A DNA stretch of 64,000 nucleotides. Origin: Bacteroidaceae bacterium. GTDB taxonomy: Bacteria > Bacteroidota > Bacteroidia > Bacteroidales > Bacteroidaceae. The DNA lies in contig JAFSKR010000043.1 in NCBI GenBank assembly GCA_017448825.1, positions 49,416 through 113,415 on the forward strand. The letters run 5' to 3'. Below the pieces are notes generated by a model that saw nothing but the letters and a program-made list of their open reading frames with translations, searched no databases and was not told the origin of the DNA. This document shows positions 1 through 64,000 of the stretch, one piece after another (the first letter of the stretch is position 1; every line of letters starts with the position of its first letter). Position numbers and translations under genes: made by a program.

Positions 1-1
1 C

Positions 2-1531
2 GCGGATTCTTACGGTATGTATGGAAACATCTACCATCATGTGGGAGGCATCCATGCCAAGGGCGAGATGCGCAAGGTGTACGACTGGGACTCGAACAAG
101 TACCTGGGCGAGATACCGCAGGCCGAACGCACCTACACTGTGGTGGGGCAGATGAACGAGCATCAGGTGAGTGTTACGGAGACCACGTATGGCGGTCGTG
201 AAGAACTCTGGAAGACTGAGGGCATGATTGACTATGGTTCGCTCATCTACATCGCCTTGGAGCGTTCCACCTCAGCTCGCGACGCCATCCACATCATGAC
301 CTCATTGGTGGATCAGTACGGCTATTGTTCAGAGGGTGAGACCTTCTCCATCTGTGACAAGAACGAGGCATGGATTCTGGAGATGATTGGTAAGGGCAAG
401 GGTGAGAAAGGTGCTGTGTGGGCGGCTGTCAGGATTCCCGACGATTGTGTGTCAGCTCATGCCAACCAGAGCCGCATCACCCGTCTGAGCCAGTATGACA
501 AGAAACAGGTGTTGTGCTCGAAAGATGTGATTACATTTGCACGTAAGAAGGGTTACTTCTCGGGCAAGGATGCCGAGTTCTCTTTCCGCGATGCGTATGC
601 ACCTAACGATTTTAGTGCGGTGCGGTATTGCGAGGCGCGTGTGTGGAGCATCTTCAACCGTCTGTGCGATGGCATGGAGCAGTATGTGGATTATGCCAAG
701 GGCAACGACCTGAAAGGCGAGATGCCACTCTACATGAAACCCAAGCAGAAGGTGACCCTTCATGATGTGATGAACGGGATGCGTGACCACTACGAGGGCA
801 CCCCGTTTGACATTCTGAACGAGCTGGGTGCAGGGCCTTACAATATGCCTTATCGTCCCACACCCTTGGAGTGGGAGAGCGAGGGCAAGAAATACTTCAA
901 CGAGCGTCCAGTTTCCACCCAGCAGACGGCTTTCTCGTTTGTGGGTCAGATGCGCGCACAGTATCCCGATGCCATTGGTGGTATCGTGTGGGTGACCAAC
1001 GACGACCCCAACATGGCTCCCTACGTGCCGCTTCATTGCTGCATCACCGAGATGCCCAAGTGTTTCCGTCGCATAGACGGTGTACAGGACGATGTCACCT
1101 TCTCCTGGGAGAGTGCCTTCTGGGTACAGAATGCCGTGAGCAATCTCGTTTACCCTTACTATGAAAAGATGTTTCCCGATGTGCTGAAGCAACGGGAGAA
1201 GATGGAAGCGGATGTTGACGCGGGAGGAATGGAAGAGTATCCGCTCCAGTTGCTCAAGGAACAGGGTGAAGGAGCTGTGGTGAAGTACTTGACCGAGGCA
1301 TCGCTCATCCGTTCCAACATGATGTTGGCTGCATGGCAGCACCTCTTCGAGTACCTCATGGTCAAGCACTTAGACATGGCAACGAAGAAGACTGCCGACG
1401 ATGACCCTCTGCTCATCAACTTCGACAAGACCGCAAACGGCTTTGCCGCTCCTCCCACACGTCCAGGCTACCCAGAGGCATTCCGCAAGCAAATCATCAA
1501 AGAAACAGGTGACAAATACTTGATGAAGTAG
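2..1531 (+). CDS. C69-family dipeptidase, 5' end outside the window
   Basis: This is the C-terminal part of a peptidase family C69 (U34) dipeptidase, a secreted or periplasmic Ntn-type cysteine peptidase that cleaves dipeptides. The frame is open to the left window edge (it reads DSYGMYGNIYHHVGG before and after the first internal Met at 17), so the N-terminal signal peptide and the nucleophilic Cys are missing. The visible part has family hallmarks: the block VTETTYGGREEL near the start, GMIDYGSLIYIALERS followed by ARDAI, and W-rich segments such as KNEAWILEM. About 509 residues are visible, against roughly 540-560 for complete Bacteroidetes members. The next gene starts 5 nt after the stop, so the two are probably cotranscribed. 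The family call is confident; the substrate is not known. Confidence 0.9.
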   Translation, partial: ADSYGMYGNIYHHVGGIHAKGEMRKVYDWDSNKYLGEIPQAERTYTVVGQMNEHQVSVTETTYGGREELWKTEGMIDYGSLIYIALERSTSARDAIHIMTSLVDQYGYCSEGETFSICDKNEAWILEMIGKGKGEKGAVWAAVRIPDDCVSAHANQSRITRLSQYDKKQVLCSKDVITFARKKGYFSGKDAEFSFRDAYAPNDFSAVRYCEARVWSIFNRLCDGMEQYVDYAKGNDLKGEMPLYMKPKQKVTLHDVMNGMRDHYEGTPFDILNELGAGPYNMPYRPTPLEWESEGKKYFNERPVSTQQTAFSFVGQMRAQYPDAIGGIVWVTNDDPNMAPYVPLHCCITEMPKCFRRIDGVQDDVTFSWESAFWVQNAVSNLVYPYYEKMFPDVLKQREKMEADVDAGGMEEYPLQLLKEQGEGAVVKYLTEASLIRSNMMLAAWQHLFEYLMVKHLDMATKKTADDDPLLINFDKTANGFAAPPTRPGYPEAFRKQIIKETGDKYLMK

Positions 1532-1536
1532 ATTCC

Positions 1537-2253
1537 ATGAAGACATTACCCTTACTTGTTTTTATAGCCTTGATTTCCAGTGCTGTGCTGACCAGTCTTG
1601 GCAGTTGCCATGTGCAGGCACGAAACATTGACAACGACGTACAGTCAGCACTCTCGCAGACCTTGGCAGAACGCCCTTCATACGTGGTGGATGCCGATAC
1701 CATTCGTGTTTACCGCAGCTACATCGTCACAGCCGAAGTGCGCGACACGGCATCCATTTCCGTGAAGACCATCCGTCAAGGCGAACGGGACGTAGCCGTG
1801 TTCGAAGCCGATGCCGGCTACTCGTTCCTTACGCTTTGGGGCTTGTCCGACCAACGTCCTGCTGGCACGTTGGCGGTGCTTGCCATACTGTGGGCAATCG
1901 GTTGTTATTGGTATCGGCGCAGACATCCCGAGGTGTGCATGGTCGTGGCAAACGGCAGCCACATCGCTTTCGGAGGTCTCTTTTATGTTCCAGAGGAAAG
2001 CGCTTTCCACACCGATAGCGGCACAGAGCTTCACCTCACTCCCATGCAGCAGCAACTCATGGAGATGTTTTTCCGTTCACCCTCCCATACCCTCTCCAAA
2101 CAGGACATTTGCAACACCCTCTGGCCCAAGAAACCCGATGCCAATGACACGCTCTACACCCTTATCCGTCGCCTCAAACCTGTCATCGAGGAACATAGCC
2201 AACTCAAAATTGAGTCGGATAGGGGACGTTCTTATCGGTTGACTGACAAATAG
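1537..2253 (+). CDS. Membrane-anchored OmpR-type winged-helix regulator
   Basis: This 238-residue protein begins with a hydrophobic signal-anchor (about 4-24). A small extracytoplasmic region follows (about 25-105), then a second hydrophobic segment (about 108-126) ending in the positively charged YRRRHP. The C-terminal 80 residues resemble a Trans_reg_C winged helix: LTPMQQQLMEMFF, then LSKQDICNTLW, LYTLIRRLKPVIE and the wing GRSYRL. The predicted topology is periplasmic sensor loop with cytoplasmic DNA-binding domain, a one-component transmembrane regulator comparable in concept to ToxR/CadC but with the DNA-binding domain at the C terminus. No receiver domain is present. It lies 5 nt downstream of the C69 dipeptidase and just upstream of an outer-membrane receptor with its own promoter, which it may control (inference). 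Confidence 0.7.
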   Translation: MKTLPLLVFIALISSAVLTSLGSCHVQARNIDNDVQSALSQTLAERPSYVVDADTIRVYRSYIVTAEVRDTASISVKTIRQGERDVAVFEADAGYSFLTLWGLSDQRPAGTLAVLAILWAIGCYWYRRRHPEVCMVVANGSHIAFGGLFYVPEESAFHTDSGTELHLTPMQQQLMEMFFRSPSHTLSKQDICNTLWPKKPDANDTLYTLIRRLKPVIEEHSQLKIESDRGRSYRLTDK

Positions 2254-2303
2254 ATAGCTTTTCTGTCAACAAAATGTCAGACAAATGTCAGGGAACTTTT
2301 TCG

Positions 2304-2332
2304 TTGGATGGTGAAACTGTTTCATACCTTTG
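2304..2332 (+). promoter_or_regulatory. Bacteroidetes-type promoter of the outer-membrane receptor
   Basis: TTG at 2304-2306 and TACCTTTG at 2325-2332, 18 bp apart, match the Bacteroidetes sigma-ABfr -33/-7 consensus. The expected start point is about 24 nt before the ATG at 2363, which also argues that 2363 and not the upstream TTG codon at 2330 is the translation start. Confidence 0.75.
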
Positions 2333-2362
2333 TGGCGCAAAACAATTTTAACGCACAAAAGT

Positions 2363-4492
2363 ATGAAACAGTTTTTTCTTTTCTTTTTCTTGATGAGTGC
2401 TTCTGTTGTGCTCAAGGGACAGGAAGTGGCAACGGATTCGTTGCAAACGGATTCAACGGTTATCAGCAAGTCTGTAGAACTCAAGGAGGTCACTATCAAA
2501 GCAGAACGGGTGGTGCAGACGGATGAGGGCATGAAAGTCTTCCCTACGGAAAAGCAACTGGAGGCTTCGCCCAATGGGTATTCGCTTCTGCAGAAACTCA
2601 GCTTGCCGGGCATCAAGGTGGATGAGGTGATGCACACGGTGTCGTCGCCCGAACTGATAGGTTCCGTGCAGGTGCGCATCAACGATGTGGTGGCATCGAT
2701 GCAAGACCTGCTGTCGCTGGACATGGCGATGGTGCAGAGCATCGACTACATCACCTCGCCAGGGCTTCGCTATGGTGAGGGGGTGGCGTATGTGATTGAC
2801 ATCCATGTGCTTCGCCCCATGAGCGGGTATGTGGCAGGGGGTAACATTCTCCAGTCGCTCAACAGTCGAAGGAATACCGACGATGTTTATTTCCGCCTGA
2901 ACCACGGCAAGAGTGAGTTTTCGTTGGGTTACGACTTCAGTTGGACGGACTTTCGTGGTTACCGTTTCGACGACAGGACGGATTATCTGTTGGCGGATGG
3001 CACGACCGCTTCGGTCATCACCCGCAGCATTTCCTACAAGAATCCCAACATTCATCATGGTCTTTCGCTGAAATATAGCCTTGCCGAGGAGGAGAAGTAT
3101 CTCTTTTTGGCCACACTTTCGCAAGGTTTTAACCATTCGCCTTCCTACCATAACCAACAGGAAGTCGTCATGCCCCTTGCCACCGACACAGTGAATTACC
3201 AAAGCAAAGACCGTAACAACAGCACCCAGCTCGACCTTTACTTCAACCTCCGCCTGCCTCATGCACAGACGTTGACAGCCAATGCTGTGGGCACGTTTGT
3301 GGGCAGCCGTTACCGCTATTCGTCCGATGCCGTATCGCTCTATCAGTATGAGGCGAAGGGCAAGACCTATTCGCTGACGTCGGAGGCACTCTATGAGAAC
3401 CGTCTCAAGCCCTTCACGCTGTCGGCTGGGGTGAAGTATCATCAGCAGTACATCGGCAATGAGTATAGCGGTGATGTGTTGAGGGACAATCCGTTGCGGG
3501 AGTCGGGTCAGTACTTCTATGCCCAACTCAGAGGCGCACTGATTCCGTCGCTCACCTATAGGGCTGGCATGGGTGTGAGCCACCTGCATTATAGTCAGTC
3601 GGGCACATCCTACAGCTATTGGGTGCCCCGTCCGAACGTACTTTTGAATTACAAGCTGACCCCTTCGCTTTCGGTGAATTATGTGTTCAACCTGAAAGCC
3701 AGTGTCCCCCGCATCGCCTACATCACTGACGTGACCCAAACCAACAAACGGGTGATGACCTCTTCGGTGCTGGTCGAGGAACTGAACGTCGGTAATCCCG
3801 ACATCAAGGTGACACCCAACACCGAGCATTCGCTGAAGGTCACTTACACCAGCCCTCATCTGGTCAACAATTTTCACGCGATGTTTCGCAACTGCCATCG
3901 AACCTATATGCAAGACATCACCCGACAGACGCTCCCCGACGGCACGACGCAGTTTCTCTTCTCGCGGAGCAACCAGCGGAGCATCAAGATGTTGTATGTG
4001 ATGGACGACCTCACCCTTCACCTTATTCCCGAAACCCTCGACCTCTCCCTCAACGGCTCCTTCTTGCGGTGCTTCAACTTTGGCGACCACTACACCCACT
4101 GCCGCAGCACCTTCATGGGCGGTGCCGACCTCCAAGCCTATCTCGGCAATTTCGCCCTTTCTTTCCATTACGACAGCGGGTGGCATTTCCTCGAAGGTGA
4201 AGGGAAAGGGGATAATTCCTACTCCACCTATCTTACCGCCTCCTATCAACTGGGCAAGTGGGGAACGCTCTCCCTCTTCTGGCAGCATCTCTTCGACAGC
4301 AATGTGCGGCAAGAGCAATTCGAGCGCCTCAATCGCTATCTGCACAGGATGTACACCGCCTATTCCACGGATATCGGAAACATGATTTCCGTGCAGCTGA
4401 CCGTCAACCTCTCGCATGGAAGAAAATATCAGACGAAACAGCAAACGTTGAAGAATACCGCAGTGGATGCAGGGGTCGTGAAGCAAGAATGA
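2363..4492 (+). CDS. TonB-dependent-receptor-like outer-membrane beta-barrel protein
   Basis: The 709-residue protein has a signal peptide (MKQFFLFFFLMSASVVLKGQ). A plug-like domain follows (about 35-150: ELKEVTIKAERV, then SLLQKLSLPGIKVDE and IDYITSPGLRYGEG), and after it a long series of alternating aromatic/polar strands forming a barrel. It ends as a beta-strand-rich region without the usual terminal Phe. The plug resembles the Bacteroidetes outer membrane beta-barrel family rather than a SusC, because no carboxypeptidase-like N-terminal extension is visible. It stands alone without a SusD partner. The start at 2363 is chosen because it gives a clean signal peptide just after the promoter. 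The substrate is unknown. The gene immediately upstream encodes a membrane-bound regulator on the same strand. Confidence 0.8.
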   Translation: MKQFFLFFFLMSASVVLKGQEVATDSLQTDSTVISKSVELKEVTIKAERVVQTDEGMKVFPTEKQLEASPNGYSLLQKLSLPGIKVDEVMHTVSSPELIGSVQVRINDVVASMQDLLSLDMAMVQSIDYITSPGLRYGEGVAYVIDIHVLRPMSGYVAGGNILQSLNSRRNTDDVYFRLNHGKSEFSLGYDFSWTDFRGYRFDDRTDYLLADGTTASVITRSISYKNPNIHHGLSLKYSLAEEEKYLFLATLSQGFNHSPSYHNQQEVVMPLATDTVNYQSKDRNNSTQLDLYFNLRLPHAQTLTANAVGTFVGSRYRYSSDAVSLYQYEAKGKTYSLTSEALYENRLKPFTLSAGVKYHQQYIGNEYSGDVLRDNPLRESGQYFYAQLRGALIPSLTYRAGMGVSHLHYSQSGTSYSYWVPRPNVLLNYKLTPSLSVNYVFNLKASVPRIAYITDVTQTNKRVMTSSVLVEELNVGNPDIKVTPNTEHSLKVTYTSPHLVNNFHAMFRNCHRTYMQDITRQTLPDGTTQFLFSRSNQRSIKMLYVMDDLTLHLIPETLDLSLNGSFLRCFNFGDHYTHCRSTFMGGADLQAYLGNFALSFHYDSGWHFLEGEGKGDNSYSTYLTASYQLGKWGTLSLFWQHLFDSNVRQEQFERLNRYLHRMYTAYSTDIGNMISVQLTVNLSHGRKYQTKQQTLKNTAVDAGVVKQE

Positions 4493-4507
4493 GAAAAGGT
4501 GTGCTCG

Positions 4508-4596
4508 ATACCCCCAAAGGGGAGTGAGTCATACCCCCAAAAGGGGAGTGAGTCACACCTCTAAAGGGGAGTGAGTCACACCCCTTTTGGGGGTAT
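4508..4596 (+). repeat. Tandem 23-24-bp GC-box repeats with terminal inversion
   Basis: Three direct units lie at 4508-4530 (23 bp), 4531-4554 (24 bp) and 4555-4577 (23 bp). Each has the form ATACCCCCAAAAGGGG followed by AGTGAGTC. They are followed by an inverted half unit at 4578-4596 whose CCCCTTTTGGGGGTAT is the exact reverse complement of 4531-4546. A transcript could fold unit 2 onto the inverted end as a 16-bp stem, so this may act as the 3' end of the receptor mRNA, although no U-tract follows. Confidence 0.8.
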
Positions 4597-4646
4597 GGGC
4601 GATACGGATTTGTGGTCTTTGGGCGGGCCATTTTTCCCTTTGTTTG

Positions 4647-4678
4647 TTTGGTCACTTCGTTTGAATGTCGTACCTTTG
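4647..4678 (+). promoter_or_regulatory. Bacteroidetes-type promoter of the YccF gene
   Basis: TTTG at 4647-4650 and TACCTTTG at 4671-4678 are separated by 20 bp, an excellent match to the phylum consensus. The predicted leader to the ATG at 4720 is about 35 nt. Confidence 0.75.
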
Positions 4679-4719
4679 TGGCTGTTTCATCAAAATCAGC
4701 GATTTGAACAACAAGGAAA

Positions 4720-5097
4720 ATGAAAATTCTGGGTAATTTGCTATGGTGGCTGTTTGGCGGCTTGGAGGCAGCACTGGGATATTTTACCGCCAGTTTGGCA
4801 ATGGTGTGTACGATTGTGGGCATTCCCGTGGCATTGCAGACTTTCAAGATAGGTTTGCTCTGTTTGTGGCCCTTTGGTGCGAAGGTGAAGAAAACAAAAA
4901 GTCCAACGGGCTGCATCCGCATTCCGTTGAACATCTTGTGGGTTATCTTTGGGGGATTTTGGGCGTGGTGTAACCACATCTTTTTTGGTGTGCTGCTCTA
5001 CATCACCATCATCGGCATCCCCTTCGGCAAGCAGCATTTCAAAATGGCTCGTCTCTCTTTGGCACCTTTTGGGAAAGATGTGGAATTGAATTTTTGA
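4720..5097 (+). CDS. yccF: YccF-domain inner-membrane protein
   Basis: This is a 125-residue polytopic membrane protein with the duplicated YccF (DUF307) pattern. Each half has a W/F-rich hydrophobic helix (LGNLLWWLFGGLEAALGY and ILWVIFGGFWAWCNHIFFG), followed by TIVGIPVALQTFKIGLLCLWPFG or TIIGIPFGKQHFKMARLSLAPFG. The repeated IGIP...F.....L...PFG motif is diagnostic. The length matches the family (about 120-150). The biochemical role is not established. It is preceded by its own promoter and followed by a convergent gene, so it is probably monocistronic. Confidence 0.9.
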   Translation: MKILGNLLWWLFGGLEAALGYFTASLAMVCTIVGIPVALQTFKIGLLCLWPFGAKVKKTKSPTGCIRIPLNILWVIFGGFWAWCNHIFFGVLLYITIIGIPFGKQHFKMARLSLAPFGKDVELNF

Positions 5098-5115
5098 GAC
5101 GGGATACCACAGCCG

Positions 5116-5700
5116 TCAAGCAGGAAGAGGTGTCTCGTTTCCTCCCTCTTCACCTAAGAAAGTGTATTCAAAATGAGGGCTTTTTGCTGATGGAAACTGA
5201 GAACGAGGGTCAATTTCCGGGCGATGCTGCAGATGGTCAACGATGCGGTTGTAGGCATCCATCGCGCTGATGGCCTTGAGGCGTACTCGGAAACGGGTGT
5301 CGATGTACTTGCATTTGCCCGTTTCCGGCATGGTGATGACACGCTTGAAGAGCAAGCCTGCTTCCCACCATCCTATTTTCTCTTCGTTCAGTGCATCAAG
5401 GGCTGCTTTCTTTTTCTCTGCCATCGTTTGTACACGGTCGGCTTTCTGCTCCTTGCGCAGCGCCTCTTCCTCCTTGAACTGCTCTATTGTCTCTGCCTCG
5501 GTTTTCAGGAAGAGCACGTAGTTGGAGTAGCTTACCTTCAGGCGGAAGGGGTAGAGGTTAGAGGAGTTCAGAAAGGTGGAGATGCGGCTGGCCGTGTTGC
5601 TTTCCACTTTGATTTCATCTATGGTATGAAGAAAATCGATGGCATCATCTACACTTTTGGCCAAATACTCGTGGTCAAAATATCTAACGTATAAGTTCAT
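5116..5700 (-). CDS. Conserved hypothetical cytosolic protein (194 aa)
   Basis: I do not recognise a family. The 194-residue product has no signal peptide or membrane helix. The N-terminal half (1-75) looks like a compact alpha/beta domain. A charged helical linker at about 76-105 (EQFKEEEALRKEQKADRV) may form a coiled coil. The C-terminal region contains GWWEAGLLFKRVITMP and a basic/aromatic segment. The predicted start at 5700 sits about 24 nt downstream of a good promoter box, and the gene converges with yccF. It is probably a real gene because of this promoter and its codon use, but the function is unknown. Confidence 0.6.
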   Translation of the reverse strand: MNLYVRYFDHEYLAKSVDDAIDFLHTIDEIKVESNTASRISTFLNSSNLYPFRLKVSYSNYVLFLKTEAETIEQFKEEEALRKEQKADRVQTMAEKKKAALDALNEEKIGWWEAGLLFKRVITMPETGKCKYIDTRFRVRLKAISAMDAYNRIVDHLQHRPEIDPRSQFPSAKSPHFEYTFLGEEGGNETPLPA

Positions 5701-5729
5701 ATTGTTTGTCTGATTGGTTTTTCTGGGTG

Positions 5730-5737
5730 CAAAGGTA
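5730..5737 (-). promoter_or_regulatory. -7 box of the 194-aa hypothetical gene
   Basis: Read on the minus strand this is TACCTTTG, the Bacteroidetes -7 element, with the ATG at 5700 about 24 nt downstream of the predicted start point. No convincing -33 TTTG is visible in the A/T-rich DNA upstream. Confidence 0.6.
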
Positions 5738-5751
5738 CGGAAAAAACTAAA

Positions 5752-5888
5752 AACTAAAATCTAAAAATTAAAAATTTGCTACCGCATCAGAGAAAAACTA
5801 AAAACGCGAACTAAAAACGAATTTGCTACCGCACTTCAGCGTCAACTGCTTGGCGAACAGCTGCGGTAGCAAACTTTTTGTTTTAGTT
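5752..5888. repeat. TTTGCTACCGCA inverted-repeat element, likely terminator
   Basis: The core TTTGCTACCGCA occurs at about 5774-5785 and again at 5822-5833. Its complement TGCGGTAGCAAA lies at 5862-5873. The outer parts of the arms also pair (AACTAAAAACGAA at 5809-5821 against the T-rich stretch ending AGTT at 5888). On the minus strand this gives a long stem flanked by T-rich DNA just after the methyltransferase stop codon at 5883, so a terminator role is likely. A related element lies at 34350-34456. Confidence 0.65.
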
Positions 5889-7253
5889 TTTGGTTTTTCT
5901 GATTCTCCATTCGGCAGGATAGAGATTGTTGGCACGGTTGCCGATGTTTTTGGCAAAGCCGAGAGGATGTCCCTGGTACGTGATGAGCACGTAGCCCCGT
6001 GGCGTGTCGGCTGGCAGTTGCAATGCCTCGGTGCGCAGGTAGGCAATGGCTTGGTTTTCATCCACCTCCACCCTTGGGAAGGCCTCTGGGCTTAGGTGGT
6101 TGCTCATGGTCAAACTGTGGCAGGGCTGTAGGTTTTTCCCTTTCATGATGGCCAATTCGATGCCTGCATGAATCACTCTGAGTGTACTCTTTGCCTGCTT
6201 GAGGACATCTATATGTGCCGTTGGGAAAGCGGTGAAGGTCTCTTGAGTTTCCATGATGGTGAAGTCTTGGGCATCAGATAGCCAGCCATTCAGTTCGGCA
6301 GGAGTCTTACTGCTTGTCTTTCTCTGCTTGCAGTCTTTCTCCTTTCTCCTCCTTCCCGCTTCTGTCGTCAGTGGCTCATGGTCTGTTTTCTTTCGCAGCA
6401 CGCTGATGAAGAAGCCCTCCCCCTTGATGCAATGAGGAAAGAAATGGGGGTTCTTCTCAGCAAGCCCCCATTCGGGCAGAGGGTGGCATGAGAGCACGTC
6501 TGCTCCCAAAGTGTTGGCTATCCATTGTACGTTCTCTTCGTCTTCCAACGGGTTGTAAGTGCAGGTGCTGTAGATGAATAGCCCTCCAGCCTTCAACGTG
6601 TGCCAGATGTCTTGCACGATGTCCCGTTGCCGCCGCCAGCAGGTGTCCACATTGGCGAGGCTCCATTCCCCGATGCTGTCGGGGTCTTTGCGGAACATCC
6701 CTTCGCCCGAGCAAGGTGCATCGCAGATGATGAGGTCGAACATACCGCTGAAAGTGCCAAAGTCCTCGGCATAGTTGTTGGTGACGATACAGTTGGGATT
6801 GCCCCACTTGATGATGTTTTCTGCCAAAATGTTGGCTCGCTGTCTCACCACCTCGTTGGCCACCAGCAGGGAACCTTGGGGCAGGTGGGAAAGTGCCAGT
6901 GTTGACTTTCCGCCAGGGGCTACACAGAGGTCAAGTGCTGTAATTGGTTCGGTGACATAATGTTTCAGCACATGAGCCAGAAACATGGAAGAAGCTTCCT
7001 GCACATAGTAACAGCCCGCATGGAAGAGTGGGTCGAACGTGAAGGAAGGGCGTTCGGAGAGATAAAAGCCATCGGCACACCAAGGGACAGGCTCTGTCTC
7101 CGTCCTTGCTTCCATTTCCCCCATTCCCCTTTTCTCGGGATTGATGCGGATGCTGGTTGGTGCAGAGTCGGAAAGTGCGTCGGCAAGCAGAGCGTACTCA
7201 TCCTTGCCGAGGTAAGCGGTCATGGCTTGTTCGAAGTCGTGCGGTAGATTCAT
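5883..7253 (-). CDS. RsmB/NOP2-family rRNA cytosine-C5 methyltransferase (RsmF-like)
   Basis: This 456-residue SAM-dependent RNA m5C methyltransferase probably acts on 16S rRNA. An N-terminal RNA-recognition region (1-100) is followed by the Rossmann SAM-binding motif ALDLCVAPGGKST. Next come the catalytic loop CDAPCSGEGMFRKDP and the motif YSTCTYNPLEDEEN, which carry the two catalytic cysteines of the family. The C-terminal 150 residues resemble the PUA-like extension of RsmF proteins. The start codon overlaps the folA stop by 4 nt (ATGA), implying translational coupling in a thyA-folA-methyltransferase operon. The exact target base is not predictable from sequence alone. Confidence 0.88.
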   Translation of the reverse strand: MNLPHDFEQAMTAYLGKDEYALLADALSDSAPTSIRINPEKRGMGEMEARTETEPVPWCADGFYLSERPSFTFDPLFHAGCYYVQEASSMFLAHVLKHYVTEPITALDLCVAPGGKSTLALSHLPQGSLLVANEVVRQRANILAENIIKWGNPNCIVTNNYAEDFGTFSGMFDLIICDAPCSGEGMFRKDPDSIGEWSLANVDTCWRRQRDIVQDIWHTLKAGGLFIYSTCTYNPLEDEENVQWIANTLGADVLSCHPLPEWGLAEKNPHFFPHCIKGEGFFISVLRKKTDHEPLTTEAGRRRKEKDCKQRKTSSKTPAELNGWLSDAQDFTIMETQETFTAFPTAHIDVLKQAKSTLRVIHAGIELAIMKGKNLQPCHSLTMSNHLSPEAFPRVEVDENQAIAYLRTEALQLPADTPRGYVLITYQGHPLGFAKNIGNRANNLYPAEWRIRKTKN

Positions 7254-7738
7254 GCTTTTCTTTCTAAATTGACGAAAGCATACCGATAGGCGTGTTTCTC
7301 ATCCACTTCATGTTCCTCTCGGAAAGTTTCCACCCACTCGTCTTCATCGATTTCTGGGAAGAACGTGTCGGCTTTTTCTGGGGTGTCGTAGATGTAGGTG
7401 AGGCAGAGGCGGTCAGCCTTGGGAAGTGCCTCTTTGTACACCGAAGCACCGCCGATGATGTACACATCGCCCTCGCAGGAGGCAAGTGCTTCGTCAAGGG
7501 TAGGGTAGAGGTCAGCACCCGGAAAGTCCTCGGCCTTTCCTCGTCGTGACAGGACGATGTTGCGTCGGTTGGGCAACGCACCCTTGGGTAGGCTCTCAAA
7601 CGTGCGGCGACCCATGATGATGGTGTTGCTTGTCGTCAACGCCTTAAAGCGTTTTAGGTCGTTGGGCAACCAATAAATCAGTTTGTTCTCTGAGCCGATG
7701 GCTCTGTTCTCAGCTATGGCAACTATTATAGAAATCAT
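7250..7738 (-). CDS. folA: Dihydrofolate reductase
   Basis: This enzyme reduces dihydrofolate to tetrahydrofolate with NADPH, regenerating the cofactor consumed by the neighbouring thymidylate synthase. The 162-residue product begins MISIIVAIAENRAIG, has the WLPNDLKRFKALT block and TIIMGRRTFESLPKG, and later YIIGGASVYKEAL (the NADPH-binding GGxxxY region). All are classic DHFR motifs. The start is placed at the internal Met because the family begins exactly there; the frame extends 7 codons further upstream. It lies 35 nt after thyA and overlaps the next gene by 4 nt. Confidence 0.96.
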   Translation of the reverse strand: MISIIVAIAENRAIGSENKLIYWLPNDLKRFKALTTSNTIIMGRRTFESLPKGALPNRRNIVLSRRGKAEDFPGADLYPTLDEALASCEGDVYIIGGASVYKEALPKADRLCLTYIYDTPEKADTFFPEIDEDEWVETFREEHEVDEKHAYRYAFVNLERKA

Positions 7739-7773
7739 CAGTAAATTGTAAATAGTCAAATTATAAATACACC

Positions 7774-8571
7774 CTATACGCTGACCGTCGCTTTGATATG
7801 TGGATGAGGGTCATAGTCCGTCAGTTCGAAGTCCTCATACTGGAAATCGAAGATGCTCTTCACGTTCGGGTTAATGTGCATCTTAGGCAGTGGACGCGGT
7901 TCGCGGGTGAGTTGCAAACGTGCTTGTTCCAGATGGTCAAGGTAGAGGTGGGTGTCGCCCGTGGTATAGACGAAATCGCCTGCTTTTAGGTCGCACACCT
8001 GGGCTACCATCATGGTCAGCAACGAATAGGACGCGATGTTGAATGGCACACCAAGGAAGGTGTCGGCACTGCGTTGATAGAGTTGGCAACTCAATTTACC
8101 GTTGGCCACATAGAACTGAAACAGGATATGGCACGGCGGCAGGTTCATGTTCTCGATGTCTGCCACGTTCCAAGCCGAAACCAGCAGTCGGCGTGAATTG
8201 GGATTGTGCTTGATTTGGTCAATCACCTGACTGATTTGGTCGATATGTCCCCCGTTGTAGTCGGGCCAACTGCGCCACTGGTAACCGTAGATATGTCCCA
8301 CGTCACCCGTTTCAGGGTCAGCCCATTCGTTCCAAATGCGTACACCACGCTCCTGCAACCACTTTGCGTTGGTGTTTCCCTGCAAGAACCACAGCAACTC
8401 ATAGATAATCGACTTCAGATGTAACTTTTTGGTTGTCAACATCGGGAAACCCTCTTCCAGATTAAATCGCATCTGGTTACCGAACACAGAGATGGTGCCT
8501 GTGCCTGTGCGGTCGCCCTTCTGTACACCCTCCTTCAGGATGCGGTCGAGCAAGTCAAGATATTGTTTCAT
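7774..8571 (-). CDS. thyA: Thymidylate synthase
   Basis: ThyA converts dUMP to dTMP using 5,10-methylene-tetrahydrofolate and yields dihydrofolate. At 265 residues it matches the short E. coli-type enzyme. Visible motifs are GDRTGTGT near the N terminus, the catalytic Cys147 in [10 protein letters not shown], the phosphate-binding [20 protein letters not shown], and the C-terminal IKATVSV. It is followed by folA, a functional pairing seen in many bacteria. The preceding TonB-dependent receptor ends only 29 nt upstream and no clear promoter is visible in between, so readthrough from that gene is possible. Confidence 0.97.
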
Positions 8572-8600
8572 ATTTTAGGTGATTAGGTGTTGTCTATAAA

Positions 8601-10472
8601 TTAGAGATGGATGTTCACGCCTCCCATGAACGTTGCACGCGGCATGGGGTAGCCGAGATTGATTTCGTAGCGTTGTGCCAGCAGGTTCTCGCCACGCACC
8701 CAAAGCCCCAAGTTCTTGCAAACTGAATAGTTGATTGTGGCGTTGAGCAGGCAGAAGTTCTCTTTCTTCTCGTTGTCACCTACTGTGGTGTAGAGTCCGT
8801 GGATGTACTGCAAGCCAGCGATAATGTTCCACTTGTCTTGGTGGAAGTTCGCGTCAAGGAAGCCTTTGTACTTGGGCGCAGCCACTACAGGATGCTCCAT
8901 GTGTAGCAGTGAGTGATTGGTGCTCACGTTCCAGTGGCTGTCAATACTCCAAGCGGCTTCTACTTCCATGCCGCAGTTTTCTATTTCTCCTGTATTTACA
9001 TTTTTTTTGTTGATGGTCTGAATCATGTTGTCTCCCTTGATGTAGAAGAGGTTGGCACCATAGGTGACTGCCCCGAGGCGATGCCGCCAAGAGAGTTCGT
9101 AGTTCCAGATGCGTTCAGGTTCCAGTTCTTCGTTAGAAGGGGGATAGAGATACATCTCGCGCATGGTGGGGTTGCGGAAGCCTTTGCTTGCCATAGCCTT
9201 GATTTCTCCTGTCTTTATTGGACGGGTGACAATGCCTATCTGTGGAATCCATTCTGTGCCTGTCACGTTATGATGGTCACATCTGATACCAGCATCGGCG
9301 GTGAGCCAACTGAAGAGATCCTGTCGGAAATCGACATAACCCGCTATCTCGTTGCGATATGACTTTCCGCTCTGCTTGTTGGGCGTGTCGAGCGTTTCGC
9401 CTGTTGCTTTCGAGGTGTAGTAAGCGTGGCCATAAATGTGCTGATAATCCATGCCGACTGTTAGGCGGTTTCCTTCAAAAAGTTGTGCACTCTGATACCA
9501 TGACACGCCTGTCAAAGCGTCCTTCGAACGGAAATAGCGTTGTGTGGGTTGTGTTGGGTCTGCTATTCCATCGTCAATCTTGTGGCGTCCGAAGTTTGAA
9601 TAGACACTCAAGGCACCACTGGTACGATTGTAGTGATTCTCCAATGCAGCCGACACCACGCCACGTGTAATCCATTGGTCGGCATCGTAGAGAGGTGCTG
9701 TTGTACTGCCAGGGTAGGAAGAGTTGAAATGTGTGATGTCTGCATCGATGTATGCGTTCCAGTGTGCTGTGAAGTCATACCCCAACTTTGCATAGCCGCC
9801 ATACTGCTCGAAACTCATGCGAGGACGATGGTTGTCTGTACGGTTATATTGCGCTGAGACGGTGCTGCTGAACTTTCCGCTGCGCACCTGATTGGAGGCT
9901 TCTGTCTGGATGGTGCCATAGCTACCGGCTCCAGCCGTGATGTGTGTCATGACCCCATCTTTATGCATCGAACGGGTCACGATGTTCAGCACACCACCCA
10001 TCGCATTGCTGCCATAGAGTACAGATGCTGGGCCACGCAACACCTCCACTCGTTCTGCCATCAGAGTCTGATAGCTGTCGGAGATGGGGTGACCATAGAC
10101 TCCATTATATTGCGGATGTCCGTCGATGAGCACCAGTAATTGTCCTGCTCCACCTGAGATACCACGCATATTGATGCCACCAGCAGCACCTGTTGATACA
10201 CCATACCCCATCATGGAACGGCTGGTGATAAAGAGTCCTGGCACCTGCTGCATCGCTGTGGGCAATACCGAAGGTTGTTGCTGTTCAGTGAGTTTTTCGT
10301 GGTCAATTACCGTCACAGTCATGGGCAGATGTCTCACATCCACTGCATTGCGTGTACCAGTTACGACCACTTCCTGTAAGGCGAGAGAGTCATTTTGGGC
10401 ATGACAAACTATACCCATGCCCATCAGAATGGAGAGCATCGAATACAATCTTTGTATGTACGTTTTCATCAT
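8601..10472 (-). CDS. TonB-dependent receptor, siderophore/cobalamin class
   Basis: This 623-residue outer-membrane receptor has a signal peptide (1-25, ending CHA). A TonB box-like segment follows (LQEVVVTGT), then a plug domain (about 45-155) with LPMTVTVIDHEKL, GGINMRGISGG and the plug-end motifs VEVLRGPASVLYGSNAMGG and LNIVTRS. A 22-strand-type barrel follows, with the ILL/TBDR end pattern ALNP-like NLLAQRYEINLGYPMPRATF and a terminal HL. There is no SusD partner and no N-terminal carboxypeptidase-like domain, so it looks like a small-ligand receptor (metal chelate, haem or cobalamin) rather than a glycan one. The ligand is not predictable. It has its own promoter and may read into thyA. 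Confidence 0.9.
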   Translation of the reverse strand: MMKTYIQRLYSMLSILMGMGIVCHAQNDSLALQEVVVTGTRNAVDVRHLPMTVTVIDHEKLTEQQQPSVLPTAMQQVPGLFITSRSMMGYGVSTGAAGGINMRGISGGAGQLLVLIDGHPQYNGVYGHPISDSYQTLMAERVEVLRGPASVLYGSNAMGGVLNIVTRSMHKDGVMTHITAGAGSYGTIQTEASNQVRSGKFSSTVSAQYNRTDNHRPRMSFEQYGGYAKLGYDFTAHWNAYIDADITHFNSSYPGSTTAPLYDADQWITRGVVSAALENHYNRTSGALSVYSNFGRHKIDDGIADPTQPTQRYFRSKDALTGVSWYQSAQLFEGNRLTVGMDYQHIYGHAYYTSKATGETLDTPNKQSGKSYRNEIAGYVDFRQDLFSWLTADAGIRCDHHNVTGTEWIPQIGIVTRPIKTGEIKAMASKGFRNPTMREMYLYPPSNEELEPERIWNYELSWRHRLGAVTYGANLFYIKGDNMIQTINKKNVNTGEIENCGMEVEAAWSIDSHWNVSTNHSLLHMEHPVVAAPKYKGFLDANFHQDKWNIIAGLQYIHGLYTTVGDNEKKENFCLLNATINYSVCKNLGLWVRGENLLAQRYEINLGYPMPRATFMGGVNIHL

Positions 10473-10519
10473 AATTCGTGTGTTTAGTGTTGCTTTTTTG
10501 TGTGGTCTCTAATTTTTGA

Positions 10520-10527
10520 CAAAGGTA
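10520..10527 (-). promoter_or_regulatory. -7 box of the TonB-dependent receptor
   Basis: The minus strand reads TACCTTTG, about 48 nt upstream of the ATG at 10472. The short leader leaves no room for a cobalamin riboswitch. Confidence 0.65.
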
Positions 10528-10633
10528 CGTATTTATTCTCATATACCTATCTTTTTGTGAGGAAAAAGTAAAAGAAAGGGGACGGAGGGAGAGGGTGAGG
10601 GGGGAGGAATGGGAAGGTGAAGGTGCATCTTGG

Positions 10634-12439
10634 TCATTCTTGCTCTTTGGGGGTGTTGAGTGTGTGAGCAAGTTTGTCGATGTTGAGACTTCGGGCAGAG
10701 GCATCAACGATGTCTTTATAGACCCCACCTTTCTGATAGAGTTCGTCGGGGTTGCCCGATTGTTCTACGCGACCGTCCTTGAGGGCATACACCATATCGG
10801 AGTCGATGATTTGGGAGATGCTGTGGCTGATGATGATGACGGTGCGGTCGCGCTTAATGGCATCGATACTGGCTTTGATTTGTTCGGTGGCGACGGCATC
10901 GAGGCTGGCGGTGGGTTCGTCGAGGAAGATGATGGGCGGATTCTTGAGGAACATACGAGCGATGGCGATGCGCTGCTGCTGTCCGCCAGAGAGGGCGGTG
11001 GCTTGACTCTGGAAGCCTTTGGGCAGACTCATCACTTGGTCATAGATGAAGGCTTTTTTAGCAGCCTCAATTACCTCAGCATCAGTGGCTTCAGGCTTTC
11101 CATAACGGATGTTCTCTTCGATGGTTCCTTCGAAGATGTGGTTTTTCTGGAGCACTAACCCGATGTGGTTGCGGAGGGCTTGGGTGTCGTATTCGCGAAG
11201 GTCTATCCCGTCTAATAGGATTTGTCCGCAATCGGGTTCGTAGAACTTGTCTAACAGATTGACAATGGTGGATTTGCCCGCTCCCGAAAGACCAACTAGG
11301 GCGGTGATGTGTCCGCTACTGATGGTCATGTTGATGTTGTGGAGGGCTTTGGTGCCATTGGGGTAGGTGAAATCGACGTTGCGAATTTCAAACTCGCCTT
11401 TCACAGTAGTGGGGCGATAGGTGCCAGTCGGTTCTGTCTCTTCTTTGGCATCAAGGATGTCGAAGAAGCCTTCGGCATAGATAAGGGCATCGTTGAGGGA
11501 GTCGAAGATGCGTTGTAGTTGGGTGATGGGGGCGGTCACGTTGGCGAATAGCATGACGTGGTACATGATTTTACCGATGGTCATGCCAGGGTATTCTATG
11601 AGCACGAGATAGGCGGTGAGAATGATGATGAGCACGGTGCCGACTTGCTGCACGAGGCTTTTCATGCCGTCGAAGTAGAAAGAGGTCTTGCGCACTTTCA
11701 TCTGATTGTCTGTGAATTGTGTCTGAATGTCCCATTGCTTTTGACTTTCGATGTTCTCGCGGTTAAACGACTTGATGACATTCATGCTTCCGATGATGCC
11801 CACGATGCCGTTGGACTTTAGTTCGCGGAACATGCGCATGTTGGCTCGCCAGCCTTTCAGACGGTGAGCTTGTGCAATGGTAATCCAAATGTAGATGGGC
11901 ACGATGAAGAGGGCTGTGAGGCCAACATAGACGTTAGCCATGAACATGAGCACCAATGCCAGAAAGGCACTGGTGAAAAGGGGAAGCAAGTCGATGAAAA
12001 CGCTCTGCACGGTGGCAGAAAGGCTGCCTACACCTTGGTCGATACGGGTTTGCAGCTTGCCTGTCTCATTGCCAGAACGGGAGAAGAAGGCCATGCGGTA
12101 GCTCAGAATCCTATCCACCACAGCTTGCGAGAGGTCTTTGCTGACGAAGATGCGCATACGTTCGCCGTAGTAGTTTTGGGCATAGCGGATGATGGCGGCG
12201 AGAACTTCCTTGCCCAGCAGGATGGCACTGATAATGGTCAGAATGTTGGCAGCTTTGCTCCACTCGAACCCTTCGGGTACCACCAGTGCATTGATAGCAT
12301 CGACGGTGCGGTCGAGCACCACGGCATTGACCTGTGCGATGAGTGAACCTGCCAAGGTGAGGACAAGTGTTGCCACCACTAACCAACGGTAGGGGCGAAC
12401 GTAGGGCGCAATTTTGCGCATGAGGGTGATAAGATTCAT
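10634..12439 (-). CDS. ABC exporter, fused permease and ATPase
   Basis: This 601-residue half-transporter has a six-helix ABC membrane domain (about 15-310, beginning VRPYRWLVVATLVLTLAGSL). A nucleotide-binding domain follows (about 345-585), with Walker A GLSGAGKST, signature LSGGQQQRIAIARM, Walker B PIIFLDEPTASLD and the H-loop IISHS. It resembles MsbA/LmrA-type exporters of lipids, drugs or peptides and should work as a homodimer in the inner membrane, since no partner half-transporter is adjacent. The ATG at 12439 is about 68 nt downstream of a promoter box. The substrate is unknown. Confidence 0.9.
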   Translation of the reverse strand: MNLITLMRKIAPYVRPYRWLVVATLVLTLAGSLIAQVNAVVLDRTVDAINALVVPEGFEWSKAANILTIISAILLGKEVLAAIIRYAQNYYGERMRIFVSKDLSQAVVDRILSYRMAFFSRSGNETGKLQTRIDQGVGSLSATVQSVFIDLLPLFTSAFLALVLMFMANVYVGLTALFIVPIYIWITIAQAHRLKGWRANMRMFRELKSNGIVGIIGSMNVIKSFNRENIESQKQWDIQTQFTDNQMKVRKTSFYFDGMKSLVQQVGTVLIIILTAYLVLIEYPGMTIGKIMYHVMLFANVTAPITQLQRIFDSLNDALIYAEGFFDILDAKEETEPTGTYRPTTVKGEFEIRNVDFTYPNGTKALHNINMTISSGHITALVGLSGAGKSTIVNLLDKFYEPDCGQILLDGIDLREYDTQALRNHIGLVLQKNHIFEGTIEENIRYGKPEATDAEVIEAAKKAFIYDQVMSLPKGFQSQATALSGGQQQRIAIARMFLKNPPIIFLDEPTASLDAVATEQIKASIDAIKRDRTVIIISHSISQIIDSDMVYALKDGRVEQSGNPDELYQKGGVYKDIVDASARSLNIDKLAHTLNTPKEQE

Positions 12440-12506
12440 AGGATGTAGGTGTTGAATGTTCTGCTAACCCAGGGTTTTCACGTGTGTGAGGCAGAGATTA
12501 GTGGCA

Positions 12507-12514
12507 CAAAGGTA
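12507..12514 (-). promoter_or_regulatory. -7 box of the ABC exporter gene
   Basis: The minus strand reads TACCTTTG. It lies directly beyond the terminator hairpin of the upstream exbD operon, so termination of one operon and initiation of the next are packed into about 50 bp. Confidence 0.65.
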
Positions 12515-12556
12515 CAAAAAAAGAGCGACTTGGAAAAAAGTCGCTCTTCTTTTTTA
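12515..12556 (-). terminator. Intrinsic terminator of the ExbB/ExbD operon
   Basis: A perfect 9-bp stem (AGAGCGACT at 12522-12530 with AGTCGCTCT at 12539-12547) has an 8-nt loop. It is followed on the minus strand by a run of seven T at 12521-12515, and a T-rich stretch on the other side could allow weaker bidirectional action. Confidence 0.85.
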
Positions 12557-12568
12557 TAGAAAAATGTG

Positions 12569-13036
12569 TTAGTCTTGTTTCTTGTTGGCCGAGTAAACAA
12601 TCTTGAGGGCATAAGCCTTACGGAGCACCTGCTTCACGTCGGTGATGATACCCATTGGGGTGTGGTGGTCAACTTTGAGTGAAACGGTGTAGAAAGGCTT
12701 GTCAGACTCTGCAAGTTCTGAACGGTCTTCCATCACGTAGTCATAGATTTCGGGTGCCTCAGCATACTTGTCGTTCAACTGGATACGATGAGCGGAACCA
12801 AACTGGCCTCTCAATGCATCGGTAGGCTGACCAATATAGATGAAGGAAGTACAAGACTTACGAGCCAATTTCTCAAGCTGCGTACCGATTGGCTTCTCGA
12901 ATTTCACCTTCAAAGTCACCTCACGCATGGTGGTTACCATCATGAAGAAGAACAGGATGGTGAAGATCAAGTCGGGGAGAGATGAGGTGTTCATCTCAGG
13001 CATTTCTCTGCCTTCGCCTTTGTTAAATCTGCTCAT
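12569..13036 (-). CDS. exbD: ExbD/TolR-family proton-channel subunit (second copy)
   Basis: ExbD-type proteins form the proton-driven stator with ExbB that energises TonB or Tol systems. The 155-residue protein has the short basic cytoplasmic N terminus, then the hallmark MPEMNTSSLPDLIFTILFFFMMVTT, a single TM helix with the conserved proton-carrying Asp in SLPDLIF. A periplasmic domain follows. Its ATG shares one base with the stop of the preceding exbD paralogue (13036), implying translational coupling. The presence of two different ExbD copies is common in Bacteroidetes. Confidence 0.9.
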   Translation of the reverse strand: MSRFNKGEGREMPEMNTSSLPDLIFTILFFFMMVTTMREVTLKVKFEKPIGTQLEKLARKSCTSFIYIGQPTDALRGQFGSAHRIQLNDKYAEAPEIYDYVMEDRSELAESDKPFYTVSLKVDHHTPMGIITDVKQVLRKAYALKIVYSANKKQD

Positions 13037-13626
13037 TATTGTTGTCCTCCATATTTCTTGGGTTCTGCCTCAGATATCTTCTGTGGATACACTTCACGGA
13101 TAGCTTTCTGCTGGTCATCGGTCAGAAACTCGTACTTGAAGCCAAATTCGGCTTTAGCCAGTTCGTCGCGAAGTTCGTTGTAGGCTGTCACGAGGGCATC
13201 CTGCACTGCAAAGTAAACTCCGTAGTCGGTGCCACGGTCGGTCTGCACTGAGATGACGTGGTTTTCTGTCACCATCATCGTCTTTCCCAAGCCTTTGATT
13301 TTCTTTGGCTTTAGTTCTGGCAGGTTAGGCCTGTTTTCCTCGTTCTTGATAAACTCTTTCGCTCTCTCCTTGATGTCGGCAAGCGAAGCGTAGTCGTCGC
13401 CAATCATCACGTAGTTATCCTTGTTGATACGAATGTTCAGAATATTGCGTTCTTTTATCTTGATTTCGTTGTTCAACTGGTCATCCTCTGGTGGTTTCGG
13501 CAGTGTACGTGCCAAACCTTGGTCGGTGTCCATTGACGTTGTCACAAGGAAGAAGATGAGCAACATGAATGAGATGTCGGCTGTAGAACTGGTGTTCAGT
13601 CCTGGCATTTTTCTTTTCTTTCCCAT
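13036..13626 (-). CDS. exbD: ExbD/TolR-family proton-channel subunit (first copy)
   Basis: This 196-residue paralogue of the following gene begins MGKKRKMPGLNTSSTADISFMLLIFFLVTTSMD. That is the canonical ExbD N terminus with the conserved TM Asp in STADISF. The periplasmic domain is longer (about 45-196) and includes basic and acidic stretches and a Lys-rich tail. It sits 24 nt after the four-helix membrane protein and overlaps the second exbD by one base. Together with ExbB it should use the proton gradient to power outer-membrane transport through TonB (17295-18011). Confidence 0.9.
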   Translation of the reverse strand: MGKKRKMPGLNTSSTADISFMLLIFFLVTTSMDTDQGLARTLPKPPEDDQLNNEIKIKERNILNIRINKDNYVMIGDDYASLADIKERAKEFIKNEENRPNLPELKPKKIKGLGKTMMVTENHVISVQTDRGTDYGVYFAVQDALVTAYNELRDELAKAEFGFKYEFLTDDQQKAIREVYPQKISEAEPKKYGGQQ

Positions 13627-13650
13627 ATTATTTGCTCTGAGTTAAAGGGT

Positions 13651-14163
13651 TTATTTTTTGTTGGTTACCATACTAAAGACAGTCGCAGCGATGGTAACTA
13701 TCGTCAGAATGAGGATAGAAACCATTGACATATCTGTCAGAATGATGTCTGATGGTACGTTCCAGTCTTTACCGTTGATGAGGAGCACCTCATCCTTGCT
13801 GGCGAAACCAACAATAAGACCGATGATGACAGAGACGATGAATGTACCCCATGCGATGACACCAGCCTTGCTGGCCATACCGATATCTTCGTGCTTTGAC
13901 TTGTTGCTGCCATTCATAAAGCCGTAGATGACTGCGCCAATCGTTGCGATAGCTGTCACGGCAATGAGAATGTAAGTCCAGACGATGAGGAGGTCGGTAA
14001 GCTGTGGATCGTTGAAGTTAGGATTTTCCTCGTACTTGTTATCGTAACCAACGAGGAGGAAGAGAGCCATGACCACAATGGTGATGCCAATGAGCACCCA
14101 CAGTGTAATCTTGGAGATTTTCTCCACCTTGTCCTGTGCGCTTATTACTTGTGTATTATCCAT
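13651..14163 (-). CDS. Four-helix membrane protein of the ExbB/ExbD operon, function unknown
   Basis: This 170-residue protein has four predicted TM helices: about 20-38 (ITLWVLIGITIVVMALFLLV), 58-80, 98-120 and 145-165. A short hydrophilic segment (KDEVLLINGKDWNVPS) lies between helices 3 and 4. It has no recognisable domain. It sits between exbB (51 nt upstream) and the first exbD (24 nt downstream), so it may be an accessory subunit of this energy-transduction complex; that is inference from gene order only. Confidence 0.7.
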   Translation of the reverse strand: MDNTQVISAQDKVEKISKITLWVLIGITIVVMALFLLVGYDNKYEENPNFNDPQLTDLLIVWTYILIAVTAIATIGAVIYGFMNGSNKSKHEDIGMASKAGVIAWGTFIVSVIIGLIVGFASKDEVLLINGKDWNVPSDIILTDMSMVSILILTIVTIAATVFSMVTNKK

Positions 14164-14214
14164 TTTGTTTTCTCCTTTTAATTAGTTAGTGACTGATTTT
14201 AATAGTCCCCTAAT

Positions 14215-15036
14215 TTACTTCTTGTTGCTGTACTTTGCAACGATGTCAAGGAGAGAAATGGTGGAGTCTTCCATCTTAGCGGTAAGACCTTCGATTTCAG
14301 CAAGAATGTAGTTGTAGAATACCTGAAGAATGAGGGCAACGACGATACCGAAGATGGTTGTCAAAAGGGCCACCTTCATACCACCTGCAACGACTGTTGG
14401 AGAGATGTCACCTGCAGCCTGGATGTCGTCGAATGCCTGCACCATACCAATCACAGTTCCCAAGAATCCGAGAGATGGAGCCATGCCGATGAAGAGGGTA
14501 ATCCAAGAGCAACCGCTTTCGAGCTTGGAAGCCTGCACTGCACCGTAAGCAACGACTGACTTTTCTACAGCATCAGCACCGTCATTCAGGCGAGTGAGAC
14601 CCTGATAGAAGATGGAAGCGATAGGACCGCGAGTGTCGCGTGCAATAGCCTTTGCACCTTCGAGGTCGTTCTTGTTCAGAAGAGCGTCTTCAACGTCTTC
14701 GATAAGCTTTACAGTGTTCACCTTTGAGAGAGCGAGATAGATGATACGCTCGATACAGAAAGCAAGACCAAGGATAAGAGCCACAGCTACGAGAGCCATG
14801 AAGCCTGCAGAACCTTCAATGAACTTTGTCTTGATTGTCTTGTACATACCAGTCTCAACTGGCTCTGATTCAACAGGCTCTTCGTCCACTACAGGAGCTA
14901 CTGCAGAATCAACGGCTGCAGAATCAACCTGCTCAGTTGCAGCAGAGTCTGCTACTTCGTCCTGAGCTGAAGCGGTCTGTGTCATACCAAATGTAAACAC
15001 ACCCATCAATGCAATGATTGCAAAAATTTTTTTCAT
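14215..15036 (-). CDS. exbB: MotA/TolQ/ExbB proton-channel protein
   Basis: This 273-residue inner-membrane subunit surrounds the ExbD dimer. It carries an N-terminal signal peptide (MKKIFAIIALMGVFTFGMTQTASAQ cut at about 24) and an unusual Asp/Glu/Ala-rich periplasmic segment (about 25-62). Then come the three TM helices of the family: about 76-96, 170-190 (GMAPSLGFLGTVIGMVQAF, the ExbB signature) and 208-235. A C-terminal amphipathic tail ends in YSNKK. It is the first gene of the operon exbB - membrane protein - exbD - exbD, which ends at the terminator at 12515-12556. Confidence 0.93.
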   Translation of the reverse strand: MKKIFAIIALMGVFTFGMTQTASAQDEVADSAATEQVDSAAVDSAVAPVVDEEPVESEPVETGMYKTIKTKFIEGSAGFMALVAVALILGLAFCIERIIYLALSKVNTVKLIEDVEDALLNKNDLEGAKAIARDTRGPIASIFYQGLTRLNDGADAVEKSVVAYGAVQASKLESGCSWITLFIGMAPSLGFLGTVIGMVQAFDDIQAAGDISPTVVAGGMKVALLTTIFGIVVALILQVFYNYILAEIEGLTAKMEDSTISLLDIVAKYSNKK

Positions 15037-15093
15037 TGTGTTGAAAATTTTAAGATTAATAAATTATTTAATTTGTTTACTTTCTATATCGAA

Positions 15094-15110
15094 CGGAGAG
15101 ACAGGGATTG
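15094..15110 (-). repeat. Partial duplicate of the tRNA-Ser 3' end
   Basis: The 17 bases here (CGGAGAGACAGGGATTG) match 15 of 17 bases at the 3' end of the adjacent tRNA-Ser gene (CGGAGAGACGGGGATTC at 15142-15158), 48 bp away in the same orientation. It could be a relic of integration at the tRNA 3' end or of a second tRNA copy. Confidence 0.5.
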
Positions 15111-15141
15111 ATTTCTTATCGATCCGCCTTTCTCATCCTCG

Positions 15142-15229
15142 CGGAGAGACGGGGATTCGAACCCCGGATACGCTTTTGACGTATACACGCTTTCCAGGCG
15201 TGCCTCTTCAGCCACTCGAGCATCTCTCC
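15142..15229 (-). tRNA. tRNA-Ser (anticodon GGA)
   Basis: Read on the minus strand the 88-nt gene has a 7-bp acceptor stem (GGAGAGA with TCTCTCC), discriminator G, and the anticodon loop CTGGAAA giving GGA. The long variable arm is typical of class II tRNAs, and the T-arm is GGGGTTCGAATCCCC. CCA is not encoded. The surrounding intergenic region 15037-15359 holds nothing else recognisable apart from the partial duplicate at 15094. Confidence 0.97.
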
Positions 15230-15359
15230 TCTGTCTGAAATGAGGTTTCTCACCCTCGCATCTCAGTGTATTTTGTCTTATCAAGAGACTCCATACCCCT
15301 AAATCGAGACAAAAATACAGATTTTTTTCTTATCTATAAACGTAAAAAGGCAGAAACTT

Positions 15360-16160
15360 TTAATTTTTATCAAAAAAAGTCACTTTTTTGAAAACTTTTG
15401 ACGCATTTTCTGTTGTTTGATGTGCAATCGTGTCAAAATCGGTGTCAAAAACTTCTGCTAACTGTTCGGCTACAGATTTTATGTATGCACTTTCGTTTCT
15501 TTTGCCTCGGTTGGGCACAGGTGCCATGTAGGGTGAGTCAGTTTCGAGGACGATTCGTGACAATGGAATGCTGTGCTTGACGACCTCTCGGAGCGTTGAC
15601 TTCTTGAAGGTGAGCACACCGCCAATGCCCAGCATGAAGTTGGGGAAAGTGAGCAGGTCATGAGCTTCTCTGTCAGTGCCAGTGAAGCAGTGGAACACAC
15701 CGCTCAAATTGCTGTCTCGGTGACGCTCCATCAACTCCATCAGTTCGGAGTGGGCGTTGCGGGAATGTATCATGAGGGGCAAATCATACTTTTCAGCCCA
15801 CAGGATCTGATGCTCGAACACTTCCAACTGTTCTTGTTTGTGGGTGTCGTCCCAGTAGAAGTCGAGTCCCACTTCACCGATGGCGATGATGGGGGTAGAG
15901 GAGGGGGAGGTGATGATGTGCTCCAGTTCGTCGAGGGTATGGTGGTAGTCTTCATCCATGATGTTCTCGGGGTGAAGTCCCACCATCGGGTGGAGGTAGT
16001 GAGGGTGAGCGTTGCAGACTTCGAGCAGATGAGGAGTGTCTTTTCGACAGATGCCTGGCACGAAGATTTTTTTCACGCCTGCATCCTTTGCCCGTTGAAT
16101 GACCGCTTCTAAATCGTCAGCAAACTCTGGTCCGTCAATATGTGCGTGCGTATCAACCAT
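15360..16160 (-). CDS. tatD: TatD-family metal-dependent hydrolase
   Basis: TatD proteins are TIM-barrel metal-dependent DNases/hydrolases linked to DNA repair and RNA quality control. Starting at the Met at 16160 the protein is 266 residues, in line with the family. It begins MVDTHAHID (HxH metal ligands). It then shows AIGEVGLDFYWD (catalytic Glu), LPLMIHSRNA (His), GVFHCFTG (His) and VLETDSPYMAP (Asp). The start is placed at 16160 because the family begins there and it lies 1 nt after the preceding prenyl synthase stop; the frame could start 13 codons earlier inside that gene. Confidence 0.93.
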   Translation of the reverse strand: MVDTHAHIDGPEFADDLEAVIQRAKDAGVKKIFVPGICRKDTPHLLEVCNAHPHYLHPMVGLHPENIMDEDYHHTLDELEHIITSPSSTPIIAIGEVGLDFYWDDTHKQEQLEVFEHQILWAEKYDLPLMIHSRNAHSELMELMERHRDSNLSGVFHCFTGTDREAHDLLTFPNFMLGIGGVLTFKKSTLREVVKHSIPLSRIVLETDSPYMAPVPNRGKRNESAYIKSVAEQLAEVFDTDFDTIAHQTTENASKVFKKVTFFDKN

Positions 16161-16161
16161 C

Positions 16162-17130
16162 TTAGTATTTCCTGTCAAGCAATTTGTTGGCAAAGGCATA
16201 TAATTCCGCCTTTTTCTCTTCTGCCACTTTCACTTTGTCAAGACTTTGAAGTGAATCGGCAAAGAGTGCCTCGATTTTCTGTTGTGCCAGCCGGTCGATA
16301 CCTATTATATTATATATATGTGTAATAGCTGCAATTTTCAGGTTGGGGTCTCCATCGGTTGTTGCAATCCATCGGTCGAGTTCAGCCTTCTGCTCTGTGT
16401 TGGCCAGTTGCAGGGCGTTGATGAGCATGAAGGTCTTCTTGTTGTCAACGATGTCGCCACCCAGTTTCTTCTTGAAGGTCTTGGGGTCTCCATACACGTC
16501 GAGCCAATCGTCTTGCAGTTGGAAGGCAAGCCCCATCTTCTCACCAAAGGTGTACAGATGGGCAACATCCTCACGGTCGGCACCACCTAACAATGCCCCG
16601 ATTTTCAAGGCATATCCCAGCAGCAGGGAGGTCTTCAAGCGAATCATCTCCATGTATTCTGCTTCGGTTACGTCGTTGCGAGTTTCGAAGTCAATGTCGT
16701 ATTGCTGCCCCTCACACACTCCGAGGGTGGCGTCAATGAAGGCTGTCCATGCTTCTTCATTCTGAATGCCTTTGTTGAACAGCTGGTACGCCATGATGAG
16801 CATGGTGTCTCCGGACAGAATGGCGGTGTTTTCGTTCCACTTTTTGTGTACTGTCGGGTTGCCACGTCTCATGTCGCTCTTGTCCATCAGGTCATCATGC
16901 AGTAGGGTGAAGTTGTGATATGTTTCCAGTGCCAGTGCGTTGTTGATGATGGAGTCCACATCGTTTTTGTAGAGGTTGTAGCCCATCATCATCAGCAGGG
17001 GGCGTATACGTTTTCCACCGATGGAGAGAATGTATTGAATGGGGACATAAAGATTCTTGGGCGCAGTGTTGTACTGAATTTTCTCGATTGCGGTGTTGAT
17101 CTTTTTTGTGAGTTCTGCTATCGTGTACAT
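16162..17130 (-). CDS. Polyprenyl diphosphate synthase
   Basis: This trans-prenyltransferase condenses isopentenyl diphosphate onto allylic diphosphates for quinone or lipid-carrier biosynthesis. The 322-residue protein has both aspartate-rich motifs: LLHDDLMDKSDMRRG (DDxxD with the following Arg pair) and FQLQDDWLDVYGD. It also has the substrate-binding GGKRIRPLLM, and PTVHKKW. Length and motif spacing fit farnesyl/geranylgeranyl to octaprenyl synthases; product chain length cannot be judged safely. It is followed after 1 nt by tatD. The upstream DNA is AT-rich (TATATATAATATATT) and contains the palindromic element at 17151-17269. Confidence 0.92.
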   Translation of the reverse strand: MYTIAELTKKINTAIEKIQYNTAPKNLYVPIQYILSIGGKRIRPLLMMMGYNLYKNDVDSIINNALALETYHNFTLLHDDLMDKSDMRRGNPTVHKKWNENTAILSGDTMLIMAYQLFNKGIQNEEAWTAFIDATLGVCEGQQYDIDFETRNDVTEAEYMEMIRLKTSLLLGYALKIGALLGGADREDVAHLYTFGEKMGLAFQLQDDWLDVYGDPKTFKKKLGGDIVDNKKTFMLINALQLANTEQKAELDRWIATTDGDPNLKIAAITHIYNIIGIDRLAQQKIEALFADSLQSLDKVKVAEEKKAELYAFANKLLDRKY

Positions 17131-17150
17131 AATATATTATATATAAAGAT

Positions 17151-17269
17151 GAGGCCGTGTCAAAACACACGCACCAATAACCTCTAAATCGACCACGACG
17201 TAGTCGGCAAGGCGACTACGACGTGGTCGATTTAGGAGGAATGGGCATGTGGTATTTTGACACAGCCTC
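17151..17269. repeat. Nested palindromic intergenic element
   Basis: The outer arms are GAGGCCGTGTCAAAA at 17151-17165 and the complement of GAGGCTGTGTCAAAA at about 17255-17269. Inside them a second inverted repeat has arms of about 25 bp (left about 17182-17206, right about 17212-17236), centred on CGTAGTCGGCAAGGCGACTACG, with one mismatch and a one-base bulge. The whole 119-bp unit can fold as one long hairpin. It lies between tonB and the prenyl synthase gene and contains no ORF. It resembles a MITE- or REP-like element. Confidence 0.75.
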
Positions 17270-17294
17270 ATAAATTATGAGTATCGTATGTTGA

Positions 17295-18011
17295 TTACTG
17301 GAGACGGAAGGTGACAGGGAGTGTGAAACGTACACGCACTGGTTTTCCACGCTGCTTACCAGGTGTCCACTTTGGCATAGATTGTACTACGCGCATGGCT
17401 TCCTTATCAAGGGATGGGTCAACAGAACGTAATACCTTCGGGTCAACGATAGAACCATCCTTGTTCACCACGAATTGTACCATCACACGACCCTGAATGT
17501 TGTTCTCTTGAGCAGCTGCTGGGTACTTCAAGTTCTTCTGGAGGTACTGCATCAGCGCTTTTTCACCACCAGGGAACATGGGGTTCTGTTCCACCACCTC
17601 GAAGATTTCACCTTCGTCACTCTCTTCGGCTACGGGAGCTGGAGGACCAGACATCACGGCACCAACTACTGGAGATGAAGGACCAGAAGTAGCCTCGTGG
17701 GTGTCTTCTGAAGATTCAATTTTCTCTTCCTCGATGTCTTGGTTGTTGTCCACGATGTCGAGGATTTCGGCCACGGCAGGAGTCTCGGCTGGTGGAGGTG
17801 GAGCTGCTGCGAAGATGGGTTGAGTAGGAGGAATGACATCTTCCTCAGACACGAATGTTGCCACAGAGTAAACTTGGTCAGTCTCCTCATACGTACGAGT
17901 GGTGTACTCGAAGCAAGCGAACATGGCAGATAGGGCTACAATGTAACCGATGAGCAAGCCTGTACCTTTGGTGCTCTCGAGATCTGCTTTTTTCGATTTT
18001 TTAACTTCCAT
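17295..18011 (-). CDS. tonB: TonB energy transducer
   Basis: TonB couples the inner-membrane ExbB/ExbD motor to outer-membrane receptors. The 238-residue protein has a short cytoplasmic N terminus rich in Lys, one TM helix (about 19-38, LLIGYIVALSAMFACF), and a Pro/Glu-rich periplasmic linker (about 60-150, with PPTQPIFAAAPPPPAET). The C-terminal TonB domain (about 150-238) has FPGGEKALMQYLQKNLKYP, GRVMVQFVVNKDGSI and PKWTPGKQRGKPVRVRF, the standard Bacteroidetes form. It is encoded about 3 kb from the exbB/exbD operon with its own promoter. Confidence 0.95.
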   Translation of the reverse strand: MEVKKSKKADLESTKGTGLLIGYIVALSAMFACFEYTTRTYEETDQVYSVATFVSEEDVIPPTQPIFAAAPPPPAETPAVAEILDIVDNNQDIEEEKIESSEDTHEATSGPSSPVVGAVMSGPPAPVAEESDEGEIFEVVEQNPMFPGGEKALMQYLQKNLKYPAAAQENNIQGRVMVQFVVNKDGSIVDPKVLRSVDPSLDKEAMRVVQSMPKWTPGKQRGKPVRVRFTLPVTFRLQ

Positions 18012-18105
18012 AGATTATATTTATTTTTTAGTTAATTCTATAGTTCCACACTTGATGACCCTTCTTTATCATGACAGAATGGGTACATTTCAGCGTTCTT
18101 GGTGG

Positions 18106-18113
18106 CAAAAGTA
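18106..18113 (-). promoter_or_regulatory. -7 box of tonB
   Basis: The minus strand reads TACTTTTG, a match to TAnnTTTG, about 95 nt upstream of the tonB ATG. A possible TTTG -33 element at 18139-18142 (minus strand) is slightly further away than usual. Confidence 0.55.
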
Positions 18114-18187
18114 ATACTTTTTTTTTGTTCTTTCGCTACAAATGAAGTTTTTTTTATCAAAAGTATGCAATTTTTTTGTTTTTGATG

Positions 18188-20776
18188 TCAGTTCTGCTCT
18201 GAATTTGTCATGCTACGGATGTAAATGTCTTGTTGTGGGAACGGAATTTCGATGTGGTTCTCGTTCAGCACCTGATAGATTCTTTCCTTGGCTTGGGCGT
18301 TGAAGGCAATTTTCTGGTCAACGAGCACCCATGCCACGAGTTTCAAATCGACGCTGCTGGCACCAAAGTTAGCAAAAATGACCGAAAGAGGTTTGTTGGG
18401 GCTGACGATATTGCGTCCATCCGATGTTTTCTTGCACAATGGCTGAATGCCGTCCACAATCATGCGGCGCACCTCTTCGACATCGGTTCCATAAGCAATG
18501 CTGAACGGAATGGTTTGCAGTTCGTACTGATGGTTACGGGTTAAGTTTTTGAAGTGCTTGCCAAAGAGTTCGGAGTTTAGGATAGCGACCACACTTCCAT
18601 CGAGTGTGGTGATTTGGGTACTCTGATATGTGATGCTTTCCACTTTACCAGTTATTCCATCACACTCGATGTAGTCGCCCACTCTCACACGTCCTGTCAT
18701 CAGTGAAATTCCGTAGAAGAAGTTTTCCAACAGGCTTTTCGACGCGAAACCCATACCCGTGGAGAGACCACCCGTGACGATGGCGATGCCAGTGCTGGGC
18801 ACGTCAAGCATGAGGAAGATGGTGATGATGTAGATGCCCCAAATGACCAGTGCAATGATGTTGCGGGCAAGAGTGGCGTTGAAGTCCTTGCTGTTTCGTT
18901 CTCGGCGGTAGCGGAACCAACCAGAGCGTACTAAGTAGTTGATGTACTTGAAGATGAAGAACAGTGCAACCATCACACTAAGTTTGAAGGCAGAGAAGGA
19001 CAAAAATCTATCAATACGTATCATCTTCATAAACCAACTCATGCACAATTGGCGGAGGTCGAATATCTCGGCTGCCATATAGACGCTCAGCAGCAGGGAG
19101 AAAACACCACACACTGGCAAGAAGGCGCGGTTCACAAAGTCATATATCCATGTCTTTTCTACAAAGTCACCCCGTTTCATGCGGGAATTGATTTCGTTGT
19201 CACTCAAGCGGTCGCCATAGGCGCGTTTGATGCGCTTTTCGAGAACACGGTTTTCATACATCTCCATCAAATCGTAGCAGCAGGTGAGGGTGGCGATGGC
19301 TGCTAACTGGAACATCCACCACACCATAATCTGTACAGCCATAAGTGTGAAGCCGATCCATGAGAGGACACACGATGCCAGCATGGCAATGAGAGAGATG
19401 AAGCAGTAGAGTTTATCGCTTGCTGGCACATTCCGACGACACCGCTTCAGCGTGACGATTTGCCAAATGGTGAAGACTAACAGGATAGGTGGGAAAATAA
19501 TGTTTACCAACGTATTGGGTATCAGTATGATACGGAAGCATATAACGATGAGTGACATTAGGATGAAGGGCGCATAGATCTTGGCTCCGTCCTTGATTTG
19601 TGCTCCATTCAGACGGATAATCAGTGACACATAGATGGCGGCAACCAGCCACGCCATCTCGACCATTAACCCTGTAGCCATCAGCATCAGGTTGTGGTGG
19701 ATGAAGGTGCGCACAATCATGACTGCAACAGCAAAGATGAGTACTGCAAGTGTCACGATGAGAATGGGGCGTTTCTGCCTAAACTTCTTTGTGCGGAACC
19801 TTTTGGGAACAATCCATCGGAGCAGCACATTGCTCAATAGTGCCCCACCTAAAATATAGACCAACATGAATATGCTGGCAAATAGCACGATAGGGCCTCT
19901 CCATTCTGAACGGTAAGGTTTGGATGTGCCGTTACTGCTTTTTTCTTCCAGAGGCTTGTATTTGGCGTTGAGGTCTTCCTGCATCCGTTGCCACTGAACG
20001 GGAATGCGTGACAGAATGGTGAAATAGTTGGTGCCAGGGTTGATGAAGATACTCTGTTGTAGTGCCGTGTACTTCTGCTGCGCATAAGCGTTCATCCGCT
20101 CTACCCGGTCTGTGAGGTCTTGATAGTGTTGGTTGTCCTCGTCCAGACGCTTCAAGATGGTAGCCATGTTGTCGCGCAATGTCTTCGCGTAGATGATGCA
20201 CATCTTGCGGTCTTGAATGCCTTGAGCATCTAACATGAAGGGCTGTTTGTCCTTTCCTGTTCTATCATCAGTGTGCAGTTTCGGGCCATGTCGCATCCCC
20301 GCCTCAGTATGCCCTGCCGTATGAACTCCGCCGATGGGCGGTGGCAACTGTTGCAAGGAGTATATCAAACTGTCATAGCTGGCGATGTCGGTCTCGATGT
20401 ATTGTTTGATTTGATCAAAGGGGATGGTGTTGCTTTTCAACTCATGGTACAACGTTGTTGCCTCCTGACAGGCGTATGCCATGTCGAAGGTGTAGTCTTG
20501 TGCTTGGGAGTAGAGAATCAATCCTGTCGTTTCGCTTCGTTTTACGATGTTGACAAGTTTCTCATGCTGGGCTTTACGTCTTGACTCCATCAACTTCATC
20601 TTCTCTTTTTGTTTCATCCATTTGTTGTAAAGTTCAAGGCGCAACACGTGTAGGGTCTGCTTGAGATCTCGCTCTTTCAAGACGGCGTGACCTTGTTGCG
20701 TCACGGCCATCAGAAGCACCAATATGAAAAGTGTTTTTTTCACTGTGGGAACTGTGTTATGTGTTAGATGATACAT
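18188..20776 (-). CDS. Large MscS-family mechanosensitive channel
   Basis: This 862-residue relative of MscK/MscM-type channels has a signal peptide (to about residue 31). A helical periplasmic domain (about 33-285) contains charged coiled-coil stretches, and a bundle of about ten TM helices spans about 295-650. The MscS core (about 655-855) includes the pore-lining helix GIAIVTGGLSTGMGFASKSLLENFFYG, too long to be a chance match, followed by the beta domain VGDYIECDGITGKVESITYQST and a C-terminal alpha/beta domain. It should release solutes under hypo-osmotic stress. It lies 26 nt downstream of a small basic membrane protein and is probably cotranscribed with it. Confidence 0.92.
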   Translation of the reverse strand: MYHLTHNTVPTVKKTLFILVLLMAVTQQGHAVLKERDLKQTLHVLRLELYNKWMKQKEKMKLMESRRKAQHEKLVNIVKRSETTGLILYSQAQDYTFDMAYACQEATTLYHELKSNTIPFDQIKQYIETDIASYDSLIYSLQQLPPPIGGVHTAGHTEAGMRHGPKLHTDDRTGKDKQPFMLDAQGIQDRKMCIIYAKTLRDNMATILKRLDEDNQHYQDLTDRVERMNAYAQQKYTALQQSIFINPGTNYFTILSRIPVQWQRMQEDLNAKYKPLEEKSSNGTSKPYRSEWRGPIVLFASIFMLVYILGGALLSNVLLRWIVPKRFRTKKFRQKRPILIVTLAVLIFAVAVMIVRTFIHHNLMLMATGLMVEMAWLVAAIYVSLIIRLNGAQIKDGAKIYAPFILMSLIVICFRIILIPNTLVNIIFPPILLVFTIWQIVTLKRCRRNVPASDKLYCFISLIAMLASCVLSWIGFTLMAVQIMVWWMFQLAAIATLTCCYDLMEMYENRVLEKRIKRAYGDRLSDNEINSRMKRGDFVEKTWIYDFVNRAFLPVCGVFSLLLSVYMAAEIFDLRQLCMSWFMKMIRIDRFLSFSAFKLSVMVALFFIFKYINYLVRSGWFRYRRERNSKDFNATLARNIIALVIWGIYIITIFLMLDVPSTGIAIVTGGLSTGMGFASKSLLENFFYGISLMTGRVRVGDYIECDGITGKVESITYQSTQITTLDGSVVAILNSELFGKHFKNLTRNHQYELQTIPFSIAYGTDVEEVRRMIVDGIQPLCKKTSDGRNIVSPNKPLSVIFANFGASSVDLKLVAWVLVDQKIAFNAQAKERIYQVLNENHIEIPFPQQDIYIRSMTNSEQN

Positions 20777-20802
20777 TATATATAATTACACTCAAGGTTG
20801 TG

Positions 20803-21579
20803 CTACTCCACGTCCATGAAATTTTTGGCATGTGACAGAAACGTCTTGCCTATCTTGACCGATTTCTTGCCTTCATTGGCACTTGCTTCCATCGCTTCCT
20901 CCATCAGGTCATCCTCGGTTACCGCATCGGGTGCAGCCTCTTCTTGGTCTTCCTCCATGAACATTTGGATGCCGCTCTTGATAGAGTGGGAGGTGTTGAT
21001 GAGCATACCTTTCACTCCACCGTTGCGGCGGAACTCTTGATAGGCGCGTTTTCTTCTGATACGTGATAACTTCATGCCTCGTTGGCATCGTTTCATCCAT
21101 GCCCAAGTGGCTATGGCTCCTTGTACAATCAGGTTACCGATACGTTTGATTGTGGGGCGCAGGTGAATGATGCCTTGAATGGTGGCTCTGATGCCGATGA
21201 TGATACCACGACCTGTTGCCTTTATGGCAATTTTAAGGCCTTTCCATGTGGCTATTGAACCGATTTTCAGCCCTTTCAAGGTTGCTTTCCCCGCAATGAC
21301 ACACCACCTGCCAAAAGTTTGGGCTGCCATTTTGAGCCATGCTTTGGTCTTGGCGACTTTCTCTTGTGTGTCGTTGTCGTGCCACCAGTTGTCCAAATGT
21401 GTCCATCCCTTTTCGGCGGTTTTCATACACCACAGCACGCCCTTTAGGAACTTCCTGATAAGCCACAGCAACATCTTCCATAGCAAGACAAGGAGCAGTC
21501 GGAGAAGTTCCCGTATCAGTTGGAGGGCGGTCTTCCCAGAATAGTCTTCTTTGTCGTAATGATATTCTTCTTCAGTCAT
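20803..21579 (-). CDS. Basic amphipathic-repeat protein upstream of the MscS channel
   Basis: I do not recognise a family. The 258-residue protein has an acidic N terminus (about 1-15) and a long hydrophobic/basic helix (about 18-52, LLRLLLVLLWKMLLWLIRK). From about 95 to 165 an 11- to 12-residue pattern repeats: ATLKGLKIGSI, ATWKGLKIAIK, ATGRGIIIGIR, ATIQGIIHLR, GAIATWAWMKR. Each unit is glycine- and lysine/arginine-punctuated amphipathic sequence. The C terminus is acidic (EEDQEEAAPDAVTEDD). This suggests a membrane-surface or membrane-embedding protein. The location 26 nt before the MscS gene suggests a linked role, but that is inference. Confidence 0.6.
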   Translation of the reverse strand: MTEEEYHYDKEDYSGKTALQLIRELLRLLLVLLWKMLLWLIRKFLKGVLWCMKTAEKGWTHLDNWWHDNDTQEKVAKTKAWLKMAAQTFGRWCVIAGKATLKGLKIGSIATWKGLKIAIKATGRGIIIGIRATIQGIIHLRPTIKRIGNLIVQGAIATWAWMKRCQRGMKLSRIRRKRAYQEFRRNGGVKGMLINTSHSIKSGIQMFMEEDQEEAAPDAVTEDDLMEEAMEASANEGKKSVKIGKTFLSHAKNFMDVE

Positions 21580-21620
21580 AAAAACGGTGTATCTGTTGTA
21601 CTGTTTATGCTAATTTTCTG

Positions 21621-21628
21621 CGAAGGTA
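21621..21628 (-). promoter_or_regulatory. Probable -7 box of the basic protein/MscS operon
   Basis: The minus strand reads TACCTTCG, one base off the TAnnTTTG consensus, about 42 nt upstream of the ATG at 21579. Confidence 0.45.
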
Positions 21629-21680
21629 GTACAAATTAATCAGTTTTCGGCACTTTGGAATCTTAAAGTTGTTTAATTGC

Positions 21681-22388
21681 TCAATTTTCTATCAGAAGTA
21701 GTGTGGCGATAACGATGAATAGTGCTCCTGTCACACCATTCAGCCATTGTTGGAAGTGCTCAAAACCATTGCTGAGTTTTTCTACACCATTCACAGCCTT
21801 GTGCATCAGCCATGCCATGATGATGACGGGGAGACTTGCCGAAAGTCCAAACACAAGAGGAACCATAGCACCTACATGACTGGAGACACTCAACGGAATC
21901 ATCATGCCAAAATAGAAGATGGCACTTTCGGGGCAGAAAGCAAAGGCTAACGTCATGCCAAGAAAGAGTGAGCCAAGAGGACCGTTTCGTTTGATGATTT
22001 TGCCGCTGTTATGGCAATTTTCTCCATCATGGTGGTGACGGTGAAAGGCTCTATAGAGAAGGTATAATCCGATGGAAATCAGTAGATAAGGAACCACAAT
22101 CTCTGCCATCGACAGTACTTCTTGTAGCCCTTCTATGTTCTTTCCTCCCCCAATCAGACACATGGTTACCCATCCAAGCAATGTGTAGGTCACGGCTCTT
22201 CCCAACGCATAGACAATGCCCTCAGTCAACCTTTTTCCGTTTCGGTATTCGTATGCCAGTGCTGACACGCTGATGGCCAATTGGCAGGGGTTGAGTGCCA
22301 CCAGTACACCCAACATAAATGCAGTCAACAGAGCAAGGTCTGCTGACTGCAACAGGGTGTTCAGTATATCGTCAATAGTTAACTGCAT
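21681..22388 (-). CDS. CcdA/DsbD-like membrane protein
   Basis: This 235-residue protein has six predicted TM helices and the paired cysteine positions of the CcdA/DsbD transmembrane family ([11 protein letters not shown] in helix 1 and [13 protein letters not shown] in helix 4). Such proteins pass electrons across the membrane or, in ArsG-like members, act as permeases. A His-rich loop (about 116-122, [11 protein letters not shown]) lies between the two halves and could bind metal. Its start overlaps the end of the upstream transporter gene by 10 nt, so they form an operon. Whether it is a thiol-redox protein or an efflux permease cannot be decided here. Confidence 0.7.
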
Positions 22389-24088
22389 AAGAGTAAGATG
22401 ATGACTTGTGCGGTAATGATGCGCAGGAACATGGATAGCGGATAGACTGTTGAGTAGCCTACCGATGGGATGCCGTTATTGGCAGTGGCAGTGCTGAAAG
22501 CCAGTGCTGGTGGGTCAGTCGTGGCACCACTCATGATACCCATGATAAGGAAATAGTTGATTCTCCACTTTATGCGGGCAAATATCGCCATCGAAATCAG
22601 TGGGATAACGGTGATGAGGAAACCCATCCAAACGTAGTGGATGCCACCATTCAGCACTGTATCGACGAAGTTTCCACCAGCCTTGATGCCTACGCTGGCA
22701 AGGAAAAGTACCAGACCAATATCTCGTATCATCAATGAAGCTGAGTTAGTGGTGTATGCTACCAGTTTCAGTTTATAGCCAAAGCGACCCAACAAAATGG
22801 CAATGACCAACGGCCCACCAGCCAGACCCAACTTGACGGGCATCGACATTCCAGGGATGCTGATGGGCAGCATTCCGAAGATAATACCTACGAGGATGCC
22901 TACAAAAAGGGTCAGCAGATTAGGCTTGTCGAGTTGCTGCTTCTTATCGCCTATCTTGTTGGCAAAGCGGTCAACTGCATCTTCAGGACCGACAACGGTC
23001 AGGATATCACCCACTTGCAAGATGACATTGGGACTTGCAAATAGTTCTATACCCGAACGATAAAGGCGAGTGACATTCACTCCATACATCGAACTGGGGT
23101 GCAGGCTGCCCAACGTCTTTCCGTTGATGCTGTCCTTGGTCACGGTATGTTTTCTCGAAGCCATTGGCACATCTTGACTGTCCCATTGTACTTCAACTTC
23201 GGGACCGATGAAAGCGACGATGGCAGCCGCGTCTTCTTCAGCACAGACAATGTAGAGTTTGTCATCCACGTTGAGCAGAGTATCTTTGTTGGGCACGACT
23301 ACGTGACCTTGATGAAGCATACGCGAGCAGACAAAGTCGCGACCGATGAAACCTCTCACTTGCAGGATAGACTTCTCGGCAATGGCAGGGTTGAACACCT
23401 TGACCGTCATCAAGTGAGGCTTGACGGCCTCCTTGTTATTCTTTTTGCTGAAGTGTTCTTCCTCTTTCTTGAAGTTTATCTTAAAAAGGTAACGGACAAG
23501 GATGATACTGCCGATAATACCCATCACGCCCAGTGGATAAGCGCAGGCATAACCATTAGCTATCACAGGTATCCCACCTTTGAAAGGATGAATTTGGTTA
23601 ATTTGTTCGAGAGCTGCATTGGCAGCACCCAGTCCTGGTGTATTGGTTACAGCACCACATAGTGTACCGACCATCATCGGCAAGTTATTGGCAGCAGGAA
23701 TGACATTACGCAGGCTATAGTAAAGCACCAGCATTACTACGATGTTCAACAAGATAATGCCAGCCGCCATACCGTTTGCCTTCAGACCACCTTGTTTCAG
23801 TGACGTGAAGAACGATGGTCCCACCTGCAGACCAATACTGAACACGAAGAGGATAAGTCCAAAGTCTTGCACGAAGTTGAGTATCGCAAGGTTTTCCTCT
23901 ATGCCCCCCCTCATCAGTAAATCGCCTGCCAAGATGCCCACAAACAGAATCCATGTTACACCCAGCGAGACGCTGCCAAATTTAATTTTATTGCCAAGAA
24001 ATACGCCTAACGAAATGACCAATGCATATAAGATAACCGTATGTGCAACGCCACCCCCAGTTGTCAATAGTTCTATTAACCAATCCAT
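22379..24088 (-). CDS. AspT/YidE-type transporter with two RCK_C domains
   Basis: This is a putative antiporter of the aspartate:alanine exchanger family. The 569-residue protein has two homologous membrane halves (about 5-190 and 380-569) on either side of a cytoplasmic region with two TrkA-C (RCK_C) domains (about 205-290 and 295-370), which usually bind regulatory ligands. The duplicated motif appears as [19 protein letters not shown] in the first half and [17 protein letters not shown] in the second. The ATG at 24088 is preferred over a TTG codon 9 nt upstream. The substrate is unknown. It overlaps the CcdA-like gene. Confidence 0.88.
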
Positions 24089-24132
24089 TGTTGTCAAGTG
24101 AAAAGTGAAAATTCTATATTTTTTTAGTCGTG

Positions 24133-24140
24133 CAAAGTTA
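24133..24140 (-). promoter_or_regulatory. -7 box of the AspT-like transporter operon
   Basis: The minus strand reads TAACTTTG, about 45 nt upstream of the ATG, overlapping the last codon of the GH28 gene. No -33 TTG is obvious. Confidence 0.5.
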
Positions 24141-25502
24141 CTGTTTTTTTTCGGCTTTCACATTCTTCACCATGAAATTTTCCACATATTCAGTGTGAAA
24201 GTCTGGATTCTTGGCACGAACCACCAAATTTTCGAACGTGAAGTTGCTAAGATGGTACTGGTCTTCTTGCGGCTGTACGTTGAAGAACACATTACAGTCG
24301 AAGTCGATGTTGCGCATGGTGATATGGTTGCTGTACGACATCGGCACTTCCTCCCTACCTTTCAGGTCATAGAACTGAGTCCATGGAGCCACCAAGAGGA
24401 AGTTCTTGCCGTTCCCCTTGATGTCTTCCACTGTTATATACTCATACAGTTGGGGAGTGTCGGGGCGCATTTTCAGCCAAAGAAGGTTATTCGCCTCGTT
24501 CACTTTGATGCGACGCAAGACGATGTTGTGGTCATATACAGACTCGCTGCCAAGGGTCAGGCAGCCGTGGCAGAAACCATACTCGCAATCTTCGATGATG
24601 ATGTTTTCGTTGCCACCATCGCCTATCATCTCTGGGAACTTGTTGATGTCGATGCCAGCGTAGTTTGTTCGCCAGTAGTCAGCATAGGGCCCTTTGCCTC
24701 CTTTGATGGCAACGGCATCGTCATTCACACTCATGTAGCAGTCCTTCACCAAGATGTTCCTCACCACATCCAAGTCGATAGCATCGGTGCTGGGGGCTTT
24801 CACGGGTTTGGCAGGAGAATAGATGTGTAGGCGCAGCAACTTGACATTCTCACTGTGATATATGTGTGTCGTCCAAAAAGCCGAATTCTGCAATTTTACG
24901 CCATCTATCTGTACATTTTGACAGTTGCTTACATAGACCAGTCGGGGACGTTGTTCATCCTTGTTCGTGCATCGAGGATTCCAACTTCTGCGCTCCCAGA
25001 AGTGCTTCCAGAAGGTGTAGCCGTTACCATCAATGGTGCCCTTGCCCGAAATGGTGAATCCATCCAGTCCGTCAGCATTGATAAGGGCTGAGTAGTAGAG
25101 GCAGGTTTCACCTTCTATGCGTGTCTTGAGGATGGGATAGTCGCTTGGGTCATTGCTGCCCATCAGTGTTCCGCCGTCATAGATGTGTAGATGGACACCC
25201 TGCTTGAAGAAGATGGCACCCGTTCGGTAGGTGCCCTCAGGCACCACCACCACACCACCACCTTCAGCAGCCACCTTGTCTATGAGTGCCTGCATCTCTG
25301 CCGTGTGGATTTGTCCATCATTCACCACTCCGTAGTCAGTTACTCGGTACAGCTTGCCTAACGAGGTCACATCCACAGGGTCTATCTGTCTAAACCACTC
25401 GTCAATCACTGTACCGTCAGGCCAGAGATCAACGTCTTTCTTTGCGAAAGATGGTATGCACAACAACGTGCATACCATCAATGATAGTACCTTTTTTTTC
25501 AT
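24138..25502 (-). CDS. Secreted GH28 polygalacturonase-family glycosidase
   Basis: Glycoside hydrolase family 28 enzymes hydrolyse galacturonic-acid linkages in pectin. From the Met at 25502 the product is 454 residues with a clear signal peptide ([20 protein letters not shown]). A right-handed parallel beta-helix with GH28 motifs follows: STDAIDLDV (NTD region), [13 protein letters not shown] (the two catalytic Asp), [11 protein letters not shown] (GHG region, with Cys for the first Gly) and LRRIKVNEA (RIK). The start is chosen for the signal peptide and because it lies 1 nt after the stop of the preceding gene. It is the last gene of the deoD - giant secreted protein - GH28 operon, near a GH2 enzyme. 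Confidence 0.9.
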
Positions 25503-25503
25503 A

Positions 25504-28500
25504 CTATTGTACATATATCTTTCTACTGCTTCCATCACTATATTTGATGACATTGAAGCCCTTTTGTGTTTCCTTCAGTTGGATACCACCTGTGGTATAG
25601 ATGCCTACCACCTTTTTCGTCCCATTCAGCGTTGTGTCATTCATGGCGATGGTACGGATGCCAGTAGCCACGGCGATGGCTTGATAAGCCTCCAGTTCAT
25701 CTTCACTGATGATAATCCACTGCTGCGTGGTAGCTTTGTCACTATAATCGAAGTCTGCTTGAGCTATGCCACCATAGCCAGTGGCTTTTCCTAAGGCATT
25801 GGCACTCATCGCTTTGTTGTTGCTGCCGTTGCTCCAAGTGAACCAATAGCCATGTGTGGTGAGCTTGTTCTTGCCTGTACCAATCGTCACGTCCTTGCGG
25901 TCGGGCATCAGTTGGAAACGCTCTGTGGAAGCAGGTGTGTCTGCAACTTCCTTCAGCGTCACGTTCGAGCCGCTTGAAGCATGGGTGAGATACCTGCCCG
26001 AAGCAGCATTTTTGAAAGAGTAGTAACCATTGGTGGGGTTAAACTCCAGATACCATGCTGCCGAATCGTTCAGCACCTCATCGGTCAGATTGGGTTGCCA
26101 TGCAAGGGCGGTGTTGGCACGCTGATAGAGTACACCTTCAGCCAGTCCGCGCTCCTTGTCCTTGTTCATGATGTAGTACTTCTTCGCATCGTCGAAGTTG
26201 TAGGTGTAGCCAGCGATGCCATTCGCATCGTTGCCCGTCGGACAAAGGCCGTCGATGAAGAGTCCGTGCAGGATGCACATACCGCCAATGTACTGGATTT
26301 CCGTGTGCTTGTCTTTGTCAGCACCGTTCACCAGCCAGTCGTAAGAGATGGTGGCATTTCCTGTTGCTCCACTGGCTGTGGTGCCCCAACCGTGTACAGC
26401 GTCCCCCGTGAAGAACACTTCTTCTCCATAGTAGTTCTCCAAGAAATGGAGCACATCGTTTGCTTCGCGTCCGAGCCATTTCCCGTAAGTAGTGCTGGCA
26501 CGTGTATCTGAGCAACTGTACCATCTCCAGTGTGTGCCCACGCCGACACCGTGACCTGTCTCGTGCAGCACCGTTCCGATGGCTTGATAGGCAGCATTCG
26601 GGCCGATACGCATCCATCCACCATAGGAGCAGTCTGCCGTTGGAGTCTGTGCGCCATAGTGTCCTGACAGGTGGAACCCCTTGATGCCCGTCCATTCGTT
26701 GAAGTAGGCAATCGTCTCCTCCATCGCCGTGCGGCAACGTGCGTTGGCTGCCTCGGTGGGTGCACCTTCGTCCCAGCTCCATGTGCAGGTGCCTTTCGGA
26801 TGGGTCACAATCTTCACCTCGTCGCCGTATGCCACCGTGTAGGTCTTGTTCATCACGTAGGGACGGAGGTAATAGACCGTGGCGGGCTGCAAGCCTTTCA
26901 CATGGAAGATAGTGCCCTTCAGCGAGAACGACTTCGTGGTGCGGTTGTCCAACACGGTTGGCTCATGTTCTGTGCTCCAGCATACGCCTTTTTCCAAGAT
27001 ATTGCTGCCAGTCATTGTCGCACGCATCAGTGCTTCGGTGGCACCTGTCGCCACGTAGGTCTGAGTTTCTGTTACCTTCGGAGCCGTTCCGCTGCCAGCG
27101 GTGGCGTTGGCCAAATAGAAAATCAACAGGGCCTTGTCGAGTGCCACCACTTCTGCCGTCACTTCATCGGAAGCAGCTTCTGCGTTCTCCAGCATCGCCT
27201 TTGCCCTCTCTAACTCGGCCTTTAGGTCTGCAGCCCCTTCCTTGTTCTCGTCATAGCCTGCTTCTGCTGCCTTGATTTGGTCGGCAAGAGCCTGATAGTC
27301 TGCGATGGAAGTCTGTGCAGCCGTGATGACAGCGGTCAAGGTCTCGGTGGCGGTTTGTACCTCGGCATCGGTCGAAGCACTTGAGACAAGCTTGGCTGCA
27401 TCGATGGCAGACTTGAGTGCTGTGGCTGCTGTGCTTGACATCATGCTTTCCTGTAAAGGCTCAGCCGTTGCTACCAGTGCTTCAAGTGCCTTGTATGCCT
27501 CTATGGAGGTTTCCGCATGGGCGATAGCTGCCCTCAAATCCTGTGAAGCGGTCTGTATCTCGTCGTCCGTTGATTCTTTGTTGATGAGTTTGGCGGCATC
27601 GATGGCTGACTTCAGTTCTTCAGAAGCCGTGCTTGACATGGTACTGCCCTGTAGTGCCTCCGCTGTCTCGATGACACGGTTGAGTTCTGCCAGTACGGTC
27701 TCTGCATCCACATAGCCGATGAAGTAGAGGCGGAAGTTATCGACAGCAATCCAGTTGCCCGTCGCACCCTCTGCCACGAAGCCGATTTCTACGTCGCCCG
27801 CAATGCTGGTGAACTTCACCGAGTAGTCATTAGGCGTATAGACCGTCTCCTTCTCGTCGCCGGCAAAGATGTAGGCACCCGTGTTTTTCTTCGAGGTGGA
27901 GGTCTGGGTGTAGTTCATGGCGGCAACTGTCAATTTATACACACCATTAGGCAAGTTTTTGAGCGTCTGCACCACTGATGCGTTGCCCACACTGCCAGAG
28001 CCTGTCCACTTCTCTACATAGGTGCCGCCAGCTTTCTTCGGGAAGTCTGAATTGGTTTGGGTCTGTAGGTTCATCTGTGTCCAGTTATTGAAACCGTCCT
28101 CAAAACTTGGGTTCTGGATGTATGAAGTGCAGTTGAGTGGATTCTCCTCGCTGATGTTCTGTCCGCGATAAGTCTCGATGGCCGCGTTGAGAGCTTGAGT
28201 GGCCTCCAATACCGTGATGAGGTCGACACTTTCGTCATCAACCACGCCCTGTGCAGTGTCGATGGCTGTTTTCAGGTCGGCAGCCCCATTGCCTGTTCCA
28301 TCACCATAGTAGGTGTTGGCGGAGGCAATGGTCGATTCGAGCACGGACTTGTCCACCGCCATATCCTCGCCCAACAACTGCACATAGTCCACCAGCAGTT
28401 TCGCAGAGTTGGCAGAGCCATTAGCAGCAGCCTTCATGCCAAACTGTATCTTGCCCGTTGTGGTCTTTGTCAAGGTGAAGGTGATTTGGTCGAGTGTCCA

Positions 28501-28983
28501 CGTTCCGATGGGATAACTGGTCACTTTGGATGCCACCTTGCTGCCGCTGGATGGCACCCATGCCACCTGCGATGTGGCAGCCGTCTTTTCTGAACCATTA
28601 TAGGTAGGCACATTCACCGTGTAAGTGCCAGCAGGCAGGGTGACGGTCTGGTAGAAGATGAAGGTCTGTTCCCATCCCGTAGAGATGGCAAGACCGCCAC
28701 CTGTTTCGCCGTCGTAACCTGTTGAAGGCACAGTGGCATTGTTGTAAGTGCCGAGGAATCCAAACTCATACGTGCCCACAATCGTGTAGCCCGCGCTCAG
28801 GTCGGCTGTCCAGCCCTGCACCTCCTTGATTTCTTCCGCCACAGTGGTGTATTGCCCAGCGGTGTAGTCAAAATTCTCGTCAAACCCATAGTTCGACAGA
28901 TAATACTTGGTGATGTCCAGCTGCTGTGCGTTCACGCACAACACCATTCCCATCAAGATGTTAGTTAGTAAAAGTTTTTTCAT
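25504..28983 (-). CDS. Giant secreted modular protein with HExxH metalloprotease-like domain
   Basis: This 1159-residue exported protein is best read as a string of modules. It has a signal peptide (1-19), a beta-sandwich carbohydrate-binding-like module (about 20-205) and a helical linker (210-275). A second CBM-like module (about 285-425) contains NPSFEDGFNNWT. Three FIVAR-like helical repeats (about 430-630) repeat the motif ELKSAIDAAKL, and an FN3-like domain spans about 640-725. A putative metallopeptidase domain (about 735-930) carries VLHETGHGVGVGTHWRWY, and a ricin-like trefoil region covers about 955-1105. The C-terminal tail (GIYTTGGIQLKETQKGFNVI, then SRKIYVQ) resembles Prevotella secretion-linked C termini. 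The peptidase is inferred only from HExxH. It sits 24 nt after deoD and 1 nt before GH28. Confidence 0.65.
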   Translation of the reverse strand: MKKLLLTNILMGMVLCVNAQQLDITKYYLSNYGFDENFDYTAGQYTTVAEEIKEVQGWTADLSAGYTIVGTYEFGFLGTYNNATVPSTGYDGETGGGLAISTGWEQTFIFYQTVTLPAGTYTVNVPTYNGSEKTAATSQVAWVPSSGSKVASKVTSYPIGTWTLDQITFTLTKTTTGKIQFGMKAAANGSANSAKLLVDYVQLLGEDMAVDKSVLESTIASANTYYGDGTGNGAADLKTAIDTAQGVVDDESVDLITVLEATQALNAAIETYRGQNISEENPLNCTSYIQNPSFEDGFNNWTQMNLQTQTNSDFPKKAGGTYVEKWTGSGSVGNASVVQTLKNLPNGVYKLTVAAMNYTQTSTSKKNTGAYIFAGDEKETVYTPNDYSVKFTSIAGDVEIGFVAEGATGNWIAVDNFRLYFIGYVDAETVLAELNRVIETAEALQGSTMSSTASEELKSAIDAAKLINKESTDDEIQTASQDLRAAIAHAETSIEAYKALEALVATAEPLQESMMSSTAATALKSAIDAAKLVSSASTDAEVQTATETLTAVITAAQTSIADYQALADQIKAAEAGYDENKEGAADLKAELERAKAMLENAEAASDEVTAEVVALDKALLIFYLANATAGSGTAPKVTETQTYVATGATEALMRATMTGSNILEKGVCWSTEHEPTVLDNRTTKSFSLKGTIFHVKGLQPATVYYLRPYVMNKTYTVAYGDEVKIVTHPKGTCTWSWDEGAPTEAANARCRTAMEETIAYFNEWTGIKGFHLSGHYGAQTPTADCSYGGWMRIGPNAAYQAIGTVLHETGHGVGVGTHWRWYSCSDTRASTTYGKWLGREANDVLHFLENYYGEEVFFTGDAVHGWGTTASGATGNATISYDWLVNGADKDKHTEIQYIGGMCILHGLFIDGLCPTGNDANGIAGYTYNFDDAKKYYIMNKDKERGLAEGVLYQRANTALAWQPNLTDEVLNDSAAWYLEFNPTNGYYSFKNAASGRYLTHASSGSNVTLKEVADTPASTERFQLMPDRKDVTIGTGKNKLTTHGYWFTWSNGSNNKAMSANALGKATGYGGIAQADFDYSDKATTQQWIIISEDELEAYQAIAVATGIRTIAMNDTTLNGTKKVVGIYTTGGIQLKETQKGFNVIKYSDGSSRKIYVQ

Positions 28984-29007
28984 GTTATAAGAGTGTTTTT
29001 AAGTTGA

Positions 29008-29724
29008 TTACAAATCAATCGCAGTTTCCAACGCCAACTTCATCATCTCCGTGAAAGAGTTCTGTCGCTGTTCGGAGGTCAGTTCCACATGATTGACGAA
29101 CGAGTCGCTGATGGTCAAGAGGCAAGCTGCACGTTTGCCCAGCATATTGGCATTATGGAAGAGGGCAAAACTTTCCATCTCGACACAGTCGCTGCCAGTC
29201 CGTTCAGCGATGTCCTGCCAAGTGCCCTGCGACGGGTCGGCATAGAACACATCGCTGGAGTGTACCACACTCATCTTCAGTTCGATGTCCAGTTCCTTCG
29301 CTGTCTTTCGGATGGCAGCGTTCAGTTCGGCATTGGGCAAGATGGCATGGTCCTGGCAACCGCCTTGCACTTGTGCAAAAGTCGATTCGCTCACTGCACG
29401 CTCTGCCAACGTCACGTCCATCACATTCAGCCAATCGCGGTAGCTTCCTGCCGACCCGATGCGGATGATGTTCTCAACACCATAAAATTTATACAGCTCA
29501 TACGAGTAGATGCCGATGCTGGGCATACCCATACCGCTTGCCATCACCGACACAGGCACATCCTTGTATAGACCCGTATATCCCAGCACGTTACGGACAG
29601 AAGTGACCAGTTGAGCCTCGGTCAGGAAGGTCTCTGCGATAAATTTTGCTCTTAACGGGTCGCCAGGCATGAGAAGGGTCTTGGCGAAAGCACCATCGGG
29701 AGCCGAAATGTGTGGTGTAGCCAT
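29008..29724 (-). CDS. deoD: Purine-nucleoside phosphorylase
   Basis: DeoD cleaves purine nucleosides with phosphate to free base and ribose-1-phosphate. The 238-residue product from the Met at 29724 begins MATPHISAPDGAFAKTLLMPGDPLRA. It contains GYTGLYKDVPVSVMASGMGMPS, IIRIGSAGSY, CVEMESFALFHNA (the substrate-binding Met-Glu pair) and TISDSF (catalytic Asp). All match the hexameric DeoD family. The start is preferred over the Met three codons earlier because the family begins MATPHI. A promoter lies about 50 nt upstream. It heads an unexpected operon with two secreted polysaccharide-associated proteins. Confidence 0.96.
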   Translation of the reverse strand: MATPHISAPDGAFAKTLLMPGDPLRAKFIAETFLTEAQLVTSVRNVLGYTGLYKDVPVSVMASGMGMPSIGIYSYELYKFYGVENIIRIGSAGSYRDWLNVMDVTLAERAVSESTFAQVQGGCQDHAILPNAELNAAIRKTAKELDIELKMSVVHSSDVFYADPSQGTWQDIAERTGSDCVEMESFALFHNANMLGKRAACLLTISDSFVNHVELTSEQRQNSFTEMMKLALETAIDL

Positions 29725-29767
29725 AATATTCAAAATTTTTTAGGTGATTTTCATTTTTTTTAGGTGG

Positions 29768-29799
29768 CAAAGTTAATGATTTTTTCTCTTTGTCACAAA
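29768..29799 (-). promoter_or_regulatory. Promoter of the deoD operon
   Basis: On the minus strand TAACTTTG (29775-29768) lies 20 bp downstream of TTTG (29799-29796). The remaining intergenic DNA between deoD and the divergent GH2 gene (29800-30027) is AT-rich on the deoD side and shows no other recognisable element. Confidence 0.7.
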
Positions 29800-30027
29800 A
29801 AACCTTTATAAAAAAGCAAAAAAACAATTTAGAAACCCCGCTAAAGTAATAAATGTTTACCGCTATCGGAAATGAATCATAACGGGGATAGGGATACAAT
29901 GATACCGAGAACCGCCAATGGATGGGTGCGGCAAACTTCGTGTGATGCCATTGCGAAGCGTGTTACAAAGTTTTCGACAGGTTTTCAGAATAAAAATAAG
30001 TTGTTAGGTGAAAAAGAATCGGAAAAG

Positions 30028-30059
30028 TTTGATTCTGTTGCTTATTTGTTCTATATTTG
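30028..30059 (+). promoter_or_regulatory. Promoter of the GH2 glycosidase gene
   Basis: TTTG at 30028-30031 and TATATTTG at 30052-30059, 20 bp apart, give a predicted leader of about 12 nt to the ATG at 30078. Confidence 0.65.
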
Positions 30060-30077
30060 TCCCCACTTTTACTAACT

Positions 30078-32528
30078 ATGATGAAAAAGATAACGATTCT
30101 TTTATTGACTTTGATACTCGGCTCCCCTTTATGTTCATTGGATGTTTCTGCACAATACATCGAAAGGCAGGATGGGAAGGTGATGGCAAATATGCCTTTG
30201 GGCGAGTTTGTAGAGCACCAAAAGGTGTTGTTCAATTTTGATTGGAAGTTCCAACTGGGTAATCCTAATGGGGCGGAACGTGTCGATTTTGATGACAGTG
30301 CTTGGCGGTGCTTAGATGTGCCACACGACTATCAGTTTGAGCAGCCCTGGGATGAGAACGAAGACAAGGGGCGGGGGTTCAAGTCTATGTGTGAGGGTTG
30401 GTATCGTAAGTCTTTTACGATCCCCGAATCACTAAAAGGTTGTCGCATCACGCTCGATTTCGAAGGGGTAATGTATGTGAGCGATGTGTATGTGAATGGC
30501 AAGAAGGTGGCGAGTAATGAGTATGGCTACACAGGCTTCGAGGCAGACATCACCAAGGTGGTCAACTATGGTGGCGAGAACGTGGTGGCGGTGTATTCCA
30601 ATACGGGACCAGTGAACGGAAGTCGTTGGTACACAGGTGGTGGCATCTTTCGCAGCGTGTGGTTGAAAGCGAGTAATCAGACACGCATTGCGCGGCATGG
30701 GCTGTATGTAACGACAGAGGGCAACAAGGTCAACGTGCAGGTGCAGGTGATGGGCTGGCAACGGCACAATATTCAGATAAAGGCATTCGTGAAGGATGCA
30801 GCTGGCAACGTTGTCGTATCCGCAGAGAAAGGGATGCCCGACCACACGACGCAGAACAATACGGAGGTGCAACTGCCTGTGATGGAAGTGTCAAAACCTT
30901 CCCTGTGGGATTTAGATTCTCCGAATCTCTATACCGTCGAAGCCCTGCTGCTGGAGGACGGCGTGGTGATTGATTCGGTGGCAGATACCTTCGGGTTCCG
31001 CACCATCGAATATGCTCCCGATTTTGGATTCAAACTCAATGGCAAGAAGGTGTTCTTTACTGGCATTGCCAACCATCACGACCTTGGTGCCGTGGGTGTG
31101 GCGGCATTTCCTGATGCCGTGGAACGTCAGCTCCGCACGCTCAAGGCTTTTGGCTACAACGCCATTCGCTGCTCGCACAATCCGTACTCCGAAGACTTCT
31201 ATCGTGTGTGCGACCGCATCGGCTTGTTGGTGGTCGATGAACTCATCGACAAGTGGTCGGACAGGGACTATTGGGGTGGCAGGAAACCTTTCATGCAGAT
31301 TTGGCCAGAACTGATGCTGGAGTGGGTGAAGCGTGACAGAAACCATCCATCCGTAGTGCTCTGGAGCCTTGGTAATGAACTCCAGACGCGTTCCGACTGG
31401 AGTGGTTATCAGACCAACGACTGGGGCATCACAACTTACCGCATCTTCGACCAGATGGTGAAACGCTACGATAAGACGCGTCCCACCACCGTGGCGATGT
31501 TTCCGGCTCGTGCTGGTGCACAAAGAGGAACACCCGATTTCAAGACCTACCTCGTACCGCCAGAATTGGCTTGCGAGACAGAAGTGGCATCGTTCAACTA
31601 TCAATGGGATGCCTACCACGGCTACTACGACTATAAGCCTGACCTCATCCTTTTCCAAAGCGAGGCGGTGACCAACCAATTGCAGCAACCTTTCTATGGC
31701 ATGGACAGACAGCGTGGTGTGGGTCTGTGCTGGTGGGGAGCGATTGAATACTGGGGCGAGTCGAACGGGTGGCCTAAGAAAGGGTGGAACTACTCCTTCT
31801 TCAGCCACACCTTGCAACCCTTCCCGCAGGCATACCTCATCAAGTCGTGCATCCAACCTGAAGAACCCGTGGTGCGTATTGGTGTGGTGGATGGAGAGGG
31901 GGAAAGCCTCGAATGGAACGACATTAAGGTGGGTCAGCAGAAGATTAACCAGAACTGGAACCAGCGGGAAGGTTCGCATCCCAACGTCTTCACCTACACA
32001 AATGCTGAAGAGGTGGAATTGCTCCACAATGGGCAGTCTCTTGGCATCCAGAAGAATGACACTACTGACATCGCTAAACGTAACATTATCCTCTGGAGCG
32101 GTATCGACTACGGTACAGGTGGCAGACTTGTCGCCATTGCCCGAACAGGGGGAATGGAAGTGGCAAGAAACGAAATTGAGACAACAGGCAAGGCTGTGGC
32201 TCTCAAGATAGAGGAAGAAACAAAAGAGTGGAGTGCCGATGGTATGTCTCTCAAGTACCTCAACATCTATGCCGTAGATGCCAAGGGTAGGGTGGTTCCT
32301 AATGCCACCGACGAAATTTCCGTTTCCGTATCTGGTGCTGCTACCTTCGTTGCTCTTGATAATGGTGACCACTATACCAATAATCTCTTCTGCGACGTGA
32401 CCACCAAGCAAATGCAGACAGGGTATATGCAGTGCATCCTCCGTAGCTCCCGCACTGCTGGCAAGGTGACTCTTTCTGTTTCATCTCCTACGTTGAAAGG
32501 GGCGAAAATCACTTTCAAAACGAAATAA
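30078..32528 (+). CDS. Secreted GH2 beta-galactosidase-family enzyme
   Basis: This 816-residue exported glycosidase has a signal peptide (MMKKITILLLTLILGSPLCS). The GH2 sugar-binding domain (about 55-210) contains NFDWKFQLGN and YTGGGIFRSVWLKA. An Ig-like domain spans about 215-325, and the TIM barrel follows (about 328-620) with the acid/base Glu434 in LWSLGNEL and the likely nucleophile Glu529 in LFQSEAVTN. C-terminal DUF4982/Ig-like domains follow (about 630-816). The start is set at the tandem ATG after the promoter. Substrates of GH2 enzymes include beta-galactosides, mannosides and glucuronides; activity cannot be assigned. The pectin-type GH28 gene lies across the divergent deoD operon. 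Confidence 0.9.
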   Translation: MMKKITILLLTLILGSPLCSLDVSAQYIERQDGKVMANMPLGEFVEHQKVLFNFDWKFQLGNPNGAERVDFDDSAWRCLDVPHDYQFEQPWDENEDKGRGFKSMCEGWYRKSFTIPESLKGCRITLDFEGVMYVSDVYVNGKKVASNEYGYTGFEADITKVVNYGGENVVAVYSNTGPVNGSRWYTGGGIFRSVWLKASNQTRIARHGLYVTTEGNKVNVQVQVMGWQRHNIQIKAFVKDAAGNVVVSAEKGMPDHTTQNNTEVQLPVMEVSKPSLWDLDSPNLYTVEALLLEDGVVIDSVADTFGFRTIEYAPDFGFKLNGKKVFFTGIANHHDLGAVGVAAFPDAVERQLRTLKAFGYNAIRCSHNPYSEDFYRVCDRIGLLVVDELIDKWSDRDYWGGRKPFMQIWPELMLEWVKRDRNHPSVVLWSLGNELQTRSDWSGYQTNDWGITTYRIFDQMVKRYDKTRPTTVAMFPARAGAQRGTPDFKTYLVPPELACETEVASFNYQWDAYHGYYDYKPDLILFQSEAVTNQLQQPFYGMDRQRGVGLCWWGAIEYWGESNGWPKKGWNYSFFSHTLQPFPQAYLIKSCIQPEEPVVRIGVVDGEGESLEWNDIKVGQQKINQNWNQREGSHPNVFTYTNAEEVELLHNGQSLGIQKNDTTDIAKRNIILWSGIDYGTGGRLVAIARTGGMEVARNEIETTGKAVALKIEEETKEWSADGMSLKYLNIYAVDAKGRVVPNATDEISVSVSGAATFVALDNGDHYTNNLFCDVTTKQMQTGYMQCILRSSRTAGKVTLSVSSPTLKGAKITFKTK

Positions 32529-32548
32529 ATTCAAAAAAGTTCAAAAGC

Positions 32549-32582
32549 TTTGCTCTGTTTTCGGACTTTTGTATTATCTTTG
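32549..32582 (+). promoter_or_regulatory. Promoter of the phosphohexomutase gene
   Basis: TTTG at 32549-32552 and TATCTTTG at 32575-32582 with 22 bp between them. The predicted leader is about 23 nt. Confidence 0.6.
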
Positions 32583-32612
32583 CAACAAGAATATTCTTTA
32601 ATATCGTGAATT

Positions 32613-34349
32613 ATGGACAACGAATTGATTAAGCAGTGTACGGCTGAGGCACAGAAGTGGCTCTCGCCGGCTTTCGATGCCGAGACACAGGCAGAAGTGA
32701 AAGCTATGCTCGATGCTGAGGACAAAACGGCACTCATCGATGCATTCTATCAGAATCTGGAGTTTGGTACAGGCGGTTTGCGCGGTATCATGGGTGCGGG
32801 CACCAACCGCATGAACAAGTACATCGTGGGTATGGCTACTCAAGGCTTTGCCAACTATGTGAACAAGGCATTCGCTGGCAAGAAGGACATCAGCGTAGTG
32901 GTGGGCCACGACTGTCGCAACAACTCCCGTCTTTTCGCGGAGACGGTGGCTGACATCTTCTCAGCCAACGGCATCAAGGCTTATCTCTTCGAGAGTCTGC
33001 GTCCCACGCCAGAGATTTCTTTCGCCATCCGTCAGTTGGGTGCTCAGGCAGGTGTGAACATCACCGCCAGCCACAACCCACGTGAGTACAACGGTTACAA
33101 GGCTTACTGGGATGATGGTGCACAGGTGCTTGCTCCGCACGATACGGGCATCATTGACGAGGTGAACAAGGTGACCATCGACCAAGTGAAGTTCACGCCG
33201 AACAACGACCTCATCCAAATCATCGGTGGTGAGATGGATATTGACTACCTGAATGCTGTGCATGAGGCACTTGTTGACCAAGAGGTAATCAATCGTCAGA
33301 AAGATCTCTGCATTGTCTATTCTCCACTGCACGGAACGGGTCGTGTCATCATCCCTGCCGCTCTGCGCACATGGGGTTTCCAGAACATCAACGTGGTGAA
33401 AGAGCAGATGGTGATCGACGGCAACTTCCCAACGGTGGTTTCTCCCAATCCCGAGAATTCTGAGGCAATGACCTTGGGTATGCAGCTTGGTACGAAGCTG
33501 AATGCCGACCTTGTGTTGGCTTCTGACCCTGATGCCGACCGTTTGGCTGTCGTTTGTCGTGACCCCAAGGGCGAATGGTGCATCCTCAATGGCAACCAAA
33601 CGGCGCTCATGCTCTCTTACTACATCATTGAGAACAAGAAGAAGCTCGGTCAGCTAAAGGGCAACGAGTTCATGGTGAAGACCATCGTGACCACCGAGAC
33701 GATTGCTGAAATCGCTAAGCGCAATAATGTGGAGATTCGTGATGTCTATACAGGTTTCAAATGGATTGCCCGTGAAATCAAATTATCTGAGGGTGTGAAG
33801 AAGTACATTGGTGGTGGTGAGGAAAGCTTCGGCTACTTGCCATTTGACAAGGTGCGCGACAAGGATAGTCCTGCTTCTATCTGTCTGCTCTGTGAAATCG
33901 CTGCATGGGCAAAGGACAACGGCATGACGCTCTACGACTTGCTGATGAAGATTTACCTTGACTATGGTTTTGCTTACCAGAATGCTATCTCCGTAACCAA
34001 GCCAGGCAAGTCGGGTGCTGACGAAATCAAGCAGATGATGGAAGACTTTCGCAAGACACCTCCTACATCACTCGGTGGCAGTCCTGTGGTATGCGTAAAG
34101 GACTACAAGACCCTGAAGCAGGTGTGCGACGGCAAGGAGAGCGACATCGATATGCCAGCCACCAGTAACGTGCTCCAGTGGTTCACTGCCGATGGTACCA
34201 AAATTTCTGTGCGCCCATCGGGTACTGAACCCAAGATTAAGTTCTACGTGGAAGTGAAGGGCGAGATGGAGTGTCCGAAATGCTATCCATCTGCCACTGC
34301 CGATGCCAAGGCGAAGGTGGATGCCATCAAGAAGGACTTGGGGCTATAA
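32613..34349 (+). CDS. Phosphoglucomutase/phosphomannomutase
   Basis: This alpha-D-phosphohexomutase interconverts hexose-1- and -6-phosphates. The 578-residue length matches the PgcA/PGM2-type subfamily. Motifs in order are TGGLRGIMGAGTNRMN, the phosphoserine loop TASHNPREYNGYK (Ser153), the metal-binding DPDADRLAV, the sugar-binding GGGEESFGYL and the phosphate-binding RPSGTEPKIKFY. It likely feeds sugars into glycolysis or nucleotide-sugar synthesis and is probably transcribed alone from its own promoter. Confidence 0.94.
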   Translation: MDNELIKQCTAEAQKWLSPAFDAETQAEVKAMLDAEDKTALIDAFYQNLEFGTGGLRGIMGAGTNRMNKYIVGMATQGFANYVNKAFAGKKDISVVVGHDCRNNSRLFAETVADIFSANGIKAYLFESLRPTPEISFAIRQLGAQAGVNITASHNPREYNGYKAYWDDGAQVLAPHDTGIIDEVNKVTIDQVKFTPNNDLIQIIGGEMDIDYLNAVHEALVDQEVINRQKDLCIVYSPLHGTGRVIIPAALRTWGFQNINVVKEQMVIDGNFPTVVSPNPENSEAMTLGMQLGTKLNADLVLASDPDADRLAVVCRDPKGEWCILNGNQTALMLSYYIIENKKKLGQLKGNEFMVKTIVTTETIAEIAKRNNVEIRDVYTGFKWIAREIKLSEGVKKYIGGGEESFGYLPFDKVRDKDSPASICLLCEIAAWAKDNGMTLYDLLMKIYLDYGFAYQNAISVTKPGKSGADEIKQMMEDFRKTPPTSLGGSPVVCVKDYKTLKQVCDGKESDIDMPATSNVLQWFTADGTKISVRPSGTEPKIKFYVEVKGEMECPKCYPSATADAKAKVDAIKKDLGL

Positions 34350-34456
34350 GGTAAAAGGTATAAGTGAAAAGTGAAAAATTTGCTACCGCAGGTGTTGTTC
34401 ATGGATGACGTACGTTTGCGGTAGAAAATTTTTCACTTTTCGCTTTTAATTTTTAC
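34350..34456. terminator. Long inverted repeat between convergent genes, TTTGCTACCGCA family
   Basis: Arms of about 40 bp (34350-34390 and 34416-34456) pair with few mismatches around a 26-nt loop. The apex of the stem is TTTGCTACCGCA against TGCGGTAGAAAA, and the lower stem is AAGTGAAAAGTGAAAAA against TTTTTCACTTTTCGCTT. It lies exactly between the stops of the convergent phosphohexomutase and RluA-type genes, so a bidirectional terminator is the simplest reading. The core is shared with the element at 5752-5888. Confidence 0.8.
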
Positions 34457-34464
34457 CTATCAAA

Positions 34465-36114
34465 TCAAAATGCTTTATCTTCGAAGTGCATCCATTTCCC
34501 CGTGATGGGATGGCAGAAGCCGAGGCTTTCGGCATGGAGGTAGAGGCGGTCGGAGGCGGTGCCGTAAAGGATGTCGCCTTTGATGGGGCGACCAAGGCCT
34601 TCGGGATGGGCGCAATGGATGCGAAGTTGGTGAGTGCGTCCGCTTTCAGGGTAAAGCTCGATGCGACGGGGGGAGGTGAACTCATAATAAGTGACAGCAG
34701 ATTTGCCGAAACGGTGGTCAACCACTTGGCGTGGGCTGTCAAATGGGTTTTTGGAGAGAGGTAGCGAAATCGTCCCTTGTGGAAGTCCATCGATTGTGCG
34801 CAATTCTGTCACACCAGAGTGAGGTTCTCGATATTCGGAAGGTTCATCATGAAGGATGTTTTGTGCTTTTTTCGCTTTGAGCAGTGCCTTGTTGGGCATG
34901 GGGGATGGCTCGTCAAGGATAGCGACGTACTTCTTCATCATCAAGTGCTCCATGAAGAGTTTTTGTATCCATCCGCATGCTTCGTGGGTTTTAGCGACAA
35001 TCATCACACCTGATGTGTCTTGGTCAAGACGGTGCATGAGGTGGTAGTTGGGGTTAAGGCTATAAAGGTAATCCATGAGAGATGGCTCGCCATGGTTCTT
35101 GCTGGGAACGGAGAGGAGTCCTGAAGGCTTATAGACAATCATGAAGTCTTCTTTCTCATGGATGATACGTACCCGTTTGAGCAGCAGTCGGGCACGGTGG
35201 AAGAGGGGATTCTCTTCGACGTTGAGCCCCTTTAGCATGAAAGTGAGAATGGGCACGCACTTGTGTTGGCAAGCAGGGTAGAAGTTCCTCTCGACACGCA
35301 TTTGGTTCCCTTTCGATGGACCAATCCAAAACTCTTCCATACAGATGGGCTTGAGTCCATGCTGGTAGGCATATTGGAGCAGTTTGGGCGCACAGCATTC
35401 TCCAGCACCTCCAGGGGGAACACCATACTTCCCTTTCGGTTTAGTGGCGATGCGTCCTTCCTTGTAGGCAATGTATTCCTCTTCGGGGAAGGGCGATTTA
35501 TAGTCCTTGAAGATGTCGATGAGGTCGGCTTCTTCGCCGCGAGCGTTCTTCATGCGGAACTGGTGGAAAGTCCACATCTGAAGGTCTTGCGACATCTCCT
35601 TGCGGAGGGCTTTGAGTTGTGCGATTTCCTCTTTTCTCTGTTGTTGCTCGGGGGTGAATTCTGAAGGGTCGGCATGCTTGCCTGGCATATCGCTGTAGAG
35701 GTTGCCGATGCGGTTGGTCAGTGCCACAATCTCCTGTTCTTTCAGACGAAAGTGCCCCTTGGGGTCTTGCAGGTCAACCACGGGTGGTACAAAGCCCTTG
35801 TGGTGGTAGGAACCGTTGTAGATGCCAGAGAAAGCACGAAGGTAGTAGCGTTTCCCCTTGTGTTCGACGATGAGTACACCAAACATCTTCCCTTCCGTCG
35901 GCACCATCTCGGGGGTGCTGTAGCAATAGTTAATTACCTCGTCTGCTGCAACACGACATAATTTGTGGGGACGATAGCAGAAGGGGTAGGTGAACTCTTT
36001 GGGAGACTCGGTTCTATGTACCTTGTCGGGCAGGGGATGCAGTTGCCTCCTTAATTCCCATTGCTCCCCAATGCGCTTGAAGAAACGGGTGATATGACTG
36101 AAGGCTTTATTCAT
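34465..36114 (-). CDS. RluA-family pseudouridine synthase with long N-terminal extension
   Basis: This is a 549-residue RNA pseudouridine synthase. The catalytic domain (about 330-549) has the RluA hallmarks: DFMIVYKPSGLLSVPS, the catalytic Asp in LMHRLDQDTSGVMIVAKT, and the C-terminal PESGRTHQLRIH. The first 300 residues are a separate domain not found in E. coli RluA. It has the cysteine-rich block GGAGECCAPKLLQYA and later NFYPACQHKCVPIL, plus a charged coiled-coil segment (about 155-185). Its start shares one base with the stop of the Mrp gene, so trmB, mrp and this gene form one operon. Confidence 0.88.
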   Translation of the reverse strand: MNKAFSHITRFFKRIGEQWELRRQLHPLPDKVHRTESPKEFTYPFCYRPHKLCRVAADEVINYCYSTPEMVPTEGKMFGVLIVEHKGKRYYLRAFSGIYNGSYHHKGFVPPVVDLQDPKGHFRLKEQEIVALTNRIGNLYSDMPGKHADPSEFTPEQQQRKEEIAQLKALRKEMSQDLQMWTFHQFRMKNARGEEADLIDIFKDYKSPFPEEEYIAYKEGRIATKPKGKYGVPPGGAGECCAPKLLQYAYQHGLKPICMEEFWIGPSKGNQMRVERNFYPACQHKCVPILTFMLKGLNVEENPLFHRARLLLKRVRIIHEKEDFMIVYKPSGLLSVPSKNHGEPSLMDYLYSLNPNYHLMHRLDQDTSGVMIVAKTHEACGWIQKLFMEHLMMKKYVAILDEPSPMPNKALLKAKKAQNILHDEPSEYREPHSGVTELRTIDGLPQGTISLPLSKNPFDSPRQVVDHRFGKSAVTYYEFTSPRRIELYPESGRTHQLRIHCAHPEGLGRPIKGDILYGTASDRLYLHAESLGFCHPITGKWMHFEDKAF

Positions 36115-37214
36115 TACTTGCTGACTTCAACTCGTTGAGTGGGTGCCATCTCCACATTTCTTTTATCCACTTGCGTAACCACTTTGGCAGCCAAACTCAT
36201 GAAGGCGATGCCTTCTGGTGAGGCTGGATAAAGCACGGCTGGTTCTCCTTTATCGCCTGTCTCGCAAACGGACTGAATGAGCGGAATCTGTGCCAAGAGG
36301 GGCACGTTGAGTTCTTCGGCAAGCTGCTTGCCGCCGTCCTTGCCGAAGATGTAGTATTTGTTCTCGGGAAGTTCGGCAGGAGTGAACCACGCCATGTTCT
36401 CGACAAGCCCGAGGATGGGCACGTTCACCTTGTCGTTCATGTACATATTGATGCCCTTGCGAGCATCAGCCAATGCCACCTCTTGCGGTGTCGAGACGAT
36501 GATGGCTCCTGTGATGCCGAGGGTTTGAATGAGCGTCAAGTGGATGTCGCTGGTGCCTGGAGGCGTATCAAGGATGAAGTAGTCAAGCTCTCCCCACTTG
36601 GCTTCAGTGATAAGTTGCTTGAGGGCGTTCGATGCCATGCCTCCACGCCACAGGGTCGCTTGGTCGGGATTGACGAAGAAGCCGATGGAGAGGAGTTTCA
36701 CACCATATTTCTCAATGGGAACGATAAGGTCTCTGCCATCTATTTTCTCAGCATAGGGGCGTTCTTCTTCCACACCAAACATCTTGGGCATGGAAGGACC
36801 AAAGATGTCGGTGTCAAGCAATCCCACGCGATAGCCCAACTTTGCCAAGCTGATGGCGAGGTTTGCCGTCACGGTCGATTTACCCACGCCACCCTTTCCA
36901 CTGCTCACGGCGATGATGTTTTTCACGCCAGGCAGGAGTTTGTCGGGTTCAGAGGGTAGGGTAGTCTTTGCTTTCGTGCCAATCGCCACTTCCACGTCGG
37001 GATGCACAAAGGTTTTGATGGCTGTCTCAGCGGCTTTCACCACCGACTTCTTGAAGGGGTCTGTTTCCTTTTCGAAGATGAGGGAGAAGGAAACCTTCAT
37101 GCCGTCGATGCGGAGGTCATCCTCCAGCATCTCATTCTCCATAATGCTCTTGCCGTTGCCTGGATAGCGAACGGTGGAGAGGGCATCGTGTATGAGTTTT
37201 GGATATAGAGTCAT
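36114..37214 (-). CDS. mrp: Mrp/ApbC-type iron-sulfur cluster carrier ATPase
   Basis: Mrp/NBP35 P-loop proteins load Fe-S clusters onto target proteins. The 366-residue protein has an N-terminal MIP18-like (DUF59) domain (about 1-90). The deviant Walker [18 protein letters not shown] follows, then [16 protein letters not shown] and [13 protein letters not shown]. The usual C-terminal CxxC that bridges the dimer is not evident in the expected place (the sequence there reads [20 protein letters not shown]). In many Bacteroidetes members this region also lacks an obvious pair. The start overlaps the trmB stop by 4 nt. Confidence 0.92.
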
Positions 37215-37972
37215 TTTCCTGTCTTTTTTGTTGATACGACTTGATGATTGTAAGAACGGTAGCCATCAACTGGAATTTCCACGTCGGGTTCTTCGAGGAT
37301 GCCTTTGTTGGGCAGACGGAACTGGAGGTACTTGATGGGGATGCCACGTTCCAGCCACATGCCTTCGTAGTAAGTCCGTATATCTGTGAGCGATGAATCC
37401 ACTTCTTGTTCTGCATAAAGGTCGAAGGTGCATTGCGCCATTGGTAACCCGTTCTTCTCCACCATGTATTTCGTGTAGGTGGCGAGGAAATTGGAGTCGG
37501 TCTTCACATGGATGATGCCACCGTCGATGAGGAACTTCCGGTAACGCTCCATGAAATAGGTGGAAGTGAGTCGCTTGGTCGCTTTCTTCATCTGTGGATC
37601 GGAGAAGGTGAGCCAGAGTTCAGCCACCTCGTTCTCTGCAAAGAAGCCAGCGATGCACTCGATGTTGGTGCGCAGGAAAGCCACGTTCTTCATGCCTTCT
37701 TCGAGTGCCGTCTTGGCGCCATGCCACATCCGCGCTCCTTTGATGTCGATGCCGATGAAATTCTTGCCAGGGAAGCGTCGAGCCAGCCCAATCGTGTATT
37801 CTCCGCGTCCACAACCCAGTTCCAACACGATAGGGTTATCGTTCTTGAAGAACTCCTCGTGCCACTTTCCTTTCAATGGGAATCCCTCCTGTTGTAGTTG
37901 CCAGAAGGGGCACTCCACCACAAGCGGATTCTCTGCCATTTCGGCAAACTTTGCTAATTTCCCTTTTCCCAT
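37211..37972 (-). CDS. trmB: tRNA (guanine-N7)-methyltransferase
   Basis: TrmB makes m7G46 in the variable loop of tRNAs. The 253-residue protein has the SAM-binding [16 protein letters not shown], the acidic [15 protein letters not shown], and the family segment [19 protein letters not shown]. The last is the Bacteroidetes counterpart of the FPDPWxKKRH motif. Residues after about 225 form a short basic tail. It is the first gene of the trmB-mrp-RluA-type operon, with a 4-nt overlap into mrp. Confidence 0.93.
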
Positions 37973-38046
37973 ATTTTTAATAACTCTATGTAAAAACCTA
38001 AAAGGGTTAACAGGACACTAAAAAGCGACATGAAACGATTGTTTGT

Positions 38047-39846
38047 TTATGCCAATTCCAGTCCAAATTCTTCTTTCAGTTTCCGTAGTCCCTCACTCTG
38101 CTGGAGCATCATCTGGTAGATTTCCAAGCGGCTATATACCTTTCGCCTGTCTGTCGCCTCGCGCAGTCGGATTGTCATCTTCAGGGCGTTGTTCTGCAAA
38201 CGTTGGCGCAGGTACGCCTCGATGCGTGGGGTCATCTTGCGCAGTTCCTGTTGCAGCGAGGGGTTTTCGGCTATCACAAGAAACGTCTGACCATCCTCCT
38301 GCAGCGTTGGCTCCATGTTGTCCATCTGGTGCGACATGGCAATGTCCTCTTGAGGAAGTTGGGCGGCAAACTCTCTCCACGCAACGGTCAAATCCATCGC
38401 GCCTACAGGCTTGTCCTCGAATGCAGGCACTGTTGGAGCATTGGTCGTGGAACTTGTGCTTGCAGTTGGTTGTGCTGCCGTGTTGGCTGTTGTCCTTCTG
38501 ATGGAGAAGCCTCTGATACCTCCTCCCATAGGATGCCCCACGGGGGATGGTGCACTCGGTTTGTTGGCGCGTGGCTGATAGATGGTGTTCTCTTCTTCTC
38601 GTGTGACACTTCTGGTGTCTGTCTGTTCAGCCTCCTTCTGCTGTTGCAGTTGTTGTTGCTGAGGCTGCGATGGCTGTGGGGACTTTCCCCTCAGCTTGTC
38701 AAATATGGGTTTTAGAATCTTCGTAGGGCAAAGCCCCGACGAAGCCCCGTCATCGGAGGAGAGTTGTGCCATCTCGATGAGGGTGAGTTCCACCAACAGC
38801 CGTTTGTTTTGGCTCTGTTTGTAGTTGAGGTCGCAGTCGTTGGCGAGTTTCATGGCTCGGAAGAGGAATTGTGGCTTACACTTCTGTGCCTGCTCCCGAT
38901 ACTTGTTGCGCACTTCTTCACTTGCTTCAATCAGTCCGACCGTCTGTGCATCTTGGCTGACCAGCAGGTTGCGGAAGTGGCTCGACAGCCCTGTGATGAA
39001 ATACTGTCCCTCGAAGCCTTTCGACAGAATCTCGTTCAGCGTCAGCATGCACTCTGTTACTTTTCCTTCGAGGAAGTAGTCAGTCAGGCGGAAGTAGTAG
39101 TCATAGTCGAGCACGTTCAGGTTCGCTATGGTCTGCTGGTAGGTGATGTTGCCACTACAGAACGATGCCACTTGGTCGAAGATACTGAGTGCATCGCGCA
39201 TACCACCGTCTGCTTTCTGGGCGATGATGTTGAGTGCAGCATCTTCGGTCGTGATTCCCTCTTGCTCTGCCACGTGCTTCAGATGTCCCATGATGTCGTC
39301 CACCGTCATGCGCTTGAAGTCATAAATTTGGCAGCGGCTCATGATAGTGGGCAGAATCTTGTGCTTCTCGGTGGTGGCGAGAATGAATATGGCATGGTGA
39401 GGCGGCTCTTCCAGTGTTTTGAGGAAGGCATTGAATGCCGCTTGCGAGAGCATGTGCACCTCGTCGATGATAAACACCTTGTACTTGCTTATCTGAGGCG
39501 GAATACGCACTTGCTCAATCAGTTGGCGGATGTCTTCCACCGAGTTGTTCGATGCCGCATCCAGTTCGTGGATATTGTACGAACGCCCTTCATTGAATGC
39601 TACGCACGATTCGCACTTGCCACACGCTTCGCCATCCTCTCGTGGGGTTAGGCAGTTGATGGTCTTTGCAAAGATGCGTGCACACGTCGTCTTGCCCACA
39701 CCGCGAGGCCCGCAGAACAGGTAGGCGTGTGCCAGCCGTCCGCTTCGGATGGCATTCTTCAGTGTCGTAGTCAGTGCTCCCTGTCCCACGACTGTATCGA
39801 ACGTCATCGGACGGTACTTGCGTGCTGAAACGATATAATTTTCCAT
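38047..39846 (-). CDS. dnaX: DNA polymerase III gamma/tau subunit
   Basis: DnaX is the AAA+ motor of the clamp loader. The 599-residue protein starts MENYIVSARKYRPMTFD. It has Walker A CGPRGVGKTTCARIFA, the four-Cys zinc module (CLTPREDGEACGKCESC), Walker B with sensor region FIIDEVHMLS, and the SRC motif IMSRCQIYDF (arginine finger). A Gln-rich linker (about 395-420) leads to a C-terminal tau-like domain. I see no obvious slippery A-run signal for a programmed frameshift, so a gamma form is not predicted. It appears to be monocistronic. Confidence 0.96.
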   Translation of the reverse strand: MENYIVSARKYRPMTFDTVVGQGALTTTLKNAIRSGRLAHAYLFCGPRGVGKTTCARIFAKTINCLTPREDGEACGKCESCVAFNEGRSYNIHELDAASNNSVEDIRQLIEQVRIPPQISKYKVFIIDEVHMLSQAAFNAFLKTLEEPPHHAIFILATTEKHKILPTIMSRCQIYDFKRMTVDDIMGHLKHVAEQEGITTEDAALNIIAQKADGGMRDALSIFDQVASFCSGNITYQQTIANLNVLDYDYYFRLTDYFLEGKVTECMLTLNEILSKGFEGQYFITGLSSHFRNLLVSQDAQTVGLIEASEEVRNKYREQAQKCKPQFLFRAMKLANDCDLNYKQSQNKRLLVELTLIEMAQLSSDDGASSGLCPTKILKPIFDKLRGKSPQPSQPQQQQLQQQKEAEQTDTRSVTREEENTIYQPRANKPSAPSPVGHPMGGGIRGFSIRRTTANTAAQPTASTSSTTNAPTVPAFEDKPVGAMDLTVAWREFAAQLPQEDIAMSHQMDNMEPTLQEDGQTFLVIAENPSLQQELRKMTPRIEAYLRQRLQNNALKMTIRLREATDRRKVYSRLEIYQMMLQQSEGLRKLKEEFGLELA

Positions 39847-39902
39847 ATCAAAAATTCAATTTTGCAATTGGTTTACACCAAACTGAAAGTTTTTCCAATT
39901 CT

Positions 39903-41183
39903 TCACAACCTCACTCCTACTGCTGCATTGATGTACCAGTCGTTCAAGTGACCGTGCATGGAGTTGTTGGCTGACTTGTGGCTGTATTGGAAGTTGTTGA
40001 ACTGGCCGTTCACGTTGATGAAGTAGCGGCTCCAATTGTAGGTGACGGAGAGGCGCGTGGTGAAGTTCAACGCCACACGGTTGTTGCGTGAGTAGGTCCC
40101 TTCCTTGTGGATGACATAATCGTCAGCACGCTGGTCTATACCATTATCATAGGCGTACTCTTCGATAAATTCGTCATCAATTTCGTTGGCTTTACTGAAT
40201 TCGTCGCTCGCTATCTCTATATAGTTAGAGGAATAGTGAGTCATCTTCATGCGGTTCACCAGTGTCACCATAGGCATGGCTGTGGCACCAATGAGCCATC
40301 CTTTGGCGGGCACGAAATTGTAGGCATATCCGGCTCCGATGCTTCCTTGCCATTGGCGAATGCGGCCTATTCCGCCCATATAGGTGATGATTTCGGCATT
40401 GCGGTTGTCGTCCATGCGAAGGTCTGCATAGTAGGCCATGATGCCGGCAATGAACGACCCGGCCGAACGCAACTGGATGGTCTTCTGGTTGTAGGCGGCA
40501 CTGTAGGAGAATTTCTTGTGGTTGAAGATGTAGAAACCGTCGAACACTAATGTCTTAATTTTGATGGGAGATGCCAGATGCCATTTGCCAGGGATGTCGA
40601 AGGGGATAGGGTCTCCGAGCGCCTCTCCTGTGAGGGGGTCACATATCAACAAGCTGAAACTGGTAGGCACCTCGGGTTGCTTGTCCTCAAACTTATGCCA
40701 TCTCAAGTGCATACTATAGAAAGAACCGATGCTGCGGAACGAGAGGCTCTGACCATTGTCGCCACCGAGAGGAAAGGTATAGCTGGCGCTGAGGCCCCTG
40801 TAGCCTACCTTCACTCCCAGGGAGGTTGATACGGGTGTCATTATACGGGGACGAATTTGCAGAGGTCCGGCTAATTGGAACATGCTCTCCCCTAAAATGG
40901 AGTTGTAAACGGCAGCACCATCAACGGTGGAGTGCATCTGCAAGTCTGTCTGCGCCACACGGCTCTTCACGCTGATTTGCCACGGCAGTTCGGGTGTCTT
41001 GACATAGTTCGTGTCCACTCTGTGCACCATAGTCTTTTCTGCCAGTTTCTTGGCTTTCTGGACGATTGTGTTTTTCTTCGGATCCGGTTGAACGTCGATG
41101 TCCACCTGAGCCAATCCCCTCATTGGCATCAGCACTGCTAAGAGGCATACGATAAAAACTATTTGGATAGGTTTCTTGTCCAT
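39903..41183 (-). CDS. DUF4421-type outer-membrane protein
   Basis: This 426-residue exported protein has a signal peptide (MDKKPIQIVFIVCLLAVLMP, cleaved near GLAQ). A proline/lysine-containing linker follows, then about 330 residues of amphipathic beta strands with many Tyr/Trp/Phe (for example GVKVGYRGLSASYTFPL), consistent with a beta barrel. It ends NDWYINAAVGVRL. The pattern resembles the DUF4421 family, for which no function is known. The frame extends 30 codons upstream, but the Met at 41183 gives a proper signal peptide; the Met at 41213 is the alternative. Confidence 0.7.
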   Translation of the reverse strand: MDKKPIQIVFIVCLLAVLMPMRGLAQVDIDVQPDPKKNTIVQKAKKLAEKTMVHRVDTNYVKTPELPWQISVKSRVAQTDLQMHSTVDGAAVYNSILGESMFQLAGPLQIRPRIMTPVSTSLGVKVGYRGLSASYTFPLGGDNGQSLSFRSIGSFYSMHLRWHKFEDKQPEVPTSFSLLICDPLTGEALGDPIPFDIPGKWHLASPIKIKTLVFDGFYIFNHKKFSYSAAYNQKTIQLRSAGSFIAGIMAYYADLRMDDNRNAEIITYMGGIGRIRQWQGSIGAGYAYNFVPAKGWLIGATAMPMVTLVNRMKMTHYSSNYIEIASDEFSKANEIDDEFIEEYAYDNGIDQRADDYVIHKEGTYSRNNRVALNFTTRLSVTYNWSRYFINVNGQFNNFQYSHKSANNSMHGHLNDWYINAAVGVRL

Positions 41184-41238
41184 AGATAAAACTTCTATAT
41201 TTCGTGTATTCATTTTTTTTTTGTTTCCAATTGTGATA

Positions 41239-41270
41239 CAAAGGAACGAAAAAATACGCACAAGACCAAA
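41239..41270 (-). promoter_or_regulatory. Promoter of the DUF4421-type gene
   Basis: On the minus strand TTCCTTTG (41246-41239) lies 20 bp below TTTG (41270-41267). The first base pair of the -7 box deviates from TA, otherwise spacing and sequence fit. Confidence 0.55.
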
Positions 41271-41306
41271 CAAAACCCTATTTTTTTTTGTTTTGTGCCA
41301 ATAGTG

Positions 41307-41380
41307 TTCACCCCTCTTTCTCTATTTGTGTTTTCCCCTCTCAATATATTTTGTAGTTTTCCCCTCTTGGTATTTTCGTC
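41307..41380. repeat. Degenerate 24-26-bp tandem repeat with TTTTCCCCTCT core
   Basis: Three units at 41307-41330, 41331-41356 and 41357-41380 share (C/T)CCCCTCT near their start. The rest of the 590-nt gap 41274-41864 also holds the regular 23-bp array at 41576 and a purine-rich stretch. A 74-codon minus-strand frame (41341-41565) is open across part of it but has no promoter or family support. Confidence 0.5.
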
Positions 41381-41575
41381 AACCATGCTTTTGTTAATTT
41401 TGTGTCGTGGCGTGAGGAAAATCCCATAGGGGTAGGTAGATAAAAAAATGACGCGAGTTCGGCATCAGACAGCCTTGGCTTTGTTAATAAAGAACTTTGC
41501 TTTTCCATTCCATTTGAACAGCAACTTATCGAATTAATACCCGTGGGTCGGTTTGACAGCCACACATGACTGAGC

Positions 41576-41699
41576 TATCCTCTCTCCTGTCACTTCCTTA
41601 TCCTCTCTCCAATCACTTCCTTATCCTCTCCCTTGTCACTTCCTTATCCTCTCCCTTGTCACTTCCTTATCCTCTCTCCAGTCACTTCCTTATCCTATG
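41576..41699. repeat. Regular 23-bp tandem array, five copies plus a partial
   Basis: Units of exactly 23 bp start at 41576, 41599, 41622, 41645 and 41668, with a 9-base sixth copy to 41699. Every unit reads TATCCTCTC, then a variable TCC/CCT and 2 variable bases, then TCACTTCCT. No spacers lie between the units, so this is not a CRISPR array. It sits upstream of the FAD-dependent oxidoreductase gene. Confidence 0.9.
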
Positions 41700-41864
41700 T
41701 AGAGGTGAAGGAAGGGGTGGGCGTGAGCACAGGGCGGTGAAGGGCACAGAGATGGGGAAACGGTACGGAAAGATGTGGATGGAAGGTGGCTGAGGGCAGG
41801 AAAAGGCATGGAAACCTTGCATAAGTGGGGAAAAATGGCGACATTTGCAGAAAAATTGCTGACT

Positions 41865-43466
41865 ATGACAACGGAATATCAAATCAGAGTGCTGCCAGAG
41901 GTGGCGGCGAGTGAGCAGAGCCTCAAGCGATGGCTGCAAGAGGAAAAGGGCATTTCGGCCGATGAGGTGTTGGCGGTGCGCGTGCTGAAACGGAGCATTG
42001 ACGCACGCCAACGGACGATTTATGTGAATCTGAAGGTGCGGGTGTATGTGAACGAAGAGCCTGTGGATGATGAGTTTACAAGGACGGATTATCCGAATGT
42101 GGAGGGAAAGCCACAGGCGGTCGTGGTGGGTGCTGGCCCGGGTGGGTTGTTTGCAGCATTGAGGCTGATAGAGTTGGGAGTGCGTCCTGTGGTGGTGGAG
42201 CGCGGAAAGCGTGTGCATGAGCGTCGGAAGGACATCGCGCAGATTGCCCGTACTCAGGTGGTTGACCCTGAATCGAACTATTCGTTTGGCGAAGGCGGAG
42301 CAGGGGCATTCTCGGATGGTAAACTCTACACACGGAGCAAGAAGCGTGGCAATGTGGAGAAGATTTTGAATGTGTTCTGTCAGCACGGGGCGAGCACGAG
42401 CATCTTGGCAGATGCCCACCCACACTTGGGCACAGACAAACTGCCGAACATCATCGAGGCGATGCGCAACACCATCATCCGTTGTGGTGGCGAGGTGCAT
42501 TTCGAGACGAAAATGGATGCCATCTTGATGGAGAAGGACAGGGTGGTGGGCATCCGTTGTGGGGAACAAACGTTTATGGGACCAGTCATTTTGGCGACAG
42601 GGCACAGTGCTCGCGACGTATATCGCTATTTGGATGCACAGCACATTGAAATGGAGGCGAAAGACCTTGCTGTGGGCGTGCGTCTGGAACATCCATCAGA
42701 ACTGATAGACAAGATACAATACCATAACAAGGAGGGACGGGGCGAGTATCTGCCCGCTGCTGAGTATTCGTTTGTTACTCAGGTGGATGGGCGCGGTGTG
42801 TATTCCTTCTGTATGTGTCCAGGCGGCACGGTGGTGCCTGCCGCGAGTGGGGCGAATCAGGTAGTGGTGAATGGCATGAGCAACTCGCAGCGCAACAGCC
42901 CTTGGAGCAATGCAGGCATGGTGGTGGAACTGCACGTGGATGACCTTGGTGAGCGTTCGCTCTTGGAGTTGCCTCCTGTACCGGATGTGGACGTGAAGGG
43001 TGGGGCACTGGCGATGATGGAGTTGCAGGAACGGTTGGAATATGCGGCATGGATGCATGGAAATCGCAGCCAGGCGGCACCAGCACAGCGGATGGCACAT
43101 TTCGTGAACGGAAAGGGAAGTTTCGATTTGCCGAAATCTTCTTATACGCCCGGATTGATCAGTACGCCCATGCATTTCTGGATGCCTGATTTTGTGTCGA
43201 AACGTTTGCAGCAGGGCTTCAAGAACTTTGGCAAGATGTCTCACGGATTCCTCACCAACGAGGCGGTAATGATGGGTGTGGAGACACGCACATCGGCTCC
43301 TGTGCGCATTCTGCGTGACCGTAAAACCTTGCAGCATGTGCGTCTGCAAGGGCTTTTTCCCTGTGGAGAAGGAGCTGGCTATGCGGGTGGCATCGTGAGT
43401 GCCGGTGTGGATGGGGAACGCTGTGCGGAGATGCTGGCAGCGTATATGAACGGTATGGAAAACTAA
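41865..43466 (+). CDS. NAD(P)/FAD-dependent oxidoreductase
   Basis: This 533-residue flavoprotein belongs to the conserved family annotated as FAD-dependent dehydrogenase/aminoacetone-oxidase-like. An N-terminal domain of about 85 residues precedes the dinucleotide-binding fold AVVVGAGPGGLFAALRLIELG. Later motifs are RPVVVERGKRVHERR, the conserved NYSFGEGGAGAFSDGKLYTR, GPVILATGHSARDVY and the C-terminal LFPCGEGAGYAGGIVSAGVD, the FAD-binding end motif. The Met at 41865 is preferred because the domain begins there; an in-frame upstream Met at 41775 would add 30 unlikely residues. The substrate is unknown. The MATE gene follows by 67 nt. Confidence 0.85.
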   Translation: MTTEYQIRVLPEVAASEQSLKRWLQEEKGISADEVLAVRVLKRSIDARQRTIYVNLKVRVYVNEEPVDDEFTRTDYPNVEGKPQAVVVGAGPGGLFAALRLIELGVRPVVVERGKRVHERRKDIAQIARTQVVDPESNYSFGEGGAGAFSDGKLYTRSKKRGNVEKILNVFCQHGASTSILADAHPHLGTDKLPNIIEAMRNTIIRCGGEVHFETKMDAILMEKDRVVGIRCGEQTFMGPVILATGHSARDVYRYLDAQHIEMEAKDLAVGVRLEHPSELIDKIQYHNKEGRGEYLPAAEYSFVTQVDGRGVYSFCMCPGGTVVPAASGANQVVVNGMSNSQRNSPWSNAGMVVELHVDDLGERSLLELPPVPDVDVKGGALAMMELQERLEYAAWMHGNRSQAAPAQRMAHFVNGKGSFDLPKSSYTPGLISTPMHFWMPDFVSKRLQQGFKNFGKMSHGFLTNEAVMMGVETRTSAPVRILRDRKTLQHVRLQGLFPCGEGAGYAGGIVSAGVDGERCAEMLAAYMNGMEN

Positions 43467-43533
43467 AGTCTGTATGGGGCGTACCCTTTGGGGACAATCT
43501 GTTGAATCCCTCGGGTACGGTTTCGATGGAACT

Positions 43534-44829
43534 ATGAACATTCGCGACAAACAAATTCTGTACATGGCCCTGCCGAGCATCGTGTCGAACATCACGGTGC
43601 CGCTGTTGGGCTTGGTAGATGTCGCCATCACGGGGCATTTGGGTTCAGCTGCCTATATAGGTGCGATTGCGGTGGGTGGTATGCTGTTCAACATCATCTA
43701 TTGGATGTTTGCTTTCCTGCGCATGGGCACCAGTGGCATGACGGCTCAGGCATTCGGCGCACGAAAGCTGACGGAGGTGGTGAGTGTGCTGCTGAGGGCA
43801 TTGTTTGTCTCGTTGGTCATCTCTGTGGTGATGCTCTGTCTGCAAGTGCCTGTGCGAGAGTTGTCGCTGAAGGTCATCATGCCATCGGACGAAGTGGCAG
43901 CCCTTACGCGCGCGTACTATAATATATGTATCTGGGGAGCACCTGCCGCGTTGTCGCTTTTCGCCTTGACGGGATGGTATGTGGGGATGCAGAACTCGAG
44001 GATACCGATGGCTGTGGCGATTGTGCAGAATGTGGCAAACATTCTGGTGAGTCTGTTGTTGGTGTATGTGTTCAAGATGAAGATAGAGGGCGTTGCGTTG
44101 GGTACCGTGATAGCACAATACATAGGGTTGGGAGTCGCGTTGGTGTTGCTCTTCCGAAATTATTGGCGATTGCGGCGGTATCTGTGCCGTCAAATGGTGC
44201 TGACAAGGGGAGCACTGCTTCGATTCTTTTCGCTCAACAAGGATATTTTTCTGCGTACTTGCTGCCTCATTCTGGTGCATTTCTTCTTTATTTCGGCTGG
44301 TGCCAAGCAAGGTGATATGGAATTGGCGGTGAACACGATGCTGATGCAGCTTTTCACCCTCTACAGCTACATCATGGATGGCTTTGCCTTTGCTGGCGAA
44401 GCGATGGTAGGCAAGGCGATAGGGGCAAACAGCCGCGCTATCTATGATGACACCATCCGTCACCTGTTCCGTTGGGGATGGGGTGTGGCGGTACTCTTCA
44501 CATTGGCATACCTTTTGTTGGGGAGGCCATTTCTCTCGCTGCTGACAGACGATGTGACCGTGATAATGGCTGCACAAGCCTATCAGCCGTGGACACTGCT
44601 CTTCCCGCTGTGTGGTATGGCAGCCTTCATCTGGGATGGCATCTATATTGGTGCCACAGCCACGAAGGGGATGCTTGTCTCGATGGCATCTGGCATGATC
44701 CTTTTCTTCCTTCTTTATTTCACGCTTGTTCCCCTTTGGGGCAATCATGGTTTGTGGGTAGCTTTCGTCTGTTATCTTGCCATGCGAGGTGTCACTCAGA
44801 CCTTGATGAGGGATAAATTATGGGTTTAA
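43534..44829 (+). CDS. MATE-family efflux transporter (DinF-like)
   Basis: This inner-membrane cation-coupled drug/metabolite exporter has 431 residues with twelve predicted TM helices. It starts MNIRDKQILYMALPSIVSNI, followed by PLLGLVDVAITGHLG and the MATE-type GTSGMTAQAFGA. The second half begins about residue 235 and includes FAFAGEAMVGKAIGA. The short N terminus and DxxxxG pattern suit the DinF branch. The Met at 43534 is preferred to one 20 codons upstream because MATE proteins start close to the first helix. Confidence 0.9.
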   Translation: MNIRDKQILYMALPSIVSNITVPLLGLVDVAITGHLGSAAYIGAIAVGGMLFNIIYWMFAFLRMGTSGMTAQAFGARKLTEVVSVLLRALFVSLVISVVMLCLQVPVRELSLKVIMPSDEVAALTRAYYNICIWGAPAALSLFALTGWYVGMQNSRIPMAVAIVQNVANILVSLLLVYVFKMKIEGVALGTVIAQYIGLGVALVLLFRNYWRLRRYLCRQMVLTRGALLRFFSLNKDIFLRTCCLILVHFFFISAGAKQGDMELAVNTMLMQLFTLYSYIMDGFAFAGEAMVGKAIGANSRAIYDDTIRHLFRWGWGVAVLFTLAYLLLGRPFLSLLTDDVTVIMAAQAYQPWTLLFPLCGMAAFIWDGIYIGATATKGMLVSMASGMILFFLLYFTLVPLWGNHGLWVAFVCYLAMRGVTQTLMRDKLWV

Positions 44830-44854
44830 GGATGTTTCTGGTGTCACCGTTTCC

Positions 44855-44951
44855 TGTCCTTGTTTTTCCAAAATGTTTCCAATATTGTACGTAAAAGTTT
44901 CCAATACCGGCTCAAAAAGTTTCCTTTTAGGTATGTTTTTGTTTCTTTTCC
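44855..44951. repeat. 22-27-bp tandem units ending in TTTCC upstream of the double kinase
   Basis: Units end in (G)TTTCC at 44880, 44902 and 44924, with a final longer one to 44951. The two central units (44881-44902 and 44903-44924) are both exactly 22 bp and begin AATA. The rest of the 337-nt gap before the kinase gene (44830-45166) is A/T-rich with a small GGGCGAATCGCCC hairpin at about 44960 and the kinase promoter. Confidence 0.6.
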
Positions 44952-45071
44952 TTGTAAAAGGGCGAATCGCCCATAAAGCGGGAATAAGGAGCATAAATTG
45001 CGGGTTCTTTTGTCCCTTTTTTGCCAAATATGCAAAAAAATCAATGGAAATTGCAAAAAAAATAGTAAGAG

Positions 45072-45104
45072 TTGTTGTTCATATATCATTTTTTTGTAAC
45101 TTTG
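45072..45104 (+). promoter_or_regulatory. Promoter of the double-kinase operon
   Basis: TTGTTG at 45072-45077 and TAACTTTG at 45097-45104 (19 bp apart) match the Bacteroidetes consensus; the leader to the ATG at 45167 is about 56 nt. Confidence 0.7.
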
Positions 45105-45166
45105 TGGCAATATATTTACTCAACTAAGTGCTCTTAGTTTGCATTTGATACATTATTATAGTGGTC

Positions 45167-48100
45167 ATGAAACAAATCATACGGAAAATGTCAAGGTTGT
45201 TGCCTTTGTTGGTCATCGCAGGGGCAATGGTGATAGGTTCATGTGGTGAAGTTCACAGAACTAATGATAGTTCCAATTATAAAGTAGCTATCTTCCATTC
45301 GTGGGATAGTGTAGGTGAAGAGAAGGGGCATTTCTCAGAATGTGTGGCCAAGGCCTTTGAAGCACGTGGCATGAAGGTGGAAATCCATCATATTTATGCT
45401 AACATGTCGCGTCGGCCTGGTTCAGTGTTCTCTGAATATGATTGGCCGCGTTATGCGGACTCTCTCCGTCGCTGGAGGCCCGACTTGATTCTTCTGAATG
45501 ATGACCCGATTGTTGAGTGGGTGCTGACGGCTGGGGAGGGTGACTCCATCTTTATGAAAACGCCGACCGTTTTTGCGGGTGTCAGTGCGTTGCTACGCGA
45601 TTCGCTGTACAAGTTTCCACGGATGACAGGTTTTGAAGACCGTATTGATTTGGGGAAGAATATAGAGTTGATGATGAAGATTACCAAGTGTCAGAATGTG
45701 GTGGTGGAGCTGGATTATGACAGTTTGGACATGCGGTTGTATAGGACATTTGAAGTGATGTTGGCAGATTCTACCCGATTCGTCAACAATGGCGATTTCA
45801 TCTTGGAGAGATTGGATGAAGCTTATTTGAGGGAACACTATCCAGGCAGGGCGGTCGTGAATTTCGTGTCGTGTGCTCAACCTTATATGAATCGAGGATG
45901 GTATGATTCTGACTCGGTGGGTAAAGTCAATACACGGAACTTGTTGCGCAGAGCCAAGGATATGTGGCACTTGCAGGTGAAGTATGACATCTTCAGCAAC
46001 AACATGATTATTCTCTCTGGTGTGCCTCAGTTCACCAGCATCCGTGAGATGTTCAATGACCCACGCAATCCGTTGTTCTTGTGTGGTTATTTCACGGGAA
46101 CGGACATTCAGGTGGAAGACCAAGTGGAGTATGCCGCCCGTATCTTGAGGGGAGAAGACCCGAAGTCTTTACCTATCAGTGTTCATGCTAACGACTATTA
46201 CATGGATTGGCGTGCTGTGGAGAAGATGCCTTTCCCGATACCATACGAGGCGTATAGAGACCAGTTCAAAATCTTGAATGCTCCGTTCTATTTGGAGCAT
46301 CCTATTTTGTTCAGTTTGCGTTTGGGCATCGGACTGATAGTGATAGCCATATTGGTATATTTTGTGGTTCGTTTCTTGTCACGTTGGAGAAGAAAAGAAC
46401 AGCAGAGTTTGGTGGAAGAATTGAAGTATGAGGAGAAGATTCACGACTTGATGTTCTCTAACGCTCGCGACACGTTGTGGCATTTCCATGATGGTGGCTT
46501 TACCTTCAGTGAGGAATTCGCCAAGTTCTTTGGCTTGAAGTCGAATCGCATGAGTGTGATGGAACTGAGAAAAGCTGTGCATCCTGACAGTTTGCCTTCA
46601 TTTAACTTCTTGATGAACTTCCCGCACCAGCGTGGCAAGAAGACTGTGCGTCTGCGCCTTTCGCCTGACGACGGAGAGCACTGGTATTGGGCTGAGGTGA
46701 TGTACACAGCAACGGATGATACCGCCCTGTCGCAAGATTTGTATGGTCTTTTGATGAACATAGACCAGAAGAAGGAAACAGAGGAGAAACTGGACGAGGC
46801 GCGCATCATGTCGGAACAGGTGGCATTGAAGGAGAACTTTTTGGCAAACATCAGTCACGACCTCCGCACACCGCTGGGTGCCGTGACGGGCTTCTCGTCG
46901 TTGCTGACAATGCCAGGCATGGTGTTCGAGCCGGGCGAGCGTGAACAATATGGTGAAATTATTCATCAGAATACCGATATGATACTGAAGATGATAGACA
47001 GCGTGGTGGAGAAGACACAGACGGATACCAGCGACCTTGAAGTGGTGCAGAAGCCTGTGTCTGTACACAAACTCATCAACGAGTGCTACAACACCAACCG
47101 CATTATTGCGCCGACCCATCTGAAGTTTATTTTGGAGATGGCAGAGCCAGACACTACATTAAATATTGATATCACCCGTACGAAGCAGGTGGTGAACAAC
47201 TTCTTGAGCAATGCGTTCAAGTTCACGACGGAAGGTAGCGTAACGCTTGGATGGAAGTATATGGAAGACGATGCCGACAAGATAGAAGTGTATGTGAAAG
47301 ATACTGGTATTGGTGTGGCTCCAGAGAAGCAGGCCATGCTGTTTGAACGTTACAAGAAGGTGAACGAAACTGACCGTGGCACAGGATTGGGCTTGAACAT
47401 CAGTAAGAACATTATTGAGAAGCAGGGCGGTCAGATTGGTGTGGAGAGCACCTTGGGTCAAGGCAGTAAGTTCTTCTTCCGTCTTGCCAAGTATGTGCAG
47501 TGTCTGTTGCTCATGCTTTCAATGGGATTGGGACTTCTTCTTCCCTCTTCCTGTACGCCTGAATACCGTAAGCCCAGTCGAGTTGCCAAGGTGTTGGTCA
47601 TTCACAGTTACCGTCGTGAAAACGCCGTCTATCGTGAGTTTGACGATGATATCTATCAGGAGTTCCGTAAGCAAGGCATTCATGCGGACATCAAGACGAT
47701 GTTCCTCAACAAGGAGAACCCGTTGCAGGACACTTCTGAAGACTGCATTGCCTTCCAAGATTCGATGGCAAAGATAGGTTGGGCACCAGAAGTGGTGCTG
47801 ACAGAGGGAGACCGTGCCGCCCACGACCTGCTCGAATGGCGTGAAAAGGGATTGGCTCCGCTGTTGGACTCAATACCTATTATATTAGGTGCGCTCCATC
47901 ATCCTGAGTGGACGGTGATTAGACGCTACCAAAACATCGTCATGATTGGCGACCCCATCGACTACCGCACCAACATCAATCTGGCGGTCGAGATGTCTGG
48001 CAAGAATTGCGTGGAGATTGAATTGGATTACTTCCTGCAGGACTCCCTCATCCGTGAGGAACTGCGGAAAGAGATTGCACGTCCACCCTATATTGACAAC

Positions 48101-49792
48101 TCAGACTTCCACATCAAAGATATACGTGACGAGATGTTCTCGACCATCTGGAAGGATAGTGTGGTGGTGTTGACCTTCTCGGCTGAATCCCCAGAAAGAA
48201 ATTCGCAAAATCCGTTTGAACGTAGTGATGGCTACCGCAATTTGAAGACGATTTTTGTACATTCATGGTTATATCCCTCTCTTGCGGTGAAGAAAGACCT
48301 CTACAGCTCTGCCATCGTAGATAAGACAGGCAAGCCTCAGTTCACGGCTGTGAAGGCTGGTTTTGCTGACGGAATGGGACGCTACCTCTGTGGTTACTTC
48401 GCTGACTATCATACCGTAGCCATTGACCTTGCTCGTGTGGCAACCGAATTGATGAATGGTGCCGACATGGCTTCATTTGTAGGAATGACCCATGAGAAGA
48501 AGTACTACATGGATTATCAGGCGATGGAGGCTTTGGGTTTAGATTACGATGACTACAAGAAGCGTTTCATCATTTTGGGTGCGCCCTTGGAGCAGACGAT
48601 GCCTATTGTGGTGTATGGTACATGGATTGTCATTGCGCTCGTGTTTATTGGTGCTATCTTCTCTGTCCTTTTGATTGTGCAGGCTTGGCGTGACAGAAAC
48701 CAGCAAGTGTTGTTGGACGATGTGAAGCGTCGTGCCGAGATGCGCCAATTGGCATTGAATGGTGCTGATAGTTATCCTGTGCGTTCAGAAGAACGAGTGA
48801 AGGACATCATCTCGCGCATCCATCCTGACCATGCGAGCGAGATTCCATTGATGATGCAAGCCATCAACATTGAAGGCACACATAGCTATGATGTATATGC
48901 GGATGCTGAATCCGATGGCACTTATCGTTGGTGGCAACTCCGCTTTGTGGTAGTGTTTGACAAGAACAGGAACAAGCGAGTGGATGGTATTCTCATCAAC
49001 ATCGACGAGGCTAAGCGTTATGAGGCTGATTTGGAGAAGGCAATGATGCAGGCAGAGGAAGCCAGAAAGAAGGAAAACTTCTTGACAACTGTCAGTCACG
49101 AAATTCGTACCCCATTGAATGCGGTGGTTGGTTTCTGCGACGTGATGGTCGGTATGCCTGCTGAATCGTTCTCTGACGAGGAATTGGCTGAATATGCTAA
49201 GATTATCAAGGCCAACAACGGTACGTTGACCACGATGATAGAGGACATCCTGATGTTTTCACGCATTGAAAGTGGCCGCATTCAGTATGTGAGTGACGAG
49301 TTCAACCCTGCCGACTTGATTCAAGAGTTGGCGAACGAATGGGAAGACATCATTCCAGAAGGCATCACCTTCCATCTGATAGCTCCACAGCGGGGAGTCA
49401 CCATCAACAACGACCGCGTCCGCGTGAAGTATCTGCTCAACCAATTCTTGAGCAATGCCGTGAAGTTCACGAAAGAGGGCATCATCATGTTTGGTATGTG
49501 TTATCATCTGAACGATGACAAGTTAGAGTTCTTCGTGAGCGACTCTGGATGTGGCATTCCGAAGGACGAACAAGATAAAGTGTTCGACCTATTCTGGAAG
49601 GCTAACGAGTTCATGCCAGGTTTAGGTCTTGGGCTCCATGTGGCACAGAAGATGGCAAAGGGCATGAATCTCCAGTTCGTTGTAGATAGCAAGGTCGGCA
49701 TAGGTTCCAAGTTCTCGCTCTTGCTTGATGCATCCATCCGAAGAGTGGATGCTCCCGAACAACCCTCAGCACCTCCAGCACCCTCACTGTAG
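45167..49792 (+). CDS. Tandem double receptor histidine kinase (two complete sensors in one chain)
   Basis: The 1541-residue protein is two homologous receptor kinases fused in frame. Unit 1: lipoprotein-type signal (VIGSCG, Cys25), ABC-binding-protein-like sensor (about 32-370), TM (about 378-402), PAS-like region (about 420-540), HisKA with His564 in NISHDLRTP, then HATPase with N box NNFLSNAFKFT, DTGIGV and GTGLGL. Unit 2: hydrophobic segment (about 776-795, MLSMGLGLLLPSSC), sensor (about 800-1140), TM (about 1147-1172), PAS-like region, HisKA with His1311 in TVSHEIRTP, then HATPase with NQFLSNAVKFT, DSGCGI and GLGLGLHV. The two sensors share PQFT, LCGYF and YYMD motifs, showing duplication. 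No receiver domain is present. The ATG at 45167 follows a promoter; a symporter starts 8 nt after the stop. Confidence 0.88.
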   Translation: MKQIIRKMSRLLPLLVIAGAMVIGSCGEVHRTNDSSNYKVAIFHSWDSVGEEKGHFSECVAKAFEARGMKVEIHHIYANMSRRPGSVFSEYDWPRYADSLRRWRPDLILLNDDPIVEWVLTAGEGDSIFMKTPTVFAGVSALLRDSLYKFPRMTGFEDRIDLGKNIELMMKITKCQNVVVELDYDSLDMRLYRTFEVMLADSTRFVNNGDFILERLDEAYLREHYPGRAVVNFVSCAQPYMNRGWYDSDSVGKVNTRNLLRRAKDMWHLQVKYDIFSNNMIILSGVPQFTSIREMFNDPRNPLFLCGYFTGTDIQVEDQVEYAARILRGEDPKSLPISVHANDYYMDWRAVEKMPFPIPYEAYRDQFKILNAPFYLEHPILFSLRLGIGLIVIAILVYFVVRFLSRWRRKEQQSLVEELKYEEKIHDLMFSNARDTLWHFHDGGFTFSEEFAKFFGLKSNRMSVMELRKAVHPDSLPSFNFLMNFPHQRGKKTVRLRLSPDDGEHWYWAEVMYTATDDTALSQDLYGLLMNIDQKKETEEKLDEARIMSEQVALKENFLANISHDLRTPLGAVTGFSSLLTMPGMVFEPGEREQYGEIIHQNTDMILKMIDSVVEKTQTDTSDLEVVQKPVSVHKLINECYNTNRIIAPTHLKFILEMAEPDTTLNIDITRTKQVVNNFLSNAFKFTTEGSVTLGWKYMEDDADKIEVYVKDTGIGVAPEKQAMLFERYKKVNETDRGTGLGLNISKNIIEKQGGQIGVESTLGQGSKFFFRLAKYVQCLLLMLSMGLGLLLPSSCTPEYRKPSRVAKVLVIHSYRRENAVYREFDDDIYQEFRKQGIHADIKTMFLNKENPLQDTSEDCIAFQDSMAKIGWAPEVVLTEGDRAAHDLLEWREKGLAPLLDSIPIILGALHHPEWTVIRRYQNIVMIGDPIDYRTNINLAVEMSGKNCVEIELDYFLQDSLIREELRKEIARPPYIDNSDFHIKDIRDEMFSTIWKDSVVVLTFSAESPERNSQNPFERSDGYRNLKTIFVHSWLYPSLAVKKDLYSSAIVDKTGKPQFTAVKAGFADGMGRYLCGYFADYHTVAIDLARVATELMNGADMASFVGMTHEKKYYMDYQAMEALGLDYDDYKKRFIILGAPLEQTMPIVVYGTWIVIALVFIGAIFSVLLIVQAWRDRNQQVLLDDVKRRAEMRQLALNGADSYPVRSEERVKDIISRIHPDHASEIPLMMQAINIEGTHSYDVYADAESDGTYRWWQLRFVVVFDKNRNKRVDGILINIDEAKRYEADLEKAMMQAEEARKKENFLTTVSHEIRTPLNAVVGFCDVMVGMPAESFSDEELAEYAKIIKANNGTLTTMIEDILMFSRIESGRIQYVSDEFNPADLIQELANEWEDIIPEGITFHLIAPQRGVTINNDRVRVKYLLNQFLSNAVKFTKEGIIMFGMCYHLNDDKLEFFVSDSGCGIPKDEQDKVFDLFWKANEFMPGLGLGLHVAQKMAKGMNLQFVVDSKVGIGSKFSLLLDASIRRVDAPEQPSAPPAPSL

Positions 49793-49799
49793 AAGCCGG

Positions 49800-51239
49800 A
49801 TGCTTGTTCTTTTGACCATCATATTATATTTTAGTGTGTTGCTGCTCGTCTCCCACATCGTTGGAAGAAAGGGCGGCAACGACGCTTTTTTCAGGGGAAA
49901 CCGTCAGTCGCCGTGGATGCTTGTGGCATTCGGAATGGTGGGTGCCAGCATATCGGGAGTCACCTTCATTGGGGTACCTGGATGGACGATGACCACCGAC
50001 ATGACCTACTTGCAGATGTGCATGGGTTTCATTGTGGGGTATCTGGTGGTGGCGTTCCTCTTGCTTCCGCTTTACTACCGTTATGGGTTGACTTCCATTT
50101 ACACCTACCTTGACCATCGTCTCGGTCGAACAAGTTACAAGACAGGTGCATCCTTCTTCATCTTGAGCAAGTTGTTAGGGGCTGCTGCCAAGTTTTATGT
50201 GGTGTGCAAGGTCTTGCAGGTATGCTTGGCTGACACGATTTCCGTTCCCTACGTGGTCATCGTCATCGTAGCCCTCTTGCTGATATGGATATACACACGA
50301 CGAGGTGGCATCCGCACCCTTGTGTGGACAGATGCCTTACAGACCCTTTGCCTTGTGCTTGCCCTCGTGCTGCTTCTGTTTCAGACAGCTTCGCTGCTTG
50401 GTATGAACCTCTCGGAGGCGATGACGGTTGCTTTCCACGATTCCCATGCCCGTGTGTTCGATTTTTTCGACTTTACCTCTCGACAGAACTTCTGGAAACA
50501 GTTTCTCTCAGGCATCTTTGTCGTTATCGTCATGACGGGGCTTGACCAAGACATGATGCAGAAGAACCTCACCTGCAAGGACTTACGTTCAGCGCAGAAG
50601 GATATGTGCTCTTATGGCGTCCTCTTCCTGCCCGTCAATTTTCTCTTCCTCTCCTTGGGTGTTTTGCTCATAATGCTTTATCGGCAGCAAGGCATGGTGC
50701 TTCCGCTGCAAGGCGACAGCCTGCTGACCAACGTGGTGCTCAATGGCACGATGGGAACCCTCTGCCTCGTCTGCTTCACCATTGGTGTGATTGCCAGTGC
50801 TTTCTCCTCTGCCGATTCAGCCATGACTGCCCTCACCACCAGCTTCTGCATCGATATTCTGGGTAGCGAGCACGATGAGCGCACACGCAAGTTCGTCCAT
50901 TTGGGAGTCTTGGTTGCTTTCGTTCTGGTCACATTGGCATTCTATGCGATAGGTTCGGGCAGCGTGATGGATTTGATATACACGTTGGTTTCCTACACGT
51001 ATGGCCCCCTCTTGGGACTTTTTGCCTTTGGTATGTTTACGACGCTCCAGCCGCGTGCCGCATGGGTGCCCTGCATCGCTGTTGCTTCGCCACTTGTTTG
51101 TTACGCCATCGATATCCTCTTCTTCCGACTGACGGGTTACAAGTTTGGCTACGAGATGCTTATGTTTAATGGCTTGCTCACTTTCTGCGGACTTTGGGCG
51201 GCATCTTCCTTCCACCCCCTTTCTTCCTCAGCCTCATGA
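49800..51239 (+). CDS. Sodium:solute symporter (SSS/SLC5 family)
   Basis: This 479-residue Na+-coupled uptake protein has about thirteen TM helices. It begins MLVLLTIILYFSVLLLVSHI, followed by FFRGNRQSPWMLVAFGMVGASISGVTFIG (split here by the family's unwound helix 1). Next come GLTSIYTYLDHRLG, the FFxLSKxxGAA region and QDMMQKNLTC, a strong SSS motif, with the Na+-site region GVIASAFSSADSAMTALTTSF. It starts 7 nt after the kinase stop and its last codons overlap the DNA methyltransferase start (ATGA), so the three genes are translationally linked. The solute is unknown; the kinase sensors may detect the same or a related solute (inference). Confidence 0.9.
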   Translation: MLVLLTIILYFSVLLLVSHIVGRKGGNDAFFRGNRQSPWMLVAFGMVGASISGVTFIGVPGWTMTTDMTYLQMCMGFIVGYLVVAFLLLPLYYRYGLTSIYTYLDHRLGRTSYKTGASFFILSKLLGAAAKFYVVCKVLQVCLADTISVPYVVIVIVALLLIWIYTRRGGIRTLVWTDALQTLCLVLALVLLLFQTASLLGMNLSEAMTVAFHDSHARVFDFFDFTSRQNFWKQFLSGIFVVIVMTGLDQDMMQKNLTCKDLRSAQKDMCSYGVLFLPVNFLFLSLGVLLIMLYRQQGMVLPLQGDSLLTNVVLNGTMGTLCLVCFTIGVIASAFSSADSAMTALTTSFCIDILGSEHDERTRKFVHLGVLVAFVLVTLAFYAIGSGSVMDLIYTLVSYTYGPLLGLFAFGMFTTLQPRAAWVPCIAVASPLVCYAIDILFFRLTGYKFGYEMLMFNGLLTFCGLWAASSFHPLSSSAS

Positions 51240-52645
51240 GATTCGTTGATTTATTTGCAGGTTTGGGAGGTTTCCACCTCGCGCTCTCCCGTTTAGGACA
51301 TGAGTGTGTCTTTGCATCCGAGATTAAGCCGAAGTTGCAGAAGCTCTACCGCATCAACTTCCCCGATGTGTCCATTCATGGCGACATCACCAAGATAGCA
51401 GCAACCGACATTCCCCCTCACGACATTCTGTGTGCAGGTTTCCCCTGTCAGCCCTTCTCTTTTTCAGGCAAGAAGCAAGGGTTCGATGACGAGTTGGGGC
51501 GTGGCAACCTTTTTGACGAGATTTGTCGTGTCTTGCAGCACCATCATCCTCCTTACATCTTCCTTGAGAACGTCTCGGCCCTGCCTGGACATGATGGTGG
51601 TCGCACATGGGCAGTCATTCAGCAGAAGCTCGATGCCCTTGGCTATGATTTCGATGGCCGTGTCTTCTCACCTCATGAGTTTGGCATTCCTCAGCATCGC
51701 CCTCGTTTCTACATCGTTGGCATCCTACGTTCCGAGGATAACCCTCATCCTCTGCGTAAGTTCCATTTCCCTCAGCCAGACGAAAAAATCGTCAGTGATG
51801 TGCGCACCATTGCCGACCCTACCGACAACGATGGTGTTCAGCCCGTTCGCCGTGCGCTTCATCCTGTCTTCGATGCTTGGCAGGAGTTTGTCTATAACGT
51901 CACCCAACGCGATGGCTATATGCCCTCCCATTGCATCTTTACGATGGAGTTTGGGGCTGACTATGAGTTTGAGGACACCCCTCCAGCCTTCCAACCTATC
52001 GAACGGCTGCGTGGTCATCGGGGTGCCTACGGCAAGGTGCTCGAAGGTGACACGATGGAGGAACTCATCGCCGACCTGCCTTTCTATATGCAGCGAACCA
52101 AGTACGAAGAGACCTATCCCGAGTTCAAGAAGGTGCTCATTCGTCAGAATCGTGACCTCTATCAACGGCACCGCGATTGGATAGATCCTTGGATGAAGAA
52201 ACTCATGCCTTATCCGCGCACCCAACGTATGCTGGAATGGAGCACAAACCAAGATTGGGACTTTCGTCACCATGTCATCCAGCTGCGTCCCTCTGGCATT
52301 CGCATCCGCTCCCTCAACTACATCCCCACCATCACGCTGTGTACCACTGCCACGCCCATCCTCCCATGGATGCCGTTCCCTCCTGGTGGTGCCGTCGACA
52401 AGAAAGGACGCCCCTATGAACCCGAAGATTTCCGTTGGGGACGCTACATCTCTCACAACGAGGCTGCTCGTATCCAGTCGATGCAGGAACTCAACTACAA
52501 CGGCCTCTCACGTGTGCAGAAAATCAAGGCACTTGGCAATGCCGTCAACGTTGATGTGGTCGAGATGATAGCTCGTCGTCTCCTTCAGGTGAAATGGGGT
52601 TCTTCCAATGGGATGGGATTATCCGCGAATGGGATTATCAACTGA
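51236..52645 (+). CDS. Orphan DNA cytosine-5 methyltransferase
   Basis: This C5-methylcytosine DNA methyltransferase (469 residues) shows all key motifs in order: motif I FVDLFAGLGGFHLAL, motif IV AGFPCQPFSFSGKK with the catalytic Cys, motif VI FLENVS, and motif VIII QHRPRFYIVG. A long target-recognition region (about 190-390) follows, then motif X with ALGNAVNVDVV. The start overlaps the symporter stop (ATGA) and is supported by motif I lying 5 residues in. No restriction endonuclease gene is adjacent: the next gene is a convergent DUF5715 gene. The last 20 codons run into short repeats rich in AATGGG, so the C terminus may have been extended or eroded. The recognition sequence is not predictable. 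Confidence 0.93.
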   Translation: MRFVDLFAGLGGFHLALSRLGHECVFASEIKPKLQKLYRINFPDVSIHGDITKIAATDIPPHDILCAGFPCQPFSFSGKKQGFDDELGRGNLFDEICRVLQHHHPPYIFLENVSALPGHDGGRTWAVIQQKLDALGYDFDGRVFSPHEFGIPQHRPRFYIVGILRSEDNPHPLRKFHFPQPDEKIVSDVRTIADPTDNDGVQPVRRALHPVFDAWQEFVYNVTQRDGYMPSHCIFTMEFGADYEFEDTPPAFQPIERLRGHRGAYGKVLEGDTMEELIADLPFYMQRTKYEETYPEFKKVLIRQNRDLYQRHRDWIDPWMKKLMPYPRTQRMLEWSTNQDWDFRHHVIQLRPSGIRIRSLNYIPTITLCTTATPILPWMPFPPGGAVDKKGRPYEPEDFRWGRYISHNEAARIQSMQELNYNGLSRVQKIKALGNAVNVDVVEMIARRLLQVKWGSSNGMGLSANGIIN

Positions 52646-52678
52646 AATAGGATTCTTCCAATGAATTTCGTTCATACC

Positions 52679-52724
52679 AATGGGCGAGTTGACACGTGAA
52701 TATGTCAACTCGCCCATTTTTTTG
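52679..52724. terminator. Strong hairpin terminator between convergent genes
   Basis: A perfect 16-bp stem (AATGGGCGAGTTGACA at 52679-52694 with its complement at 52703-52718) has an 8-nt loop and is followed by TTTTTTTG on the plus strand. It ends the kinase-symporter-methyltransferase operon and could serve the minus-strand operon too. Confidence 0.9.
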
Positions 52725-52736
52725 TTTGATGCCTAT

Positions 52737-53717
52737 CTATCGGCAAGTGAGGTGGAAACAGCCTTGCTTGCGTTCGTATTTGACGTAGCATTTTCGTTGG
52801 AGTCGCAAGTCGTTCAGCACTTCGGCAAGCACTTGTTTCATGGGTTCGTTCCATCGGAGCAAGGCAGCATTGCTGTAGTAGGTACCGCTGACGGGCATGA
52901 AGCGATTGTAGGCAATATCAACCGTCGTGCCGTAGCAATGGCAGGAGTTGGTCGTCGCATTTTTGTTGCCTCGTTGCAGCTTCGACACATCATCCGTTGT
53001 GCGCAGCACCGACGTCACCATTGGCAGATGAGGGGGCAACCCCTTCACTTGGCAAGAGTCGAGGAAGTTCAGGCAGATGGTGTTGAGCAGGTGTTGGGCA
53101 CGTGGCACGAGATAGGGGATGGAGTGCGTGAGCGAATCCACCGTGTAGAAGGGGGAATGACAAATGTTCACCAACTGATGGCTTTTCACCAGTGCCTCCG
53201 CTTCCTCCCTGTTTCTGACGGGCTGAATGCCGTATTTCTGAGCTGCGACGATTTGCACGTCCTGAATATCTGGGAAACATTCCGCATAACTCCACACCCC
53301 TCTGATGCGGTGTGGCTTGTTGGGGTTGTCGGGGTTAATGTAGGGGTGTTCAATCAGCAGGTTTTCATCAGGCGAGTTGACCACCGTCTCATGATGGGAG
53401 AAGTCATAGGGGATGGAGTCGGGTTCGGCATCGTAGTCGATAGGCTCTTCCTCTGCACTGTCCGGCATGGCGTTTTCCTCCACTTCTTCCTCGTCGTCGT
53501 CGCCATTGGGGAGGGTGGGGGTCAGCGCAGCCATCATCGGTTCCTCTGTGTCGGTATGTGCTAGTTGTGCCTCGTTATCGACGGAAGCAGTTCTCACCTG
53601 TAGCGGTATGTCGATGGCAAACCCGTGGCGCACTGCGGCAAAACTCCCCATCACGATGATGAACGTGATGAGGAATTTTATTTTGCTGTATCGAGTGTTC
53701 TTTTTTTCTTTGTTCAT
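52737..53717 (-). CDS. DUF5715 protein, M15-like peptidase fold
   Basis: This 326-residue protein has an N-terminal membrane anchor or signal (about 14-34, KFLITFIIVMGSFAAVRHGFA). An acidic low-complexity linker follows (about 48-110, with DDDEEEVEEN). The C-terminal domain (about 130-326) has the zinc-ligand pattern of M15/VanY-type peptidases (SCHCYGTTVDIAYN supplying His and Asp, and GCFHLT supplying His). It is probably attached to the inner membrane and acts on peptidoglycan. Catalytic competence is inferred from these residues only. It starts 3 nt after the MalQ stop and is cotranscribed with it. Confidence 0.75.
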   Translation of the reverse strand: MNKEKKNTRYSKIKFLITFIIVMGSFAAVRHGFAIDIPLQVRTASVDNEAQLAHTDTEEPMMAALTPTLPNGDDDEEEVEENAMPDSAEEEPIDYDAEPDSIPYDFSHHETVVNSPDENLLIEHPYINPDNPNKPHRIRGVWSYAECFPDIQDVQIVAAQKYGIQPVRNREEAEALVKSHQLVNICHSPFYTVDSLTHSIPYLVPRAQHLLNTICLNFLDSCQVKGLPPHLPMVTSVLRTTDDVSKLQRGNKNATTNSCHCYGTTVDIAYNRFMPVSGTYYSNAALLRWNEPMKQVLAEVLNDLRLQRKCYVKYERKQGCFHLTCR

Positions 53718-53720
53718 TGG

Positions 53721-56408
53721 CTATGCTCTTCCAGAGTTTTCTATCATGGCGCTGACCTGTTCGTTGAATGCTTGTGCGTTCAGTAGTTGCTCGATGGTCA
53801 GGTGCATACGATAGCGCCAGTAGTGGCGAGGGTTGGCAGGGATGTTGATGCGTTCGGCAGCAGGGTCGGGCAGGCGCAGGTCTTCGTCCATCGACAGCCA
53901 GTCTTGTAGCGACAGCAGCGTGAGCACCGAAGGGCTGAAGAGGTGTGCCGTCACGATTTCCTCGCAGAGCCATCCAGGAGCGGGGTGGGGTGCCGTGCCG
54001 TCTTTGTAGAGGGCATTGTTGTAGAACTGCTGTGCACGTTCTGTGTCTTCATCCCACCACAGGCGCAGGGGCGACATATCGTGGGTGGAGATGGTTGCCA
54101 CCGAGCGGTAGGGGTTCTCCCACAGATGGCCGAACTGCAGTGCAGGCGATTTCGGCATCGTCTGAATCTCCAGCGACAACATCTTCAGGTTGTTCATCAC
54201 CCAAGCCACACAGTCGGGCACCATGCCGAGGTCCTCGGCGCATACCAGCATACGGGTTGATTGAGTCAGCACGGGCAACTTCTTCATCGCCTCGGTGTAC
54301 CAGAACTGGTTATGACGACGGTAGAAGTAGTCGTTGTAGAGGTTGTTGAACGCCTCCTTCTCATGCTGTGGCAGGGCTTCGTAGGCGAAGTCGAGTTGTG
54401 CCGAGATGCGTGGGTGATAGACTTCGGGGAACTTTCTGTCGGGCACGAACAGCACGCACGATGCCAGTTGGTAAAGCCCTTCTTTCAGCGAGAGGCTGTC
54501 CTCGTCTGTCTTTCCTGCAAAGACTGCTTCAATCTTGCGTTGGCTGGCATATTCGTCCTTCAGGTCGTAGCGTCCGTCCGTGCGCGGTTGCAGGTAGATG
54601 GTCTTCACGAGGTCGGCGCGGTAGCCGAAGATGCGTTCCAGTGTCCAGTCGGCAATGTAGGGGCGTGTCATCAGTTCAGCGTTGAAGCGCATGCCGTAAC
54701 TCTCTATTTCGTTCACGCTCATCGGCATGGCTGGCGAGAATTGTCCCAAGAGTCCGTGCACCGAGTGCATGGGGATTTCCCAGATGCGGAAGAAGCCCAA
54801 CACGTGGTCGATGCGGTAGGCATCGAAGTATTCTGCCATCTTTTGGAAACGGCGCAGCCACCACTGATAGCCGTCTTCTGCCATCACGTCCCAGTTGTAG
54901 GTGGGGAAGCCCCAGTTCTGCCCATTGGCAGAGAAGTCGTCGGGTGGTGCTCCTGCCTGCCCGTCGAGGTTGAACAGATGTGGTTGCGACCATGCTTCCA
55001 CACTCGTTCGCGAGATGCCGATAGGGATGTCGCCCTTCAGGATGACCCCTTCCTTGCGAGCCGTCGTGCGCACGTCGAGCAGTTGCAGGTGCAACTGATA
55101 CTGGATGTAGTAATAGAGGGCTATCTTGTCATACTCTTTCCCGTCGGGAGCGGTCAGCTTGTCAATTTCTTTCTTGTTGTACTTGCTGCACTGTGGCCAC
55201 TTCTGGAACTCTGGCGTTCCGTAGCGGTCGCGCAGGTAGGAGAAGGCGGCGTAGGGCACCAGCCAGTCCTTGTTGTCGTCGAAGAATTGCTTGAAGCCAG
55301 CATCTCCCAGCACCTTCTTTCCCTCTTGGGCAAAGATGAGTCGCAGATACTCCATCTTCAGCGCAATCACCTGTTCGTAGTCAATCTGTGGCAGCGCGTT
55401 GAGTTCCTGCTGTTTCATCAGGAACTTCTCCATTGCCAAGCCGTCGTTCAGTTTGGGCAGGGCATTGATGTCGCAATAGAGCGGATGGAACGCAAAGATG
55501 GAGATGGAGTTGTAGGGATAGGAATCCTGCCACTTGCCCGTCATCATCGTGTCGTTGATGGGCAGAATCTGGATGGCGTGCATCTTAGTCTTCACCACCC
55601 ATTGCAGGAGGGTCTTCAAGTCGCCGAAGTCGCCCACACCGTAACTCTTCGCCGTACGCAGCGAGAAGACAGGAATCACCACGCCTGCCACCTTCCAGCT
55701 GTCGCCATGCAGGGACGGACGCTCTTCCGTCTTAATCCACATCTGCTTCGGCAGCAGCTTCGGTGAGCGCAGACGGCGGTTCTGGCGGTCTTCCCATCGC
55801 AGGATGTCGCCCTTGCCATTCACCACCACATATTTATATTCAGCCTCGTCAAACAGCAGCTCCGCATCGATGTTCACTGCCCACTCCTGCAAGTTGATGA
55901 GTGCCATGCGTTTGGCCTTCTTCCATTCGCCCAGTTGGGGCGTGCTGCCGCAGATGGCAAGATATTCACCCTTCTGCAGGCGTGGCTCCACCACACGCAG
56001 TTGCAATGTGGAGGAATAGAGCGTGTCCAGTGCCAGGCAGTCGTCGGCCTTGGCACCCACGCACTCGGTGTAAGCTGATGAGTAGAGCGGCAGGTCTTCG
56101 GGAATGGGTCGCCACTGGTCGGTTAGGATGTAGTGGTTGGTCACTCCGTCAAACTTCACTTTGTGAGGAGCCACCTCCCATTCCGTCCACACCAGTTCGT
56201 TGTCGCGGTACATGGCATACAGATACTCAATGCCATCCACGCCTGTGCTCTGGAAGGTCACTTCGCCCTCCCACAGCCGTCCGTCGTAGGTGTCCAGACG
56301 GCACTCTTTCGCCGGTTTCTTCTGGCCGTTCTTGTCAACCTTCATGAGCAGGACTCTGATATCCTCGCCCCACTGCGTGTGATAATCTATGTTGAATCGA
56401 ATCTTCAT
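53721..56408 (-). CDS. malQ: 4-alpha-glucanotransferase with two CBM20 modules
   Basis: This GH77 amylomaltase transfers alpha-1,4-glucan segments in maltodextrin or glycogen metabolism. The 895-residue protein has two starch-binding CBM20 modules (about 1-100 and 110-215, the second beginning RLQKGEYLAICGSTPQLGEW), then the GH77 barrel. Catalytic blocks are FDAYRIDHVLGFFRIWEIP (nucleophile Asp), VCAEDLGMVPD (acid/base Glu) and ATISTHDMSPLRLWWDED (third Asp). The double-CBM20 architecture matches the DPE2-like branch known in Bacteroidetes and plants. The Met at 56408 fits the CBM20 start; the frame extends two codons upstream. A strong promoter lies 34 nt upstream. Confidence 0.95.
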   Translation of the reverse strand: MKIRFNIDYHTQWGEDIRVLLMKVDKNGQKKPAKECRLDTYDGRLWEGEVTFQSTGVDGIEYLYAMYRDNELVWTEWEVAPHKVKFDGVTNHYILTDQWRPIPEDLPLYSSAYTECVGAKADDCLALDTLYSSTLQLRVVEPRLQKGEYLAICGSTPQLGEWKKAKRMALINLQEWAVNIDAELLFDEAEYKYVVVNGKGDILRWEDRQNRRLRSPKLLPKQMWIKTEERPSLHGDSWKVAGVVIPVFSLRTAKSYGVGDFGDLKTLLQWVVKTKMHAIQILPINDTMMTGKWQDSYPYNSISIFAFHPLYCDINALPKLNDGLAMEKFLMKQQELNALPQIDYEQVIALKMEYLRLIFAQEGKKVLGDAGFKQFFDDNKDWLVPYAAFSYLRDRYGTPEFQKWPQCSKYNKKEIDKLTAPDGKEYDKIALYYYIQYQLHLQLLDVRTTARKEGVILKGDIPIGISRTSVEAWSQPHLFNLDGQAGAPPDDFSANGQNWGFPTYNWDVMAEDGYQWWLRRFQKMAEYFDAYRIDHVLGFFRIWEIPMHSVHGLLGQFSPAMPMSVNEIESYGMRFNAELMTRPYIADWTLERIFGYRADLVKTIYLQPRTDGRYDLKDEYASQRKIEAVFAGKTDEDSLSLKEGLYQLASCVLFVPDRKFPEVYHPRISAQLDFAYEALPQHEKEAFNNLYNDYFYRRHNQFWYTEAMKKLPVLTQSTRMLVCAEDLGMVPDCVAWVMNNLKMLSLEIQTMPKSPALQFGHLWENPYRSVATISTHDMSPLRLWWDEDTERAQQFYNNALYKDGTAPHPAPGWLCEEIVTAHLFSPSVLTLLSLQDWLSMDEDLRLPDPAAERINIPANPRHYWRYRMHLTIEQLLNAQAFNEQVSAMIENSGRA

Positions 56409-56441
56409 TGTCACGAAATGATTTTGGGTTAGTTATTGTTG

Positions 56442-56472
56442 CAAAGTTACGGCATTTTTTCGTAACACCAAA
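56442..56472 (-). promoter_or_regulatory. Promoter of the malQ-DUF5715 operon
   Basis: On the minus strand TTTG (56472-56469) and TAACTTTG (56449-56442) are 19 bp apart. The -33 end lies within about 40 bp of the stop of the HU-like gene. Confidence 0.75.
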
Positions 56473-56505
56473 CGTTTGTACCGAAAAAATGCCTCCTTCC
56501 GCCGA

Positions 56506-57126
56506 TTATCTCTTCACATACACCTTGTGGCTGCCGCTGCCGCTGCTTCTGATGCCTCCCTCAGGGTCTTGGCTGAACTGTTTCAACTCCTTGGCGGCAC
56601 GGCTGTGAGGCACGTAGGCAAGATATACATAGTCCTTCACCCTGATATAGGGGTGCTCCTCCAGATACTGCAACACCATCTGCCGACGTTCCTCCAGCGT
56701 GGTTTTGTTGTGGTAGAGTTCCTTCACCTCGCCCACCTTGTACAGCGTCGTCATGCGGCGCAACCGATAGAGCCACCGCTGGTCGGGGATAAAGTTGATG
56801 GTCTTGATATACACGCCATACGTGTCATAGCGTTCACCTCTCTCCTTCACCGTCTCCGCCTCCTCGCGGTTCTTCATGCCGAGGGAGAGGTTGAAGGTGC
56901 CCAATCCGTCCACCTTTACGGAGTGTCCGTTGGTCAGATAGAAGTCCAGCTCTTCTGTCAATTCGTTGATGACTCCCTCGATGGTGCCCGTTCCATACGA
57001 TGTCCGCTCCGCCAGATGTGTCATCAGAAAATCGTTGGGAATCCTCGAACAATGGGTGACCTTCGGGAAAACTTTTCTCTCGCCAGTCTTGTGTACGTCA
57101 GGCATCTCTTGAAATGTGTATTCCAT
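56506..57126 (-). CDS. HU-like DNA-binding protein with C-terminal extension
   Basis: This 206-residue member of the Bacteroidetes HU-like (HU-CCDC81/DNABP) group is predicted to bind and bend DNA. The HU-type part is residues about 25-130: ERTSYGTGTIEGVINELTEEL and HSVKVDGLGTFNLSLG recall the HU signature around the beta-arm. A charged C-terminal part (about 130-206) contains a Gly/Ser-rich stretch before VYVKR. It is much longer than classical HU (90). The gene has an unusually long predicted leader (about 194 nt) containing the tandem repeats at 57151-57287. Confidence 0.8.
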   Translation of the reverse strand: MEYTFQEMPDVHKTGERKVFPKVTHCSRIPNDFLMTHLAERTSYGTGTIEGVINELTEELDFYLTNGHSVKVDGLGTFNLSLGMKNREEAETVKERGERYDTYGVYIKTINFIPDQRWLYRLRRMTTLYKVGEVKELYHNKTTLEERRQMVLQYLEEHPYIRVKDYVYLAYVPHSRAAKELKQFSQDPEGGIRSSGSGSHKVYVKR

Positions 57127-57150
57127 AATTCACTTGGGTTAAAACGTTTT

Positions 57151-57287
57151 GATATAGATTTTGAAATGTTTCCGATATAAATTTTGAAGTATTCCGATGC
57201 TGATTTTGAAGTATGTTCCAATGCTGATTTTGAAAAGTGTTCCGATACTGATGCCGAGATATTCCGATGCTGATTTTTCCAGTGTTC
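57151..57287. repeat. Six 22-24-bp tandem units in the HU-like gene leader
   Basis: Units start at 57151, 57174, 57196, 57220, 57244 and 57266 with lengths 23, 22, 24, 24, 22 and 22. The form is GAT(A/G)(T/C)TGATTTTGAA followed by (A/G)T.(T)TCC. They lie between the promoter box at 57326-57333 and the ATG at 57126, so they should be transcribed on the minus strand. Confidence 0.85.
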
Positions 57288-57325
57288 AATATCTCCTTCA
57301 TCCTGTGCCTCGTCTCTTCAAAAGG

Positions 57326-57353
57326 CAAAGGTACGACATTTCTTTCAAACCAA
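57326..57353 (-). promoter_or_regulatory. Promoter of the HU-like gene
   Basis: On the minus strand TACCTTTG (57333-57326) has a TTG (57353-57351) 17 bp upstream. The distance to the ATG predicts a leader of about 194 nt that spans the tandem repeats. Confidence 0.65.
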
Positions 57354-57381
57354 CAAGCATTCCACTTTGAAATCCTTCTAT

Positions 57382-57444
57382 GATATGTACATTTTCTTGT
57401 AGGATATGTGCATTTCCTTATACGATATGTACATATCCTACAAC
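57382..57444. repeat. Three 21-bp tandem units, GATATG-type
   Basis: Exact 21-bp period at 57382, 57403 and 57424; each unit begins GATATGT(A/G)CAT. Together with the HU-leader array it fills part of the 577-nt gap 57127-57703. The gap also holds a candidate hairpin at 57570-57596 (AAAAAAGG with CCTTTTTT) and the macroglobulin promoter. Confidence 0.85.
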
Positions 57445-57615
57445 AAAATGAAACTTCTCTGCGGCTAATTCCCGAAGTGCTCCTTCGGAAGTGTTATTTG
57501 TACTTACCTGCAACTCCACCATCTAATGTCTCGATAGAACATACCATCGTCTTTTGTTCAAAATGTGTGAAAAAAGGTGTATAGACGTCCTTTTTTGTTT
57601 TTTTAGCACAGAAGT

Positions 57616-57647
57616 TTTGGTGGAGAGGGATTTAGGATGTACTTTTG
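57616..57647 (+). promoter_or_regulatory. Promoter of the alpha-2-macroglobulin gene
   Basis: TTTG at 57616-57619 and TACTTTTG at 57640-57647, 20 bp apart; leader of about 50 nt to the ATG at 57704. Confidence 0.7.
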
Positions 57648-57703
57648 CGATGTCAAACATGGTGTTGGCATCACTTTTGTGTAACTAAAAATCATTGTTC
57701 GAT

Positions 57704-60700
57704 ATGAGACGGAACAACAATCTTTTGTTTATTACAGTTTTAATTTCATTCTTTTTTATGGGAGTACTGAATCTATTTGGTCAGAAACAAGGCTTTGCAG
57801 CGAAGCTGAAGGAGGCTATCACAGCTATGGAGAAGGAGGCTGACAAGGATCCCGACACGTTTAAGGCGAACATCGAGCGGCTGGATAAGGAGTGGAGCGG
57901 TCGGAAAGATGCGGTGGAGCAGAGTGTGGTTCATGTCATGCTGGCATCGGCCTACAAGGAGATGCGATGGACTTACATCACCGATTTTGATGAGGAAACA
58001 CGTGGGGGGTATCAGCAAAAGATGAGTGAGCATATCAGCCATGTGATGGACGACATGGAGGCATTGGCGGATGCTAATGCGGATGATTACGGTGTGTTCC
58101 TGTCGCGTGGGAAGGATAGCGAGTTGTACAATCATGATATGCTTTCGGTGATGCTTCGCTATGTGAAGGAAGAGGCGTCGCTGGCAAGCCATGACTTGGC
58201 TGACCTTGAGGAGCGAGTGCTGAATGTCTATCAGAAGCGTGGTAATCTGAACGCATACGCCCATGTGAAGATGGAGTGGCTGAACTGCAAGCGTAATGTG
58301 GCGAAAAAGTATGGTCGTTTGACGGACGAGCAGTATAAGGACAGCCTCTACCAGTTGCTGCAACAGGTGAAGGGCGAAGAGGTGGGTGCCGATGTGGCGT
58401 TGGCGTATCAGGAGCAGATTGATGGCACAGACGAGCGAATCACGTTCTTGAAATGGGCGATGAAGGAGGTTGCCAAGTCGCGGAAGAAGGACGATTTGAA
58501 GCGGGCGTTGAATCATGCCTTGCAGCCAACGGTCAGCACGTCTTATCAGGATCACATTTTGGCTGACCGTCCTGGGAAGGTGCGCCTGAATTATTGGAAC
58601 TGCGACCGTGCGACGCTGACGGTGCGGCAATATGCAGGCAGAAGAACGGACAAGAACCATCAGGGTGAACTGATACTGACGGGTGCCGTGGTGGCGAAGC
58701 AGGATGTGGTGTTTGAGATGGATTCGGTGAATGCCGAAAGGACGGCACAAGGACTGCCTGTGAAGGGTTGGGTTGAAACGGAGTTTACGTTGCCAGTGGG
58801 ACACTATGTGTGCGTGGCTGAAGGTGTGGGTGATATGGGTGCGACGGAGTTTTATGTCAGCACGGTGCATCTGATGGTGACGGAGCTGAACAAGGAGACT
58901 TTCCGTGTTTATGTGGTGGACAACGAGACGGGGCGCCCCATTCAGGGTGTGAAAGTGCAGGCTCGAAAGAAAATGCCTGAAACCAGTGAGAAGACCAAGG
59001 GATGGGAAGACCGCAATCTGGATGCCGAACTGCTGACAGGAGCCGATGGTACGGTGGATGTGGGGAAGGATATGTGGATTCGTGCTGTCCGTACTGAACG
59101 TGACCATACGAATTACACACGGGCTTATGGCACGTGGCGCACTTACGAGGAACGGAATCCAGTTGTCTCTCTCCGCATCATGACGGACAGGAGTCTTTAT
59201 CGTCCCGGGCAAAAGGTGCAAGGCACGGTGGTGGTCTATACCCAGAAAGATGATGATGTGCGGGTGGTGGATGGAGACAAACTCATGCTCAAGGCGTGGG
59301 ATGCTAAGCATAACAAGATTGCGGAGGTTGAATTGGTGACGAACGAGTATGGTTCGGCATCCTTTGAGTTTATGCTGCCCGAATTGTGTGAGGTGGGTTC
59401 AATGTCCTTGTCCGTGGAAAGCGAGACAGGAAGCAGCGGTAGCGAGCAGGTGAGGGTGGAAGAATATAAGCGTCCGACCTTCGACGTGAGCATCAAGGGA
59501 CCTTGGGGTGGCAAGTTCGGACAGACGATAGAGGCTGTGGGCACAGCGATGATGTTGGCGGGTGTGCCTGTGCAGGGTGCCCAAGTGCATTACACCGTGG
59601 AATGCTCATCAGGTCCTTTCTGTTGGTGGCGGTATGGCTCCAACAGCTGGAATACGGTGGCGGAAGGTGACCTCGTGACTGACGATGAGGGACAGTTCCG
59701 TGTGCCGATTCTCTTGACGGACGAATATCTGAGCAATGACTATGAGTTGATGCGTTACCGCGTGAAGGCGCAAGTGACCGATGTGAGTGGTGAAAGCCAT
59801 GAAGCGGGATGGAGCACCAGTGTAGGCAATCAGACAGTCGCTCCCTATGTGTCGGTGAAGAGTGTGGTTGATTTGGCAAAGGATGAGACGTTCAAGGTGG
59901 AGGTCTTCAATGCCAATCATGAGAAAGTGGAGATGAATGGCACCTATCAGATTGGTCGTGGTGATCAGGTGTTTGCAGAAGGCACCTTCACGGCAGGTGA
60001 AGAGGTGCTGTTGCCCAAGGCGTTGCAACTGGGTGTGAACTATACAGTTGTAGCCACTGTGGTGGATAGCTTGGGCAAAGAAGTGAGGGATTACGGCAGG
60101 TTTACGCCTTATCGGTCAGACCTGCCTGTGACGGACTTCGGAAAACTGGGCACTGCGGAAAAGCGTCGTGCTGCTGGCCAGTTGATAGAACAGAATCTCC
60201 TCTATTCCGATACGAACACCTTTGTGGAGGGTGGAGCAGTGGACCTCTATCTCACAACGGAGGAGACTGACGCCTATATTATATATAATGTGTATAGTGT
60301 GGATGCCTTGTTGGAAAGTCATGCGGCAGTGACTGACGGTGCGATGAAGCATCTGCGTCTGCAACATCGGAAGGAATGGGGCGAAGGCATCAGGGTGAGC
60401 ATCATGTACGTTCGCAATGGACACTTTGTTTCACTTGACCGTTCGTTTGAACTTGCCCGACCAGAGAAGCGACTGAAACTGGAATGGGCTACCTTCCGTG
60501 ATAACTTGCAGCCAGGTCAGCAGGAGCAGTGGACACTCACCATTACCGACAAGAACGGGAAACGTGTGAGTGGTGCAGAGATGATGGCAGTGCTTTATGA
60601 TGCGGCACTCGACCGTATCTATTCCCACTATTGGAGCTTCTATCTCGGTTTCAGCCGCCGCACTCCGAATGTTCGGTGCACGGATGTGACGAACACAAGT

Positions 60701-63184
60701 TTCCCGTCGTTCTGGCTGAAGGGAGAGTTGCCGTCCATCAAGACCTATATCCGCGAGTATGACTTCTTCAAGGGGTTTGAGCATGACCGCTTCACAAGAG
60801 GTCATCGGATGTTGCTCCGCAAAAATGCCATGTATTCGGCAGGTGCTCCCATGTTGGGTGCTGTGGTGGAAGATGGCATGGTGGCAGATGTGGAGGAATC
60901 TGTGGTCTTGAATGAGGTGCCTCTTGCCAAGGCGATGGACACAGCCGCAGAGGAGGTGGAGACGAAGGAAGATTTCGAGAATGCTACCATCCGCGAGAAT
61001 TTTGCTGAGACTGCCTTCTTCCTGCCCCATCTGGTGTCGGACAAGAAGGGAAATGTAAGTATCCAGTTCACACTGCCTGAGTCGTTGACAGAGTGGCAGT
61101 TTATGGGTCTTGCTCATACGAAGGATGTGGATTACGGTACCATCAGGGCAACCGCAGTGGCGAAGAAGGTGTTCATGCTGAGGCCTAATATGCCTCGTTT
61201 CGTGCGTTGGGGCGACAAGGCTGTAGTGGCATCTTCTGTCATCAATCAGAGTGAAGAGGCCTTGAAGGGTGCTGTGCGTATGCGACTGCTGAACCCCGAA
61301 ACAGATGAGGTTGTGCTGACGATGGAGAAGCCTTTCGCTGTGGAGGCGGGAAAGACCGTCGGTGTGGAGTTCGGCTTCGACGTGAAAGAGGAGTGGGAAG
61401 ACCTTGACTGCGAAATCATTGCTGTATCAGGCCATGTGAGCGACGGCGAGAAGAACCCATTGCCAGTGCTCTCGACCAAACAGGAAATCGTGGAGTCGGT
61501 GCCTTATTACATCATGGGCAATGCTGATGGTGCAGAGGTGACGAAGACCATTGACCTGACCAAATTGTTCAATCAAAATTCAGGCACGGCGACACATCGG
61601 GTGATGAAGGTGGAATATACAGACAATCCTGCTTGGATGTGCATAGAAGCGTTGCGTAGTGTGAAGAATCCGACGGAGGACAACGCAGCTGATTACGCAA
61701 CATCGCTGTATGCCAATACCCGTATGGTGGAGTTGATGCGTACTTTCCCCTTGTTGGAGAAGCATGAGAGTAGGGCAGAACTGACGCAACGGGTGGCAAC
61801 GGCAGAGAAGAAGTTGGCTGGCTTGCAGCAGGTCGATGGTGGTTGGAGCTGGTTCAAGGGGATGTCAAGCAATTACTACATCACGATGGCGGTGTGTGAA
61901 CAACTGGCGAAGTTGCCTGCACCTGCCGAACAGGTGAAGAAGATGTTGAAGGAAGGTATGGAGTATTTGGACCGCCACGAACTTGAGTCCTATAAGAGGT
62001 ACAAGCAGTATGGCAAGATTTGGCCCAGCAACTCTGAACTTCGCTACCTGTATTTGTCAGCACAGATGCCTGAGAGGACTGTGAGCAAGGAGGTGGAGAA
62101 AATGCGTGAGGAATACTTGAAGCTGGTAGAGAAGGAACCGCGTGACCTGACCATCTATGGTGTGGCAAATGCAGCCTTCTCGTTGAGGGCGTTTGGTCAT
62201 GTGAAGTCTGCGGACAAGTTTGTGGACTTCTTGAAGGACTATACGGTGGAGAAACCTGGACAAGGGCGTTTTTATGCTACCGATGCAGCTTACTACTCAT
62301 GGATGGATTACCGCATCCCGACACAGATTGCGGCCATGAATGCGATTCGTCAGAAGGATAAGAAAGATGCCTATCTGAACGATATGCAGCTGTGGCTTAT
62401 TTCTCAGAAGCAGGTGCAAAAATGGGACAACCCGATGAATACGATTGAAGTGGCAGATTTCCTGTTACGAATATCGCCAATGGAGACTTTCCATGAAACA
62501 AAGAATCCTGTGTTGTGTGTAGATGGTCAGCAGTTGAAGGACATGGACTATGGAACCATCAACACGGAACGCGACAAGCTGGAAGGTCGCGAGAGTAATC
62601 TCGTGCTGCAAGGCAATGTTTTGGCAGATGTGCCGGAGAGTGTGCTGAAGGATGGTGTGCAGCAACTTGAGGTGAAGAAACAGACACCAAGCATCTCATG
62701 GGGTGCTGCCTATGCAACCTTTATGGAGGAGGTGGACAATCTGAATGCCTATGCGACCGACGAACTGAAAGTGCAGCGCAAGCTCTATGTACAAAGTGCT
62801 GGTAGCGACAAGTGGGAAGACTATCAGCAGGGACAAGTGCTGACAGTGGGCGACAAACTGAAGATTCGTCACATCATCACAGCCGACCGTGATATGGACT
62901 TCGTGCGTGTGGCGGCTCAGCACCCCGCTTGCCTTGAACCGATGCGGCACATGTCTGGCTATCAGTGGATGGGTGGACGAGGTTGCTATCTGTCTATTCA
63001 CGATTCCCGCTTCGATATGTTCTTCGATTGGTTCACACGAGGTACGACCACGATGGATATGGAATACTATGTGGTGCGTGCAGGCACATACGAAGCAGGA
63101 ATCTCCACAGTTGAATGTATGTATGCCAAGCAATTTGGAGGACACACAGACGGACTGAGAGTAAACGTAAAAAGTGACAAGTAG
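57704..63184 (+). CDS. Alpha-2-macroglobulin-family protein, thioester motif absent
   Basis: This 1826-residue exported protein of the bacterial alpha-2-macroglobulin family acts as a protease-trapping envelope protein in relatives. A signal peptide or anchor (about 8-28) precedes a helical N-terminal region (about 35-280). Successive macroglobulin domains then appear (for example RLMTDRSLYRPGQKVQGTVV-like MTDRSLYRPGQKVQGTV near 490 and VRVEEYKRPTFDVSI). The alpha-2-macroglobulin domain (about 1080-1260, AETAFFLPHLVSDKKGNVSI) and the helical thioester domain (about 1310-1600) follow. The usual PxxCxEQ is replaced by NPTEDNAADYA (about residue 1321), so no thioester can form. The Met at 57704 is used for the signal peptide. 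It is probably a single-gene unit. Confidence 0.9.
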   Translation: MRRNNNLLFITVLISFFFMGVLNLFGQKQGFAAKLKEAITAMEKEADKDPDTFKANIERLDKEWSGRKDAVEQSVVHVMLASAYKEMRWTYITDFDEETRGGYQQKMSEHISHVMDDMEALADANADDYGVFLSRGKDSELYNHDMLSVMLRYVKEEASLASHDLADLEERVLNVYQKRGNLNAYAHVKMEWLNCKRNVAKKYGRLTDEQYKDSLYQLLQQVKGEEVGADVALAYQEQIDGTDERITFLKWAMKEVAKSRKKDDLKRALNHALQPTVSTSYQDHILADRPGKVRLNYWNCDRATLTVRQYAGRRTDKNHQGELILTGAVVAKQDVVFEMDSVNAERTAQGLPVKGWVETEFTLPVGHYVCVAEGVGDMGATEFYVSTVHLMVTELNKETFRVYVVDNETGRPIQGVKVQARKKMPETSEKTKGWEDRNLDAELLTGADGTVDVGKDMWIRAVRTERDHTNYTRAYGTWRTYEERNPVVSLRIMTDRSLYRPGQKVQGTVVVYTQKDDDVRVVDGDKLMLKAWDAKHNKIAEVELVTNEYGSASFEFMLPELCEVGSMSLSVESETGSSGSEQVRVEEYKRPTFDVSIKGPWGGKFGQTIEAVGTAMMLAGVPVQGAQVHYTVECSSGPFCWWRYGSNSWNTVAEGDLVTDDEGQFRVPILLTDEYLSNDYELMRYRVKAQVTDVSGESHEAGWSTSVGNQTVAPYVSVKSVVDLAKDETFKVEVFNANHEKVEMNGTYQIGRGDQVFAEGTFTAGEEVLLPKALQLGVNYTVVATVVDSLGKEVRDYGRFTPYRSDLPVTDFGKLGTAEKRRAAGQLIEQNLLYSDTNTFVEGGAVDLYLTTEETDAYIIYNVYSVDALLESHAAVTDGAMKHLRLQHRKEWGEGIRVSIMYVRNGHFVSLDRSFELARPEKRLKLEWATFRDNLQPGQQEQWTLTITDKNGKRVSGAEMMAVLYDAALDRIYSHYWSFYLGFSRRTPNVRCTDVTNTSFPSFWLKGELPSIKTYIREYDFFKGFEHDRFTRGHRMLLRKNAMYSAGAPMLGAVVEDGMVADVEESVVLNEVPLAKAMDTAAEEVETKEDFENATIRENFAETAFFLPHLVSDKKGNVSIQFTLPESLTEWQFMGLAHTKDVDYGTIRATAVAKKVFMLRPNMPRFVRWGDKAVVASSVINQSEEALKGAVRMRLLNPETDEVVLTMEKPFAVEAGKTVGVEFGFDVKEEWEDLDCEIIAVSGHVSDGEKNPLPVLSTKQEIVESVPYYIMGNADGAEVTKTIDLTKLFNQNSGTATHRVMKVEYTDNPAWMCIEALRSVKNPTEDNAADYATSLYANTRMVELMRTFPLLEKHESRAELTQRVATAEKKLAGLQQVDGGWSWFKGMSSNYYITMAVCEQLAKLPAPAEQVKKMLKEGMEYLDRHELESYKRYKQYGKIWPSNSELRYLYLSAQMPERTVSKEVEKMREEYLKLVEKEPRDLTIYGVANAAFSLRAFGHVKSADKFVDFLKDYTVEKPGQGRFYATDAAYYSWMDYRIPTQIAAMNAIRQKDKKDAYLNDMQLWLISQKQVQKWDNPMNTIEVADFLLRISPMETFHETKNPVLCVDGQQLKDMDYGTINTERDKLEGRESNLVLQGNVLADVPESVLKDGVQQLEVKKQTPSISWGAAYATFMEEVDNLNAYATDELKVQRKLYVQSAGSDKWEDYQQGQVLTVGDKLKIRHIITADRDMDFVRVAAQHPACLEPMRHMSGYQWMGGRGCYLSIHDSRFDMFFDWFTRGTTTMDMEYYVVRAGTYEAGISTVECMYAKQFGGHTDGLRVNVKSDK

Positions 63185-63291
63185 TGCCATCTGACTCCAG
63201 TCTTGCCAAGCGAGGAAGAAAAAGGCTATAACTGATTATCAGCTACTTAAACAAATCGGCGAAAAAAAGTTGAAAAAAAAGTGCTGAAACA

Positions 63292-63323
63292 TTTGGTGGT
63301 TTGCTAAAAAGTCTCTACCTTTG
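63292..63323 (+). promoter_or_regulatory. Promoter of the tRNA cluster
   Basis: TTTG at 63292-63295 and TACCTTTG at 63316-63323, 20 bp apart, about 85 nt before the first tRNA. The DNA from the macroglobulin stop to here shows nothing else I can recognise. Confidence 0.7.
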
Positions 63324-63412
63324 CACTCGCTTTCGGGAAGGAACGGACGAAAGACGATAACAAAGTCGAGTGAGACAGCGTTATTCTGAAGTGATTTTCC
63401 GACGTGGCAAGA

Positions 63413-63487
63413 GGGCGCTTAGCTCAGTTGGTTCAGAGCGTCTGCCTTACAAGCAGAGGGTCGGGGGTTCGAATCCCTCAGCGCCCA
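63413..63487 (+). tRNA. tRNA-Val (anticodon TAC)
   Basis: The 75-nt gene has the acceptor GGGCGCT with AGCGCCC, discriminator A, and the D-arm AGCTCAGTTGGTTCAGAGC. The anticodon stem-loop CTGCCTTACAAGCAG reads TAC, and the T-arm is GGGGTTCGAATCCC. CCA is not encoded. Confidence 0.97.
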
Positions 63488-63557
63488 CAGACGATAGACA
63501 AAACAATGTCAATCATCCGAGTCACGCACCGCACAGTGAAGCAAACATAACTCATTT

Positions 63558-63631
63558 GGCTCGCTAGCTCAACTGAATAGAGCATTTGACTACGGATCAA
63601 AAGGTTACAGGTTTGAATCCTGTGCGAGTCA
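63558..63631 (+). tRNA. tRNA-Arg (anticodon ACG)
   Basis: The 74-nt gene has acceptor arms GGCTCGC and GCGAGTC (one G-T pair) and discriminator A. The anticodon loop CTACGGA reads ACG, which needs TadA deamination to inosine. The T-arm is ACAGGTTTGAATCCTGT. Confidence 0.95.
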
Positions 63632-63665
63632 CTTCGAAGTAGCGATAGTTGAAAACTAACGTTTT

Positions 63666-63748
63666 GGGTAGGTAGGTAAGTGGTTAAAACGGGCAGACTG
63701 TAAATCTGTTGCCTTGCGGCTTCGGCGGTTCGAATCCGTCCCTGCCCA
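63666..63748 (+). tRNA. tRNA-Tyr (anticodon GTA)
   Basis: The 83-nt gene has acceptor GGGTAGG with CCTGCCC (one T-G pair) and discriminator A. The anticodon stem-loop CAGACTGTAAATCTG reads GTA. A long variable arm (class II) and a TTCGAATC T-loop are present. Confidence 0.96.
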
Positions 63749-63845
63749 CACGAAATCGTGAAAAGAGCCCACGGATGAACGTGAGGAAAGCACGTGTGAG
63801 GTGCTTCAGTGGAAACACTACAAGATGAGATGATGAGGTTATGTC

Positions 63846-63918
63846 GCGGAAGTAGCTCAGTTGATAGAGCACTAGCCTTCCAAGCTGGGGGTCGCGGGTT
63901 TGAGCCCCGTCTTCCGCT
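63846..63918 (+). tRNA. tRNA-Gly (anticodon TCC)
   Basis: The 73-nt gene has acceptor GCGGAAG with CTTCCGC and discriminator T. The anticodon loop CTTCCAA reads TCC, and the T-arm is CGGGTTTGAGCCCCG. Confidence 0.95.
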
Positions 63919-63942
63919 CTACAATCGGAACTTCCGATGTTC

Positions 63943-64000
63943 GCCTCTTTAGCTCAGTTGGCCAGAGCACGTGATTTGTAATCTCGGGGTCGTTGGTTCG
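63943..64000 (+). tRNA. tRNA-Thr (anticodon TGT), cut by the window end
   Basis: It begins GCCTCTT, followed by the D-arm AGCTCAGTTGGCCAGAGC and an anticodon loop TTTGTAA reading TGT. The 3' part with the acceptor return strand lies beyond the window. It is probably followed by more genes of the cluster (in many bacteria Thr-Tyr-Gly-Thr precede tuf). Confidence 0.9.

Follow-up and report, generated by a model that had tools for sequence, protein, structure and literature searches.

Canonical histidine kinases are homodimers. Proteins with two transmitter modules in one polypeptide are very rare: one survey counts 2 among 15,704 non-hybrid and 51 among 4,650 hybrid kinases (PMC3018481), and 96.2% of the two-transmitter kinases surveyed also had receivers (PMC3018481, PMC4603909). 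DhkD of Dictyostelium is likewise a receptor with a pair of histidine kinase domains, but it is eukaryotic, spans the membrane once and carries two receivers (PMC3783435). Heterodimers have been described for kinases that are separate proteins. FasB and FasC of group A Streptococcus are two sensor-kinase proteins that are encoded at one locus, have six predicted transmembrane segments each and heterodimerize, with FasC proposed to be a pseudokinase (PMC12675982); ChrS/HrrS (PMC9491836) and RetS/GacS (cited in PMC9491836 and PMC12675982) heterodimerize as well but also homodimerize.

Here we describe a gene in the window, the 64,000-nucleotide stretch of Bacteroidaceae DNA that was analyzed, whose product shares with the two-transmitter kinases the presence of two transmitter modules per polypeptide. 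Unlike most of those surveyed (PMC3018481, PMC4603909), it contains no receiver, and each of its transmitters has its own periplasmic sensor and transmembrane segment. With FasB/FasC it would have in common that co-encoded sensor kinases heterodimerize, which we predict from sequence, but here the two form one chain, have periplasmic sensors and both look intact as kinases. The earlier note knew of no described kinase of this architecture, a statement that was too strong in view of the two-transmitter proteins already counted (PMC3018481) and of DhkD (PMC3783435). A search of open-licence PubMed Central papers found none on a fused, two-sensor, lipoprotein-type kinase pair.

Architecture of the double kinase

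The open frame is uninterrupted on the plus strand from 45161 to 49792. Residues are counted here from the GTG codon at 45161; numbers counted from the Met start at 45167 are 2 lower, C796, H564 and H1311 of that numbering being C798, H566 and H1313. From Met, the gene (45167..49792, plus strand, as are all features below) encodes 1541 amino acids. We searched 45 genomes of the genus of the window (g1) with a match threshold of E ≤ 1e-60, and the fused gene is likewise a single open frame in the 35 carriers. Pfam places two HisKA and two HATPase_c stretches in this frame, making it a HisKA-type, two-transmitter kinase, and gives neither a Response_reg nor an HTH match on it, so it is not a hybrid kinase or HTCS. 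When residues 1-776 were aligned with residues 777-1543, the halves were 27% identical over 756 columns (E 5e-78). The Pfam pairs and this alignment bear out the proposal in the earlier note that two sensor-TM-HisKA-HATPase modules lie in one polypeptide, and the paired motifs given there (HSW/HSY, VVVELDY/VEIELDY, PQFT, LCGYF and YYMD) are all found in the translation. Among the 19 HisKA matches in the window's own genome (85.9% complete), this is the sole open frame with two.

Each half has a lipobox-type signal, a sensor, a membrane segment, a PAS-like region, a HisKA and a HATPase. Unit 1 begins with a hydrophobic, lipoprotein-type signal whose last residue, Cys28, is invariant in the 35 carriers (45167..45244). 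It continues with periplasmic sensor 1 (45254..46294), a transmembrane segment assigned by hydropathy (46301..46372), a putative PAS-like region judged solely by alignment with unit 2, HisKA 1 (46829..47008; 53.1 bits) with the phospho-acceptor His566 (codon 46856-46858), and HATPase_c 1 (47168..47485; Pfam). What was once the signal peptide of unit 2 follows at 47492..47554 as an internal membrane segment that takes the chain back to the periplasm and ends in Ser797-Cys798 (Cys codon 47552-47554). It leads into periplasmic sensor 2 (47564..48592), placed by alignment with sensor 1, a second transmembrane segment assigned by hydropathy (48599..48664), a PAS-like region (48788..48982; PF08447 at 24.6 bits, under the cut-off of 25.6), HisKA 2 (49070..49276; 63 bits) with His1313 (codon 49097-49099), and HATPase_c 2 (49403..49729), the second Pfam HATPase_c stretch, with limits taken from the half-versus-half alignment. 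Four hydrophobic segments were located, at about residues 10-28, 378-404, 776-797 and 1145-1165, and because of these the topology works, as had been claimed.

The sensors themselves are at best distantly related to ABC_sub_bind. PF04392 was matched by 4 of 54 family sensors (best E 1.4e-4), and sensor 1 of the window gave no PF04392 match. A profile built from these 54 of the 130 sensors located gave two matches among solved structures, both at E > 0.1 and thus not significant. The sensors may be called faintly ABC_sub_bind-like.

Separate type 1 and type 2 genes in related genera

In a sample of the family, 58 of 399 genomes had a match, with two candidates scored per genome; the kinases were matched in 13/37 genomes of genus g24, 5/17 of g21 and 4/6 of g2. 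In these three genera each of the two kinases has a gene of its own, and the genes adjoin, type 1 followed by type 2, an order common to all four genera studied, in which co-encoded, non-identical partners have been kept together. Two pairs stand in a row in five g21 genomes and in two of the four g2 genomes. Spacing was read at 23 type 1-type 2 junctions: in 8 of them the ATG of the second gene and the stop of the first overlap by 4 bases, and the remaining 15 have other spacings. At six such junctions (L047-L052) the two genes share a reading frame, and the single stop codon between them is separated from the second ATG by three bases. With two candidates scored per genome, no two-unit match at E ≤ 1e-60 was found in 393 genomes sampled at the level of the order and 394 at that of the phylum.

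In a tree of the units, unit 1s and unit 2s separated into two clades, with SH-aLRT values of 99 and 98, respectively, and the order within one clade broadly matches that within the other. It held 100 of 134 units, comprising two units each from 19 of the 35 fused members and the units of the other genera minus two partial ones, and was made with a quick method; the branches flagged as long include those of L054_F2 with L056_S2 and of L047_F1 with the g21 first units. The two clades indicate that the duplication is older than the fusion, and a recent duplication was ruled out by this tree, within the limits of the quick method. The sequence of events would so have been duplication, inheritance as a pair, and then fusion in g1. 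Separate fusions arose in g2, where they occur in two genomes (L047, 1372 aa; L054, 1503 aa); their nearest relatives in the tree are split genes. The origin put forward in the earlier note, a tandem duplication after which the first stop codon was lost, holds for the stop, which was lost in g1 and, separately, in two relatives, but the duplication predates the four genera studied.

Loss of catalytic residues in paired kinases

Both phospho-acceptor histidines and both N-box asparagines are present in all 35 fused g1 members, and the G1 and G2 boxes, like the N box of unit 1, are conserved in the 34 members aligned. The histidine is also kept in both units of the 13 g24 pairs examined. By hand tally, the histidine or the ATPase domain is missing from one or both units in 17 of the 18 g2 and g21 pairs examined, and in 13 of these 17 the partner retains its boxes (again by hand). 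Residues seen in place of the lost histidine are Ser, Arg, Tyr, Phe, Thr, Lys, Asn and Gln; L055 is the only pair with both histidines kept. The 18 pairs are those of L047 (2), L053 (2), L054, L055, L056 and L073, and two each from L048-L051 and L057; the single g2 matches G096:C25, G145:C185 and G130:C141 lie outside the tally. The first unit of L053 runs off its locus, its ATPase loss being read from a match of query residues 22-621 in a 608-aa frame, and the state of the first unit of L057, from g21, was taken from the genome match search. The overall pattern of loss in g2 and g21 is that expected of co-dependent partners. In the second pair of the g21 arrays (L048-L051 and L057), both members lack the histidine in 4 of 5 cases, which does not fit simple complementation. 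These histidine-less second pairs still hold several ATP-binding boxes.

We consider it roughly an even chance (a probability of about 0.5) that an obligate heterodimer of two sensor kinases has here been turned into a single chain. According to this proposal, ancient paralogous lipoprotein sensor kinases, one of type 1 and one of type 2, would have formed an obligate heterodimer and become one polypeptide in g1. Unit 1 would supply one sensor in the periplasm, its transmembrane segment, its PAS-like region and one kinase core, while what was the signal peptide of unit 2 would cross the membrane again and put sensor 2 in the periplasm, with Cys798 probably still lipidated. In a chain that would stay whole, the two cores would pair through their DHp regions as a fixed one-to-one heterodimer, which would integrate the ligand inputs of both sensors and phosphorylate a stand-alone receiver encoded elsewhere, a presumed partner. 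Among the three outcomes offered in the earlier note, such an intramolecular pair is the best supported because relatives have degraded partner kinases, and the precursor cut at an internal lipobox is a possible one. Two features of the junction count against the single chain. Only about 3 residues lie between the end of HATPase 1 and the membrane segment, which is hard to reconcile with standard kinase geometry, and the invariance of Ser-Cys might be a sign of cleavage.

The internal cysteine

That second feature leads to a different arrangement, a signaling polyprotein in which Cys798 is lipidated and lipoprotein signal peptidase cuts the chain into two anchored kinases at a one-to-one ratio, which then heterodimerize as in the sister genera. 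A bacterial polyprotein with an internal export signal has a precedent in the FbcH cytochrome b/c1 precursor, which is cut at an internal signal peptide; FbcH is not a kinase and is handled by another signal peptidase. A search for "internal lipobox" among open-licence PubMed Central papers found none. The lipoprotein-like stretch ending at this cysteine had been recognized in the earlier note, and the comparison upholds it, with a hydrophobic stretch followed by a Cys that is invariant in 35/35. In g1, no Cys column other than those of Cys28 and Cys798 is invariant, and Ser797 is invariant in all 35 members although most residues near Cys798 vary. K or R occurs at residues 776-778 in 32 of the 35. 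All 60 units scored in g2, g21 and g24, two fused junctions included, have a Cys after a hydrophobic stretch near the start, and the L047 and L054 fusions both retain a lipobox-like Cys at the junction. Separate translation of unit 2 does not account for the invariant Cys798. The junction lacks a start codon conserved among the 35 members; the best candidate, a GTG at residue 779, occurs in 17/35, GTG being the commonest Val codon in these genes, and 7/35 have no ATG, GTG or TTG at 776-783. Separate internal translation of unit 2 was ruled out on these grounds.

Whereas the invariant Ser797 and Cys798, together with the lipobox-like Cys elsewhere, support lipidation, the surrounding sequence is less typical of a cleavage site. 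The −3 position at g1 junctions is Pro in 19 of the 34 scored and Leu in 1, as against Leu in 33/60 and Pro in 1/60 of the other units and Pro in 0/13 of the other lipoprotein-like neighbors. A lipobox consensus pattern fits 15/34 junctions compared with 31/34 N-termini and 48/60 other units; this scoring missed the L032 junction and the L028 N-terminus, in both of which C798 and C28 are present. Another cysteine in the same segment, Cys781, is itself nearly invariant (31/34). Finally, about three residues separate HATPase 1 from the former signal peptide of unit 2, and residues 760-788 are without an indel in all 35 members. This indel-free linker favors a segment that remains attached, and its constant length would be unexpected if the tail were removed. 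With the atypical −3 position, cleavage into two lipoproteins is no more than possible: the idea of a precursor cut at an internal lipobox draws strength from the invariant Cys and loses it at −3. We put a polyprotein whose internal lipobox was kept genus-wide and in two independent fusions, the main rival of the single chain, at somewhat below even odds, a serious possibility that we hold tentatively.

Gene neighborhood and a candidate receiver

An SSF sodium:solute symporter gene (PF00474) lies directly 3′ of the kinase at 49800..51239 on the plus strand, its start being set from the translation. A C5 cytosine DNA methylase is encoded downstream of it (window 51194-52645). MatE upstream and the SSF symporter and C5 DNA methylase downstream were found in 5 of the 6 g1 loci with compared flanks, and all three neighbors are absent from the sixth, L066 (G025).

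At the g24 locus L058, two genes come after the kinase pair, one for a protein whose TPR matches are sub-threshold and one for a small protein that matches nothing in Pfam; the opposite strand carries two stand-alone receivers and an AraC-type gene. Six more g24 loci (L052 and L059-L063) have flanks long enough to compare, and the receiver genes are present in all of them. In 13/13 kinase-positive g24 genomes, a homologue of the first receiver is encoded within 2 kb of a kinase gene of the pair; of the 22 kinase-negative g24 genomes searched, 9 also contain a homologue at E ≤ 1e-24, mostly a weaker match. In g1, a homologue 49-60% identical is present in 35/35 kinase-positive and 4/10 kinase-negative genomes (Fisher p 2.6e-5), a co-occurrence that is confounded because the MAGs are incomplete. 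This search covered g1 and 35 of the 37 g24 genomes (the other two are kinase-negative) but none from g21 or g2. Receiver and kinase are on different contigs in every g1 genome listed. At the seven g1 loci examined, the receiver adjoins a TackOD1-type gene or lies one gene away from it (Pfam having been run on one), and two of the seven come from kinase-negative genomes. These loci (L067:4996-6962, L068-L072 and L074) place a receiver near a protein with TackOD1, thaumarchaeal output domain 1, which is a possible non-DNA-binding output. By association, the stand-alone receiver is a candidate phospho-partner of the kinase; its different contig in g1, its place near TackOD1 genes and its presence in kinase-negative genomes of g1 and g24 speak against this role.

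Two receivers beside one pair could also mean that each chain holds two independent kinases, a two-input, two-output receptor in which each unit homodimerizes with the like unit of another chain and no cores pair as heterodimers. The homodimeric nature of canonical kinases is in keeping with this, as are the catalytic residues kept in both units of the fused members and the histidines of the 13 g24 pairs. The recurrent loss of a histidine or ATPase domain from one partner in g2 and g21 is against it. So is the persistence of the pair even without sensors: L073:2395-4745 (G096) encodes a type 1/type 2 core pair, assigned by best match, that has no periplasmic sensors, and its second kinase has Thr in place of His. 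The existence of this pair indicates that pairing is independent of the sensors; the stand-alone receiver and an AraC-type gene adjoin it. We therefore regard two independent kinases per chain as doubtful.

Conservation of the fusion within genus g1

The double kinase was found in 35 of the 45 g1 genomes, the window's own counted, at 45-100% identity. The single open frame was seen in 34 carriers in one survey and in the 35th, G013, in a separate check. G025 was first flagged with a stop, yet a 1530-aa frame spans both of its units. Ten genomes gave no match; eight of them are less than 90% complete, but G023 (99%) and G024 (93%) are not. Four database records also match, two from uncultured Bacteroidales, one from Prevotellaceae and one from Bacteroidaceae. 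One is titled sheep colon, and RUG labels stand for rumen. The protein in these four records is already that of four of the 35 carriers, so the records add no further cases.

The earlier note asked whether independent sequence data would reveal a stop at the junction; across species, none was found in any of the 35 carriers. An assembly or strain artefact in which a lost stop or a frameshift joins two real genes is ruled out by these open junctions at 45-100% identity, even though the source assembly has 75 contigs and is 86% complete and the sister genera carry two genes. The fused double kinase is real.

Implications

One gene of the gut bacteria of g1 encodes two complete sensor kinases end to end that are separate neighbors in related genera, and this suggests that the product is a natural single-chain heterodimer. 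Obligate kinase heterodimers have rarely been documented. A single-chain pair that comes with split orthologues and half-degraded relatives would be a clean system in which to see how two sensors drive one kinase core, and it could reveal the use of internal lipoboxes for bacterial polyproteins.
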